Below, piece after piece: positions 1-64,000 of a stretch of DNA of 64,000 nt. This DNA is from Powellomyces hirtus. Lineage: Eukaryota; Chytridiomycota; Chytridiomycetes; Spizellomycetales; Powellomycetaceae. The position numbers and the translations under genes were made by a program. Positions within the stretch are counted from its first letter, which is position 1. Each line of letters starts with the position of its first letter. The notes below the pieces were generated by a model. It searched no databases. It had not been told where the DNA came from and saw only the letters and a program-made list of their open reading frames with translations. Location of the stretch: positions 1 to 64,000 of the forward strand of contig JAHLKG010000019.1 of NCBI GenBank assembly GCA_025526995.1. The letters are read 5' to 3'.

Positions 1-797
1 AGTCTGGGATGCCACAGCTCACGGATACCTGTCCGATATAGGGTCAGACCCAACTGAGACTTTGCATCCTAGGAGCTTTCATGATGCCAGCAAAGAGCTA
101 CTTACGCCAGCGCCTGTCAGGACCACAATGTTTTTGCACGTCTGAAGAAGCTCAACGACCTGTTCCAACGTGTTGATGTCTGTGCGTTTGTTCCGTTTCG
201 CAATCTGTGCAGTACCCGAATGATGGTCAGACTTCCATGTTGAGAATGCTTCGTGATGACAAAGGCAAAAGACGAACCTTTTTCATCATGATCGCTTTCA
301 GTAAAGGTAGGAGATCCTCATCAGAGTGGTCGCGCAAAGATTCTGTCTGCAGAAAAAGCACAAGCACCGGGCGGCCAGTGTTAACAATGTCTATCTGCCA
401 TACAGATGAAGAAGAGTTCATGTGTATTGATTACCAGCTTGTATCCGAAGACCTCGAACAGCACTGAGAAAGGCAAAGCGCGGTACTTTTCTAGCCAATC
501 CCAGAAATCCAAATGCCGAGCTTCGTCCTGCATGATCAGCAGTGACTTTCCGGATATTGAGATATCAAAGCCGTGTCCGCTGGATCGAGGGGATGGTCCA
601 GATACGACATCCTCTCCTGCATTTGTGTCTTTATCGTAACGATGACCGCTGGCTAGCGCATTAGGAGAGTGCCGGTCTGGTAGCCGCCCAGCCGCCAGCT
701 GCTGGTGGCCCGCGCCAATCGTTGCCGATCCACCGCTCACAGTCCCAACAAGCTGCCGATCCGCAGTCACAATTTCCGTTTCAGCGTCCTCTTTCAT
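1..797 (-). CDS. Sir2-type NAD-dependent deacetylase, N-terminal part (runs off left edge)
   Basis: Sirtuins remove acyl groups from lysines using NAD+. Four exons read on the minus strand: 797-435, 346-278, 204-106 and 28-1, with introns 434-347, 277-205 and 105-29, all GT-AG and all phase 0. The joined protein carries FGYKL, then a DLLPLLKAI helix, KRNKRTDINTLEQVVELL, and the NAD-binding signature VVLTGAG-VSVSCGIPD, cut exactly at the intron after GAG. This is the layout of fungal Sir2/Hst1 and animal SIRT1, where a short helical segment precedes the catalytic core. The catalytic His and zinc-binding Cys lie beyond the window. The N-terminus is uncertain: the ATG at 797 is the first in frame, but the frame stays open to a stop near 889, so an upstream exon may exist. 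The first 80 residues are low-complexity. The family call is firm; orthology within sirtuins is inferred. Confidence 0.85.
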
Positions 798-2425
798 CTC
801 TACTTCCAGATGCGACTCTACGGTAGTCCCCAGTTCAAGCTCCTTCGCTGGTTCTTCTGCCGCCCCTTCGTCTGCGGTAGTATTCGCGACCTATTCGCAC
901 GCCCAGGAAACCAGAGGAGCATCAGCAAGAATTGCCAATGGACATAAATCACCCCAATCAACTAGCTTCAATGTGGGGTCTCGTCAAACTCACAGGAGGC
1001 GCTGCTTGTTCTGATAACTTGACCCGTTTCGCAACAGGATAACTTTCGGCACCGTCTCGCGCCTCCATTGTAACGCGCACTCAAGTGGTATCGGATGGGT
1101 TCCTTTCTTGAAAATTTCTAGGGAATAGCGGGTATATGCGAGGGCCAGCACTCGCAATTTCATGGACTGATCTGCCAGAATCCTGTTGGTGAAGCCCAGC
1201 CAGCCAACGTCAAGGACGAGCCCTCGCGCGACGATGGCTTAGCGGCGGGAGTGATCCAATAGCTTACCGGTCTTTCGGCTTGGCGGAGCGACAAAAAAAT
1301 AAGAATGTTTTTGACAGCAGAACTGCCATGTCATTCGTCTATGTCTTGCAAGCACTTCCTACATGCCTATGTACTCGAAATAAGCACATGTTGGGGGCCC
1401 CTAATGCTTGGCGGATGAATAGCAGCGGAGGGTATTACCGGCTGCTTTCCTATTGGATCCTACATAGTACTACACGGCCGTCGAGGCAGTGAACGAAGAG
1501 GATAGTTCACCTTCAGCTCTCTCATGACCGGTCTTTGAATTCAACCATCCCCGCCATCCCCTTTCGAGAAGCTCGCATGTGTGGGCCGTTCCTGAGCTCA
1601 CAGTCCTGACTGTCAAATGTGTTGGCCATATGCAAGCAGTCTCAGGCAGACAGTGAGGCACCCTTCAGTACTTTTACTTTGTTATATTCACATATAGTAT
1701 AGCCCTTGAAGCTATCTTGGGTTAGTGTATCATGAGTACCCTGCTCTCACACTTGCAAAGCTCGAGGGGGAGGGGGGCTGTAGAGTAGATCACTCCATAA
1801 GCATGCGTGAACGCGCGTACACCTTGAACGGCCACATGACGTGGATTCACAATCCATGTCAGAAAACATGTGAATTAGTGCGATTGGGAATCTTACTTGA
1901 CACGAAATAGACAAGTTCTGGACTCGTTGTAGATAGGTGTGTTTTCAGTCGTTGAGCTAAAAATTTTCATTTCTCTGGAAATCTGCATAGCAGGCTTTAC
2001 AGCTGTCTACTTGGAATGCATACACTCTACGTGCAGTCATTGAACTATGACACTATATCATTGCAGTTGCGTCGACAACAGTGTTGGAATTCTCAAGTAA
2101 AAAAACATGAACAAGAAGATGGCCTGTCGATAGTTTGCAGATTCACACCCGAAGCGATGCTCATTACTTGCACAGCCACATATTAGCGCTAAACGACTAA
2201 GCACGTCAACGCTGCCGTCACTCCCGCTTTTTGACCGTCAAATTTATCACACTTCTGTGAGCTGAACCCAACCAGTACCACACTGAGACTACCATAACCA
2301 TAGGTCTCAGCCAGCGAAAGTCCCCAGCTGGTCAGTCTCCCCTTCTCCCCTCCCCATCTATTCCGCCCTATTCCTGCTAGCCCGCCCCTCTCCGCCCAAG
2401 TCGCATTCATCCCCACCTTCACACC
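798..2425. other. intergenic region, no gene seen
   Basis: About 1.6 kb between the divergent Sir2 gene and the GPI-like protein gene. Only short ORFs without domains or plausible splice partners occur. It presumably holds both promoters. A pyrimidine-rich stretch (about 2331-2400) lies directly before the start at 2426. Confidence 0.5.
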
Positions 2426-3491
2426 ATGACCATTGGGCGGTCACTCTGCAGAAAGGGCGTAGCTTTTCTCCTAGCCGCCTTGGTGGCTCTGCTTTGCTCA
2501 GCTTCTCTCGCCGCTGCTCAGGTTCCACCACCCGCTACAGTCCTCAGCTTGGGCAGGTTTATGTCAGAAGCGCAATTCAAGGCGTTCGCGGACCAGGTTC
2601 AAGCTGCTTGTGAGTATTGTGGCATGAGGAATGGACCCCGCTGCTGTTCAGAATGAGTTTGTTGGAAGCGGATGTTGGTATAAAGTCTTTCAAAGTCTTT
2701 TGATGCCAGCGAGAGATCCTGACTCTGTGAACTGGGAGAAGGGAGAAACATAGACCTGCTATCTTCATCCGCATTTCCGCATTCTTTTCTTGATATTAAC
2801 CTTTTGGAACGCTTTCTAGACAACCAAATCCCAAACCCCGACCCCAAAATAACCAACGCCGTCAATGGCGTCACTTCCACTGCCGGACACGGACCGGTAG
2901 ATGCAGGAGCCGTCGACTATCTTGCAAAGGTAAAGCAACTCACATATACCACAAATGATCGTTGTTGCTCACGTTTCAATGCGATCCCAGCGTCTCTCCG
3001 CTGTCCTACCACCAGGTGACCCAGCGTACGCTCCACTAGCCGACGCCTCTAACCAACTGTCCGCCGCCGTTGCCGCTTCCGAAAACAATCGCCCCATTCC
3101 CTTCCCAACACCCTTCCGGACCGTCACATTCGGGGAACCAACACCAACTATCTCGCCTATTCCCACTTTCCTTCCTACCTCAACTCGCCCCACAGCAACC
3201 ACCGCAACCGAAACAGTCATCCAAACTTCCGCCATCACCAGCTGGTCCACCACTCTCAGTGGAACCGCTACCGTGTCGGTCCCCGTCACGACAATGACCC
3301 TCATTGTCACCACCACCCGCGTGGCGAACGGGAACGGGGGGCCAACGTTTGGATTGCCCTTCCAGCCGACGGCTGTCGCGCAGAGTAATGCTGTTGCGGG
3401 ACAGAGGGGAATGCTGTTGGATGGCGCACTAGCGAATGGGATTATTGCTTCGTGCTTGGTGGGAGTTGGGATCATAGCGTTGGTGGCGTAA
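2426..3491 (+). CDS. secreted S/T-rich, probably GPI-anchored surface protein
   Basis: Exons 2426-2609, 2820-2929 and 2991-3491; introns start GTGAGT and GTAAAG and end CTAG and CCAG, and the frame is kept. Residues 1-32 are a signal peptide with core FLLAALVALL and cleavage near AAAQ. A conserved-looking 100-residue region follows (LGRFMSEAQFKAFADQVQAA, then a stretch ending DYLAK and the NQLSAAVA helix). A Thr/Ser/Pro-rich stalk of about 80 residues comes next, and the protein ends in a hydrophobic tail (IIASCLVGVGIIALVA) without basic residues, as in GPI-anchor signals. No catalytic motif is visible. I infer a cell-wall or cell-surface mannoprotein-like product. The family is not recognised. 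Confidence 0.75.
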
Positions 3492-4116
3492 TGGAAGTTG
3501 GACACCATCTTACCATTTTACTGTTACATGCATGACATGGGGAAGCATCTTTTGGAAAAGCATCGTGGATTCTTGACCCGGGCGTAATTGGAGGATGTGG
3601 ATTCTTGAGTAGACACGACAAATGATCCCGCCGCATCCCGCACCCCGCCCCCCAAGACTTGCACTTTTGTGTCCCCGCTGCCGGGAGCTGGATCTCATCA
3701 ACTGGCTCATTCCCATCATCCGAAATCTGATTCAAAGCGGGGCAAATCCCAGCGCAGTCATCACAACATTTTCAGGCGCTGTGCACACAGGGGTGACACC
3801 ATAGCTGCCTGTTACATTTACATATATACATTTTTCTAGCTTCTTTCCCCCAATAGAATTCTCGCAAAATCCCCTTTGAAATATCTGTGCGCACAAGAAA
3901 GTCAATAATATTAGATGCAGTAGTTGCCAGTGTTGCGCGTGCAACGTGGATGCAGATTCACTTAAATCTGCTACCTTTCGAAGCAGCAAGGCTGTGGTCT
4001 TCTCACACAGAATTGTGTATACAGTAATCAAGATAAAAAAATCAAACAATTTGAAAAATGACTGAAGAACGCTGTCCCAGTGACATCAAACCACGGTACC
4101 ACAACTGCTGCACCTC
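3492..4116. other. intergenic region between convergent genes
   Basis: The 3' ends of the GPI-like gene and the first tau-like gene face each other here. No supported ORF. The stretch around 3810-4060 is AT-rich, as expected for 3' UTR and terminator sequence. Confidence 0.45.
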
Positions 4117-5548
4117 TCAATTGGCAGCTTTGGCCAGCTCGCGTTTTGTCACGTACAGTGTCGGCTCGTTGACTTTGGGAGATGGAAGGGTTAAATGTCC
4201 GTCATAGTCGGTCGGGAGGCGGCAGGAATGAAATTGACTCACCGATAACAACATGTCCGCCAAGGGGCTTGTGCTTGATATTGTCCAGCGACCCGACTTT
4301 GGAATGGGCGCGCGGCCGCACCGGCACGTCGGTGATTTGCACTTGTCCGCCGCCCGGGACATGCGCAATGTTCTGTGCCATGGTGGAAAAAAAAATGAGT
4401 AATCCACAGAGGTAACTACGAACGAGGTACAGACGAGTCTGTACCTCAAAGCTTCCGACTTTAGATGCCACGCGGCTCAGTTTGGCAGTTTTGATGGGTT
4501 CATCTACAATTCGCTTCTTGCCGCCGCCTGGTCGGTGGTGGATGTTGTCTGTAAGTGTAAATTTGATCAGGAGATTTGTTTGGAGCTATCTAGCTCGCTG
4601 CTTTGATGCCGGTGCGTTACCAAGCGATCCGATCTTAGACGATATCTTCCGCCGACCAGGCAACGCCGTCGGGACCTCGACATAGTTGCTCACGACGGGC
4701 GATCGGAAAAAGCCCGCTGCGGTGCTCAGGCGGGCCGAGTGCCTGAAGGTGCTCTGCCAGAGAAAAATTAGAATCGTCCGTGAACAACAACACATAGGTT
4801 CGGCGAAATTTACATCAGAAGACGCCAAGAGCGCATTGGCGCTAACCGAGCGTGACAATGCCCGGCTGTTCCTGCGTGTGCCATAGGTCGACTGCGGTTT
4901 ATGGTTGATATTGTCCCAAGACCCGACTTTAGACTGCGCGCGGTCGCTGAAGTGGAGGGGTTCGTTGATAATTTGAACTTCGCCCCTGCAAAGGTAGACG
5001 TGCTTAGACATGGGTAGCAATAGACTGATAATGATGTTGTGCTTCCCACTTCCCTTACCCTGGCGGCGTCCAGTGCAGATTGTCAAGCGACCCGACCCGG
5101 CTTTGCGCCTGCTTTTTGAATTGGAGTTTTTGATCAAAGATTTTGACGTCCCCTATGAGATTCGAAAGTCTCACATCAAAAAAGGTGGATTATACAAAAA
5201 GCCATCCTCGAGCCAAACACATACCACCCGGTTTTTGCCAATGTACGTTATCCTACCAGACAAAGCCCTCATAAGTCAAAATTCACGGAAAGGGGAAACA
5301 ATCCACCCATCTACCCGTTCTCATCTCGCTCTCCCACGCACCTTTGACCCTACTTTCGGTTCCACCACAACGACATGCACAGCATGAGCACTAGCCGATT
5401 TCACACGGACCGCCTTCTTCGGTTCCGTGCCCAACGTATTCACCGGCGGGAGACCCGGGTGGGGCGTGAGGCTCTGTCTACGAACGGTGGTGGATACGGT
5501 CGTGGGGCGCGGGACTTGAATGCCGAGGGTTTGGCTGGAGATGGGCAT
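4117..5548 (-). CDS. tau/MAP2/MAP4-like microtubule-associated protein, five tubulin-binding repeats
   Basis: Tau-family repeats bind along microtubules and stabilise them. Exons on the minus strand: 5548 to about 5342, 5152-5059, 4985-4814, 4753-4621, 4548-4445, 4372-4243 and 4172-4117 (stop). Exons 2-7 join with consistent phases; the exon 1 donor is unresolved, because the obvious GTGCGT at 5341 is phase 0 while exon 2 needs phase 1. The N-terminus (MPISSQTLGIQVPRP...) is Pro/Thr/Ser-rich. Five repeats follow, with cores SRVGSLDNLHWTPPGGG, SKVGSWDNINHKP, SKIGSLDNIHHRPGGG, SKVGSFENIAHVPGGG and SKVGSLDNIKHKPLGG, each preceded by a VKI/VQI-type hexapeptide. This matches the Pfam tubulin-binding repeat (KVGS-x-DN-x-x-H-x-PGGG). 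Repeat 2 has lost PGGG and is followed by a 55-residue spacer. Splice junctions fall inside or just before repeats. Confidence 0.85.
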
Positions 5549-6438
5549 GGTGGTGCGATATTTGCGTGCGGTGGGATGTAGGAAATGCGTGTGTTATGGG
5601 TTTGTTCAATTGGTAGAGTGCGGGCGGGGTGGGGCCCTTGTCGCTCGATTTATTTATATTAATTTTATCTTGACGGCCTCACCAAGACGGCGTCATAGCG
5701 GTGACGCAATGTGCAAAGATGAAATGCGTATGTTGATGCACATTTGGAAGATTAAGCGTTTTGGCATTAGGGTTATCTAGTGTGTTCATCGCGTGGCATG
5801 ATATATCCGTGAATCAAACGGGATGTTCTGCATATTGATCCCGCGTACCGGGGTTAGAGTAACAGGAAGCCGAGTAACAGGATAGTGCTGTCTGCGTAGA
5901 TGCACCAAGGACCAGTCGATCATGCCTTTGAGAACGATTATGTCTATGAATTGACTTTTGGTCTGTCCGGACTTGATCAATGAAAGTCTTGGTCATTGTG
6001 TTTCCAACTCCCATTTGTGGCAAGAAATACAGTACTAACAAAAAGTACATTCTTGCACTTGAAGAGCCTTAACCACTGACTACCTGCAATTGTCTACCTG
6101 CCCGGCAGGTCTTTGGCTGGAAGAGCGGGGGCAAGCCACGTCTGGCTTACCTAATGATATGTAACCGCGCATGGGCAAACGAGTGGGATATGGTCGAAGC
6201 GACCACTTCTTTCAAATGAATGTGGTAGATAAAGATGTATCCTAATCTATCGGCTCCCACGTAGCGAGAGAATAGGACAATTGAGGCCACATGCACTGAT
6301 GGCTCTGCCCCATCCGCCAATCACCGCCCTTGCGTGCGTCCTCATGAGAAAGCAGCCTTCTGAGCGTTCATCTATATCGCATCTTCAAACTGCGAGGCAA
6401 CTGAAATCTGGCAATGACGTTTTATTGTTCTATGTACG
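5549..6438. other. intergenic region, no gene seen
   Basis: Upstream of the first tau-like gene and downstream of the DUF4112-type gene. Short ORFs on both strands lack domains and codon consistency. An AT-rich patch at about 5650-5672 (tttatttatattaatttta) could be a core promoter element for the minus-strand gene. Confidence 0.4.
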
Positions 6439-7288
6439 TCATCTCAACGGCGCAAGGGGCACCGCCGTTTCTAGCTTCAGGAGCCATTTGTCGAGCATTC
6501 TATTCAACACAAGCAGTAGTATGAATAAGTTCCCAGCAAAGTAACAAGATGATATGCTGAGAAGGAAGTCTGCTCACCTGAGATTCCGCCAGGTTGGTCG
6601 GTAGATGTTAGCGCACAGGCCGCCGACCAACGGAATCAGGCCGAGGGCTCCACCCAACAGCGCATTGAACATCATTTTGGGCAGCACGTCGGACGGCAGG
6701 TTCGGGGTTTGGGCAGCAAGGATGAGTGGATACATCTAATACCACAATGACCAAAATTCAAATAAAGAATATGTATCGGGAAGCGTTAGAGGATCTTGTC
6801 TCCATTCTTTTGCAAGGGCAGAGCAACTCACAGCCATGGTCACAGTGACGACAGACCCAACGATGGGAACCATGCCAATCAACGTCGTGATACCAATCCT
6901 ATAGCCGACGTACGGTATACGCAGGAATGTCTCGAGGTAGCGTACTGGGGTCTTGTACATCTGCAGACGACGGCGGACTTGCTATTTCCAAAAACCATCA
7001 TAACGCCCATTAGACCAAGAATCAAACAAAACCGACAACAATCATCATTCGGCCACCCACCGACAAATTTAGCGGGGTAAACACAAACCGTAGCGTCGAT
7101 GTCGCATAATGGATACCGGCGCGCACACTGGCGCCTACGAAGCGATAGGAGGCGGCAATCAGATGCGCTATCCGGCGGAGATTGTAAAAGAGGCCATGGG
7201 ACTGCTGGACAGTGAGTGTGCTTGGGGGACGAGGGCCCAGCCCAACGGTGGTTGTGCCTTGGCAGTATAATGGTTTAGAGAAAAGCAT
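6439..7288 (-). CDS. DUF4112-type membrane protein
   Basis: Exons on the minus strand: about 7288-7061, 6960-6832, 6735-6578 and 6499-6439; introns are GT-AG and phases agree. The product has two copies of a hydrophobic turn typical of DUF4112: GITTLIGMVPIVGSVV and MMFNALLGGALGLIPLVGG, the second followed by WRNLRMLDKW, like the family's C-terminal region. Two or more membrane-embedded segments are expected. The biochemical role of the family is unknown. The start is uncertain: ATG 7288 (MLFSKPL) is used here, but the frame is open to ATG 7444, which would leave only 32 bp to the divergent gene at 7477. The domain itself is clear; start confidence is low. Confidence 0.72.
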
Positions 7289-7476
7289 ATGTGTGTTGGG
7301 CGGTAGCCGTGGTAGTGGAGGTTGGGTTCTGGTATTTCGAACATGGCGAATTTTGAGGGCTGACAGTTCCACGCGTGCGTCATCGCGGAGCCAAACACAC
7401 ACCACAGTAGCTACTCGTGCGAAGCAGCCAAACAAACACTTCATACTGTAATAGCCATCTAAACTAAATTCCAACA

Positions 7477-7894
7477 ATGACTCGTTCCCACACCCACAGC
7501 ACTGGTGCCGCCGCACAACAGCACGACCGACACATGTCCCGCAACGGCGCAACCGCCAGCGGCAGCAAGAAATCCGGTGAAGGAAAACATAACTGGGGCG
7601 ACCCCTCGTCCTCTTCGTCCGCTGAGGATTTGCCTCTCACCAAAGAGTTTGGCGACTCCAACTTTAACTCGGTCACCGATATCGACGAATTGGAACGCAT
7701 TGAGGCTCATTCGGGCGATGCGGGCCAGAAATATCAGAGTAGGGTTACGGTACGTATTGGGCGTGTGTGGTAATCATGTGATAGACGTTCACACCTTTTA
7801 CTTTGTTTTTTCTCGCAAGACGGTGACGGTCGAGGAGTTCGCAAATGAAAAAGGCGTGTCCCCGGACACAGCCAGACGTGCGGCCCGTGAATAG
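7477..7894 (+). CDS. small hydrophilic protein of unknown function
   Basis: Exons 7477-7749 and 7820-7894 (intron GTACGT...CAAG, phase 0), giving 115 residues. The N-terminal half is rich in Gly, Ser, His and Lys and contains GKHNWGDPSSSSS, a Gly-x-x-NWG motif seen in small fungal RNA-binding or stress-type proteins (Stm1/HABP4-like tails). The middle is acidic (TDIDELERIEAHSGDAG) and the C-terminus is VTVEEFANEKGVSPDTARRAARE. No enzyme motif or membrane segment. It is head-to-head with the DUF4112-type gene. The splice model is well supported; any functional assignment would be guesswork. Confidence 0.65.
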
Positions 7895-8499
7895 CATGCG
7901 GGTACATGTATTCATTCAACGTTGTCGATGAGAAGACTAACCAACCAAGCACGCTAATCGAGTGATTCACTCATTATCTACAGGAATGAGATATTGCGAC
8001 ACGGGAAGAACAGTTTTCCGTTGTTTCTGAATTGACTTTTTCCCATACTGTGTCACCATTCTTCCTTGTTTGACTTCATTGAGTATGTAGCGAGGTAGTT
8101 TTATCTCTCGTGCGGTTTAACTTCGTTGAGTATGTAGAGACGTACTTTTTTCTCTCATGTGTTTCATTTACCCCCTATCAACTTTGTGTCTCTACCTTTC
8201 CGATGAATGAATTGTGAGTGTTGATGCACCAACAAAGTTCAATGTCCATGCAAGAAGTGGCGCATATAAAGGTGTGAAAATTATATTACAGGTGCAGAAA
8301 CAAGAACAATTTAAGGGCAGTATGAACTGAAAACTAGACGACGGGGGGAGTCTCAGCCAAAAAAAAAAAAAGAATGTACGGCAAGTTTGAAAGAGAGGAA
8401 GGCAATGAGGTTTTGTAGGGATGGCGAATATAAACGAGGTTCGGTAAAAGTGGTAGTATTGAAGTGGTCGTGAGCAGAGGTTCTTGTTCTTCATCGTCT
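7895..8499. other. intergenic region between convergent genes
   Basis: Holds the 47-nt direct repeat, a 12-A run near 8359-8370 and AT-rich 3' UTR-like sequence. No coding ORF is supported. Confidence 0.4.
8074..8161. repeat. imperfect direct repeat, 47-nt period, two copies
   Basis: The block starting CTTCATTGAGTATGTAG at 8074 recurs as CTTCGTTGAGTATGTAG at 8121. Similarity continues through a T-rich stretch and TCTCTCRTG. It lies in the gap between convergent 3' ends (7895-8499), which otherwise shows no gene. Confidence 0.7.
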
Positions 8500-9925
8500 T
8501 TAGGCAATGAGGGGCGCTATTTCAGCCAAAGGCCCCGCTGTTTTCCCGTAGCTTGGCCCTGCTGCTGGTGCCACTTGGGGATGAGCGGCAGCACCCAGCC
8601 CAGCCATCCAAGAGGGCGGGGTGATACCGGTCTGATCGTTGATGGTCGTGAGCAAAGGCGGAAGGGCCTGGAAAATGTTCCGAATAGGCGCCATGGGGTC
8701 CATTGATCCCTCGCTGCCTTCGCCGCCCGTGTTCCAGACTGTGATTTTGGGCTGCAGGCCCTGGATGGCCTCGGCGTTGGTGCGGGCCAGGTCTTGGTAG
8801 AGGCCTTTTTCGAGCATGAGGTATTGCATGAGAGCAGCGGGGTTGTTGTTGAATGCGCCGGCAAGCTGAGCTAGACCGTCGGCCTGGGCAGCGTACATGG
8901 CCTTGACGGCCTCGGCGTCCCTCTGAGCAGCATAGAGACGGGCATCAGCTGCACGTTGTTCCTTGTACAGCGCCGCGTCGGCCCCCGCAAGTATGGTTTC
9001 GGCTTCGACTTTGGCCTTGGCGAGCTTGTCGGCACGCAAGCGTTCTTGTTCGACCAGTGCGCGTTTCGTCTCGACCTCGCGCTGGAGTTCCGCGTCACGC
9101 AAACTCGCGGCTTTCTCGGTCTCGATCTGAGCAATCTTGACACCCTGAGCATACTCGGTCTGCTTGATCTCGAGGGACGCCTGTGCAGCGGCCATTTCTC
9201 CCTTCCGCTCAGCTTCGAAAATGACCGCGGAGGCTTCTACACGCGAGCTTTCTTTACGGGTCTGACCCTCTCGTTCCTTCTCCCCGACATTTCCCAAGTA
9301 CCGCGCATTCGCAACATCAATCTTAGCTTGGTTGACAGCGCCCTCATGGGACTTGAGACGCAGGTACTGGAAGTACTCAGAACCTTGAGTGTCGGTGAGT
9401 TGCTTGACGTTGGCGTTATAGATGAAGAGACCGAATTGGTCGAGTTCGGCTTGGACGTGCTTAATGACGTTTTCTTTGAAGAACTTGCGCTCTTTGAAAA
9501 TCTCCTCCATCGTCATACTCGCGGCAATCACACGAGTCTCGCCCTCGATTACACCGCGAACGAGCTCCTGGATGTGATCGGAGCCTTTGTCAGCTAGGGC
9601 AAGTAGGCGGGCGTACTTGAGCAGCTCAGCGGGCTCGTCGCGGACACCGATGGTGAACACGGCCGGGAGAGAGACTAGAGGGCGACAAAACAGAACATCA
9701 ATACTAGTCGAGATGTGCAACCGATGAATGGCATGAAAATAGCAACGTACATTCAAGTTTCTCGGCACTCATCGCATTGAGACTAAGAGTGAAATTGCGA
9801 GGCGTGATGTTGATGGTCGTGGCCTTTTGCAAAGGCCAGACGTAGCATTTTTTGGCCAGCTTGAGGTCGGCAATCCCCGCGCCGGTGACGACAATGTACT
9901 CGTTTGCGCTCGCGACATGCCACAT
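8500..9925 (-). CDS. flotillin/reggie family membrane scaffold protein
   Basis: Flotillins are SPFH-domain proteins that coat sterol-rich membrane patches on the cytoplasmic face. Exons 9925-9751 and 9674-8500 (intron GTACGT...TCTAG, 76 nt), giving 449 residues, close to the usual 430. The SPFH domain spans roughly residues 1-190: MWHVASANEYIVVTGAG start, the WPLQKATTINITPRNFTL strand, FTIGVRDEPAELLKYARLL, IQELVRGVIEGETRVIAASMTMEEIF. The flotillin coiled coil with many E-A repeats (ASLEIKQTEYAQGVKIAQIETEKAA) follows, then a Gly/Pro/Ala-rich tail. It is longer and closer to animal and filamentous-fungal flotillins than to bacterial FloT. A TATA box on the minus strand at 10139-10131 lies about 205 nt upstream. 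Confidence 0.93.
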
Positions 9926-11329
9926 GTTGGGTGACTGATTTGATGGGGAATTAGGACGTGGAGTAGGTGTTTATCGAGAGTCTGCGAGTTGATAGTCTGA
10001 CTGGCTACTGAAATGAAAGTGTGGACGGACAGGAAGCTTGTGGTGGACGGTGGAGAGCTAGTTGCTGTTGGGTGCAGTAGTAGATTTGAGGATGATGTTG
10101 AGAGGAGGGGAAAACCGAGCGCGGGGCCGGCTTTTATAGACGCGGGAGGAAAAGTGGCGGCACAGCCGGCCGGACACTATGGAGCATTTTAGATTCTACC
10201 CGACGATGGTCCAACCCAACACGTTTGCCGTTTCCGCGTGAGGAGTGTCGGCGTTCAAAGGAGCGCGCTAGGGTTACGCTTACTCATGGCTTACTCAGCC
10301 GCACAGAGTCTAATTGATCCAATCAAGTAGTTGTGGCTCTTTGCGTAAAACTCCAACAGACACTTGGCATTTCGGAACTATCCTACATCTAGCATCACGT
10401 TGCCTTCGCCCTTCGATCGAAACTTCACACTTGTCGATAATTATTCACACTTGCTTTTGTCGATACGGCCAGGCAGTTGTGGCCAAGAGACAAACTCGCA
10501 AAGGGTCACGCGCTTCTCGGTGGAGATAACATTCGTCACGGGACCGCTGGGACGTTCATCATGCGGGAATAAAGTATTCATCAGAGATCCCGAGCATATG
10601 TCACCATCGGTGTTGAATGTAACACGAAAATGTGGGGGACTTGGGGCTTTCACGTGCGGATGTGGGCGGCTATCGATGGCATTGCGGGAACCTCATTGTT
10701 CGCCAAGTCAGACCAAAATGTATGGGGAAGGAATGCCTGCACTGGGCCCTTGGCGTTCCTTCCATCCGAAGGGTCAGCTGCAATGAGCGATGGAAATATA
10801 CGGCGTGCTCCGTTGTCTGCTCCTAATTTCCCCTCATGTTTACGGGCCACACAACTTGTCGTTTTTGGGCGCACGGTAATGACTGGTTTAGGTTTGACTA
10901 GGTAACCATGACTGGCGGGTTGCGCACATGTCACATGTCCATTTGCGGCCTACCGCACCCATCAATAAGTTCCAAACATGGACAGATAAGTCACGCGCTT
11001 AGAGCTAAGTTAACTCCACCGGCAAGGTTTCTCTGTGATGACGACAGCGCGAAGAAAATGAAAACACCCACGAGATTCCAGACGGCCAGTGAATCATCCA
11101 TTGGAAATAGAACGTATATGAACACGTAGTAGTGGTTTTGGTAACGAGCCGTTATAGCGCATGTCGTGAGATTGTGTGAAAAACTGCAAGAATGACGAGA
11201 AGAATGACCAATGAGGCGTCAGGCCGCGCGTGACGTCAGTTAGAATTCCAACACTTCGAACTTCGACTTCGCACATACTGTTTTCTTCACAAATATTTCT
11301 TCAACAACCGCTTTGTATATATATATAAA
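9926..11329. other. divergent promoter region, no gene seen
   Basis: 1.4 kb between flotillin (minus) and acetate kinase (plus). Several short overlapping ORFs at 10314-10934 have no domain and conflict on both strands. A TATATATATATAAAA run at about 11315-11329 directly abuts the acetate kinase start. Confidence 0.45.
10131..10139 (-). promoter_or_regulatory. TATA box upstream of flotillin gene
   Basis: Reads CTATAAAAG on the minus strand, about 205 nt before the flotillin start codon, in a region without coding signal. Confidence 0.5.
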
Positions 11330-12908
11330 ATGACACGTACTTTGGTGCTAAACGCAGGCAGGTGAGTTCATCATCGTTTCGGCTTGATTCCCTGCACCCT
11401 TGGGTTTGCAGCCTTCTTTGCAAGCTCATGGGAGCTCACGTTCTTGTTGGCGGGCATATCTAGCTCTACAATCAAATTCCGCTTGTATGATGAGCAAAAT
11501 GGCAAATCCAACCGAAAACTTATCGCCAAGGGATCAGCATCAAAGCTCGGGTCGCCTTCCTCCAGTCTCAGCATCCAAACCAACGAGAAAGGAAAGAAGT
11601 TCGAAGACACCGTAACGGATGACACATCTCACGCCGCAGCTTTCAAAGGGTTGATGGACCTTCTCGGGAAGGTCCCTGGTGCACTAGACAACATCAAGAT
11701 TGTTGGGCATCGAATCGTGCACGGAGGTCCCAATTTTGCGGCTCCGCTGCGACTCACTCGTGATGCGATATCGGCATTGGATGACTTATCGGATCTCGCG
11801 CCGCTGCATAACCACCCGAGCGTGATGCTGGTTAAGGCGGCACTAGAGATGGATTTGTTGAAAGGGGCTGACCATGTAGCTGTGTTTGACACGCATTTTC
11901 ATCAGACGATGCCGGAAATGGTGTGGCGGTACCCACTACCGTATGATGCTTGTGACGAGAGTGGATTGAGGAAGTATGGGTAAGTTAACGAAGCGTGCTG
12001 GCTTGAATGTTTTGTGCTCATTTGGGGTTGCGGTGTCATGGTCATGGTGGCCTATCAGGATGTGTTTTATGGATACGTTTGTGCATTTCAGGTTCCACGG
12101 TACATCCCACGCATACGTGGCGCGCCAAGCCGCCGAGAAGCTTTCTCAGCCACTCACCAAACTCAACCTCATTACCCTCCATCTCGGCAACGGGGCCAGC
12201 GCATGTGCGATCAAAGCCGGGAAGAGTTTTGACACCTCTATGGGGTTCACGCCCCTCGAAGGTCTCATGATGGGCACGCGATCCGGCGACATTGACCCCA
12301 GCGCGCCCTACCATATCTCGTCCGAGGCATTTTCATTGACGGGCAGGACGCCCGCGGTGCCATCGGCGCCCAAGGGACCAAAGATCACCAAAGTGGAGGA
12401 TGTGTTGAACCACGAGAGTGGATTGCGGGGGATTTGTGGTGAAAGCGACCTCCAGAAGGTTCTTGAGATGGCGAATGCGGGTGATGATGTCAATAAGGAG
12501 AAGAAGCGACGGGCGAAGCTCGCGCTGGATATGTTCTGCGTATGTATCCAATTGACTGCCTGATATCAAATGATGTGATGCTCACTGACGACCATCGATG
12601 CTTCATAGTACCGAATTCAAAAGTATGTCGGCGCCTACCACGTTGCTGTATCCGGAGCTGACGCCATTGTGTTTACCGGTGGGATTGGTGAACACTCCAA
12701 CGAAGTACGCTCACTCGTCTGCCAGGGGCTCAAATGCATTGGAGTGGATGTGGATGACAAAAAGAACAACGAGTGCGATGTAACTGGGGACGAGAACAGC
12801 GTGGATATTGGGTCCAAGGATGGGAAGGTACGCGTCTTTGTAATTGCCACGGACGAGGAAGGGGAGATTGCACGGATTGCGTCAGAGTGTCTGAAAGAGG
12901 GAAAATAG
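11330..12908 (+). CDS. acetate kinase
   Basis: Interconverts acetate + ATP and acetyl phosphate + ADP; in fungi it usually acts with phosphoketolase Xfp. Exons 11330-11361, 11464-11979, 12092-12539 and 12609-12908, with consistent phases. ASKHA-family motifs are present: LVLNAGSSTIKF (phosphate 1, split by intron 1), [71 protein letters not shown], and [10 protein letters not shown] at the C-terminus. The catalytic Arg in GHRIVHGG, the Asp in AVFDTHFH and the Arg in GTRSGD are all there. Length is about 431 residues, usual for fungal enzymes. The start is fixed by the N-terminal phosphate-binding motif. Confidence 0.95.
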
Positions 12909-13599
12909 TCACACCTCCGGCGTACCCATGGCAGTAGCTCTAGCATTATCCCATCATGTGGATGTAGTGTATTTACTGTTCGTTTGAAACATTTATACAT
13001 GTAAAGTCAATCTTGAAATCAAAGCCAGACTCGGAATATCGAAGCATCATTCTGATTTGAGATGTATGGAATACCGACGAGACACGGGAGGGGCTCATGC
13101 GCAGCAGTTGTGGCTTGGCTCGCCGCAGCACACGCGCTTTTTGCCAATCCAGGTCGCGCTCTTCGCGGCTCGGGAACGTTTCACTATTTCTTCTGTGCAT
13201 ATGTCAGGAACCAGTAAGAAATCTCGCAGGCCGCACCGAGCATACATGGTCCAGAGTACAGAACCACCATTGCTCCGGGTCTCTCGTATCTGAAAGCTGG
13301 TAGTCAATCCATTTCAACATCCTCACCAGCGGACCAAGGGTGAGCCGCTGGCCGCAGGCAGTTTCAACGCAGCCATGTGGCCTCAGCTTTTGCATGCTGT
13401 GTCCACCAAAGAACCCCCTTGGGCGATCAGGATCCAAGCGTGCAAAGAAGACAATGTGCGGTACCCCCAGTATGCGGCTATGGATATGGCTGACATGTTG
13501 AGAGCTGCTTCATAGCGTTCTTAAAGGCGGCTCATGACTTTCTAAGCCCGCTGGTTAAACCTAATTTCTATCGTCCCCCATCAAGTGATTTCTTCAGTT
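12909..13599. other. intergenic region, no gene seen
   Basis: Between acetate kinase and the GH28 gene, both on the plus strand. Small ORFs on both strands (13057-13437) overlap each other and look non-coding. Presumably acetate kinase 3' UTR plus GH28 promoter. Confidence 0.4.
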
Positions 13600-15249
13600 A
13601 TGCGTGTCTCAATACTGCTGGCGCTGGTAGCCGCAGCAAACCCAATAGTTTTTGCCGCTCCCGCAAAGTGCCGTGTGCCAACACACGCACCCCCTCAGCC
13701 GGCAACAACGCCGGATGTACCAATGCCGGTGGCCACGTCCGAGATGCCAGCCATCACTACGGACCTACCCCATGTAGGCGAAGCAACCGAAAACGCTTCT
13801 ACGGGGCCAGAAGTTGTTGACGAGCAGACGAGTATCGAGGCAGTCCCATCTGCGCCCTCTGACATTACCACGCCGGTTTATGAAACGCGAGATGGCCCCC
13901 AGGCCACCGAGGCGCCTGCAGTCACTGTCCCTTCTTCATCCGACGAGGTCGACGTTACCTCCGCCATTGTCATCGAGCCCACAACGGCCATAGCCATTGG
14001 AACAAATGCATCGGAGGAGATTGAGAGCACTCCCACTGTCTCATCTCGCACCGAGGATATCAAAGAAACCATCGTGCCGGCAAAGTCTGAGTCCAAGCCA
14101 ACACCCGAAATCACACCGGTGACCGAGCCCGCAGCTACTCCGGTAGCTGAACCCCCGGCACTGCCCCAAACAGCCGGCAAAGTATGCACTATACCAGCCC
14201 ACGACGACTCGGCTGACATTGGTCCCCTCATTCTGGACACATACACCACCTGCGTCAAACCCAGCCCGGGCGCAACGCTTCTCGTGCCGGTTGGTACGCA
14301 CCAGATGAAGAGTCAAATCTCATTCAACAAGCCCGTGCCTTTCACCTTCCGCATCGATGGCAAAATCAATATTCCATACGACCCAAAGCTGGCAGGAAAC
14401 ATGATCTCCTTCTTCTTGGCCAAGAACATTGTTGTCACTGGGTCAGGATCGATTCACGGGAACGGCGGTCAGTACCGACCCAACAATGATCTGACCAAGC
14501 ATCCCAACCGTCCTCGTCTCCTTCGCCTGGAACGAACCCACAACTCGGTCGTCAGCGGGCTTCACTTTGTTAACGCAGCCAAGTTCCACGTCGTCGTAAT
14601 GGGTGACTACAATGTCGTCGAGAATATCCGCATCACGGCTGATTATATCGGCGAAACCGACGGCATCAACATGAGCGGCACGGGAAACCGCGTGCGAAAC
14701 ATCTACGTTAAGGGAGGCGACGAATGCGTCACGGTCAAATCCCCCACGACGGACTTTGTGGCAGAAAACATCTTCTGCGAAGGAACGGCGGGTACCAACA
14801 TTGGCAGCTTTGGCAGAGGTGGCACTGCAGCGATTGACGGTGTTTCCTACAAGAATGTCACGTTGGTGGGCGGATCCAAGGCTGGCATCATGATCAAGTC
14901 ATACCCATCGGCGAACGGATACATCAGGAACCTGAAATACGAAAACTACAAGATGACAGATGCCGCGTATCCCATCTCGATAGATATGAATTGGTGCGTA
15001 CCCGGTCCCTGCGAAAGCGCCATCGGCGACCTAAAGGTAGAAAATGCCCAGTTCAGCAACTTCGAGGTTGGCGGCATGCCATCATCGGACGCAGACAGAG
15101 TGAAATCGAAACGTCCCTTAATTAAAGTCGCCTGTCACCCCGGTAAAAGCTGCACGGATATCGCAATCTGCAAGCTTGACAGAAGCGCCGCCAAGGGTTA
15201 CGCGGCCGACACTGTCTCCACCGGCGCCAGCGTCAACACGAACTGCTAA
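13600..15249 (+). CDS. secreted GH28 rhamnogalacturonase-like enzyme
   Basis: Likely cleaves the rhamnogalacturonan or galacturonan backbone of pectin, outside the cell. A single exon encodes 549 residues. The ATG at 13600 is preferred because the longer frame would start at a GTG. Residues 1-20 form a signal peptide (ILLALVAAANPIVFA). Residues 25-190 are Thr/Pro/Ser/Glu-rich, a mucin-like stalk not usual in the family. The parallel beta-helix follows: GETDGINMSG (about 350), GGDECVTVKSP (372-382), NIGSFGRGG (400) and IMIKSY (430). GDEC, the missing GHG histidine (GSFG) and MIKS match fungal rhamnogalacturonase A rather than polygalacturonases, which carry NTDG, DD, GHG and RIK. Family call is firm; substrate is inferred. 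Confidence 0.88.
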   Translation: MRVSILLALVAAANPIVFAAPAKCRVPTHAPPQPATTPDVPMPVATSEMPAITTDLPHVGEATENASTGPEVVDEQTSIEAVPSAPSDITTPVYETRDGPQATEAPAVTVPSSSDEVDVTSAIVIEPTTAIAIGTNASEEIESTPTVSSRTEDIKETIVPAKSESKPTPEITPVTEPAATPVAEPPALPQTAGKVCTIPAHDDSADIGPLILDTYTTCVKPSPGATLLVPVGTHQMKSQISFNKPVPFTFRIDGKINIPYDPKLAGNMISFFLAKNIVVTGSGSIHGNGGQYRPNNDLTKHPNRPRLLRLERTHNSVVSGLHFVNAAKFHVVVMGDYNVVENIRITADYIGETDGINMSGTGNRVRNIYVKGGDECVTVKSPTTDFVAENIFCEGTAGTNIGSFGRGGTAAIDGVSYKNVTLVGGSKAGIMIKSYPSANGYIRNLKYENYKMTDAAYPISIDMNWCVPGPCESAIGDLKVENAQFSNFEVGGMPSSDADRVKSKRPLIKVACHPGKSCTDIAICKLDRSAAKGYAADTVSTGASVNTNC

Positions 15250-15721
15250 AACAGGTTGCGTGCTGAGTTAGAATTGGCACCAGCCTCGTCGATGGCATTG
15301 AATTGTTAACAAATGTATTTATCCGAGTACTGATAAAGTAAATAGAATTTGGTTTTTCCCGCAAATATAAACTCTCAGCCTGACCCTCGGTGGCGATATG
15401 TTAGTGTCTGTCTAATGCGTTGCACTCTTTCTGTTCTCATCGTGTCCATCACTGTATGCTGTGGGCACCTTCTTATCATCGCTCTCGTCAGCTTCAGAGC
15501 TTTCATAGCAGAACCTCAGTTTCGCAGAAGCATCAATCGTAAGAATGAGATATACCAATGGCACGTATTTGCTAAGGTGTTACTTCATCCACATCACTTC
15601 TGCCTGACATGCACTGTCAGTCAATATGCTGACGTAACTGATCGACACTGTGTCATGTTCGGTGGGTTTTCCCGTCACGTCTCCAACTCGGTCGCCGAAG
15701 CTAAAAACACAAGCAGTTGAT
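15250..15721. other. intergenic region
   Basis: 472 nt between two plus-strand genes, AT-rich after 15300. A GTG-initiated in-frame extension of the transporter reaches to 15650 but lacks an ATG, so it is left out. Confidence 0.4.
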
Positions 15722-17197
15722 ATGTCCACCCCATCCGACGACCCTCCAGCATACAAGTCCGAGGATGAAGAGAGTATACCAAATGACATTGCCGAAACCG
15801 AGGCTGTGCTCCCCGGGGCTCCAAGCGAAACAACCGCTCTATTGGGGAGGCCAACGTCTCCCAATGGCTCTAGCGAGCGAACGCTGACTCTGATTCAAAT
15901 GGTAGAGCTAAATGCCTTCTGGTACTCCTATCAACTGTACTGGTTTCTTGTATTCGTCGTCATTGTACCGCGGCAGATCCAACAGATAGCGGGCGACAAA
16001 GGGAAAGGCTCCGCCATCTCTCTCGTCTCGTTGTTTGCTGGCGTTATCAACCTTTTCCTCGCCGTCTTTGTCGGTGCGATGAACGACCGTGTCTCCGGAT
16101 CATCAGGGAAGCGTCATCCATGGATTGTTATTGGCAGTATTGGAATGTGTCTCTGTCTGTTCCTCTTATGGCCCACCAACTCGCTGTGGTTTTACGTCAT
16201 CGGATATGGATGTTTGACTGCGTCCACCGTGATCGCATCAGTGCCTTTCAACGGCCTCATTGCGGATGTGACACCAACAGAGCAGAAAGCCCGGGTGTCG
16301 GCGATCATGGGTGGGATGAACCTCATTGGATATCTTTCCGGGGCGGTGGTGGGCATCTTTGCCGAGCAGATGGGGACCGTGCCGCTGTACATCTTTATGT
16401 GCACTTGTGTGTGTTTGGGAACGTATCTTACTGTGGGGCGGGGACCGAGAGAACCTGAAAAGAACTATGTAGTACGAGTTCCGCCACCGATTGAATGGAA
16501 GCCGTTCTTGATCGCTATGGTTTCTCCACTGTGGCTGCATCGGGACTTTGCGTTGGTTTTTACGAGTCGGTTTTTGTTCCAGTTGGGCATCGCGACCATA
16601 CAGCAGTTCATGCAGTAGTAAGTGTCAAAGTTGTATGTCGACGTGGTCCTCTTTTTCTGACAGCCGGAATCCTGTTTTTTTAGCTGGATCTCCGATTGCG
16701 TTTCAACCACCTTTCCTCCCCAACGCGCAGTGTCCGTCGCCCTCCTCCCTCTCTTCATCCTCTCGCCGATCGCAGCCTTCTTCCTCCCGCCCACGAACCG
16801 GAAACTGACCGTCTATCTCTCCACCTGCCTCATGATCATCACCTGTCTGATCCTCATCTCCGCGCACACCTTCGCATTCGCTCTTCTGGCTTCTGCTGTG
16901 TTCGGAGCCGGCTACGGACCCTTCTTATCTACAGAATTCGCCATGCTGATGGACGTGCTCCCTAATCAGGTGGATGCGGCAAAGGATATGAGTCTGTGGC
17001 ATTCGGCTCTGGTCTGGCCGCAGATCATTGCCCTCCCGATTGCGGGGTTCATAAGAGATGCGGGACAGAGTTGGGGAGAGGGGGGGGATTTTCCGGAAAA
17101 TATGCATTGTCCGGGATACATGTTGATTTTTGCTATATGTATAGTGTATTTCGTAGCGGGAGCTTCAGTTACGAAGGCAATACGAGGGGTGGTGTAG
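15722..17197 (+). CDS. MFS/GPH-type sugar transporter
   Basis: Exons 15722-16617 and 16684-17197 (intron GTAAGT...TTTAG, phase 2), giving 469 residues. The N-terminal 55 residues are acidic and cytoplasmic. About 12 membrane segments follow, starting LYWFLVFVVIVP and ending YMLIFAICIVYFVAGA. The loop between segments 2 and 3 reads GAMNDRVSGSSGKRHPWIVIG, the MFS motif A-like DR...GRRHPW pattern found in glycoside-pentoside-hexuronide/sucrose (SUT-type) transporters. The equivalent second-half element is FGAGYGPFLSTEFAMLMDVLPN. It lies immediately downstream of the secreted pectin-type hydrolase on the same strand, compatible with uptake of released sugars; that link is inference. Substrate unknown. 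Confidence 0.85.
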
Positions 17198-17447
17198 ATC
17201 CCTGGCTTCCTTCAGATTCTTATGATGAGAATGCAGATAATGATACAGTGGTTTGTATATGATGTTGTTCTGAATTGTTGCGCCTGTTTTTTGCCCTCCT
17301 CGCCATTTCTGTCGCTGCCCTTTCCTCGTTCGCGATATGTTCCATCTGAATAGATAAGATATCTTGCTGTCTTGCGCTAAACTCCAACAAGCCTAAAACA
17401 TCTTACAATTCCACGTCAATTTCTCCATTGCGTCTACATATGGCTAC

Positions 17448-18779
17448 CTACGCTACATATCCTATGCTATCCAATCCCTGCTCGTTCTCCGTATCCTTGG
17501 CGGCCGCCGCTGCCAGCCGGGACCTAGCGAGATCAGTGAGAACCTCCAGGCTCTCATTCTTGTGGTCCAGCTTACGCAGCTCGTCACTGGCGATCTTATA
17601 TTTGGTTTGGATCTCATTTAGTTGCTTCTGTTGGGCGGCGATTTGCTCGTGGAGGGCTTGGATCTCGGCTTTGGTAGCTGCCTAAAAGTAAAGAAAAAGG
17701 GCGGTCTAGGTTGGTGCTGTGTTTGACAGCTCTCGGATCTGTTGGAGGGTGGGTCCTTGGTATAATACCTGTTTGCTTTCCCCAGCTTGGTCCGCGCTCA
17801 AAATCTCCGTCAACGCATCTTTATCCACAATGCTCTGATATCGTTCCGGCTACCATAATCGTTCGAAAAAAAAAAACAGGGTTCAGGGCTCATTAGTCCC
17901 TCCCTAGCTAACCTCAACAAAGCCATTCACATTACATCAGCAGCCAATCTCGCCCCCAAATCCTTCAACAAGGGCTCTTCATTTGCTCGGTTGTTAATCC
18001 ACCGTTCGACGCGGTCCCATCGCTCCTTGAGTCGAATAATAGACCGTTGCTTGTCTTCAGGCCCTTTGAGTGGTGGTGGGGCGCACAGGCGGGCGAGGTT
18101 GAGGAGGAAATTGACTTCTTCGGATTCGGCGTTTTGTTTTAGTCTGGTGGTAGTTTGCGAGATTTTTTTCATTAGAGTCATCCTCTGTTTGAGATTATCA
18201 AAAGCGCTCTTTTTGAAACTTTGGCGCTCACTCTTACTCTTCATTCTCCTCCGCCACCATACTATTACGAAACGTTAACTGGATCAACGCCGATCGCAGC
18301 TGGTCCAGCTGCTGCTCACTACCGACCTCGCAGATCAGATTTTGGATTTTGGAGCGGAGGAACGCTTTCTCCTGGGTGAGGTTGAGTAGCGCGGCGATAA
18401 CGAGGTCGTATTCGCGCTGATGATAACGCAAATCAAAAAAAGCAAAAAAAAACAATCGATTACAAAATGTGCACAAGACTCCAAAACTGCTCGCTGAACT
18501 ATGCCTGTTTACGCACCTTGATATCCACCAACAAGGGCCGAAACGTTCGAAACTTTTCAGCCAGCTGCTCGAACGAAGCGTGGAGCGTGTCCAGGCGGAG
18601 TGGGTCGAGGACATGTGCGTCGTGTTTCAACAGAGTGGTTACGGGCTACTTTGACTTTCTCGTCAACATTCCAAGCCCCACAGATCAACAAAGAATAGCC
18701 TTTTTGATTTTACCTGCTCTGCATCCAACTTATAGGCCGGTGTCCTTGGCAATCGGAAGTGACTCTCGTACGTCCGCAT
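17448..18779 (-). CDS. coiled-coil protein with TSNAXIP1-like N-terminal domain
   Basis: Six exons on the minus strand: 18779-18714, 18645-18517, 18416-18238, 18182-17936, 17849-17769 and 17681-17448; phases agree and the sum gives 311 residues. After MRTYESHFRLPRTPAYKLDAEQ comes LRLDTLHASFEQLAEKFRTF, then RPLLVDIK and REYDLVI. This resembles the translin-associated factor X-interacting protein 1 N-terminal domain (pattern: R, F, PLL-x-x-I-x-x-EYD). The rest is predicted helix and coiled coil, ending in AEIQALHEQIAAQQKQL and a heptad-rich tail. Related proteins are found in ciliated organisms and sperm, so a flagellar or centrosomal role in a zoosporic fungus is plausible but inferred. Intron 3 is only 55 nt and uses an atypical AGAG acceptor chosen to keep the frame. 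Confidence 0.7.
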
Positions 18780-19519
18780 TCTGCGAGCGTAGACTACTTC
18801 GAAAATGAATCAATCATGAAATGCGTGGCCCCGAATTGTGCGCGATCGGCGGTAAGAAAAAAAAAGCCACAGATCCCATGCCAAAGTGGGTCGACCCTTG
18901 AATAACCCTCGAAAACCCTGAATGTCGCACCCTTGTGTAGGGGCCAAAGCACCTCGGACACGCCGAATGGCATAACTCTACCGTTCTGTTTGGAGTTCTC
19001 CGCGAACGGAGATTGATCACCTAAGCACCCTGATCGGCTCAGAACTGGTTGTGTCAGCGAAAGCGCGGTTCCAAAGTGCCGGTATATGATTGTTAACGGT
19101 TGCTGTCTTCTTGGCCTACCCCCAGCGGCCACACTATGTAACGCACAAAAATTAGAGCGATTGTGATGTTGATTCAAAATGTTGGATTTACCCAGGATGG
19201 TGTATTTCAGGCACTGCAAAAGGCAGTGAATAATCTCTATTCTGTTCTATGCACATGTGCGCCCGACTGAGTGACCGTCTAACGCTACTTTTCAGCGTAA
19301 GATCCATGTTGTGTAAGTCACAATGGGCGGTGCTCCGGTGGAACAAACATGGTATGGGCTGAGCTATTGGCATTGACGCGGCGTTGTGCTAAACGGCCAG
19401 GCAGTTGTTCTGCAAGCTTAGCGGCACACGACGGAGCTCCTGCTGCTCTCCCCATTGCCCCGCTGTTGGTCAACGGCCGTGAAGTAGACGTACGAATGTG
19501 CCTTCTGGTGTTGCAGTGA
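18780..19519. other. intergenic region, no gene seen
   Basis: 740 nt between two minus-strand genes. Short ORFs on the minus strand (18794-19219) lack domains. Likely the promoter of the coiled-coil gene and the 3' region of the citrate carrier. Confidence 0.4.
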
Positions 19520-20986
19520 CTACCGTGATGAGTAGGAGGACGTGCGCGCAAGGACAGCAACAACTTGCTCGTAGACGGTAAAAACGATTCCTCCCGAAAA
19601 CTAATGGGACAAAAAGCAACGCGCGGAATCGTGAGAAAACATAACCCCAAAGTAATGTGCAACATCGCTCCACAGAGACAAGGGCTCACGGCAAAAAAAA
19701 AGAGAGTGGTCAAGACACTTACGATCAAGCGACCCAGACGCGGCGTTGCGCCCTTCCACAGCGCGCGCACGCCCTCTTCCGTGACGATGCGGTACAAGCA
19801 ATGAGCCGAATTGCGGTACTGCGTCTTGGCGTCCAAGCCCTGCATGCGTGTTTTGAGCACGTCGAGGGGCATGGTGCTATACACGGTGACGATGCCGGCG
19901 ACGGCGCCTGTGTTACGTGACAACAGAAAGTCAGAGATTAGACAGCCGAATGAGGGAAGCCCACAGACCAACAGTGTTTCAATACTTTACCATTGGCAAA
20001 ATTCACGTACCACGGCACGACGCGCTTCTTCGTGACCGGATCCAGCGGATACCGATCCTGGACTTTCTCTTTCAGCATGCCGTAGGTGGTGAGTCGGACG
20101 GCCGAGTTGGCTCCCTGCCGCGCGACGACGGCTGTCATGCCGCGGTAGATCCCGGCCACACCCTCGGACCGGATGATCTCGCGGGTGCCATGCACTAGAC
20201 CACGGTACTTTGGATGCGGCTGGTTTTGGTCGTGGATCAGTTTAGTCCTGAGTAGAGTAAACACCGCGTCGGGTTAGTTTCGTATGGGAAGAAGCAATAG
20301 CCCGGTGCGTGGATGACCTACTTGATGGTTTCGGTTGGGGTGACGGCTATAATGGCCTCCGTTACTCCGGCGCCTAGACCAGCTGCAAAGAGCCGGTGGA
20401 GAACAAAATGAGTCAGTCTCCCGCGCTCAAAGTTCAATTGCAAAAGGGACGGATCACAGCCAAGCTTACCCAAAACCATCCTCTCTCCCGCCACCTTTCC
20501 ATTCTCGTCCGCCAGCAGTTTCTTGAACTGCTCAAACGACAAAAACCGGATGCCTGCCTTGCTTGCAGTACCAATCACCAATGCCGATAGCCCTATCAGA
20601 TCCCACAGAACCTGGTTTAGGTCGCAGCCCTTTCCATTCTGAACAGTCCCGTTCGCAAGGGGTCTTCTCATTCAAAAAAAATGCCCCGTACCGCGATACA
20701 GGCCAAAAAAGCCTCTCTCCCTAACCGTCTTCACCACACAATCCCATGGTCCATTAAACCGCTGTCCAGGTCCTTTGCTCTGCAGCTGTAGTTGGGTCTT
20801 GACGTATTCGGTTGGATATGTGAACGTCGCTTCAACCGCACCGGCTATGGCTCCCGCTGCTAGAGAATGCGACGCGGGGATTTTCTGGACGGAATGACAC
20901 AATGAGACGCAGCTGTTATTGTTTCTGCAGGAGATCTGATGCCTCCTACATGGTCCAGACGTGTATACCTGGCTATGGTCAGTCAT
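19520..20986 (-). CDS. mitochondrial tricarboxylate (citrate) carrier, SLC25A1/CTP1 type
   Basis: Exchanges citrate and malate across the inner mitochondrial membrane. Seven exons on the minus strand: 20986-20969, 20884-20692, 20592-20470, 20382-20322, 20247-19991, 19907-19723 and 19600-19520; phases match and total 305 residues, the family norm. The three carrier signatures are [26 protein letters not shown] and [24 protein letters not shown] and TETIK-x-K-x-IHDQ are specific to citrate carriers. Other conserved parts: [49 protein letters not shown] and a final FTVYEQVV helix. The first exon encodes only MTDHSQ. The family match is strong. Confidence 0.95.
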
Positions 20987-21207
20987 TGCAAGCGTTTGGA
21001 CTTTGTTCGAAATTCACAAACAAAAAATATCAAAAAGCAAAACAGGGCGATCATCTCTCAAGTCAGTCATCGCGAGTTGTGACGCGTGCTATATATGGGC
21101 ATTCATTTATTTAGATCGGTGATGACACATCTGCCCCACAGAGAAAGTTGGTTCTGCGCAAGTAGTCGGAGAGAGATTTCCATGTGTTATATGAATGGTG
21201 ACTGGTG

Positions 21208-22647
21208 TCACCGAAGATGTTGCGGGGGAACACAACCGGGTATCTTTCCAAACTCAAATCTCGGCGCCATAAAGGCCGCCAAAATCTCAGGGTCCAAGTC
21301 TTCTGGGGCGGGTGGTAACTGTTGCACGGGCGGTGGTGGTTGTTGCGCTCCAAGAGCAGCAGGTGGCGCAATGGGCTGCTGTATCGGCGGCTGTCCAAAG
21401 ACGCCGGCTGGTTGCGGGGTACTGCCAAAGGGTACTGCTGCCAGACCGAAGCCGCCTCCGGTCGATGTGAAGGTGGATTGTCCGAACTTGCCTACCCCCG
21501 TGCTTCCGACACCGCTCTGACCAAAGACGGACGCGGGTTGGGTTGCGGCCGGTTGGCCAAACGCCGAAATCGTTGTGCCTAGTGATGCGGAGCCGAAAGC
21601 GCTGGGAGCCGTGGCGGCCCCAAATGGTGGGGCGGCGGACCCAAACGCTGACGTGCTTGATCCAAACGTCGATGGAGTCGATCCGAAGGCGGAAGGCGCT
21701 ACTGCTGAGCCGAATGCAGATGGTGTTGCTGCTGAAGCGAATTCTGATGGTGCGAGTGCCGAACCAAAGGCCGATGGGCCTGCTCCTGACCCAAACGCCG
21801 ACGGTGCCGTCGAGGCGAAAGCCGAAGGGGTTGATCCAAATGTCGCGCCCCCCAGCGCATTACCGAGATTCGCGCCAGCAACCGCCTGCAGGGCCGACGC
21901 CGGATTGGCTGCAATTTCCGATTTCTTCTGGTTCACCGCATTGAACATGGCAGACATTTTCTGCATCTGATTTCGAAGAAAAGGTCATTAATCATGAGTT
22001 AGCGTCCCACGTACAACAACCCAATGAGGAAACATGGAGGGGCTGTAAATTCATACTCATACCGCATTATTAGTTGTTCCCGTAGTCTTCAAATCATTAT
22101 AAAACTCCCATCTATATTCCTCAAACTGCACATCCGTCCTTGTCATCACTGCCACATCCTCAATCCCATAGCACGACAATGGCCACCGAGTCCGTGATTC
22201 AGGGCCAGTAAGATCTTCCGTGATTTGCGCTGGTTGCGTGGCGGCAGGTTGCCCTTGCTGTTGCTGTTGCTGCTGTTGTTGTTGTTGCTTTTGACCAAAC
22301 CCGCCTCCTCCTCGCGGGCTGTTGCCAGCACCCTGTCCAAACCCGCCCCCGCCAAACCCACTGCCTCCAAATCCTGCAGCTTTGCCGAAGGTGCCGCCGC
22401 TACTCCCTCCAAAGGTGCCGCCACTGCTGCCGAACCCTCCCCGGTTGGCTCCACCTCCGAAACTGCTCGCACCACCTCCACTTCCAGCTAGTTTAAAAGA
22501 CATAGCAGTGATGATTGTAAGTAAGCGGTTCGTGTAAGCAGTGCTCCCCTGCCGAATGCAGTTTCTAAGCCACTCACCAGGGTGCTCGTTGCGGCATCTG
22601 TCTCCATATTTGCAGGTCCCGCGTAGAAAGAAAGTGCAGACGGGCAT
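21208..22647 (-). CDS. Nup42/NUPL2-type FG nucleoporin with CCCH zinc finger
   Basis: Nup42 sits on the cytoplasmic face of the nuclear pore and binds Gle1 to promote mRNA export. Exons 22647-22578, 22487-22063 and 21966-21208, 417 residues. Residues 1-23 are a CCCH finger, MPVCTFFLRGTCKYGDRCRN, as in human NUPL2 (M-x-x-C-x-FFLQGRC-x-FGDRC-x-NEHP). A Gly/Phe-rich region with GFG and FGG repeats, an 11-Gln run (near 22260), a conserved helical segment (WPLSCYGIEDVAVMT ... FEEYRWEFYNDLK), and about 15 SAFG/FGS/FGQ repeats follow. The C-terminus reads FEFGKIPGCVPP, the Gle1-binding tail. Exon phases agree. It shares a 347-nt region with the divergent pseudogene start. Confidence 0.92.
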
Positions 22648-22994
22648 GTGGGTGGGTGGTGCGTATTTCAGACAAAACGATGACTGAATGCAGTTACGTC
22701 GGAATGAAAGAGTCGACAAAAGAAGACGAGAATACAGAAGAATCGGAGCAGCAGAGGCGCTATTCGTTGAGTATTGCACAGAATGTGCCGGTGGTAATTT
22801 GAGGGAAGGAATGGGGGGAAAGACTGACAGTATTTGAATCGCGCAGAAAGGGCGATGATTTGGAGCGTGCAAAATGCGGACCGCTGTCATTTCCATTTGT
22901 TTTCTTTCTTTTTTATTTCCTAGACTAGACGGAACGACACTCAAGACATGGCCTGCAGCAACTATCACTTCCTCCTTACTTTCCCACCAGCAAA
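22648..22994. promoter_or_regulatory. region between Nup42-type gene and GT92-like pseudogene
   Basis: 347 nt between divergent start codons (22647 minus, 22995 plus). It presumably holds the Nup42-type promoter. No clear TATA box or ORF. Confidence 0.35.
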
Positions 22995-24264
22995 ATGACA
23001 TTCTCCCGCTCGCTGACTCCACGGCGCCCGCTGGTAGGCCTCCTCGTCTCCGCCCTCTTCATCCTGTCCTGCTTCACCTCTGCACTCTCCCGCAACCCAG
23101 CCGTCGCTGAACCACCAGCCCTCTTCCAAAACCCACCACTTCCGAACTCTTCAAAGTCGAGATCCCACCACCACTCCGAAACGACCTCGCACGGCACCCG
23201 CCGACAGCGACCTTCTTGATTGCGCGGCAACATTCCAGCAGGCGTGGAGGTCGATACCGCGCTGGACCGCAATGTCTTGGTGATATTGTTGACGCAGACG
23301 TTTACGCATCAGCAGCAGGATGCGTATTATGCGAAATTGGAGCAGGAGACCCCACTCTGGATCCTGAGCGGCGAGGACGTGCAACGAAGGGCTCGACGAC
23401 CACCTGCGATGCGGCAACACCACCACCACCCATGTTCCTCCCCCACGGGTAGGCATGTGCACCATCCAACACTCCTCTGGGCCCTACATCCAAGAATGGC
23501 TCTCTCACAGCCTCCTCCTCGGGATCAGCCACTTTTTCCATCTACGACAACTCGGACCCGGCTTCCCCCGCCTAGCACCATTTCTGCGCAACCCTTTGTT
23601 GACGCAGGATACGTCTCCATCATCGACAGGTACTTTCCCGCAAACCGACGACGACAAAGAAAGGCGACACGTGCCGCCAAACCGAAGCCCTCAACGAATG
23701 CCTGAAAACCCTTCCGCACCGACTACGACTGGCTCGCCATCTTTGACATTGACGAAGTGTGCCGTCACTCACGAACCGCACCCCACCCTGCCCTCAACCA
23801 CTATCTCACATCCCGCCACAACGATGGTGCATTAGCGGGTCCATTGGAGGCTCCTGACTCCCACAGCTGTGCCAGTTTACAACAACCGAAAAACTGTCTC
23901 CGGAACAGTATCCACACCGAAACCCTCCCCACCGGCACCCCCAGCAAACCCATCCTCATCACCCGCTACGCGTCCTGAATCCGCACCCCGCACCAATGCG
24001 ACTACCTCGACAGGTCACCCCGCCCAAAACCGCATCCAACCACACTATCGACCCCAGTATCTTCAACAGCGACATCACGGACCGCAGACGGCGATAGGGG
24101 AGCTGAGACACATGTGGGGCCGCGACTGGACGTTCACGTCCATGGCTAAAGTCTGTGGCGCGTTCGGTGCACGACCAACGTTTACCAAAACTCGGCGCCA
24201 AAAGGGTCCTCGAGTTGTTGAACCCCGACAAGACACAACAGGTGCCCGGCGCGACCCGCCATGA
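22995..24264 (+). pseudogene. broken GT92 (DUF23)-like glycosyltransferase
   Basis: The ATG at 22995 opens a type II membrane-anchored N-terminus (LVGLLVSALFILSCFTSAL), but the frame meets TGA at 23217. Family-like pieces then occur in different frames: PYIQEWLSHSLLLGISHFF (frame of 23455), IYDNSDP (shifted one base at about 23539), PFVDAGYVSIIDRYFP (frame of 23220), QTEALNECLKT, and FRTDYDWLAIFDIDEV (frame of 23712) with the FDIDE metal-binding motif. In GT92 proteins these lie in this order, so at least four frameshifts plus a stop separate them. No splice pattern removes the breaks. A Pro/Thr-rich region trails to about 24264. Neighbouring genes are intact, which argues against poor sequence quality, though local indel errors cannot be excluded. 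Confidence 0.72.
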
Positions 24265-24468
24265 GAAGCCACCGAGATCGTTTTTGTACCGGACCCAATT
24301 TCCCGAGAGCAGTGTTTAGATTTAATAGATCACACAAGTTTGGAAGTAGCAGACATAGAAATAGTATGTTACAATATAGTAATTCATAGTTTGGCGTATC
24401 TAGGTAATATATACATCGAAACAACATATCTTATTTTGAACATGTCTCAAAAACAAGCTCTAGGGATG

Positions 24469-26074
24469 TTAAATAAAGGTGGTGCCATCCTCATACGTTG
24501 AGCTAATCTTGACGATATCAAAGTTGCCCTGATTCTTGTGCCGTGTGGACGAATGCACGCCCACATGTTGGACGAGATGCGGTCTCAACTCCCACTTTGT
24601 CTTCCGGTTGTCGCTCACGTACGTGTCCACGAGAATATCGACGGGAACGATGGGCGTTTCCTCGGCGCCATGGTGGGTGGCAAAATACGTTGCTTTCTGG
24701 TTAAGATAGCTGATGAGATCACGGGTGTTGCGGGCTGCGCACGACGTGGTGGTTGGGTTCGTGGGGTAGACATGGGCGACGGTTGACGCGAGGGCCGTGG
24801 TGCGGGTTAGGCCGGGGCGGCGGTTCCAGAGCGCTGTTAAGTTTTGGCGGCCAATAGCGTGGAGGGTGAGGATGACGAGGGCGGTGGTGTAGGCAAACAG
24901 GAGGAGGGAGAGGAGAGTGGGTGGGGTGAGTGGGAGGGATGGGGGCCGGCGGTGGCGAGGTGGGGTGGTGGAGGTGGTTGGAGCGGGGAGGTATGGGCTG
25001 TCGTCCCGGTGGGGTACGAACAGGGATGATTTTCTCCTGGGGGTGGTGATGGTGCGGGAGTAGCACCTGTTTGCGATTTTGACCACCCCGAGACCCGCCG
25101 CGACTCCACAGATTGCCAATGTCGCAATATCAGCGACACTCGACTGCCACCCGGTCCAAAACTCTGTATAAAACAATTTCACAAACACCCATCCACACTC
25201 GTCCTTCTTGTCGGCATCCGTACTCATCAACGGCCGCATCCCCTCCAACACATGCCGCACCACCCCGCTGGCCACAATCCCATCATCTTCAAGGAGGACC
25301 GTCAGGCCACACTTTTCCGTCATGGCGACCTCGAGTGCCTCCGCGTAGTCCCAAATCGCCTTCTCGTACCAACCGCGGCTACTGTCGGCTTTGAGGGAAA
25401 TCCGGGGCGAGGCCGCGTAAATATCAACGAGGGACGGGATGATGCCGAGATGGTCGTTCGTCCCGACACTGTTATGGATCCAGGTGCGGACACGCGGTAG
25501 GCGGGGTGGTGTCGTGCCCATCACCACCAACGGCGGCTTGGCCGATTTCAGACTGGTGGACACCGCCGCCGCCCCACCCATCTTCTCCCGCACCTCCCGA
25601 TCCATCTCCGGCATAACATCACCCATAACCCTTGCCAATAGGAACGCAACCGTCTGGACAACATAGCGCTGAGGTCTCGCTACGCCCGAGAGGACCACAA
25701 AACACAGGTCTGGCGGGTCCGGGTGATGGTGGTGGGGTGCATTCAACACTTTTGCCGTTTCGTTGTGGGTGGTGCGGACATTCTTCAGGGCAGAGAGGTA
25801 GGCGTCCGCTTGCTGTTCTCGCAGGACTTCGGCGCGTTGCAGGGCGGTGATGTTGCGGCGGTAGAAATACGAGTACCTATGGACACAAATCACATCGTCA
25901 GTATTCCTGGAGAAACGACTGGACGCCGAAGGAGGGTTTTTTTGCTGGCTGTTTGGTCGGGGGCATTTACTTTGCGTCTTGGAGAGCTGTGCTGAGCAAA
26001 GAGTAGAGTGCCCACGGAAACAGCGCTGCAAAGAGAAGCACCCAGAGAAACCGTTGCGGTCTCAGAGCCCGCAT
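24469..26074 (-). CDS. PGAP4/TMEM246-like GPI side-chain glycosyltransferase
   Basis: PGAP4 adds a GalNAc side branch to GPI anchors in the Golgi. Exons 26074-25971 and 25876-24469 (intron GTAAAT...CATAG, phase 2), 503 residues. A type II anchor lies at residues 8-28 (FLWVLLFAALFPWALYSLL). The catalytic region contains LLEDDGIVAS (about 229-238) and WVFVKLFYTEFWTGW (264-278), matching the PGAP4 LLEDD motif and K-x-YYPE-x-W-x-G pattern. Two closely spaced membrane segments (about 281-303 and 355-375) interrupt the GT-A fold, the unusual hallmark of the family. A C-terminal strand-rich part follows. The Pro/Arg linker between the two segments is longer than usual. Sugar specificity in fungi is not known. 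Confidence 0.82.
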
Positions 26075-26694
26075 GAGAGAACCCAACTAGTACGGTGTTG
26101 TGCTTGCTTCCGTGACGTCCCGATACTGTTAGCTATATAAAGCGTTCTTTTGGCAGAAGGTTCATTTTTTGTAAAACTTCCCAAGTAGGGAGGAGTTGGC
26201 GGCAATCCACGGTCTGAGACGTGATCCGACAACACCGCATACCGGTACATGTACCGTAGGTGCGCTTGCTCACAAGCATATTCCATGCTTTACAGTAGAT
26301 TCCTCACTTTACACCCTTCAACAAGTTTCAAAAGGACAGCCTAAAGCAGGCCACGTCACGTTTGATGATGGTAGAATCCTCTCTTTCCTCTCCGCTTGTA
26401 TTTCCAACATTGCAAAGATTTGCATGTGGATTTGTGCGAATCGCTGATTCTGATCAATCATCTGCTGTTATTTACAGTTGCTCGAACATCTCGTTGTCCA
26501 GAACTTGTTGGACTGCTTTGAGGGGCACATATATGCAATGCTTTCCAGAAAAAATAAGTAAATAGGGGAACCTGCTCAGACGGTCCTCAAATGACTGTGT
26601 GTGACAAAAGCCATCGTTGAGAAAAGAATGCCGTCATTATTTGTTTCTCAAGTAAATCCCCACCCCCAAAATGTTTATATACCATCCACTATGC
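26075..26694. other. intergenic region, no gene seen
   Basis: 620 nt. A minus-strand TATATA-containing element at about 26141-26132 lies 60 nt before the PGAP4-like start. The rest is 3' flank of the bZIP gene. Confidence 0.4.
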
Positions 26695-27862
26695 CTACGT
26701 TTCCTCAAACATCTGCAGTTTCTGTTGCATGGCCGCGATTGTCGACAAGTACATCATCTCTCGAGACGTGCTCTGATCCTTCTGGACTTCCAATTCCACC
26801 ACCTGTGACTTTAATGCGTCACGAGCATTCTCCAGTTCCTTGACTTGTTGCTCGAGTTCGCTCATGCGCTCCATCTTCTTTTGCCTCGATCGCCTGGCAG
26901 CCTCCGTGTTCTTTTGACGTTTCATGTCGAGCTCTGCAAAGACCGCTTCGGCACTGACAGGTCGCTCCTTGCGTTTCCGACCCGTATTGGCTGGCGGAGT
27001 GAACTCGACCGACGGCTTGAGATACGTCGGGGTCTGCCGGGCCTGCATGGTCGCGAACGCTTGCAACTGTTGCTGCAACTGCTTAACATCAACGCCGGTG
27101 GCTGCAGATGCTGCGGCCAAGGCGGTGGGGTTCAATGCCAGCGAAGCAGCGGTAGGACCGATGCTGCTCAAGAGAGGCAGCAGAGTCGAAGGCAGGGGAG
27201 CGATGGGTGCGGGAGCAGGAGCGGCGGGAGCCGGTGCCAAAGCCTTGAGAGAACTCCTGGGTGGCACCGGTGTCCGCATCGGCTGCGCCGTGGGCATGTT
27301 GACAGTCGGCGTGGGCACCTGCTTTGGCGAGAACAATGCTGGAAAGAGCAAGCTGTCGTCAAGACCTGCCCAGGTTTGATCAGTCTGAATGGGAACATCA
27401 AAGTTAGGGGAAGCGTACGACGCCAAGGAGGCTGGGCTGTCTTGGAACATGTTGAGATCGTCAAGCGCCGGGCTGATCGACCCCATCGTTGTCTGCGGAG
27501 AGGCAAGGTCCCGGAAGAACTTGTCAGACGCCATGTCCGTCGCAGCAGGGAATGCCATATCGAACAAGGCGTCCTGCACGTCGCTCAAAGCAGGAGATGC
27601 CGCTGCGACAGCGGTGGCGGGCGATGCAGCCATGATCTCTTCGATGAGCTGCTCAGGAGAGCTCCAGGGAGACTGGACCTCCTGGCCAGCGACCAAAGAG
27701 TCAAAGGGAGTCGAGAACAAGTCCATGTCCGAGGGCATCACTGGAGAGCACAACGTCACATTAGCGTGGAGAGTTTGGAACAGGAACAAGTCACGAATGC
27801 TCACCGCTCAGGAGCTGGTCGAGGTCCAGCATGGTTGTATCAATCATTGGAGAAGTAGGCAT
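26695..27862 (-). CDS. bZIP transcription factor, CPC1/GCN4-like
   Basis: Exons 27862-27805 and 27740-26695 (intron GTGAGC...CTCCAG, phase 1), 367 residues. The start MPTSPMIDTTMLDLDQLLS precedes an acidic and Ser-rich activation region. A long Ala/Pro/Leu stretch with a Gln run (QLQQQLQAF) follows. The C-terminal bZIP begins with an NLS-like GRKRKERPVS; the basic region is KRQKNTEAARRSRQKKMERM, with the invariant N-x-x-AA-x-x-SR, then a leucine zipper over about four heptads (LEQQVKELENARDALKSQV). C-terminal placement and the EAARRSRQKK wording fit the Gcn4/CPC1 group controlling amino-acid biosynthesis. The 5' flank contains upstream ATGs, which may matter for translation. Target genes unknown. 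Confidence 0.9.
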
Positions 27863-28243
27863 TTGGGGCGACAAGTGGGTGGAAATTTTCAGATTGTGGA
27901 GAATTCAGTCGTTTTCAGAGAGACAAAAGTACGAGCTTGACAACTGTTATTGCGGCGGTTGCGATGTTGTTGTTGTTGTTGTTTGTGGTTGTATAGTAGT
28001 TTCCTTCAGCAGTTGGCTTGGACCATGGGTAGCGAGATGAAAGGGAGCCATTTGGGGCGTCCGAAAAGGGGGGGAGAGCGGGTTGAACAGGGGGGAGGGG
28101 TTGAGAGATTGGGTTTTCTGGGGGGTGTTGTTCACTAGGAGTGGACGGGTGCGAGAGAGAGGGGGGGACGATTAAGCGGAGACGGCCATGTCTGCGAAAT
28201 GAGTGAAGTGTGTAAGGTGTAAGTGTTTTTGAAAGACGCGCGC

Positions 28244-28256
28244 GGGGGGGGGGGGG
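28244..28256. repeat. 13-nt poly-G run
   Basis: Uninterrupted G tract within the bZIP 5' flank; on the bZIP transcript strand it would be poly-C. Confidence 0.85.
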
Positions 28257-28988
28257 CGGTGGAGCGGGTGGTCAGCTTAAATACACGGCGCTTGTCAGTG
28301 CGGCGGGCGGGGAGACTGCAGGGAGAAAAAAAAGCGGCAGTTAGCGCAGCCAATAGGAGAGGGATACTGAATGTAGGCTGCTCAGCATGCTAGATCCAGC
28401 ACACGATTATTCCATGGAAACGAAAGAACGAAGGGGTTTCACTCAGAGAGAGAGAAAGACGGGGAGGGAATTCAAATCAGTCAGTCAATCCCCGCCAACA
28501 AGCAGCACAGCCACAGCCGCCTCGCCTCTCACGTGCCTTCATCGTTTAGTCATCGCTCTGCCACCTCCTCGCTCCCCCGTCTGCGAAAGGCTGTGCACGT
28601 GAGAGAACATTAGGCCATTGTTTCTATTCTATCGCACCATCGCACCATTTTTTTTTGCATCTTGTAGCGTGGAGATTGTATCGATAATATGGTGAATGGA
28701 TGTGCGCAAGACACGTTTTGCCTCAACCTTCCTCCCTGTTCTATCTGCACAGAGTACATACACTAAAGGCTCTATCGTAGCGGGCAATGCTGAAGAACTC
28801 TGACTAATGCACCTCTTTCACAACGGTGGATCAGCAAAAAACAGCAGGACACCCCTCTCACAACACAATACGCTTTTTGTGCGCGCGGCATTTGTGCACT
28901 TCCGGACTTCCGACGCGTGCCATTTGTGTAACATCATTTGATCCAGTGGCGCAATAACCGGGGAGGGACACATACAGCCACGCTGGCT

Positions 28989-28999
28989 GCTATAAAAGC
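28989..28999 (+). promoter_or_regulatory. TATA box of methyltransferase gene
   Basis: GCTATAAAAGC lies about 150 nt before the ATG at 29139. Confidence 0.55.
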
Positions 29000-29138
29000 C
29001 ACATGCATCATCCACACTCCTCCCCGCCCTCTGGTCAAATCGTCAAATCGGCAAACATTCGTTGGACATTTTAATCAACTACGTACTACCGCCGTATTTA
29101 GTTTAAATCGGGTTCCTCTTTTGTGTTCTTCTGAAACC

Positions 29139-30130
29139 ATGACTGTGACAAGCCAGGCTGAAGGATGGTAAGTCCAGTGAAACACCAACTCGTTCGATTG
29201 CCTCTGTCCAAACAAAAACCCACCGCTTTTCGCAGGTCCGCAGTAGCCGGCCTATACGACGAAATGCTAGCGGGCAGCACCCTGCCCTTTGCCCAGCGCG
29301 CGTACGAGTTTGCCGCGGTGCCCGAGACCAACCCCGTTGCCTGTCAACCGTTGGCGATACTCGACGTGGCGTGCGGGCCCGGCCCATTGCTGGAATCGGT
29401 GGCGAAACGAGCGGCGCCGACGCTTTTGCTGGCGACGGATTTTGCGCCGGGGATGGTGGATTTGGTCAAGCAGAAGATTAGGAACGAGGGGTGGGACGGC
29501 AGAATGAGGGCGCTGGTCATGGATGCTATGGTAATGTCGCGTGGACCACTACTGCGAAACTTGTAAAACACGATTTCACTGACGCGGTTGATGTATGATA
29601 ACCCTTAGGCTCTGGACCTTCCGGACGCTTCCCAAGACATTGCCTTCTGCCTGTTTGGGGTCATGCTCATCCCGAACGGCATTAAATCCCTTTCCGAGAT
29701 GCACCGGGTCCTTCGCCCCAACGGCATCATCACCATCTCGACGTGGGCGGCGCAAGACACGTGGTCCATCATGGCCGACACGACGCGGCGCCTGGGGATC
29801 CCGTTCACCCCTCCGTCGAGCCCCGCCGCCGCCGCCGCGGCCGCCGCCTCGTGGCACGACCGCACCTATCTCGAAACGACGCTGCGCGCCACCGGGTTCC
29901 GCAACGTGACCAGCACGCAGCAAGACGGGGTGTTTGTGCTGGACGAGAATTTCATCACCATGATGGTCCTGAATCCCGCTTTCAAGGCATTCATGACCCA
30001 GCACGCGTGGACAGACGACCAGCAGAACAGGTATCCCCAGGTGTTTAGGGAGGCGTGCGAGGCGTGGAGGGAGACGCACCCGGATGGGAAATTGAATGTG
30101 ACAGCGAATATCGTGAGAGGGGAAAAGTAG
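29139..30130 (+). CDS. class I SAM-dependent methyltransferase
   Basis: Exons 29139-29167, 29236-29530 and 29609-30130, all GT-AG with matching phases; 281 residues. Motif I is ILDVACGPGPLLESV, binding S-adenosylmethionine, followed by LLATDFAPGMVDLVKQK (motif II region), a DLPDASQDIAFCLFGVML segment (motif IV) and EMHRVLRPNGIITISTWA (motif VI). The layout resembles the UbiE/Coq5-like or Methyltransf_11 group. An Ala-rich insert (about eight Ala, encoded near 29820-29850) precedes WHDRTYLETTLRATGF. No targeting signal is obvious. Substrate cannot be predicted. Confidence 0.88.
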
Positions 30131-30557
30131 GTAGGTAGGTAGCTAGTAGGTAGGTTAGGTGGAGAAGAGATGGATGAATGTATCTGCATCCCAGTATAGT
30201 TTGACGCACAGTTGGGATTGTGGTCAGTGTTGGTTTTCAAACCAAAAGTACCGAGTAAAAAACCCATCTAGTTTTCTCAGTTTGATCCATGCGGGTCGTG
30301 TTTATCCAGTCGGGCAGTTTTGCTCGTTTGCTCTTGCTTTTACAGTCCAAATCTCTCTTCACATTCATGAGACTCGAATGGTTCAAAGTGGAGGACAGCC
30401 ACAGAGAGCATGATACAGAAGGTGACATGAGGAATATGTAAAAGGAAGACAATGTGAAGACGCATAACCGGGGGAAAGCAAACAACAGATGCTGCTATCA
30501 TAAATTGCGAAAGAGAGAGAGAGAGAGAGAGAGAGGGAGGGAGAGGGGACGTTTTCA
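30131..30557. other. intergenic region between convergent genes, with GTAG and GA repeats
   Basis: Begins with a degenerate (GTAG)n stretch at 30127-30160 and contains a (GA)n tract at 30512-30536. No gene. Confidence 0.5.
30512..30545. repeat. (GA)n microsatellite
   Basis: About 12 uninterrupted GA units followed by GGGAGG, in the 3' flank of the acyltransferase gene. Confidence 0.85.
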
Positions 30558-32231
30558 TTAGATGCCGCCCCTCAGGAGTCGCCACCACGTCCAGTTATCC
30601 AAGGTCAGGTAGGCGCAGATGCCAGCGCCCTTGTTGTTTCCCGGGAAGAGGACGAGGGAGGACGGCATGGCGGGGGAATGTTCCTGAGATATCCAGACGG
30701 GGTGTCCTTTTCCGAAATCGCAGGCCGTGTACGGGAAATCCAGCCGCCAGTCGAGCACGTAGAGGTCCGAGTGCGTGCCGTAGGCGTTCCCGCTGACGGT
30801 GAGGACGCCGCCCGCTGCTACCGCCGCCGACGTCGCAGCAGCAGCAGCCGGGTTCGCGTCCGAGTTAGTCTGATGGTTGTGGTGGAGAGCAGCGTGTTTG
30901 AGCAGCCAGTCCATATCGGTCATCATCTGGTGTTCGGGGAAGGTGTGGATGGTGCGTTGGAGGGTGGCCGTGACCGCAGCGAGCGGGGTTGTGCGGGGCA
31001 CGAGGGGCTGAGAGGTGATGAACGTGGCGAGATTTCCAAAGTAGAAGCCGTAGCCGAGAATGGAGCGAGGGACGAGAGGGCGCAGGTTGGCGGTGAGGTA
31101 GAGGTGGGTGGGGAGTGACTGCTTTTTAGCGTGAGAAATGAGCTTCCAGAGGTACGGGACGACGCGTTCGGTTCCGGATGGATTGTCGCCCTGGGGCGGT
31201 GGAAGAGGAGGGACGGCCATGTTGGCGCTGTTGGTGTTGTTTCTGTTGGTTTTGGTTTTACTTTTCTGCGAAACGCCGAGGTCGTTCAGGGAGGCGAGCG
31301 GAAAATGAACCACCCGCGTGGATACTCCAAATATGATCTTTGTCCAGACCATCATCAACAGGAACTTTAAAATGTTGCCTACGCCGCGGCGCATGAACGC
31401 AACGGGTCCTCGCCGCTCCGCACCGTCCGGGTCCTCGGGTTCCAGGTTCGCAATGGCCTGCAACACATTCTGATCCGTGAATTGCAGCCCAGCCAGTTTC
31501 TCACGAGCATCAACGCCACGACACATGCATCCCCACACGTCGACAAAGCGGCCCATGCTAGCGACATCGACCACGGCGTGCGGGAGCGAGAGGCCGACAC
31601 ACGTGCCCCCGCCAACGAAATGGGTGACGCGGACGTTGAGGATTGAAGTCGGTTTGTTGAGGTAGTCTGATAGCTGCGCGGGTCCGCCGGTACCAAACAG
31701 CCAGGTATGGCGGCTGTGAGGCCATACGCGTACCGAAGACGATTTGTCGAGTTTGGAGACATCGGGGACGACGTCACTCAGCCGGACTGTCGATATCGCG
31801 GCGGAAAACGTCGCTCCGCTGGTGTTGGGCGTTTCATCCAGTTCCACAATCAACCGCTCGTTCTCTCGCTGACCTGTCGTTCTCAGCCGACCTTGCAATA
31901 TGGGAAAATACCGCAACGTATCCCGCAAGCCGCGTTCCAGCATCACATGATCGACGGTTTTGGCAAAAAACATGGATATCGACAGCACCGTTTGCGGGTA
32001 CAGCGTGGTGTCGAGTGCGGTCAGAGACCACGTCTTTACGTTTCCTTTGGCCACACCCAGTGCTTCCAGCTGGCCTTCCTCTGGCTCGATACTCGCAGTA
32101 TGGAGTACTGTCAGCCCGTCGTCGCAGACATGCTCGTCCAGAACTTGACGACGGCGACGAAAGTAGAGTGCGGTGAGAACAGCGAGTGCAGTTCCGGCTG
32201 CAAAGCCGACGGTTGTGGGGACTGATCGCAT
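30558..32231 (-). CDS. BAHD-like acyltransferase with N-terminal membrane anchor
   Basis: BAHD enzymes move acyl groups from CoA thioesters to alcohols or amines. A single exon of 557 residues. Residues 7-24 (TVGFAAGTALAVLTALYF) form a membrane anchor followed by RRRR. The catalytic HxxxD is HAVVD at 218-222 within LSLPHAVVDVASMGRFV. The structural DFGWG motif appears as DFGKG at 505-509 (CDFGKGHPVWI), Lys replacing Trp. The N-terminal half has the usual TALDTTLYPQ start and LRYFPILQGRL. Fungal members act in secondary or lipid metabolism; the anchor suggests an ER site. It is head-to-head with an SDR that also has an N-terminal anchor. Substrate unknown. Confidence 0.85.
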   Translation of the reverse strand: MRSVPTTVGFAAGTALAVLTALYFRRRRQVLDEHVCDDGLTVLHTASIEPEEGQLEALGVAKGNVKTWSLTALDTTLYPQTVLSISMFFAKTVDHVMLERGLRDTLRYFPILQGRLRTTGQRENERLIVELDETPNTSGATFSAAISTVRLSDVVPDVSKLDKSSSVRVWPHSRHTWLFGTGGPAQLSDYLNKPTSILNVRVTHFVGGGTCVGLSLPHAVVDVASMGRFVDVWGCMCRGVDAREKLAGLQFTDQNVLQAIANLEPEDPDGAERRGPVAFMRRGVGNILKFLLMMVWTKIIFGVSTRVVHFPLASLNDLGVSQKSKTKTNRNNTNSANMAVPPLPPPQGDNPSGTERVVPYLWKLISHAKKQSLPTHLYLTANLRPLVPRSILGYGFYFGNLATFITSQPLVPRTTPLAAVTATLQRTIHTFPEHQMMTDMDWLLKHAALHHNHQTNSDANPAAAAATSAAVAAGGVLTVSGNAYGTHSDLYVLDWRLDFPYTACDFGKGHPVWISQEHSPAMPSSLVLFPGNNKGAGICAYLTLDNWTWWRLLRGGI

Positions 32232-33066
32232 GGTGGTGCGGAGGTGTTACGATGCACGAGAAGGCTGTTCGCTAGCAAGATGAGCTGGACCGTGCACGGC
32301 CCTTCGACTCTCGGCGGGATTGGAAGAAAGCTTTCCAGTACCGGTAAAAACCACTCCAATCCTTTGGCTGAGAATGGGTTTTGAACTTTGAATTTTTTAC
32401 AAGATGAAGGTCTGTTTCGACCGATGAAAATCTAGAAGGGAAGAATCAGAGAACACCAGCCACACCTACGTACCCGCCGCGTGACGTCCGCACAAACCAC
32501 ACGGGACGCGCTCAACAGCTGGGCACAGAAAACGGGCTTCCAAGAAAGAACCCAAGCAGATATTTTACGTTGGGATACAATGATTGCTGTCTGAACATAA
32601 GTTCTCTTGTCGAGACAGCTTTTATTGTAGGAATGAGGACAAGGGCTTTCGGGTCCTATCTCACCCGCTCCAGCTTGAGGGTTGAAGCGCGAGACTTTTG
32701 ACATGAACATTATTTGACCCTATTCTCCCCTTGCTGGCTGCGTGGCAAAGCTTCAGATAACCTTGTCCGCTCTGCGGCTGGCCGAGAGATATGCATTCAC
32801 CTTGCCGTGTACCCTAGGTTAACTTCCAGTCTACGGTACGGTCACTCGAAAAGAAGTTTTTTTTTTGTTGTTGTCCAGGAGCCTGACACAATGCCGGTGT
32901 CATTCAACGCGCCTTGCTGTTTCTTTGGTACCACTGTCACCGGACACTTCCGAGACCGGAGGCCGACGCGACGGCTCTTGTCGTCTCCACAGGCACTCCT
33001 TCCCCCCCCTTTCACAGACTCTATAACCTCTCACTTTCATCTCCCACTGGCCGCACATTATCCGCC
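32232..33066. promoter_or_regulatory. divergent promoter region of acyltransferase and SDR
   Basis: 835 nt between opposite start codons. No coding signal; a poly-T run occurs at 32858-32868. No clear TATA box. Confidence 0.4.
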
Positions 33067-34271
33067 ATGCCCGTCGCAACACGCACATGCCACGTCTCAC
33101 TTTGGCGCTGGAAATGGCAGCAGTCGCTCTGGCTTGGGGTGCAGACGGGCGCTCTATTGGCCGCTCTGCCGCTGACTGCAGCGTACGTTCTGACGACGCA
33201 CGTTCTCGAGTACCTGTTTGCGCCGTCGTTCCAGCCGTGGAAAAAGCATGAGCAGCATGTGGTGGTGAGAGAGTCTGCGGGTCACTTTTTTTGTTTTCAA
33301 TGCCCCAATTCATTTCGTCTGATATAAAAAATTTCCTATTGTGGGCTTGCGCTTTTTTCAACCACCCCATGTAGGTTATTACAGGTTGCTCGACAGGTAT
33401 TGGCCGCGCCGCCGCAATCCATCTCGTCAACAACGGGTTCGTCGTGTTTGGCGGCGTGCGGAACGAGAAGGACGGCGAAGCGCTCCGTTTACTCAACATC
33501 CAACCCTTGATCCTCGACGTGACGCAACCCGAGCACATTGTCCAATCGGTCGAAACGGTGACGTCCTACCTGCGCGAGCACACGGCCGCCTCCCTCGCCG
33601 CCCTGGTCAACAATGCCGGGGTCTGCGAAGCCTCTGCATTCGAGAAACTCGATCGCGGGCGAGTTCAGGGTGTGTTGGGTGTGAATCTAGTGGGTGTCAT
33701 GGACGTGACGCGGGCGTTCCTCCCCCTGATCCGCCAACACCGGGGACGCATCCTTGTTGTTGGATCCATGCATGGACGGTTGTCATGGGCTGGGTGGTCA
33801 GTGTACTCGGCCTCTAAATGGGGTATCAAGGGGTGGACACTTTCTCTCAAACAAGAACTGGAACCCCTAGGCGTATCCGTCTCACTCATCGAGGCCGGGC
33901 TGACCAAAACAGAGGCCGGTGCCAAATCCATGGACAGTTTGAAAGACAACCGGAGCGGGCCCTTGACAGTCTATACGGGTCTGGAGCAGCTAACGGAATC
34001 ATTTGTCGGGCCCGACTCGGATGCGTCGGCCGCGTTGGCCGAGACCACGACCAATCTGTCCATTGCGCATGCCATCATGTCACAATACCCAAGAGCAATG
34101 TACTTGCCCAGCTGGGCGTGTGTGTTTGGAGCTGTGTTTGCGGCACTCCCTGCGTCACTGGCACCCATTGGGCTGCTGATTAGGGGGTATCGAATCAACC
34201 GGGGGATGCAGAATGGATGGACGAGTGACACCGGGAGTCAACATGGCGGGAAGGAGGATCATGTGGACTGA
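33067..34271 (+). CDS. membrane-anchored short-chain dehydrogenase/reductase
   Basis: NAD(P)-dependent oxidoreductase of the classical SDR type. Exons 33067-33264 and 33375-34271 (phase 0), 364 residues. Residues 19-45 are a hydrophobic anchor. The cofactor motif TGCSTGIG is at 69-76, NNAG at 145-148, and the catalytic Ser, Tyr and Lys fall at 197 (VVGSMHG), 210 and 214 (YSASK). A second hydrophobic segment lies near the C-terminus (CVFGAVFAALPASLAPIGLL). The wording VITGCSTGIGRA and YSASKWGIKGWTLSLKQEL resembles retinol dehydrogenase-like and 17-beta-HSD-like SDRs. The intron falls immediately before the nucleotide-binding strand. Substrate unknown; a lipid or sterol is plausible given the anchors. 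Confidence 0.9.
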
Positions 34272-35110
34272 GTCACCTCATGCCTGACAAACATGGACCG
34301 CGCTGGAGCGTCCGGCGTTCCGCCCACAGCGCTTGCACATTAGCCAGCTATCCACATCCCGCGCACTATCTGTTCTTTAGGGAAACTCCTCAGGATGAAG
34401 AAGTAGGTATCCGCAATATATCTTTTTTGATATTCAGTCTGTTGAGCTTGAAATAAAGACATCATTGGAGTTTCCCAAAGAAAGATAAGAATGCACAAGG
34501 GGAGGGGGTCTGTCCAGCCTCTTGGCGACAAACGGGGGAGAATCGTATTGTGATGATGATAGTGCAGTGTGGCCCCAGTCTGGCCCCAGTGCGGCAACGC
34601 TGGCTGCGGCCGTGGGGGTGTGCACAGTGCATTTTCCATTTCTTTGACGATTTTCTCCCGTTCGACCTCGCTTGGGGCATAAAGTGACAGGGGAGAAGTT
34701 GCCGCGGTGTCGCTTTTTATACCGCCTGCGAAAGCAAAAAAGAAGGTGAGTGTCAGGTGACCTGAGCGGTTCACGTGAGGAGGATGGACCTATGGACTGG
34801 GCGCACACGAAGTGTTGGGTAAGCAAGCACGCTTCTGGATTGATAAGGGATTGATCCAAGAGGGTCATCATCACTCTCATCATGTCCCAATCGCCAGTCT
34901 CAATGGGATCGATCTCCACATACAAGCAAGGGATCCTTATCCTATGACTGACTGACTGGATGAACTGGAAGGGCCCCTGGATCTAGGATCATAGCCGCAA
35001 GTGTGATTTTAATGAAAAGAGGCGTTCATTAAACCCCATTTATTTAGACTGTGTTTATTAGGATGAGTGTTTCAGGCTAATTGATTGAGCGGTGCGAACG
35101 GCACGCGTTT

Positions 35111-35114
<4 letters not shown>

Positions 35115-35155
<41 letters not shown>

Positions 35156-35158
35156 TCC
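35115..35158. repeat. (CT)n microsatellite
   Basis: About 17 CT units, interrupted once by CA. A second CT tract occurs in the intron of the SET gene (about 35889-35915). Confidence 0.9.
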
Positions 35159-35232
35159 TTTCTCGTTTGTGCGGCGGGCCGGGAGTCACTCACGCACTCG
35201 TGACGCTTAAGGTTAGGTTAATAATGCCCCCC

Positions 35233-35250
35233 CATCCATCCATCCATCCA
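35233..35250. repeat. (CATC)n tetranucleotide repeat
   Basis: About 4.5 CATC units, upstream of the SET gene TATA box. Confidence 0.85.
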
Positions 35251-35363
35251 CCTGTGTGTGTGGATATGAATATTCAACGGATGGATGGCGTTCTGGACTG
35301 CATGCACTCTGGGCTGTGAAGACAGTAGTACACTTTGTCTTTTCATGCATCCAGAAAAACAGA

Positions 35364-35374
35364 CATATAAAAGG
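35364..35374 (+). promoter_or_regulatory. TATA box of SET-domain gene
   Basis: CATATAAAAGG, 81 nt before the ATG at 35455. Confidence 0.6.
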
Positions 35375-35454
35375 GGCCTGCAGGCGTCTATCTGCCCCCT
35401 CCCCCCCACTCTACTCTCTACTTCTCCTCTCTTATCATCACATACATCACAACC

Positions 35455-36379
35455 ATGGGCCAAATGAGCAAACACACCACAAAGGACGCCGCCACCTTCT
35501 TCACGGCCCGCAACTACATTTCCCTCTCCGCGACCTTCATCATCGGCGTGTTTGTCGGAAGCCAAGCCCTGAAATCTTTCGGCCTCGGCAATGCCCTTTC
35601 GGGGGCGGTCACAGCGGCCCCTGCAATGGACGTGGCCCCACACGTGCCCGCCGCCGTCAACGACGACTGGAAGACCCGCAAATACTACCCCAAGGATCTG
35701 TCCAAACATTTCGGCATCCACCATATTGATCAGCTGGAAATCCCCGCCGAGTTGCAGCCCTATGTCGATGCCCACGATATCACCACCGATAAGCAGTATG
35801 TCGACAATATGGACCTGTACCAGAACTGTAAGTTGGAACCCTCGTAGATGGTTTTAAGGGTTGATTGCACCTAAACTTATCCTCAACTGTCTCTCTCTCT
35901 CTCTCTCGCTCTCTTCAGATGCCCGTGTCTTTGGCCCCTTCCTCGACAAACTTAGCTTGGGCAACAACGACGAACGCCTGTACGTCAAGTGGACCGGCGA
36001 CGAGAAGAAATTCGGTGTCTTCACCAACGCCTACATCCCCGCCTACGGGTTTGTCGTCGAATACTCTGGTCTCCTCATCAACAGCTCGCGGTCCACCGAC
36101 TACGAATGGCACTACCACAGCGAGCTGATCGACAACGACGGCAACGCGATGCCGTTGGGCATCGACTCGCAATTCGTGGGCAACATTGCTCGCTTTGTCA
36201 ACCATGACGACAAGCCCAACACTGACTCTATCTACGTCCCTTGGAAAAACACCTGGAGAATCGTCTATGTTGCGACCAAAAACATCTACCCCGGTGAAGA
36301 GGTCACTGTTAGCTACGGACCAAACTACTGGCAGAGCAGGGATCGCCTCAAGGTGCCATCAACGGACTCTGATGAATAG
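35455..36379 (+). CDS. SET-domain protein with N-terminal membrane segment
   Basis: SET domains usually methylate lysines using SAM. Exons 35455-35827 and 35919-36379 (phase 1), 277 residues. A hydrophobic segment at about residues 21-38 (YISLSATFIIGVFVGSQ) suggests membrane anchoring, odd for a histone methyltransferase. The SET core runs from about 140 to 265: GVFTNAYIPAYGFVVEYSG, then IDSQFVGNIARFVNHDDKPN (NH motif, normally NHSC) and GEEVTVSYGPNYW (the GEE-x-x-x-x-Y motif). There are no pre-SET or post-SET cysteine clusters. Asp-Asp replacing SC could affect activity. It may act on a non-histone target at a membrane; that is inference. Confidence 0.85.
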
Positions 36380-36934
36380 AGGACTGAACATTTTCTATCG
36401 TATTTAAGTGTAAATAGTGTATATAGTTTGTAAACATGTAAATATCTGATACTGCAACAAGATTTGCAAAAAAGCACATCATCATCTATGGTTCGTTGAC
36501 TTGGATCCATCACATGGATACGCTTAATTCCCAACATGTTCTCTGTCCCTTCACATCGAGACGACTACAATGCCCCGATCTGTACAAGAGCAGCTCGCTT
36601 CTCAAATGCATTGTCGCTGTCGTCTCCACGAAATCGACTGCCCTCGGACGCTTGAGAAAGCGACGACGTCCGTCTTATCAAGTGGTCGTGACAAGGACTG
36701 GCCCCCTAAAACCCATCGATGTATGCACCAAGAGTTTTTGGAGCGGAATGACAGAAAAATTAAGAATGTGGGATGCAACAGGCGAGGAAGATGTGGGACA
36801 GGGCAAAAGGAAAAACAAAAAAGTGACAGCAGAAGACTAGAATGCGATACTCGACGCGCGCGACACCTGTACACATTTCAATTCACCATTTCATTCTGCT
36901 TCAAGAGATCTCCTTATTCGAGTCAATTTTCACC
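36380..36934. other. intergenic region, possible short ORF only
   Basis: 555 nt. Two overlapping frames are open (36496-36840 and 36570-36962). Neither has a recognisable domain, and the second runs into the start of the next gene. Confidence 0.4.
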
Positions 36935-38461
36935 ATGCCCGACTCCACACCATTCTGGATGACTGTCGCCGCCTCCGCCGTAGCCGCCATTGTCGCGCGG
37001 GGAACGACTCACCCAATAGAGGTGCGTCCAGCAACCGCCACGCAATCCTCGAATCGCTCAATTCAAATATGACGTTTCCGGCGGTTGTCAGACTGTCAAG
37101 GTACACATATAATTCAACATCAGCAAAAAATATCTGCCTTGACGTTGCCCCCGCTCCCCAAATTGTGCTGTGGGAAAAAGTTAAATGGCTTTCGTAGGTT
37201 CGTCTGCAAACTGCCAAACGGAATGAGAACGCGCGCGGCGGTGTGTATGGGATGTCGCTCTGGACGGCGTTCGTGCATATTGTTAGACATGAGGGTCTTT
37301 GGGTGTTATATTATGGTATGGTAACTCGTGTGAAGAATGTTTTGTTTGCTGATGTGGGTTTGTTACCGTTCAGTTCCCTTTCTTACTTTTATTTTTCTTC
37401 CCCGCGCGAAACTCAGGGTTGCCAACCGCTCTCATGTGGGCCGTCCCAGCGACAATCACATATCTGTGCACCTACGAATGGTGGAGAAAACATCTGGATT
37501 TTATCGGGGATCCAGACACGAGCAGCGTGATTCACCTGGTGGCCGGTGGCATGGCTGAGCTCGTGAGCAACATTTTCTGGTGTCCGATGGTAATATGTGA
37601 CGTCCCATTCGAAAATTCCTGGTCTCTGCCCGTACATCATCATCATCCCCATCATGGTATCAATTGGGTTGATTAATCACGTTACCCCGGAAGTAGGAAG
37701 TCGTCAAAAGCCGGCAACAAGCCAATCTCGCTTCCTCCACCGACCCACGCCGGCCCAACCTCAAATACCGTCCGAGCGGCGGCGACGCACTCCATTCCAG
37801 CCATTTCAGCGACGAAGACGAGGAAGAAATCCTCCTCAACGAACTCGCCGAGTTCCAGAACCCGCCCTCGTCCCACCACCATCCCACCACCACCACCCTC
37901 TCCCACTCGCGCCTCTCCACATTCGCGTTCATGCGCAGTCTTTATCAACGGCAAGGCCTGCGCGGATTCTATGTCGGCTTCTGGCTCGGCGTGCTGGTCT
38001 ACCTCCCGTACTCGATGATCTATTTTATTTTGTATGAGGCGTTCAAGAATTGGGCAGCGGGGGGTGCGCCGCAGGCGTCGCTCTCGGCGTGGGCGATTAT
38101 GGTGTGCGCGGCGGGCGCGGGCGCTGTGGGTGCGGCGGCAACGAATCCGTTGGATGGTGAGTTGTGAGGCAAGCCAAAAAAAAAAAGCTCCCACCCCACC
38201 GATCCCCACGTCTTGAGAGTTTTGGCCGCTGACGGTGAATTTTCGAATTTGCAAGTGCCGAAAACAGCATACCAAGTAGCCGCCGACAATGCCGACCACC
38301 GGCCCCGCATCACGTTTCTGGAAACGGTACTCATGCTCTGGAGAGAAGGCGGGTGGAGGGCGTTCTGCAAAGGTGTCGGGGCGAGAGTGTCGTGGCTGGC
38401 ACCCACCGTCGTGCTGCAGTTTACGGTTTTTGAGACGGTTAAACGGTGGCTGCGGGGTTGA
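36935..38461 (+). CDS. mitochondrial carrier (SLC25) family protein
   Basis: Six exons: 36935-37021, 37092-37100 (9 nt), 37198-37315, 37417-37589, 37697-38156 and 38220-38461; phases agree, 362 residues. The first carrier signature, PIETVKVRLQ, is assembled from three exons, the TVK coming from the 9-nt microexon. The second is PMEVVKSRQQ, followed by an acidic insert of about 70 residues (SDEDEEEILLNELAEF) in the matrix loop, then GFYVGFWLGVLVYLPYSMIYFILYE. The third is degenerate (NPLDVLAADG) and spans the last intron. The carrier fold is clear. The transported solute is not evident; it is not the citrate type. Confidence 0.82.
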
Positions 38462-38980
38462 TGGGGCGCCGTTACTGCCAAAGCCACGCATTGGGTAAGC
38501 TGTGGAATTAGACATTTTGCGTTCCAAGACACGGGACAAGACTGGGAGGCAATGATCCCCTCTCGCGACTTAAATTCAAAGTATGTATATGAAACGGAAT
38601 AGAGTATGGTCGTTTCAGCCTCTGGCCCTCGTCGATTTGGCTGCGGGGAAGACCAAGCTTCTTTTTGTAGCCTCTCAGGGGGGAAGGTGTGGGCAGAACA
38701 AGGAAGTGTGTGTCAAAAAGGAGGGCATTTTTTACCGCCAATACAGACAGCGGCTGTACATTCCTGTCCATAGTGCGGCTTTTTGCTCTCGGCATTGTGT
38801 AAGGGGGAACACTGTTACGCCGTACGAAGATTCACAGCAACGTTGTCATGAACAGTTTTGTTTTATGAAGTATCTATGGAAAGGGGAGAGGATGATGCGA
38901 TACTATATATTGACCGGAACAGGAGAACAGACACAGTCCCATTCAACAGGGGCGGGGGGAATCAACGTGTCCACCCATCT
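38462..38980. other. intergenic region between convergent genes
   Basis: 519 nt, no supported ORF; 3' flanks of the carrier and HAD genes. Confidence 0.4.
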
Positions 38981-40172
38981 CTACGCCTGTGGGATATTCG
39001 CCTCGTTGGCCACGATTTCTCCTACGCCATTGAAGATGACATAAGGCTGGTATGCCTCGTTGGTTAGATTCAGCCTATTGGTGACACCACTCATGACGAG
39101 CACGGGGTCGAGCATGGCATAGATGCCGGACAAGATATCCGTGTCCATGCGGTCCCCGACAATGCACGTTTGTTCTTTGGTGGTGCCGAGAATGCCTGCC
39201 GCGTAGCGCATCATGAGCGACGTGGGTTTGCCGCAGTAGAAGGCTTTGCGCCCGGATGCGAGTTCGACCGCTGCGCAAAAGGCGCCTGTGGCGGGCAGGA
39301 TCCCGCCTTCGGACGGACCGTTGACGTCGGGGTTGGTGCCAATCAGTTTGGCGCCCTTGTAGACGAGATTGACGGCCTTGGAGATTTTTTCAAAGTTGTG
39401 CGAGGAGCCTTCGCCAATCACCACGTAGTCCGGGTTCTGAGCGGGGGGCAAAACGAAAACGAGAAATGCAAGAGGACAGAAAAAGCCATAGAGTCAATTA
39501 CACCTGGCCCCGAGCATACAATACCACGACTTTGCATGTTTTTGCCGCGACCGGGGGATGTCCCCGGCGCGCGACCGCACTCACGATATCATTCATGGTG
39601 AACCCGGCCTCATACAGGGCGTACGTCAATCCCGGCTCGCCAATGACATAGACGGTGCCTCCGTGCGGTTTCTGCGACTGGAGGAATTTGGCCGTCGCGA
39701 TGGCGGACGTGTAGAAATGCGCCTCGGGAATCTCCAGCCCGAGCCGCGCCATCTTCTGCGACAGCTCGCGCGGCGTCGGCGCGCTGTTGTTGGTCTTTTC
39801 TCCCAGAGAAAGAGAAAAACATCAGTCAATCCCCGACGACATTGCAGAATGAGGAAAATAACTCGAAACTCTCACCAGGAACAGAAACTTTTTATTCTCC
39901 TTCATCAACCACATGATGAATTCCTTGACTCCGGGAAGCAGCAAGTTGCCATGGTAGATCACTCCATCCATATCACATATAAAGCCCTGAAACAGAACGA
40001 CAGACGATTTCCTTTAGGTCCGCGCGTTCCCCGCCACGAACACCCGGTAGCGTTACATTCTATGAGGTACCTCTTTTTGGCGGATAGCTTCTACCCGGGC
40101 GGCATACTCGGCGGGAGTGACCCGAGTCAGCTCGGCCAAATCGGCGGCGGTGAAATTGGGGAGGTGGGTCAT
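38981..40172 (-). CDS. HAD-family phosphatase, NagD/4-nitrophenylphosphatase type
   Basis: Four exons on the minus strand: 40172-40071, 39986-39876, 39794-39585 and 39436-38981; all phase 0, 292 residues. HAD motifs: FICDMDGVIYHG (motif I, nucleophile Asp), FLTNNSAPTPREL (motif II), YCGKP (motif III Lys) and CIVGDRMDTDI (motif IV). The C2-type cap, with YVIGEPGL and VVIGEG, places it with NagD, Pho13 and phosphoglycolate phosphatase-like enzymes, which detoxify 2-phosphoglycolate and similar side products. The 38-residue N-terminal extension (MTHLPNFTAADLAEL) resembles an acylphosphatase-free leader rather than a signal peptide. The exact substrate is inferred from the family. Confidence 0.92.
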
Positions 40173-40944
40173 GCTTATTTCGAGTGTGTGTTTTCGTAAA
40201 GTCTGATTGGGAACGCGGCTACCCATGGGTCATGCAAGACCCGTAGGCTTCATCGCTCAACCGCGCGTTGCTTGACCCGCGCCCTCCAGGCAATGCGATC
40301 AAAGTCGGGCCGGACAATTTTGTAACTCAATATCAAGCCCCTCCGAAATCTCAACATCATAGAGCATGGGCAGAGCGACACACAGCGGCGAAAGCCTCCG
40401 AGCAGTCCAGGCCTCCTGGGGAACTCTTGCGTTTATGCGCTGTTTTGGGGCTGTTGAGGCTGCCGTGTGTTTGGCCCAACCTACTCTACTCTAACCTACC
40501 TGCGTCATGCTTCCCCACATGTACACCTGCGTAATCTCTATCAACACATCATTCTTCAACATCATTCTTCAACATCATTCTTCACAAAGACGTTCAAAAG
40601 GATTGATGGCTTTGGACCCTTCATCTAGGATCCTCAATGCACGTGTAGATAGATAAAGTATGCGCTTCTTGAGCATAGATGTAGGATGGCACGCGCTGTT
40701 CTGATTGATTGATCGTGCTGAGTCATTGCTGAGTCATCATCAGCATCATCTCAACCGGAACCGCCGTTTTTGATCGATTCCAAACGTTCCGAGTTAATTC
40801 CGTGTTTTTTGCACTGTGTCATTTCGACAAGTTGCTCGCTCAAGCAGATATACTCGGAAAACTATCAACTGCTCTATGAAAGGAAAAAGACCGGGCGAGT
40901 CTGCGTAGATAGCACTATCACCACCACCCCGTAAGAATCCACAA
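40173..40944. other. divergent promoter region with a 13-nt tandem repeat
   Basis: 772 nt between divergent starts. It contains a 13-nt repeat at 40548-40585 and no gene. Confidence 0.45.
40548..40585. repeat. 13-nt tandem repeat, three copies
   Basis: Unit ATCATTCTTCAAC occurs at 40548, 40561 and 40574 (last copy ends CAC). Confidence 0.9.
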
Positions 40945-42159
40945 ATGGCGACGACTTCAACTCCGACCTCCTCTCCGGCTGCCGCCGCCGAGCTCGCAAC
41001 CACCACCCCGTCCACCACCGCGCCAATACCTTCGTCCCTGCTAGCGCAGTATCTTAACGCCGACCACCTCGCCGGCCTCACCCGAACCCACGCGGTCACG
41101 ATCGCCGCCACCAGCGCCGCCATCACCAGCGTCGTTTGCGGGTACCCGTTCGACTCGATAAAAACCCGAATGCAGGCATTCCGCTACGACAACACCATGG
41201 CGTGTGTCCGCAGCACGTTCCATGCAGAGGGACTCGCGGGTTTCTACCGCGGCGTCATGCCTGTTGCCGCGTCCATATCCGTGCTGCGGTCCATCTCATT
41301 CTCGCTGTATAATGGAGGCAAGCAGGAGATCTCGGCCTTGTTGCCCGAGGGAACGACGCCGCTTACGTCGTTGATGATTTCGAGCTCGATATCGGGCGCG
41401 ATGGCGGGGAGTGTGGTGGCGACGCTGAATTCGCCGGTCGATTTCATAAAGTTGCAGAAACAGTTGGAGCGGATTGTGGTGACGGCAAAACCCACTGCCA
41501 TGGCGGATATGGTCGGTGAGGCCGTGACGTCGGCCCCGACGGCGGCCGCTGGACTTGGCGAGGGAGCATCGGCCGCCGCTGCTGCAGGCGCGCGGGGCAT
41601 CGATGCGCCCGCGATGCGGACACCCTCCCATGGCTCAGGCCACGGCTCTGCCTCTACCTCTTCTCTTTCCGCGCCGCCCAAGATCAAATCCACCACCGAA
41701 TGGGCGCGCCACATTGTCGAGCTCAAAGGGCCCTCGGGCCTCTACTCTGGCTACTCGATGCATCTCGTCCGCGACGCCATCGGCACCGGCATGTACTTTT
41801 GCGGCTACGAGACCTGCAAGCACTTGCTGTCCACCTACGTCAGCGGCGCGCCCGCGGGGCCGCTCACCTACATGATGGCGGGCGGCCTCGCCGGGTCCTT
41901 GTCGTGGATCGTCCTCTTTCCCATTGACGTGACAAAATCCGTTCTCCAGCGGGAGGCGCTGCAACGCCACCCAAAGTACTCGACGGCACTGCAGTTTGTG
42001 AAAATGCGCTGGGCTAAAGGTGGGATTCGCGGATTCTACAATGGGATTGGACCGCAGCTCCTGCGCAGCTTTCCTGTCCACTCCATCAACTTTTTGGTGT
42101 ATGAGAATGTCGTAAAGTGGTGCAGAACCGTAGGCGTTATCGAGGGAGATACTTCGTAA
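40945..42159 (+). CDS. mitochondrial carrier, YMC/carnitine-carrier-like
   Basis: A single intronless exon of 404 residues, long for a carrier (about 300). A Ser/Thr/Ala-rich N-terminus of about 35 residues precedes the fold. The three signatures are YPFDSIKTRMQ, SPVDFIKLQKQ and FPIDVTKSVLQ, each at the end of an odd-numbered helix. Helical parts include LAGFYRGVMPVAAS, GLYSGYSMHLVRDAIGTGMYFCGYE and GFYNGIGPQLLRSFPVHSINFLVYE. The RDAIGTGMYF-x-x-YE and FPVHSINFLVYE pieces fit the YMC/carnitine/ornithine branch. An Ala/Gly/Ser-rich insert of roughly 65 residues (encoded near 41500-41680) lies in the second matrix loop. Substrate unproven. Confidence 0.88.
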   Translation: MATTSTPTSSPAAAAELATTTPSTTAPIPSSLLAQYLNADHLAGLTRTHAVTIAATSAAITSVVCGYPFDSIKTRMQAFRYDNTMACVRSTFHAEGLAGFYRGVMPVAASISVLRSISFSLYNGGKQEISALLPEGTTPLTSLMISSSISGAMAGSVVATLNSPVDFIKLQKQLERIVVTAKPTAMADMVGEAVTSAPTAAAGLGEGASAAAAAGARGIDAPAMRTPSHGSGHGSASTSSLSAPPKIKSTTEWARHIVELKGPSGLYSGYSMHLVRDAIGTGMYFCGYETCKHLLSTYVSGAPAGPLTYMMAGGLAGSLSWIVLFPIDVTKSVLQREALQRHPKYSTALQFVKMRWAKGGIRGFYNGIGPQLLRSFPVHSINFLVYENVVKWCRTVGVIEGDTS

Positions 42160-42467
42160 CCATATAGGACATCATATCATATCTAGTCAACCCGTACCCC
42201 ACATAGCCAGTTTGCCCTGGTCCAACAGCTGTACATATAAACTATAATTTGGATCGGGCGTGCACATACATGGAATGATTTCGGAGGGGCTGTCCTCATT
42301 ATCCGTTGGTTGAGTTTGCATTCGTATGTATACTACATCTTGCGCTTTACATTTACTACATTCCAAGAAACAGTTGAGACCGTTACATACATGCATGCGG
42401 AGGGAGAGAGAAGGGGAGCGAGGGAGAGAGAGAGGAGCGTCTCTCAGTATCTATGTTTTTGAAATTT
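42160..42467. other. short intergenic region between convergent genes
   Basis: 308 nt, AT-rich then GA-rich (gagagagaag near 42400); no gene. Confidence 0.4.
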
Positions 42468-43795
42468 CTAAATGCGGCGCGTTCGAAACCCCGCGCTTTC
42501 AAAATACGATTTCCGGCGATTCATGCTCGGGGTTTCGTTTTCAATGTCGGGGTACGCGTACGGGTCCAGCCCGTCCGGGTACGCTTCCGGCGACGCGACG
42601 ACGGGTTCGTGCGTGGAGTACGGTTGGGTTGGATGTAGAGGTTGTGAGGACGATGCCACGCTGGCGTTGCGGTTGTGGCTGGCGTCGGAGGGCGGGGTGG
42701 GGGGTGCTGCAGAGGAGGAGATGCTGGCGGTGGCGGTGGCGGGGCTTGTTGAGCGCGCGGCGGCGGCGGCGAGGTTGTGGTCGTGGAGTTTGGCGTAATA
42801 TTCCTCGCATTCAGCTATGTGGTCGAAGCGGAAGTTGCCCGACACCGTGTCGAGGGTTACGATATACGTGCGGCCAAACGCCTTAAAAAAGAAGCGCAGG
42901 CCGTATGGGTTGTCGGTTCCAATCGGCAGGGGCAGGTACGCCGGGAACGGGGTGGAGCCCTGTTGGCGGAGGAGTGCATCCGCCGGGCCCTCGTCCGGTC
43001 TCGCGCGGTGAAGCTGCTGCTGCGGTGGTGTCGCGGCATGCGACCTGCGCGTAGAGCCGGAGCTGCTGACACTGTACGCGGCAGCGGGCAAGGCCGGGAT
43101 CATTTCCTGGGGCGGCGGCGCGAGGGAAAACATGCTCATTCGATGGTTCGCGTGCCCGTACAAGCTCGCGCGGTTCGGGTGGTCGCCCTGTTTGGTGGTA
43201 AGGGGGGGAGTGTCGTAGGCGGGTTGGTAGAGCGGGGACGCCATTTCGGCGGGGACGAGGGTGGACCGCTTGTAGTCGATCGTGGGTTTGGGTTTGAGGG
43301 CACGGATGGAGGTGTCCGTGTCGAGCTCGTCGTCATCATCATCGGAGGAGGAGAAACGACGGTTGAGGTAGGTGAATGGCCACAGACCTTTCAGACGGGC
43401 AATCCAGATGAGCCCAGAGAGAACGAGGGCGCCGACAACCACGGCGGCGACTGCTATGATCTGGTCAGAACGATAAAGAAAAATCAGAAGACAAGAAGAC
43501 GTATACGGCACGGCAATGCAAAGACAGCACACAACAAAAAAAACCATACACATATCTCCCGCATACTCACAATCGTATTCGTATCAATCCCGTTACCCCC
43601 ACCACCGCCCTGCAACTTCCCAGCCGTGCCCGTAGCCCCCGCCGCCGCCGCGGTCGGGTCTGGTTGGTTCGAGCGGCTGCATTCGCCCACCGAGCCCGCC
43701 GGGCCGGTTATGCGACATATCGGGCTCACTCCGCCCGTGACAACGCAGTCGGCGTCGGAGAAACAAGGACTGCCTTGTTGCTTCGGGGCGCTCAT
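42468..43795 (-). CDS. single-pass membrane protein of unknown function
   Basis: Exons 43795-43571 and 43460-42468 (phase 0), 405 residues. The N-terminal 70 residues carry four Cys (PCFSDADC ... PICRITG ... GEC) and Gly/Ala runs, suggesting a small disulfide-bonded outer domain, though there is no classical signal peptide. A transmembrane helix spans about 77-98 (IIAVAAVVVGALVLSGLIWI), followed by basic residues. The cytoplasmic part has an acidic patch (SSDDDDDELDTD), low-complexity stretches, and one folded-looking segment (PYGLRFFFKAFGRTYIVTLDTVSGNF) near 230-260. The tail is Ser/Pro/Tyr-rich. The topology resembles a type III membrane sensor. Family not recognised. Confidence 0.75.
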
Positions 43796-44587
43796 TTTGA
43801 AGAGAAAACAGTCTAGCGGTATTTGGTTGTCCAGCAACAAATACGAGGTATCTCTATATGATATACAATATAAATATCAGGGTCTTGAGTAGGTACTGTA
43901 GGTACAGTATCTTGGGGGCCCTTGAAAAATGATTCATGTCCCTTTGGCACACGTTGGTGCGAATCAGGTGGATGGTGTGAGCGCGTTGTTTTTCGCTGCG
44001 CACGGAACACGAACAGTTCTTTCCTTCTTTCCTTCTGTCACACTTTCCCTTTCACACTTTCCCTTTCACACACTGTCACTTTCTGCTGTCAGCCACATTC
44101 AGGGACTGTCACGTGACTGTCCGCCTCTCTGAAACAGTTTGGTAGCGGCAAGAGTATTGAAAGGCTTGGCCTTATATCTAGCAGGCATTGGTCAGCGTTT
44201 CTACGACCTTTTGCCTTTTGCCTTTTGCATACTTATAACTGGACAGAGCTGCGTGACTGAAGACTATCGATATTACAATTGTCTCTCTGCCCTCCCATAT
44301 GTAGTCCAGGTCTGTTGTTCATCAGACGTACTACATGAATCCCACTTTGCATGTCCATTTCCATTTGGCAGTTGAAGTGGCAGGGGTGAGATCAGCTGAT
44401 TCACATCACATGACTTGTTGATGGAATGATTGTTCCATTTATGGATTTAATGAGAGCGCCAGCCACTCCAACACGCTCTGATGAGTGAATTGACCGAATT
44501 CACCCGGCAACCGCAAGACCGTCGTTTCCCATTTGCCACTGTTTTTATTTGTATGGTGGGAAAGAAGAAACAACAAACTCCCAAAAC
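43796..44587. other. divergent promoter region, no gene seen
   Basis: 792 nt. Contains a pyrimidine-rich direct repeat of CACTTTCCCTTTCA at about 44039-44072. No supported ORF. Confidence 0.45.
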
Positions 44588-45571
44588 ATGAACGTTCTCA
44601 AACCAAATCCAACGCTCGACAAACTGACCAGGTTCCTGGGCTCGGTTCGGTAAGTGTCACGTCCCCACAAAACCCGCCCAACGCAGCGTCAGGCCCTTTT
44701 CGTCCTAATCCCCATCATCTGCTCTCATTCCTCCTCCGTGCGCCGTTCTTCAGCGGTACCGATAAAGTGCTCATGGTATGTTTTGTGCTCCAACACTGAC
44801 CCTTTTTGAGGTGTTCGAAAAAGAAGCAAGCACTCTATCCTTCCGTCGCCCTTTCTGGGCTAACCATTTGCTTTGTCCTTATTGTCCTTACAGCTGATTC
44901 AATATGTCAGCAAAATCCTAATCTGGCACCTCCAACGCACGGGTCTCTCCAGCCCCACCAGCGGCAACCGCGCCGCTCTCATCACCCGCATTCTCAATCT
45001 CGCCGGTCCCGTCGCCGACACACGCATCCTTCTCCGCTACAGCGGTCTCATCCCGCTCCTCCAATGGACCCTGCACTCGGAATCATCCCCCGCCGCAACA
45101 GCCAAGCAGCAATTCCTTATCCGCGCGCAGAATGCCGTCAACTTTATCTACTACCCGCTCGAGCACGCCTACTGGCTCGGCCTCCACGGCGTCATCCCCA
45201 TGACCCCAAAGACTCGCGACACGATCGGAATTTGGTCGTGCCGCTTCTGGGCCGCGTATGTGGTGCTGTATTTTGCCCAGCTGTATGACGATCATATCAC
45301 ACTGCGTCAGCGCGAACGGGCATTGTTGAAAAAGAAGGTCAAGGTGGATGATAGCAACGAGGCGCCCCATGTCAGTGACGTAGTGGCACAGGTTGAGGCG
45401 CTGAAAGCCGAGCGCAAGGCCCTCACGATCAACTCGATCATCAATGCGGCCTACTTTCCGCTCACCGTCCATTGGTCTCTCGAGCGATCGTCGTTCCCGG
45501 ATGTGGGTGTTGGAATCTGCGGTACGATTGCGGCAGTCGCTCAGCTCTATACGGCGTGGAAGGCCGCTTAG
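44588..45571 (+). CDS. peroxisomal membrane protein PEX11 family
   Basis: PEX11 bends and elongates the peroxisomal membrane before fission. Exons 44588-44649, 44754-44775 (22 nt) and 44894-45571; phases agree, 253 residues. The N-terminus MNVLKPNPTLDKLTRFLGSV followed by GTDKVLMLIQYVSKIL is the typical PEX11 opening (L-x-x-F-x-x-x-x-GRDK-x-x-R-x-x-QY). The middle has NFIYYPLEHAYWLGLHGVI and WSCRFWAAYVVLYFAQLY, and the C-terminus has NAAYFPLTVHWSLERSSF and a hydrophobic end. This layout is closest to the PEX11C/gamma group. The tiny second exon is supported because it supplies the diagnostic GTDKVLM. Confidence 0.92.
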
Positions 45572-46582
45572 TGTATATATGAATGTTGGACGCTTCACAC
45601 AGTCTCGTTTCGATCTTTGACCCCGTTTCTCCACATAATATCATGTTCATCTTCCCTACAACCATCATCGCAACGTGAAAGACTCTGGTATGTGGACCAC
45701 AGGTTATGCACCCAGCGCCTGTGTGATCCAAAGTGCATTACAATGAGCAGGCGTACCAACCCTGATCCAACTCTAGTGCTCCAAAGGCGCACCTCGTTGC
45801 AGCAGCAACAAGATACTGAAGAAAACCAAAGGCGGGTCGCACTTTCGAGAATTTCTAGCAGTATCTGTTACTAGGGGGGTGGGGGTAATGCTCCATGACG
45901 GTCATGCGATTCCAGTCCTTTCAGGGGTTTCAACGGAAAGGGCAGGAAAGGATAAACAAAACTATGGATCAGTTGGAGTTTGAAACAACCATGCGCTGCC
46001 CTCGCGAGCACTCTATCAAAATAGCAGGGCCCGGGAGCGATGTCATGCAACTAACGCATACTCGCAGTCGAGGCATTCCGACCACGTGGTCATATAAGGG
46101 TATTCCATACCCGCAACCCACTCGGTAGCGTTAATCTTGTCATTGGTGTTCGTGCAGTTTGGAACGCCCACTCCCAAATCAGAACATACATGTAGGAAAT
46201 CATAACACATCGGGGCGTTGACATCCCCTCGAGATTTCCATCCTCCTGTCCAGCCCCCCAACTGCTCTATTCGTGTGGTCCAAGACCTTCCAGCAAGAAC
46301 AGTATCGATATTGTGAGATTTCCGTTACGATAGCCGTAAGAGGGTATTTCTGGCTCGAATCGTTTGGCCCTGTCGTTGGTGTGCCAGGCTGACGGGCGCG
46401 ATATTCCGCCTCTTCCTTCTCTGAACCCTTGGAGGGTCATATTTTGAACCGCGCGCACACAAAGCCTCTCATGATTCAAAATATCAATGGCAAGTCAGAA
46501 ACGCGACGCGTGTGTGTGAGTTAGCGTGAGAAATGTATGACGCGCGACATCATCATTTCGCTTCATTACAAATACCATATCA

Positions 46583-46592
46583 GTATAAAAGG
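46583..46592 (+). promoter_or_regulatory. TATA box of alcohol dehydrogenase gene
   Basis: GTATAAAAGG about 140 nt before the ATG at 46724. Confidence 0.6.
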
Positions 46593-46644
46593 ACATCCGC
46601 TTTCCCCACAACCCCCGCCCCGCTGACTTCACGCTTTCTCGTGC

Positions 46645-46715
46645 CACTCACCCATACACTCACTCACTCACCCAACTCACTCACCCAACTCACTCGCACA
46701 CACACTCACTGACAC
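46645..46715. repeat. CTCAC-rich leader repeat
   Basis: A 13-nt unit CACTCACCCAACT is repeated in tandem, flanked by further CACT units, within the probable 5' leader of the ADH gene; the leader is nearly free of G. Confidence 0.75.
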
Positions 46716-46723
46716 TCCACATC

Positions 46724-47881
46724 ATGTCTTCCACTGACTACAAATTCTTCGGCTGGGTCGCTAAAGACAAGAACGCGATTGGAAATATGACCTGGGAGGA
46801 ATACACGCCCAAGACATGGACTGAGAACGACGTCGATATTGAGATTTCCCACTGCGGAATCTGCGCTAGCGACCTGCACACCCTCCGCTCGGGATGGGGC
46901 GCTACGGACTACCCGACTGTCGTTGGTCACGAGATTGTGTAAGTTGTTCGATTGGGAAGAATGAAAAATTGAACACTTGCTGATGTTTTTTATCTTTCGT
47001 TTTCCTTTGCGTGCAGTGGCAAAGTCGTCAAGGCCGGAAAGAACGTGAAGCACCTCCAGGTCGGGGACCGCGTTGGCGTTGGAGCGCAGTCCGGTTCTTG
47101 TCTCGAGTGCAAGTATTGTAAGGAGCAGCGGGAGCCTTACTGCGACAAGGGTCAAGTCGGCACGTACAACGGCCGCTGGGAGGACAATTCCAAGAGTTTC
47201 GGCGGCTACGCCGACTACGCCCGAGTTCCCGCCCACTTTGCTTTCAAGGTCCCTGACGGCCTGGCCTCGGAAAATGTCGCGCCCATGATGTGTGGTGGTG
47301 TCACTGTTTACTCGCCGCTCAAGCAACTCGAGGCCGGACCCGGCAAGAAGATCGGAGTGGTTGGCATCGGAGGCTTAGGACATTTCGCCCTCCTTTTCGC
47401 GAAAGCACTCGGCGCCGACCCCGTCGCTATTTCTCACTCCCACGGCAAGGAGGCCGACGCCAAGAAGATGGGCGCGGTCCAGTTCATCTCCACGGGCGAA
47501 GACAAGGATTGGGACACCAAGAACCGCCGCACCTTGGACGGTATCGTGTGCACGGTCAACAATGCCGACATGCCCATTGCAAAATACGCCAAGCTGCTCA
47601 AACCGGGAGGCAAAATGATCATGGTCGGCCTCCCCGAATCCGCCCTCGAAAACTTCTCTCTCACCCCGCTTATCCTGAACAACGTCTTCATTGGTGGATC
47701 CGCCATCGGCTCATCAAAGGAGATCCCCGAGATGCTCGAGATGGCTGCCAAGATGAACATTAAGGGTTGGGTCCAGACCCGTCCCATGAAGGACGCTAAC
47801 CAGGCGGCCATTGATATGGAGGACGGCAAGGCCCGCTTCCGCTACGTGCTCGTCAACGAGAAGCATAATGGCAAGCTGTAA
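46724..47881 (+). CDS. zinc-dependent alcohol dehydrogenase, cinnamyl/ADH6 type
   Basis: NADP(H)-linked oxidation or reduction of alcohols and aldehydes. Exons 46724-46938 and 47017-47881 (phase 2), 359 residues. Catalytic zinc ligands are HCGICASDLH (Cys and downstream His) and TVVGHEIVG (GHE). The structural zinc cluster is C-x-x-C-x-x-C in CLECKYCKEQREPYC. The nucleotide motif is VGIGGLGHFALLFAKALG, with the GLGHLA-like wording typical of cinnamyl alcohol dehydrogenases and yeast ADH6/7. MVGLPESALENFSLTPLILN and SAIGSSKEI complete the signature. The promoter has a TATA box and a G-poor leader, often seen in highly expressed genes. Substrate range in vivo is unknown. Confidence 0.95.
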
Positions 47882-48216
47882 ATCTCTTGAATGGTCCTAT
47901 GCCACGTAGCGTTGTTTTTGTTCCTGCATTTTTGGCATAGCCTCTCACCGCGAGATGATGGGAAGCGCATTACCTTTCTGTTACATAATATATTTGGGGC
48001 TTCTGCAGATTCAAATATATAGCAAAATGCAGTGATGAACAGTTGAAAACACGTTGTGGCGCACCACTCTATATTGTCCGTCGCTCGAACACACGCCCGC
48101 CTCGTAATCGCACACGTTTTTAAAAGCATTCAGCGGGCTGCCTCCCCGTCCCCGCTCCTCATCCTCCCTCCAACTCGCCCTCTCGAGCAGGTGGCGCCGC
48201 CGCCTCATCCTCAATC
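47882..48216. other. intergenic region between convergent genes
   Basis: 335 nt; 3' flanks of ADH and the second tau-like gene. No gene. Confidence 0.4.
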
Positions 48217-48946
48217 CTATACAGCCGCAACTGCATGTGCCATACCCTCATCCGTCGATTTCGCAACCTGTCCCACCGCATCCCCGCTCTTCTTGACACT
48301 ACCACCCTCCACCCGGCTCTCGATCCTGGGTTTCGCAGTCTCCTTGAAATGCAGTTTCTGCGTCGGGATCTTGACACCGCCGCGCGAAGGCACGTGCGCA
48401 ATATTGTCCAGACTGCCCACCTTTGATTTGACCCCGTGCGTGAAATCGAGTTTTTGCGACACAATCTTCTTGTCCCCGGTCGCGGGCACGTGCGCAATAT
48501 TGTCCAGACTGCCTACCCGCGATTTGACCCCGTGCGTGAAATCGAGTTTTTGCGAAACGATCTTTTTGTCGCCCCCCGACGGGTGGTGGTGGATGTTCTA
48601 TACATGCGCGGAATGCAGAGGGGAGAAAGGAGGTTCGCAATGATGATCATTAATTTTCCATTTATTTTTTAGTGAAGCCGCAATCCCACTCCACATTCAC
48701 ATCTTCACGCTCACATCTCTCACACACACCCATACTCACGTCCAACGAGCCGACTTTACTCGCGACCTTATATTTCTTGGTCTCGGAAAAGATCTTCTTT
48801 GTGCTATTCGTAGGCGTATGGTGGATGTTCTCCAGACTCCCCACGCGCGAGGAAACAGCGCTTTTGCCGCCGGGGGTGCGGAGGCTCGTGCGCGAGGACG
48901 CCGTTTGGAGCGGCGAGGGGGTTGCTAGTACGTTGTCGGACGACAT
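48217..48946 (-). CDS. second tau/MAP-like protein with tubulin-binding repeats
   Basis: Exons 48946-48740 and 48597-48217 (intron GTGAGT...TATAG, phase 0), 195 residues. Repeat cores are SRVGSLENIHHTP, SKVGSLDNIHHHPSGG, SRVGSLDNIAHVPATG and SKVGSLDNIAHVPSRGG, plus a degenerate SRVEGGS end. Linkers DKKIVSQKLDF and VKIPTQKLHF correspond to the VQI-x-x-K-x-LDF part of animal tau. Repeats 2 and 3 are nearly identical over a 96-nt (32-residue) unit, so one is a recent duplicate. The intron lies between SLD and NIHH, the same place inside the repeat as in the first tau-like gene at 4.1-5.5 kb. The protein is almost entirely repeats, with a short Ser/Thr/Pro N-terminus and an Ala/Gly-rich tail. Microtubule binding is inferred from the family. 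Confidence 0.86.
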
Positions 48947-49673
48947 TTTTTGGGATGATAAAAAGACGAAGATTTCAAGTTTTTTTTTTTCTGGGTTCCT
49001 CCACTGGACAAAGCCAGCTCATCCACCACAACGGGGGCGCTTGCAATGTGTTCCGTAATGTATCTGGGTTGTTGTCGGAGGGCAAAAACGATGACAAGCA
49101 TCACACAAAAGCACAAAGGTGGCTGTTTTCGCTTACGAGACTGACCCAACCCGCGTATGTCATGTGACTGTATATCCCCCACGTGGAGGGAGTTAAGATG
49201 TGGCTTGGGATGAGGCGCGGGGAACGCGTTTTGAGGGGAAAGGTGAGAAAAATTCGGTTTGCGCGCAGAACTCAAACATTGTTTCCCCGCGTGGAGCATG
49301 GATTGCCGCGTGGGAATGGACCCTGAAGCCCCGTTTACAGAGTTCATTCTGTAATCCAATCCGGCGGAGAGGGCAGAGGCGAAACTCTATTACCAATGTT
49401 AACTGGATTGCCGGTTCTACAGATACAAACTACGCAAGAAACAGACAAAGACGGCGGGCGGTAGCGTGGAGGCGGAATTCACAAATGTTCCGCGCATAGA
49501 AAGGAAAAAAAGGCAGGATTGGCAATCCCATATGGAATCTACCTACCGGTATCGCAGAGCATGCTGGGGGTATTACATATATAAAACCCTGACGCTGTCA
49601 CAACGCCCCAACTCTCTCGCCATATCCCAGATCACCCTTCCCTATCGCTCTTCGTGTACTGTCTCCAGCAACA
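48947..49673. promoter_or_regulatory. divergent promoter region of tau-like and chitin deacetylase genes
   Basis: 727 nt between divergent starts. A TATATAAAA box at 49578-49586 lies 88 nt before the chitin deacetylase ATG. Short ORFs lack domains. Confidence 0.5.
49578..49586 (+). promoter_or_regulatory. TATA box of chitin deacetylase gene
   Basis: TATATAAAA, 88 nt before the start codon at 49674. Confidence 0.65.
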
Positions 49674-50906
49674 ATGTACATCAAACTCCTGACCCTCGCA
49701 GCGCTCTGCAGCCCCACTCTCGCTCAAATCGCACCCCCCTCCCTCCCCCTCATCCCGCCCATGCCCGCCGCCTGGCCCACCACTAAAGGTCCCAACGGGG
49801 TCATCCCAGACGCCTTCCTCGCCGACCCGTTAGTCCAAACCGCGCTCGCCTACGTCAACGCCGTTGTCCCCGCCGAGTACCTCGCCATCCCGCCCTCCAC
49901 GTACGTCGCGCCCTGCACCGTCACCTACACGGCCGACCCCGTGGCTAACTGCTACTGGCCTGCCGCACTGTGTACCCGGAATGTCGACACTGTTGCAATA
50001 AAAGCGGACGTGGTGACGTGTCCGCAACCAGACACGTGGGGGCTGACGTATGACGATGGCCCGTCGGTCAATGTTGTGGATGGTGTCAATGTGAATGATA
50101 CACTGGCGCTTAGGAGGCGACTCGTGGCGGCGAATAACATGAAAGCCACCTTCTTTGTCGTCGGCAGCAACGCACTCCGCCACCCCGACGAACTCGTCGC
50201 GCAGAAAAACGAAGGCCACGAAATCGCAATGCATACATTTACGCATTCCCCAGCGACTTCCCTCACCACGCCCCAACTCGTCGCCGAGCTCAAATATACC
50301 GAAGCCATCGTCTACAACGCAACAGGCCTCATCCCAGCCATGTGGCGCCCACCGTGCGGCGATATCGATGACCGCGTCCGCGCGGTTGCGTCCGCTCTGG
50401 GATTTACGGCCGTCATGTGGACCACCACCCCGCCGCGCGCAACCAGAGATGCGAGTGTGCGCGAGAAATCCCCTACCGAGGCCGCGACAATCTTAGAGAA
50501 TGTAAAGACGTGGTTTACGACGCAGCCGGGGTTCATCTCCCTCCAGCACGATATTGATGCCTTCACCACCGGAATCGCGATCAATATCCTTGACGCCATC
50601 ACGGCAGTCGGACCTGCTTTCCCGCTAAAAATCCAGCCGATCGGGACATGTTCGGGTAAACCCGTCTACAAGAACGCCGCCAGCTCTACCTCCGTCGCCA
50701 CATCCACCACCACAGACCCCGCGTCCGCCACCCCGTCGGCGACACCAACAAGCGATGCATCGACAGGATCCCCCACCGACGGCGGCGATGCGGCCCCGGA
50801 CTCGAAGAAACAGTCCAATACTGCGGCTACTGCTCCTGTCTCTACAAGCATGGCTGCGATTGCGGTTGCGGCCCTTTCAGCTATCGCTTTCGCTGCTCTG
50901 TGGTAA
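49674..50906 (+). CDS. GPI-anchored chitin deacetylase (CE4)
   Basis: Removes acetyl groups from chitin to give chitosan in the wall. A single exon of 410 residues. Signal peptide 1-17 (IKLLTLAALCSPTLA). The NodB/CE4 domain covers about 115-320: TYDDGP at 125-130 (catalytic base and metal Asp), the zinc pair H187-T-F-T-H191 (motif 2), RPPCGDIDDR at 225-234 (motif 3), MWTTTPP near 248 (motif 4) and FISLQHDI near 290 (motif 5, His). Motif 4 lacks the usual D-W pair, so activity may be altered. A Ser/Thr-rich stalk (about 345-390) and a hydrophobic tail (AAIAVAALSAIAFAALW) indicate GPI anchoring. N-terminal Cys pairs are present. Confidence 0.93.
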   Translation: MYIKLLTLAALCSPTLAQIAPPSLPLIPPMPAAWPTTKGPNGVIPDAFLADPLVQTALAYVNAVVPAEYLAIPPSTYVAPCTVTYTADPVANCYWPAALCTRNVDTVAIKADVVTCPQPDTWGLTYDDGPSVNVVDGVNVNDTLALRRRLVAANNMKATFFVVGSNALRHPDELVAQKNEGHEIAMHTFTHSPATSLTTPQLVAELKYTEAIVYNATGLIPAMWRPPCGDIDDRVRAVASALGFTAVMWTTTPPRATRDASVREKSPTEAATILENVKTWFTTQPGFISLQHDIDAFTTGIAINILDAITAVGPAFPLKIQPIGTCSGKPVYKNAASSTSVATSTTTDPASATPSATPTSDASTGSPTDGGDAAPDSKKQSNTAATAPVSTSMAAIAVAALSAIAFAALW

Positions 50907-51669
50907 ATTAACACTTAAAATCCAGCCGCTCCACCCCCAATTCCAATAGTACAACCCCTTCGCCGCCCTCGCACCCCCTATACGATGGACAGTTCACACA
51001 TACTGTGTCCCGTCAGCATTTACCGACGCTTCCCTCCCTCCATCTTCCGCACAACCTTCCGACTAGTCGCGAGGCATCATTAATTTAGGAAATTCCGCAG
51101 TCAGTAGCTAGACATGCACAACCCCAGGGGGTTACATCCACCTCCACTTTTGGATTAGCATATATAATACTATAGAATCAAACTAAGGGCGTGGCTTCAT
51201 AAACGGCTCCGTCTCTCCCTTCAAAATTGTGCACTTTTCTTTGTTTCTTGTCCGTTTTGGTTTGGTTGTTTGTTTTGGAGATTGGCATTCAACTCCTTCT
51301 CGTCGATTTTGTGATTCCAAACCCGCCGGTTTGGAATCTTGCATACAGTCGGTGGAGTGTCGAAACCGGCGCTCGACCTCGGTGAGCACACACAGCGCAA
51401 AAGAACGCGGGGGTTTGGATGTGTGAGTAGTATAATATATATATACTCTTTTATTGCCGACATGCCGTTTTTGCGAGGATGCGGGCGAGATTAGCGTTAG
51501 CCCGTTGACGATAATATTGTCCCATGTACGAAAAGGTGTTCATCAATCTGACTTGGGCTGCGCCACGCACAAGTCGGAGTTTGACGCGCGCCGCCTCCGT
51601 CAGAACCACTTGATAGTATTCGTATTACGCTACCCCAAAAACTCCACACCGACGCCGAACAAAAACAAA
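50907..51669. other. intergenic region with a perfect inverted repeat
   Basis: 763 nt. Contains a 26-nt hairpin at 51313-51338 and a TATATATATA run near 51433-51446. No gene. Confidence 0.5.
51313..51338. repeat. perfect inverted repeat, 11-nt arms, 4-nt loop
   Basis: GATTCCAAACC, loop CGCC, then GGTTTGGAATC. It could form a stable hairpin or a palindromic binding site. Confidence 0.9.
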
Positions 51670-52571
51670 ATGGGATTGCCCCGATGGTGCTCTTGTTTTG
51701 GCGGACCACGCACAGATGGGAGCATCAGTAGCAGCCCAGCTGATCCCCCGCCGAAAGGCGAGGAGCGGAAAGGTACGTAGAGCAATAAATAGACGCGGGG
51801 CGGCGCCTGGTGGTAACTTTGTTTTCTTTTCTCTCTTTTTTCTTTGCATGTAATGCAGGTCCCAAAGTCGCGAAATCCACCGTCACGCCCTTAAATCCCA
51901 ACGACGCATCAGCGGAAGCGTCGCGCTCGTCGCCGATTGCGCACCCAGCTGCCGCTTCTCCAGTCTCAAACGTTGTTTCTGTAGCCAACAATGAGGAATT
52001 GCAACCACTGATAAAGGGGGATGGGAACGAAAGCAAAAGTACTGCTGCCCCAACGGGTTCAGCGGCGGAGCGGCCGGCGACCAACCCCTCGTCCGCGTCC
52101 CAAAAGAACCGCAGCAACAACAAAAACAATACCAGCCCAAACTCTACTGCAGCTGCAACAACCAAGCCCCGGCCCGCATCCAAACGCTCAACCATATCCT
52201 CCTCCTCATCCTCCTCATCCTCCTCCTCAGACAAAAGCAGCAAGCCAACGGGCCCGCCCAAACCCATCGCTGCCTTTGGAGACGACGATCTATCAGGCGG
52301 TGGTGGTGTGGGTGTGCGCGGGTTACTCAACCGCGCCAAACTCAAGAAGACGGGCGACGCCAAAACAAATGTGGTGGAAATGGATGTACACAATGGCGCG
52401 GAGGAGTCGGATATTGTGGATGATGACAGTGAGAATGAGCTGCAGTTGCCGAGTGCGGGAGTTGCGGGAATAGAGCCGAAACGGATTGGCCAGGCGGCGG
52501 GAAGGCGGGAGAGACAGGAGAGCAGTCATGTAATGAGCGCACATCCGTTTGAAATGCCGGACGCGGATTAG
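51670..52571 (+). CDS. putative lipid-anchored disordered protein
   Basis: Exons 51670-51772 and 51859-52571 (phase 1), 271 residues. The N-terminus MGLPRWCSCFGG has Gly2 for possible N-myristoylation and Cys7/Cys9 for palmitoylation, the usual dual lipid anchor layout. The rest is low-complexity: Ser/Pro/Ala-rich, a run of about 13 Ser (encoded near 52196-52230), a Lys/Asn patch, then a C-terminal acidic stretch (DIVDDDSENELQLPSAG) and a basic helix (RIGQAAGRRERQ). No domain is recognised. The layout recalls vacuole- or endosome-anchored adaptors of the LAMTOR1/Meh1 kind, which is only a suggestion. The intron is well defined (GTACGT...TGCAG). Confidence 0.72.
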
Positions 52572-52899
52572 TGGGAGCCATTCCACCCACCCACTTTTTG
52601 GCATTTGGCTGCGAGAGTGACGGTCGCAGATACTTTGCAATACATAATTTGCCGTTTACGCCTATTGATTTACACGTCTAGGTTTCACTGCCTGAATAGC
52701 CAGAGATCCCTCGATGAGCAACCTGTCGGCATGTATGTCCTCGTTGTGCCCTCGTCAACACGGCATCAGGAGGTATGATGGCCAATAATAGAAAGAGTGG
52801 AGGCCCAAAGAGAGATGTTACAAAGTACAGGATCTGTGAATGCATCAGAGTTGGAATAAATATGCTTTTGATAGTCTCAGAAGTCTTGGCTGCCCAGCT
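52572..52899. other. intergenic region between convergent genes
   Basis: 328 nt, no supported ORF. Confidence 0.4.
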
Positions 52900-54616
52900 C
52901 TACTGCTCCCCCAGCGGCGACTCTTCTGCAACCAGTGACTGTAGCTTGGAGGGGCCATGTAGTGATCCCTTTACAGGCGGCAATCCGCCCAAGGGTGTCC
53001 CCACATTCGAATTCGCCTGCGACGTATTCGCGGCATAATAATCCAACGAAAACGACGACGCTGTCGATGTAGCCGATGCGGGCGGCGGGTCCTTCAGAAA
53101 ATTCGAAATATCTGTGCGCAGGGGCGAAAGGCGTTGCGGTTCCGCACCGGTGGTTGTGGGGGACGACGCGGCCGAGTCGTCTTGGATGGGAATTTCTGTT
53201 CGCAGCGGCGAGTCGCCGACGAGCGTGTGGCGGTCGGATTCGGAGATGCTGGACAGAGAGGAGGGCGAGTCACCGCTGGCGGTGCTGAACCGGTCTTCGC
53301 GCGGGAACATGGGATCAGGCAGGGATGTGATGGCGACGGCCGCCGGTAGGCCGCTGGCGGGTGCGGGTGGGGTGGGGAGACTGGGGTGTGGGACTGAAAG
53401 GGAGCCCAATGGCGAATGGTGTTCAGTATGTCATGACGAGATGGTATGCGCTGGGGTATGTCGACGCTTACCTCCTTCAGCCCCTGGAGCGGTCTCACTG
53501 CCGCCAGGGATCAAGACTTGGGAATCGATCATCGAGTCTGTTGAGTTCCAGACATGAGATCCTCAGATATTGCGTGGGAAAGCAATGACTACTCATGACG
53601 GCAAGTAGGCACTCACGAATGACGGCTACCACCCCGCTCAGCTCAACTAGTTCGGCTTGTTGGTCAGTGAGCGGGTTGCCAGCGATGGAGATGCCTGAAA
53701 GGGAGCAGAAACTGCCAGCGGTTGATAACACGTCCGACGGGTCACAAGGATACGGTCAGAAGATTGGCAGTGGAAATGAACCTTTCAGTGTGGGGAGCTT
53801 GCCGATTGCTTTGTTGATTGTCGTGAGTTTGTTGTTGTCAACGCCCAAGTATTGCTAAACCCAAACAGACACCCAAAACCCCAGTATCAGCTCCTCATAA
53901 TATCTCTTTCAGATCTCACTCTTTTCCCACATACTAGCTGTTTCAAATTCACGACCGCATCCGGTATCTCCTCGATCTCATTTCCGCCGAGGGCGAGATG
54001 CACCAACGCATCGCATTCGCATATCGAGGGCGAGATGCGGCTGAGTTTGTTTTGCGTGAGGTTGAGGCGGGTAAGGCTGCCGAATTTGTCGAACCCGGCT
54101 TGTTCAATTTGGTCTGATGTCAGTTGGTTGCCGCCTAGCGACAGGTGCTCGAGTTGGAAGAGGTGCCGGAAGTTGGTAGGGAGGGAAGCGAGGTTGTTGT
54201 AGCTTTGTGGGGCAGTAATGAGCAAGGAGGGGAAAATGATCTGATAAGGCGATTGCAGGTGCACCTCAGGTGTAGGATCTTGAGTGTTCTAAGAGCACAA
54301 AACTCCACAGGAAGCGAGTCGATGTTGTTGTTGCTGCAGTCCAAAGACTTTCAATTTTAGCAAGTCATCAGCGCGGGCCAAAGTGAGAAATTGCCACAGA
54401 ACGTCACATACCTCAAGTCTAGTATGACGAGATTTCGACAACCCAGTACATTGGGCGGCACAGCGTCCAGCCCGGTATACGACAATCGTAGCGACTGGGG
54501 GAGGCGCAGGAGAAGGACTCTGTTGATGATTGTGCACCTTGGGAATAGACATGCAGCGCGGATTGTACCTCTCCCTCTGCTCGCAGTTCGTCTTCTCGTT
54601 TTCTTGCAGCCTTCAT
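52900..54616 (-). CDS. leucine-rich-repeat protein with disordered C-terminal tail
   Basis: Eight exons on the minus strand: 54616-54569, 54494-54412, 54333-54265, 54202-53935, 53854-53782, 53694-53617, 53537-53472 and 53393-52900; every phase agrees, 392 residues. The short start MKAARKREDELRAEGE is followed by about eight LRRs: SLRLSYTGLDAVPP, CRNLVILDLSNNNIDSLP, LRTLKILHLSYNNLASLP, LEHLSLGGNQLT, LTRLNLTQNKLSRISP, LVHLALGGNEIEEIPD, VDNNKLTTI and ISIAGNPLTD. Exon 3 is 69 nt, exactly one 23-residue repeat. The last 180 residues are Ser/Pro-rich and disordered. The LRR type is the short SDS22/ribonuclease-inhibitor-like class of intracellular scaffolds. Partner unknown. Confidence 0.88.
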
Positions 54617-54816
54617 TTCTTCAGAAGTATGGGGTATGAAAAGTGTTGGAAAAAATGTCAAAATTGACGGCACCAAAGAACTCGTTTTTTGACACACTTC
54701 GCATGCTTATCCAACGTGTGAGTGCGTGACGCCAAGCCCCCGTCTACCCCAAAACTCTAAAACCCCTCGATTACCATGCCTTCACCCAACATTCAATTTC
54801 GCCAACACACTTCAAT

Positions 54817-55077
54817 ATGCGGGATCAACCAATCCACCTTTCCCTCCCGATCGTCTATGTCAACAACACACCCGTAACCCTCAACGCCAAAACGCAGCGG
54901 CCAGAAGTCGGACCCAACATGTTTCTTCTCAACGACAAGGGCATGCCAATCTTGGGCCCCCTGTGCGCGGGGGAACGCTTCAAGGCTGTTGGGATGTGGG
55001 AGAGGCAGGAAATGGATGCCGCGAGCAGGCTCGCGATGAAGATGGAGTGGGAGGCTTGGAGGGCCAAGCATTCTTGA
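54817..55077 (+). CDS. small hypothetical protein, 86 residues
   Basis: ATG at 54817, start MRDQPIHLSLPIVYVNN, stop at 55077. It reads as a plausible small protein: a beta-strand-rich N-terminal half (PVTLNAKTQRPEVGPNMFLL) and a C-terminal amphipathic helix (MDAASRLAMKMEWEAWRAKHS). Codon choice resembles nearby genes. It starts 200 nt from the divergent LRR gene. No family recognised; the ORF is short enough that chance cannot be excluded. Confidence 0.45.
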   Translation: MRDQPIHLSLPIVYVNNTPVTLNAKTQRPEVGPNMFLLNDKGMPILGPLCAGERFKAVGMWERQEMDAASRLAMKMEWEAWRAKHS

Positions 55078-55940
55078 AGGACCGACCTTGAATGAGAAGT
55101 GAAGGTGACAGGAGCCCTCTGCTCAATCAACTACCATGATCCTCAAAGCCTCCACAAGATCCCCATCGCTCGCACCCCACATCTCTCGCACCCCATCCCA
55201 CCACTCTCCTGGCCACCAACAGTTGTCTTCCGCCATTCCTGTTCACGGAAACGTGGCGAGCTGGTGGCGTTTACTAAAATCTCTTAGTTAAAAGACTGCG
55301 CGGGAGGAAAACGACTAGATACTGGAACGAGCGCTGTACATAGCATAGCAAATTAGTCTCACCCTGTACAGTCATAATATTGATAGCCATATTGAAACAA
55401 AGCAAACATTGAAAACAAATCCCAACCACTTTGAGGGTTCACTCTTCCCTGGATGTGAGCAAACCTGACAAATGTGTGCAGTGCTGCTCTCAAAGGGGTG
55501 GCAAGCCTCATTCCTTGACTCACTTTTCTGAGACCTGCCCCGCAGTTGACGCACCGTGACGCCTCATCGATGAGAAAACCAAACCCCACAAACAAAGCCT
55601 TCCTCTCCCTTCTCAACGGGATGCGCATATCTAGATAAAGGCAGCATTGTGATGAGTGGCAGGAAAGCAAAGCAAGTTTCACCCGGTTCAACATCCCGTC
55701 AAAGCAAGTATGTATCGATATGGCGTCACACGAGAAGTGTGCAAAAGGGATTTGTAAAGGCGCGCGTTGCAATGCGGGATGAATTTGTCAGAACCCCCGC
55801 CCACATCGACGTCCAAGGAAGGCATATAAAAGGAGGAAGGCAGGCGCAGAGGGAACGTCACTAGAATCCCCGCACTCATCCTCACCCACATACACTCTGA
55901 CACTTCCCCGTCTCACATCAAACATCACACATAACCAAAC
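55078..55940. other. intergenic region, no gene seen
   Basis: 863 nt; contains a TATA box at 55823-55833 before the next gene. Minus-strand ORF 55359-55772 has no domain. Confidence 0.45.
55823..55833 (+). promoter_or_regulatory. TATA box of enoyl-reductase-like gene
   Basis: CATATAAAAGG, about 108 nt before the ATG at 55941; almost the same element as before the SET gene at 35364. Confidence 0.6.
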
Positions 55941-57094
55941 ATGACCCTCCCCAAACAGCAACTCTCTGTTGTCTTCAAGTCCAAAGGCGTCGCCGAGCTC
56001 GTCTCGGACGCCAAGATCCCCACCTTGCGGCCCGATTACGTCCTTGTCAAAGTGCACTCGGTCGCCCTCAACCCGACCGACTGGAAGCACGTCGACTTTG
56101 TCGCCACCGTCCCGGGCATCCGGCTTGGATGTGACTACTCGGGCATCGTTGAAGAGGTCGGAATGAACCTCAGCACCCCTTTCAAGAAAGGTGACCGCAT
56201 CGCTGGTCTTGTTCATGGCGCCAACGATAGCCAGCCGGAAGATGGCGCATTCGCAGAATACATCGTGGCCAAGTCGGGTACTGCAATCCATGTCCCAGAC
56301 TCGCTCCCGCTCGAGCACGCCGCAACCCTTGGTGTGGGTGTTGCGACCGCCGGGCAGGGATTGTACCAGAGCTTGGGGCTGCCACTGCCGGGAGCAAAGG
56401 ACGCCAAGACGGGAACTGTGCTGATTTATGGAGGAAGCACTGCTACCGGTTCCCTCGCGATCCAGTTTGCAAAGCTCTCGGGATGGAAGGTGGTGACTAC
56501 CTGCTCTCCGCGCAACTTTGAGCTGGTCAAGAAGTGCGGTGCTGACGCCGTCTTTGACTACGTAAGTGACATGTCACATTGAGCAGAAAACTGCGGAGGC
56601 CACTCTCCTTCTCCTTTGGCTCACACCGTTTACTTTTTTTGATACCATAGAATGACCCCGAATGCGCCAAAAAGATCCGCGAATTCACCTCCGACTCCCT
56701 CGCCCACGTCTTGGACTGCATTTCTCTCCCGGACAGCGCCAAGATCTGTGCCGATTCTTTTGGCAAGTCCGGCGGCAAATACTCTGCCCTTCTCTCCGTG
56801 CAAGACTTTCCCCGCAAAGATGTGCAGAACGTGTCCACGCTGGCCTACACAGCCTTGGGCGAATCGTTCCATAAATTTGGCCAAGTCTTCGACGCCAAAC
56901 CCGATGACTATGCGTTCCAGATCTCGTTCTGGTTACTCACGGAGCAGCTTATCAAGGAGGGAAAGATCAGTGTTCACCCCCCGCAGATTGGGAAGGATGG
57001 ATTGAAGGGTGTGCTGGAGGGCATGGATCTGTTGAGAAAGAATAAGGTTAGCGGGACCAAGCTGGTTTACCGCGTTGCTGATACACCCAAGTAA
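55941..57094 (+). CDS. MDR-family enoyl reductase-like oxidoreductase
   Basis: Exons 55941-56561 and 56651-57094 (phase 0), 354 residues. The GroES-like N-terminal half has LVKVHSVALNPTDWKHVDF and GCDYSGIVEEVG, and the Rossmann half has VLIYGGSTATGSLAIQFAKLSGWKVVTTCSPRN, the GGSTA-x-G cofactor loop of zinc-free fungal trans-enoyl reductases (the LovC/ApdC-like and toxin-biosynthesis ToxD-like group). No zinc-ligand Cys cluster is present. Such enzymes reduce C=C double bonds with NADPH and may stand alone as quinone or enone reductases. There is no polyketide synthase nearby, so a biosynthetic cluster role is not supported. Confidence 0.9.
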
Positions 57095-57633
57095 ACGAAT
57101 ACGGGGCGCTGTGTTGCTCTTCGCGTCAGTTGCAGTGTAGCTGTGTTACCCAAAGAGCAAGGAGAAGTGCGTTTTCCTTTGCATGGCATTGTACTCCTAA
57201 AGTCTGTGCATATCAAATTTGTATAATATCATTTGCATTTCTTTTCAATGAATCATCAAAAATGACGTTCGTCGAGAAACGTCAACATTTGTGGTGGAGG
57301 AGAAGACAACATAAACATTGGGCACGGACTCCACATGCTTTGAAGAAAACCGCCATGTGGCCTATCGTAAGGGGAATGACTCACAACATTGCTCAAAGCA
57401 GCGTCTGAGGCGAAAGTCTCGTCAAGCATTGTTAACAGTATTTTCTATGTACTACCGGTACTTTACGGAGAGACAGGGAAAGAGGAAAGAACGTCGCCAG
57501 CATATCCAGCGGAACAGCCGTTCCGAGCCAGCGCGCACCGCAACAGAAAACTACCAAACTAGGAGGGTATGTACCTTAACGGAAACCTAAAAGAGACGCG
57601 TCAACTAGTAATGAAAGAAGTGTGGGTGACGAT
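57095..57633. other. intergenic region between convergent genes
   Basis: 539 nt, no supported ORF. Confidence 0.4.
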
Positions 57634-58871
57634 CTACGCCGACGTGTTCGCACCCCAATCTGGGTACTCTCTCGGCAACGCATACTCTGGCATCTCCTTC
57701 ACAAAGTTCCTGCTCTGCACCTCACACCCTGCGTTTGTCAATTTCGCACAAATATCGGGGCGGATCAAGTTTTTCATCACCGGTCCAGTCGGGCCATCCA
57801 CATAATGCCACTGCCCGGCAAACGAGTACTGTCGCTTGTCGGATTTCGGGTACTGCTTATCACCCCATCGACCGCGGAAATTGAGCCACGCAACGTCTTG
57901 CACGTCGGTGGAGGGGGCAGGGGTGAAGACATTGGTGTCACGGTTGGAGCTGCTGGGGCCGTAGCAGTAGGCGCGGTAGTTTTTGGCAACGTCCAGGATC
58001 TTAGCCCCGCCTGCGGGGTTGCTGGTGATGTCTTTGAGGATACCGAAGGGGAGTGCATAAGGGTGATCGCCATTTACTCCATTATTAATATAGTTAGCAT
58101 GGCTGCCACGGGCCACGTAAACGATTGGTTTTCCGTCCCTCGTCTTTTCGACCGCCGAGAACGCCACCGCCTCGCCACCCGAGTGTTGCGAGTACCACAT
58201 CTGACTCGGCGTTCCCGCTTTGGCAAACCGGATCGTCACCGACTCCCAATCCCCGACATGACTCCCATAATGTCGTCCCAACACTTTGGGCCCGCGGTTA
58301 AACGCGTAGAAAAACATGTAGTGCACATCAACTGTGCCCTCGGGACCCTGGGGCGGGGTGATGACCACAGTCGCGGGACTCGGGCTCCGCTGAGTGGCTG
58401 CGTCGGGGGGTAGGCCGTGCTGCCACGCCGGATTCGTCTCTGGGTTGTCGTTGGAGGTGAGGTACGTGGATCCACCCGGGTATTGGTCGAGGTTCGAAGG
58501 CGAAAGAGGGGTAGGCCCCGCGACCTTGCCTCCGGCGTCGTTGAGGACGGTGACGTGGGAGAAGAGGTCGATGGGATCGGTCATGTAGTAGTTGTCTTGG
58601 CTTTCGAGGTACAGGACCGGGGCTTATCGATGCGGAGAAAACGGACGCAAACAACAGTGAGCACACATATCCCTTATTTCCAATAACAACATCAAGTCCA
58701 CAAAACAAGAGCAAAAAATCGCATACCATAATTCGTGACAAAGTCAGGCACTGGTCCACATTCGCGCGCCGCCGCAATGGGCGAGTAGTCGTCGCGCGGC
58801 AACGATCTCAGGGGAGCAGCGTGCACGGCACACACGGCCACGCACGCAAACGAGACCAGGCGGAGAAGCAT
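57634..58871 (-). CDS. secreted Vps62/DUF946-like protein
   Basis: Exons 58871-58727 and 58622-57634 (intron GTATGC...ATAAG, phase 1), 377 residues. Signal peptide 1-18 (LLRLVSFACVAVCAVHA). The domain begins NYAPVLYLESQDNYYMTDPIDLFSHV, followed by VDVHYMFFYAFNRGPKVLG, HVGDWESVTIRF, QHSGGEAVAFSAVE and VYVARGSHANYIN. The YAPVLYL, GDWE and SHANY elements are diagnostic of the Vps62/DUF946 family, found in fungi and plants; despite its name the molecular role is unknown. The C-terminus (FRGRWGDKQYP) is also typical. The signal peptide indicates a secretory or vacuolar location. Confidence 0.9.
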
Positions 58872-59752
58872 AGAAGGAGACGTGGGGTAATTTGCGGGAG
58901 CTTTTTATTAACTTGGAGGATTGAAATCAGCAATAACGGGTGCTTCGATTAATAAACTTTGACAATCGGCCGTCTGTTGGACCCCCGTCCGCCTATTTAT
59001 GTGAATGGCAATACTGCGATACTGTTCCGCACCCCTCCCCCAACCTTAGCGGCAAAAGCAAAGAATTTGCTGGCTTCTCCCCGTCCCACTGTGAACATGC
59101 CCATGAATTGCGGCGCTTTCAGATCATGGATCCCATTCTTTCCATTGAATCACGCTTTCGCATCATAATAGTAGGTTAATTGATGTTCGAAATATGGACT
59201 TCAAGTTGACCCAAGGAAACAGTAGAGTCTCCGCTGTCGTAGTCGATCTGGAGGAGAAGTGTACAAGCGGTACAGCACACATCAAATTGTATCATGTTAC
59301 AGCGTGGGCGATACACGTGGGCGGGATAAACGTCGTAACTAGTAGTGTCCAACGGTTGTTCGTTAGTCGCTGGCCATGCAATTCTCCCCAGGGCCCTGCT
59401 CAGGTATAATTGATCCACCTGCGGTAGCACGTTGTGCAATCAGTGGGATTGAGAATTCATACCGTCACGGTGATCAGAACTCGGAGGAGGACACGGGGGT
59501 TGCGCGTGGAGGTGCTGGAGTAAGTTAGTCCAAAGCGCGTGGGGAGTTTGTGCAACCAAAGAGTGTGTTGCATTGCACGTTGGCCAGTAGCCTTGCGATG
59601 AATGCCCAGGGAAAAATACATCGTTGTGTTCTCGTGTGCAAGCACTTTATCAGCAAGAGTTCTAAAGGCCCCCAGTTGATCATTAGGGTTGCAGAACATA
59701 TCGAAATTTGATTCAAATCCAGAAGTGTTTCAACCATCTCGCTCTGATTAAC
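58872..59752. other. intergenic region, no gene seen
   Basis: 881 nt. Several short ORFs on both strands, none with a domain. Confidence 0.4.
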
Positions 59753-61341
59753 CTATGATTCTACTACCACTCTCTGCTTGGGCCGCACCACATCATTATA
59801 AGTCTGCAGCAAGTCATCAACCGCCAAACTAACTCTAAAATGTTTCAGCGCCAAATGTCTCGCCAAGTGCCTCGCACGTTCATCCCCAAAACATGTCCCA
59901 ATCTTCTGCACAAAGTCCTCCTGATCACCGTCCCTAAACATCCACTCATCAATCACGCTATACACGCTCTTGAACGCACCCTCGCGGACGACCACCGCGG
60001 GGGTGCCGCACGCCATCGCTTCCGCGACCGTGAACCCAAACGTTTCGGATGCAGAGGCCGAGACGAACATATCGGCGCGGGCGTAGTATTTCGCTACTTC
60101 TTGCTCGGAAAGCACCACGCCGGTGAAAATAACGCGGTGGTGCGTGGTGGTCGCGGACATGGCGGGGGATTCGGCGAGGGACGAGTAAGGTGTGGGGGAC
60201 GGTTGGACGGTGGGTTTGGAGTAGACGTGGGATGCACCCACCGTCTCAACTGCGACGCATTCGAGGTGGGACCGGAAGGGCCCGTCCCCGACTAGGACGA
60301 GGGTGGCGCGCGAGAGGGAGGGGTGCGCCATAGCCTTGACGAGGAATTGGACATTCTTCTCCGGAGCCAGGCGGCCAACGTAGACCAGTGTCGGGCCTTT
60401 CTCCACGGGCTCGACAATTTCCGTCGAGGGTTGTTTCGAGTACGGTGGCAGCTGCTCCTCCTCACTTGCAACATGGCCCCTCCCTCTCCGTTTCCCACCC
60501 TCTTTATTCCCCACATGCACCTCTGACGAACTCGCCATCAACAAATCATCCATGCTGCCCTTTTCCCTCACTTGCGGGACAAACACGTCCGTGTTCAGGC
60601 CGCTTTTCATAAAATGAATACGGGGCGCATACTTGTAGACCACCGAGTCGGCAATCTTGGAGGGCACGCCCACAACGTCGGCCCAGCTGACGAGGAAGAT
60701 AAAGTAGAGGTAGATGTAGATGATGTTAATAAGATCGCCCGTGAGGCGATGGAAGATGGTTTTGTGGTAAAAGTAGGCTTCTTTGTAGTATTCCATGAGA
60801 ACGTGATAGGAGACGTAGACCTGAGGGGAAGGGAAGGAGGCCGGGGTTACGATTGCGTTGGCCACACATGACGACCGTGGGTGTTCGTGCGGACATATAC
60901 CTTCACGCCCCGGAGCTTGAACAAGGGTATCAACGGTACAAACGCAAGGCAAAGCGGCGAGACGATATGCACAATGTCGTACGGAACAGGAGTGAACGGG
61001 TTGATCAGTTGCCAGATCAGGAGCCATGGCGGGAAGATAAACATTCTAGAAAGGAAGGCATCGTAGGAGTCACGAGATGGACCAACTGACTGACAGACAT
61101 CTAAAAGTGCCTCATCCAACGCCTACCTCTGCTGCATATAAAACGGATTCGGCAAAGATGGCACGACCATATCACATGCCGTGCCCGCGACGGACGCTAT
61201 CGTGACCACATGGCCCGCGTCCCGGTATCCTTTGGTCAGATTCTTGAATCGGTTCGCGATCCCGGAGACGTAGGGTGGGAGGTACTCGGTGACGACCAGG
61301 ATCCGCATCGGGTCGAAGGTGAGGGTGGTAGGTGATGACAT
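59753..61341 (-). CDS. GT4-family glycosyltransferase
   Basis: Exons 61341-61127, 61045-60901 and 60820-59753; phases agree, 475 residues. The N-terminal GT-B half starts MRILVVTEYLPPYVSGIANR (the usual P-x-x-GG-type loop is here PPYVSGIANR) and includes DIVHIVSPLCLAFVPL. A hydrophobic patch at 160-190 (LINIIYIYLYFIFLVSWADVV) may associate with membrane. The C-terminal half has TLVYVGRLAPEKNVQFLVKAM (donor-binding GRL-x-x-EKN), LVLVGDGPFR, and the E-x7-E motif SASETFGFTVAEAMACGTPAVV. The architecture resembles SQD2/PimB-like lipid glycosyltransferases. A Lys/Gly-rich insert of about 45 residues (HVGNKEGGKRRGRGHV) interrupts the linker. Acceptor unknown. Confidence 0.9.
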
Positions 61342-62688
61342 TGCGGTGTTTGGTGGACTGCAGATCTTCAAGCGCCTTTGAGGGCGGAAGTTGTGATGCC
61401 ACTGAATAGGGAAAGTCACGAAAAGACAAATTCGACTCGGAACTCAATGTGCTACAGATCCGGAGGGTCATTGAGGGCCGAAGCCTCGATTAAATCCTCT
61501 TTCTTATGTCTTCCGTCGGAGAGTAGCCATACTGTTGGGTACCCTCAGTGGGACAGCGACGGGACAAAGTCCTTCCATACCAAATGCTCAAAGTTAGCTT
61601 TTAGCTTTGTTCTCCCTTTCCGGTCTTCTGCATCTTTTTTCGGACCATAATTATAATAGGCGTGAACAATTGATAATCGAAAGGAGACAAATAGATATTG
61701 TGACGTCGCACGTTGTCGGGATGTCCGCGACCTCATTTTGACCCATGGTACTTAGCACCCCACCCCTCTTGATGTTATTCATTTTTGTTCATCGTGGAGC
61801 TCCCTACGGCAGTTAGGAATGGGTCCCACGTGGCTAAGCATCCCGCTGGGAAAAAAAGTTTTCCACCGGCAATGATGATATCCGCACGTTTCAGTGCACG
61901 TGCATGAATAGGACCGCAAAAGTGATATTATCCTCCCAGATGAAAGAAAGTGGGCTAGCGCGGTTCGTGCTCGTCCAACCACATTCCCTGACGCACTAGT
62001 TACGTTGATCAAGGTCGCTCATCCGTTTCGCTGGCAAGACGGCACCCTCGTTACAAAGTATCTCGTGTGTTCGGAAGGTTCACCCTTCTGCATCAAACTG
62101 TCAATTTGTGCCGTCAACCATGTATCTACGCGTTAAAACGCGTCTGTTCATAGCTACTAGTACGACCATCAACTCTTGCTCTTTAGGTTCTATCCTATAC
62201 GGGGTTCGAAGATCAAATTTTCTAATTGCTCCCTGCTTGTAGTTTGAGAAATGCGCACTGGTGCACCACCGTTGCGGGAGTACGGAGTACGGGGCTGTTG
62301 CTCTTTTCACACCTCGAGTGACTTTAACTCGGAACACATGGCTGTGACAACGACCTGAGGTTGTTGTCTGGCCTTGTTTGCTATTCGTTCCCTCCATTCC
62401 GCGTTTGGGAGGATTATTTGGCGGTATCTGGGGCATGTAGAAAGGGTGATTCAGATGCTCAGCTACAACAGCAAGCAAGCATAATACATTGGCTGCTGGC
62501 AATTTCTTGTAGTGGCACCATCTTTATCACACATTCCTTTCGTGGAGCCCCAGACATTCCCGAGTGTTGTCTGTTTAAAACGCACAAATCTAATTCATTT
62601 GAGCGAACTGGTATTAAAGCCCATTCGGCATTGTTCTCATGCATCATCGAACATGGGTCGTCCCCACACAATTATGGATACTGTTGCT
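61342..62688. other. intergenic region, no gene seen
   Basis: 1.35 kb between two minus-strand genes; short ORFs only (61378-61736, 62101-62705), without domains or splice partners. No tRNA was recognised by eye. Confidence 0.4.
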
Positions 62689-63345
62689 CTACTCGCCGTG
62701 TTTGAGCACTCTCACCCACTCCCGATAGTTGAATCCGCCCTTATCGTCCACGGGGGCGCCCTTGAACATGATATCCACCTCTTCATGAGTAAACCTATCT
62801 CCCATGCCCACCATCTCCTCTCTCAACAGCTCCGCATCCACAATCCCGGTCTTGTGTTCATCAAACGCCTCGAACGCCGCCAGGATTTCCGTCTCGGGGT
62901 CCGTCCCGCTCATTTTCTCGCCCATGAGGGTGAGGAACATGGTGAAGTTGATGGACCCGGGTGCTTCGGTAATCATGGCGTCGACGGTGGCATCGCTACA
63001 GGGTTGCCCGAGACTGGACAGCATGTCTTTGAGATCTTCGCGATCGATGAACCCATCGCTGTCGTGGTCAATGAGCGAGAAGGCTTCTTTAAAGGCCCCG
63101 ATCTGCGTTTGGTCGAACATGGCAAAAATGTTGCTGTTCTGCCGGACGGCGCGCTTCTTGCGTTTATCTCTTGCGGTTGACTGTAGACAGAAGAACGGTC
63201 AGTTTTGGCGAACAGAGGAGGGGCTGGTTCAGGGGGTACGGCAGTTGTATTCTGGAATATCATAATTTGATTTGATTTTCTGTTCCTCCTCCTTCTCCCC
63301 CCCCCACTCCACATCGGCAGGTTGTTCAACAGTCAAACATACCAT
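62689..63345 (-). CDS. myosin regulatory light chain (non-muscle type)
   Basis: EF-hand light chain that binds the IQ2 motif of type II myosin and controls contraction. Exon 1 supplies only the ATG (63345-63343); the intron 63342-63181 starts GTATGT right after it and ends CTACAG; exon 2 runs 63180-62689. The product is 164 residues, family length about 170. The N-terminus [20 protein letters not shown] then [14 protein letters not shown] matches animal RLC (basic segment, TSNVFAMFDQ). EF-hand 1 is intact ([12 protein letters not shown]); the other hands are degenerate, as usual. The phosphorylatable Ser is kept (QNSNIF), while the preceding Thr is Asn. The ATG-intron start is inferred from the splice sites. 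Confidence 0.9.
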
Positions 63346-63731
63346 TTCTGTTGCAATACGAGCGTGATATATGAGAGTTATGGGTGGTATGTATGGTACT
63401 GCAGCAGCGAGTTGTCCCTTCTGCCTGTCCGCCTGTCCGCCTGCCTGTCTGTCTGTTTGTTTGTTTGTTTGTTTGTTTGTTTGGGGGAGGTGAGATATTT
63501 TCAACGAGGCGTTCAGTTTTCGGTTCGCGTAAGTCGTCGCGTTAGTTCGATTTCGCGTCTCCCTGAATTTGGGATCGCCTCTATTTTCTTAAGTCGTTCA
63601 ACTTTCTGTCAATTCTTTCATTGCGCTAATTTCCATCAACAGTTTCTGGCCATTTAACGGTTCGGAATTAAATAAAACACTGCGAGGGCCTGCGAGCGTC
63701 GTCTCTCACGTATATATACGCACCCAGGGAA
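63346..63731. promoter_or_regulatory. divergent promoter region with a simple repeat
   Basis: 386 nt between divergent genes. Contains a (CTGT/CCGC) then (GTTT)n tract and a TATATATA run at 63711-63718 just before the next ATG. Confidence 0.5.
63421..63482. repeat. compound (CTGY)n-(GTTT)n microsatellite
   Basis: Degenerate CCTGTCCG units pass into about eight GTTT units. It lies in the divergent region upstream of the myosin light chain gene. Confidence 0.9.
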
Positions 63732-64000
63732 ATGCCCCCACCATCGTTCCTCACACTGCGATTTCTCCGCACCGCCCTGACTCATTCGCACGCATGTTTG
63801 TTCAACCCACGGCACACTTCTGCAACAGTATCACGGCATCGATGGAACGGCACGCTCCAGCAGCAGAGAACGAGATATAGCAGTGGTGTGGGGGGTGTTG
63901 GAGGAAATGCAGACCATGAGATTGGGGAAGTGGTAAAGGACGACAAGGAGTCGGAACACGAGCAGGAGGTGGAAGCTGTGAGCGAGTCACAGCGGGAGGA
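63732..64000 (+). CDS. N-terminal part of a mitochondrial protein (runs off right edge)
   Basis: ATG at 63732; the frame stays open for 89 codons to the window end. The N-terminus MPPPSFLTLRFLRTALTHSH is rich in Arg, Ser and hydrophobic residues with no acidic residues for over 50 positions, and contains RTRYSSGVGG, the RxYS-type mitochondrial presequence cleavage site. An acidic, Glu/Lys-rich region follows (HEIGEVVKDDKESEHEQE). This layout fits matrix proteins such as GrpE/Mge1, but the diagnostic domain lies beyond the edge, so the identity is open. An intron could also begin near the edge. Confidence 0.6.
   Translation, partial: MPPPSFLTLRFLRTALTHSHACLFNPRHTSATVSRHRWNGTLQQQRTRYSSGVGGVGGNADHEIGEVVKDDKESEHEQEVEAVSESQRE

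Follow-up and report, generated by a model that had tools for sequence, protein, structure and literature searches.

The stretch of Powellomyces hirtus DNA that we analyzed (64,000 nucleotides, referred to here as the window) contains two genes with tau/MAP2/MAP4-type repeats, both on the minus strand of one contig and separated by about 43 kb. Gene A extends from 5548 to 4117, and its splice model comprises eight exons encoding a 307 aa product, in agreement with a preliminary description that placed a multi-exon gene here. Its seven introns are all of the GT-AG type and 60-89 bases long. Gene B, the second tau-family gene in the window (48946-48217), consists of two exons encoding 195 aa. 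The features of the two genes are as follows.

Gene A, exon 1: 5342..5548, minus strand; start codon, basic N-terminus, and first KVGS core (aa 65); splice model and gapless alignment with P0014.
Gene A, exon 2: 5225..5252, minus strand; remainder of repeat 1 (DNVHWQKPGG); splice model.
Gene A, exon 3: 5059..5152, minus strand; repeat 2; PF00418 (40.8 bits) and splice model.
Gene A, exon 4: 4814..4985, minus strand; repeat 3 with the EVQIIN strand, and start of the linker; PF00418 (43.5 bits) and splice model.
Gene A, exon 5: 4621..4753, minus strand; linker and beginning of repeat 4 (KIGSL); splice model.
Gene A, exon 6: 4445..4548, minus strand; remainder of repeat 4 and beginning of repeat 5 (KVGSFE); splice model.
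Gene A, intron 6: 4373..4444, minus strand; phase 0, immediately 3' of KVGSFE.
Gene A, exon 7: 4243..4372, minus strand; remainder of repeat 5, and repeat 6; PF00418 (40.9 bits) and splice model.
Gene A, exon 8: 4117..4172, minus strand; conserved C-terminal tail and stop; splice model, and tail recognisable in all eight gene A relatives listed.
Gene B, exon 1: 48740..48946, minus strand; start, N-terminus, repeat 1, and beginning of repeat 2 (KVGSLD); PF00418 (27.8 bits) and splice model.
Gene B, intron: 48598..48739, minus strand; phase 0, immediately 3' of KVGSLD.
Gene B, exon 2: 48217..48597, minus strand; remainder of repeat 2, the whole of repeats 3 and 4, tau-like post-repeat stretch, C-terminus, and stop; PF00418 (45.9 and 43.8 bits) and splice model.

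The P. hirtus protein P0014 aligned with the gene A product without gaps over 307 residues (8 differences), indicating that a separate annotation has the same exon joins. The splice model was also backed by relatives in Geranomyces, Thoreauomyces, Spizellomyces, Phlyctochytrium, and Rhizophlyctis. The product of gene A is basic (pI 10.75 for the whole protein) and free of cysteine, and no acidic stretch was found at its N-terminus (1 acidic and 7 basic residues among the first 60).

The preliminary description counted five repeat copies in this gene, each with a V-x-I hexapeptide and a PGGG turn. We found six KxGS cores instead (at aa 65, 97, 129, 207, 241, and 271), arranged as three cores, a linker, and three further cores with spacings of 32, 32, 78 (across the linker), 34, and 30. 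Five PF00418 stretches passed individually in hmmscan. The V-x-I strand ahead of the core was clear in repeats 2 (DVKIF), 3 (EVQII), and 6 (QVQIT) and imperfect in repeat 5 (KKRIV), and its standard form was absent from repeats 1 and 4. The PGGG turn was complete in repeats 4 and 5 only; in repeats 1 (KPGG), 2 (PPGG), and 6 (PLGG) it was shortened or altered with two glycines retained, and it was missing from repeat 3.

The four cores of gene B are spaced by 30, 32, and 32 residues. The cores of repeats 2-4 are preceded by the strands KKIF, KKIV, and KKIV, respectively, and that of repeat 1 by none. The PGGG-type turn of repeat 2 retains two glycines, and the turn is weaker elsewhere in the protein. 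The product (pI 10.07 for the whole protein) contains no cysteine, and no acidic N-terminal stretch was found (3 acidic and 9 basic residues among the first 60). P0001 of P. hirtus is 97% identical to the gene B product and exceeds it by three residues, which are inserted between the repeat 3 and repeat 4 cores. In its layout, gene B is nearer to animal tau than gene A is, and it possesses a tau-like stretch after the last repeat. Further, the intron of gene B and intron 6 of gene A occupy the same codon position within the repeat in the same phase (0). This common position fits a relationship of paralogues, one position in a repeat protein being weak evidence.

When the spliced products were compared with Pfam using hmmscan, PF00418 (the tau/MAP tubulin-binding repeat; cut-off 27) matched gene A with 195 bits (E 1.3e-58) and gene B with 143.5 bits. 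The spliced gene A protein, for which the preliminary description had proposed this search, therefore scored far above the threshold, and tau/MAP2/MAP4-type repeats are present in a fungal gene as it had claimed. Residue-shuffled controls, two for each protein, gave no Pfam match at E<=0.001 (0 of 4), which rules out chance or composition as the source of the repeats. Further, when nine fungal relatives and the Sphaeroforma protein were compared with Pfam, all ten scored above the PF00418 cut-off. In the 29.3 Mb genome, there were six exon matches to PF00418, all within genes A and B, as detected by an exon-by-exon search that repeats split by introns elsewhere could escape. Two other assignments of gene B were set aside: PF10267 was below its cut-off, and DUF3704 scored 22.1 against a cut-off of 21.9 over 12 residues, with no stretch passing individually in either case.

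All ten cores in the window read [KR][VI]GS with an asparagine three residues after the serine, and three of them are RxGS. A serine precedes the core in nine of the ten. Histidine occupies the position found in tau in eight, the exceptions being repeats 1 and 2 of gene A, which read NVHW and NLHW. When these cores are compared with those of other groups, conservation is partly by construction, because the search pattern itself fixed several columns. Judged by these comparisons of sequence and profile, we confirmed that the repeats are real and that genes A and B are true members of the tau/MAP2/MAP4 family.

A search of solved structures returned tau chains for both products among the rows shown, with best E values of 1.3e-37 for gene A (8ttn_A) and 3e-34 for gene B (6cvn_D). 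The chain 6cvn_D appears to be engineered, because the same repeat recurs in it several times; its alignment with gene B does not stop at the cores but takes in sequence that in tau follows the last repeat. For 9h5g_A, 9hbb_A, and 6cvj_D, as judged by their match ranges, the similarity extends to gene B residues 161-163. The best stretch shared with the 441-residue tau chains ends at residue 130-131 of gene B in a shifted register and does not cover the post-repeat stretch. In gene A, a distinct tail takes the place of the tau-like post-repeat stretch.

Like animal tau (MAPT), MAP2, and MAP4, the window proteins are basic and combine KxGS-x-[DE]-N cores with turns of the PGGG type and a repeat spacing near 31 aa. 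A V-x-I strand precedes part of the cores, being clear in three gene A repeats and imperfect or absent in the others of that gene, and gene B resembles animal tau in the stretch after the last repeat. In contrast to the animal proteins, they are short and lack cysteine and the acidic N-terminal stretch, and the six repeats of gene A are split 3+3 by a linker. The acidic N-terminal projection domain is a feature of vertebrate tau and MAP2 and is not known as one of the family at large. Nematode PTL-1 and other invertebrate tau-like proteins are repeat proteins of the same Pfam family outside vertebrates. Gene A differs from the invertebrate proteins in that its joining with pancrustaceans was rejected, as described below.

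Of the 114 proteins that a search with the gene B protein detected at E<=0.001, 23 were named as fungal, and animal members from Globodera and arthropods were also among them. Two further searches, using a 17-member alignment (best 120 of 2892) and gene A (best 120 of 2208), added five fungal proteins among the matches listed. The named fungal relatives amount to at least 28 proteins from at least 17 genera and three phyla. Among the matches listed, Chytridiomycota were represented by ten genera, namely Powellomyces, Geranomyces, Thoreauomyces, Fimicolochytrium, and Spizellomyces (all Spizellomycetales), together with Rhizophlyctis, Phlyctochytrium, Dinochytrium, Cladochytrium, and Batrachochytrium; Mucoromycota by four (Bifiguratus, Umbelopsis, Syncephalastrum, and Helicostylum); and Glomeromycota by three (Gigaspora, Cetraspora, and Racocetra). 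The matches also included an ichthyosporean protein, from Sphaeroforma arctica. No Dikarya or Blastocladiomycota names were among the matches listed in the three protein searches. This is not proof of absence, because two of the searches cover their best 120 matches and because a match must have five-letter words in common with the query and fall within a length window. Two environmental tau-like proteins, P0116 and P0127, have many degenerate repeats. In the Mucorales, which are fungi without flagella, the proteins of Syncephalastrum and Helicostylum (P0168 and P0242) have eight and seven KxGSx[DE]NIKxK cores, respectively, most of them near-perfect.

Mucoromycota and Glomeromycota are not known to have flagella. 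The suggestion in the preliminary description that the family survives in flagellated fungi holds for the chytrids but is too narrow, because seven of the 17 genera belong to these two phyla, whose members show that the family is not strictly bound to flagella. Genes A and B could nevertheless serve solely the zoospore flagellar apparatus, given that the source species is a chytrid and that gene A-type proteins carry chytrid names only among the named matches listed (P0023 may also be of the A type). However, the family as a whole is present in fungi without flagella, with seven to eight cores in Syncephalastrum and Helicostylum, and we consider such an exclusive role unlikely. The TPPP/p25alpha domain is not known to be related to the tau repeat. 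TPPP/p25alpha resembles the tau family in being a tubulin-related family kept by chytrids; in contrast, it is reported to track the flagellum (PMC9698843, PMC10459994), which the tau family does not among the matches listed.

The relatives of gene A have in common the 3+3 layout and a recognisable tail, and in six of eight alignment rows the N-terminus resembles [A]P[IT]SSQ, the exceptions being the Thoreauomyces and Rhizophlyctis rows. The columns that are invariant among them lie mostly in the repeats and the tail, with few in the linker. The gene A family formed one clade of nine rows with a support of 100/99 in both of the trees that we inferred. In this clade, Powellomyces and Geranomyces are joined by Thoreauomyces (all Powellomycetaceae), then by Spizellomyces and Phlyctochytrium, and then by Rhizophlyctis. 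Phlyctochytrium arcticum P0019, which NCBI places in Chytridiales, sits among the Spizellomycetales, and Rhizophlyctis (Rhizophlyctidales) lies outside; the order of the clade thus does not wholly follow the NCBI orders, the misfit being Phlyctochytrium, and the other rows fit. The gene B group of the first tree comprised eight rows with a support of 96/90, including Spizellomyces, Thoreauomyces, Geranomyces, Fimicolochytrium, and Batrachochytrium, and was not recovered in the second tree, which leaves out six long or unlike rows. We are accordingly less sure of B than of A as a single family.

Powellomyces, Geranomyces, Thoreauomyces, Spizellomyces, and Rhizophlyctis each possess, besides an A protein, one or more further members, which we call B here; in Spizellomyces, SPPG_00495 is of the A type, and SPPG_07449 groups with B. 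Because an A protein is accompanied by another in each of these five genera, the duplication that gave rise to A and B, as judged from the proteins found, is probably older than the genera.

The preliminary description offered two origins for the fungal genes, namely a family older than the animal-fungal split or a gain by transfer. The first tree contained 28 fungal rows (26 from databases plus the products of genes A and B) and the second contained 27, and in neither best tree did the fungi form one side of a branch; the backbone was weak. In AU tests of groupings that were chosen after the first tree was inspected, placing all fungi together was not rejected (p-AU 0.113 in the first tree and 0.092 in the second), nor was placing the chytrid A and B rows together (p-AU 0.145, first tree). 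Joining gene A with pancrustaceans was rejected (p 0.00096), joining gene B with them was marginal (p 0.035), and joining either gene with vertebrates was not rejected (p 0.168 for A and 0.424 for B). The trees alone do not decide between ancestry and transfer.

Horizontal transfer from an animal would account for the resemblance to tau by origin. It gains from the family being best known from animals, from the scattering of the fungal rows in the best trees, and from the vertebrate groupings that the AU test did not reject. However, the relatives extend over at least 17 fungal genera of three phyla and an ichthyosporean, for which an opisthokont ancestor is a simpler reading than transfer. 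Further, the gene A clade (100/99) spans several chytrid orders, so that any gain would have to be old, the pancrustacean groupings were rejected for A and marginal for B, and a single fungal group was not rejected. We consider transfer quite improbable. The distribution of the family suggests that animals and fungi probably inherited it from their common ancestor, and of the two origins offered we favor this one. Such a deep ancestry requires losses, or gaps in the match lists, because no Dikarya or Blastocladiomycota were among the matches listed.

In tau, the residues equivalent to the core contact alpha-tubulin near the dimer boundary. The last 173 aa of the alpha-tubulin encoded in this genome match a PDB alpha-tubulin chain with an E value of 1.5e-112, and a helix of 27 residues shows no difference from that chain. 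If expressed, the A and B products would be largely unfolded in solution and would lie along microtubule protofilaments, with each KxGSxDN core at a tubulin dimer boundary holding adjacent tubulins together. Bridging of tubulins by the cores would in turn stabilise or bundle microtubules. The microtubules served may be those of the rhizoid or hyphal cytoplasm and, in chytrids, perhaps the root microtubules of the zoospore.

We found eight KA1 matches in the genome. ORFs were viewed at four loci, and kinase-like exons lay upstream of the KA1 ORF at all three loci that were read with upstream DNA. At one locus (L023, C5:1493500-1497600), the best matches of the kinase piece were animal SIK3 (E 3.1e-104) and MARK1 (E 1.6e-101), and the tail ORF contained KA1 and a SIK3-type UBA; their order suggests that the kinase piece and the KA1 tail form one gene. 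Both this gene and a second one that is kinase-like as judged by eye and ends in KA1 (L025, C8:275400-279000) are candidates for a KxGS kinase. The occurrence of a KxGS-type motif in all ten window cores in a genome with a SIK/MARK-type kinase exon and a KA1 tail makes a KxGS phospho-switch in the A and B products possible, whereby MARK/SIK-type kinases would detach the protein from the microtubule by phosphorylating the KxGS serine.

Animal tau also binds partners other than microtubules. The repeats might be real in proteins that have taken on another role, such as that of basic disordered proteins binding RNA or actin, and have lost the ability to bind microtubules; the altered features of gene A repeats 1 to 4 would agree with this. 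On the other hand, most of the invariant gene A columns lie in the repeats and the tail with few in the linker, gene B matches the tau chains through its repeats, and alpha-tubulin is nearly unchanged; we give repurposing little credence, slightly less than transfer. The reading that we prefer, with a probability of roughly 0.86, is that A and B are true tau/MAP2/MAP4 genes, that their products are basic, probably unfolded, putative KxGS-switched microtubule binders, and that the family probably dates back to the ancestor of animals and fungi. A wider scenario, which we hold with less confidence and regard as reasonably likely, is that a tau-MARK microtubule module predates animals and neurons. 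The module would have been present in the opisthokont ancestor and kept in chytrids, Mucoromycota, and Glomeromycota, duplicated early in chytrids into the six-repeat A and the tau-like B, and lost before or within Dikarya. Such a loss would explain its lack in yeast and mould models.

Research has treated tau almost exclusively as a protein of animals and, for the most part, of neurons. The kind of protein described here is already known, and fungal entries from Powellomyces, Spizellomyces, Rhizophlyctis, Bifiguratus, and others, which include orthologues or relatives of the window genes, bear the name "Microtubule-associated protein" in databases. These names are automatic as far as the listing shows, and in contrast to them the reading of two families, A and B, is made here. 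We found no account of fungal tau-family members in the literature searched, outside which most subscription papers lie. A 2022 proteome-wide survey of PF00418 proteins covers vertebrates and invertebrates, and "fungi" and "fungal" are absent from its main text, although its supplementary species list may include fungi (PMC8985376). A word look-up in the MAP and tau papers PMC4815063 and PMC6759874 gave none of six fungal or unicellular terms. In two other papers, fungi are mentioned for CM1 gamma-tubulin receptors and in the references (PMC13406575), and in a sole passage on intron retention. The claim of the preliminary description that a fungal tau-like protein would be new biology must therefore be narrowed: databases already hold such proteins, and it is their discussion that is lacking from the literature examined. 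What we add to a known family is a branch in fungi for which we found no description, represented here by two paralogues that lie on one contig at a distance of about 43 kb. With members in fungi both before and after the loss of the flagellum, the original, non-neuronal job of tau would become testable in chytrids such as Spizellomyces. These members would also help to separate ancestral features of tau (the KxGS cores and perhaps the post-repeat stretch) from animal additions (the projection domain and cysteines).

Powellomyces belongs to the Spizellomycetales, Powellomycetaceae (NCBI lineage). The counterparts of both window proteins are PhCBS80983 entries of P. hirtus on 141 and 129 kb contigs of a separate assembly. 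Animal contamination of the contig or of this part of it, a possibility raised in the preliminary description and for which solely the animal-like look of the repeats speaks, is refuted by the 97% identity of both products to these separately assembled counterparts. The 66-68% identity of gene A to its Geranomyces relatives and the position of the window within a 668 kb contig also speak against it, and we assign it practically no weight. Ten of the 15 window ORFs submitted to Pfam matched a family: zinc alcohol dehydrogenase, polysaccharide deacetylase, DUF4112, SPFH, GH28, MFS transporter, CCCH zinc finger, transferase, mitochondrial carrier, and glycosyltransferase. These neighbouring families are ordinary and, with polysaccharide deacetylase and GH28 as examples, fit a fungus, although they are not proof of the kingdom by themselves. 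The polysaccharide deacetylase gene (PF01522; 49593-50906, plus strand) adjoins gene B, and its product has a serine/threonine-rich C-terminal part.
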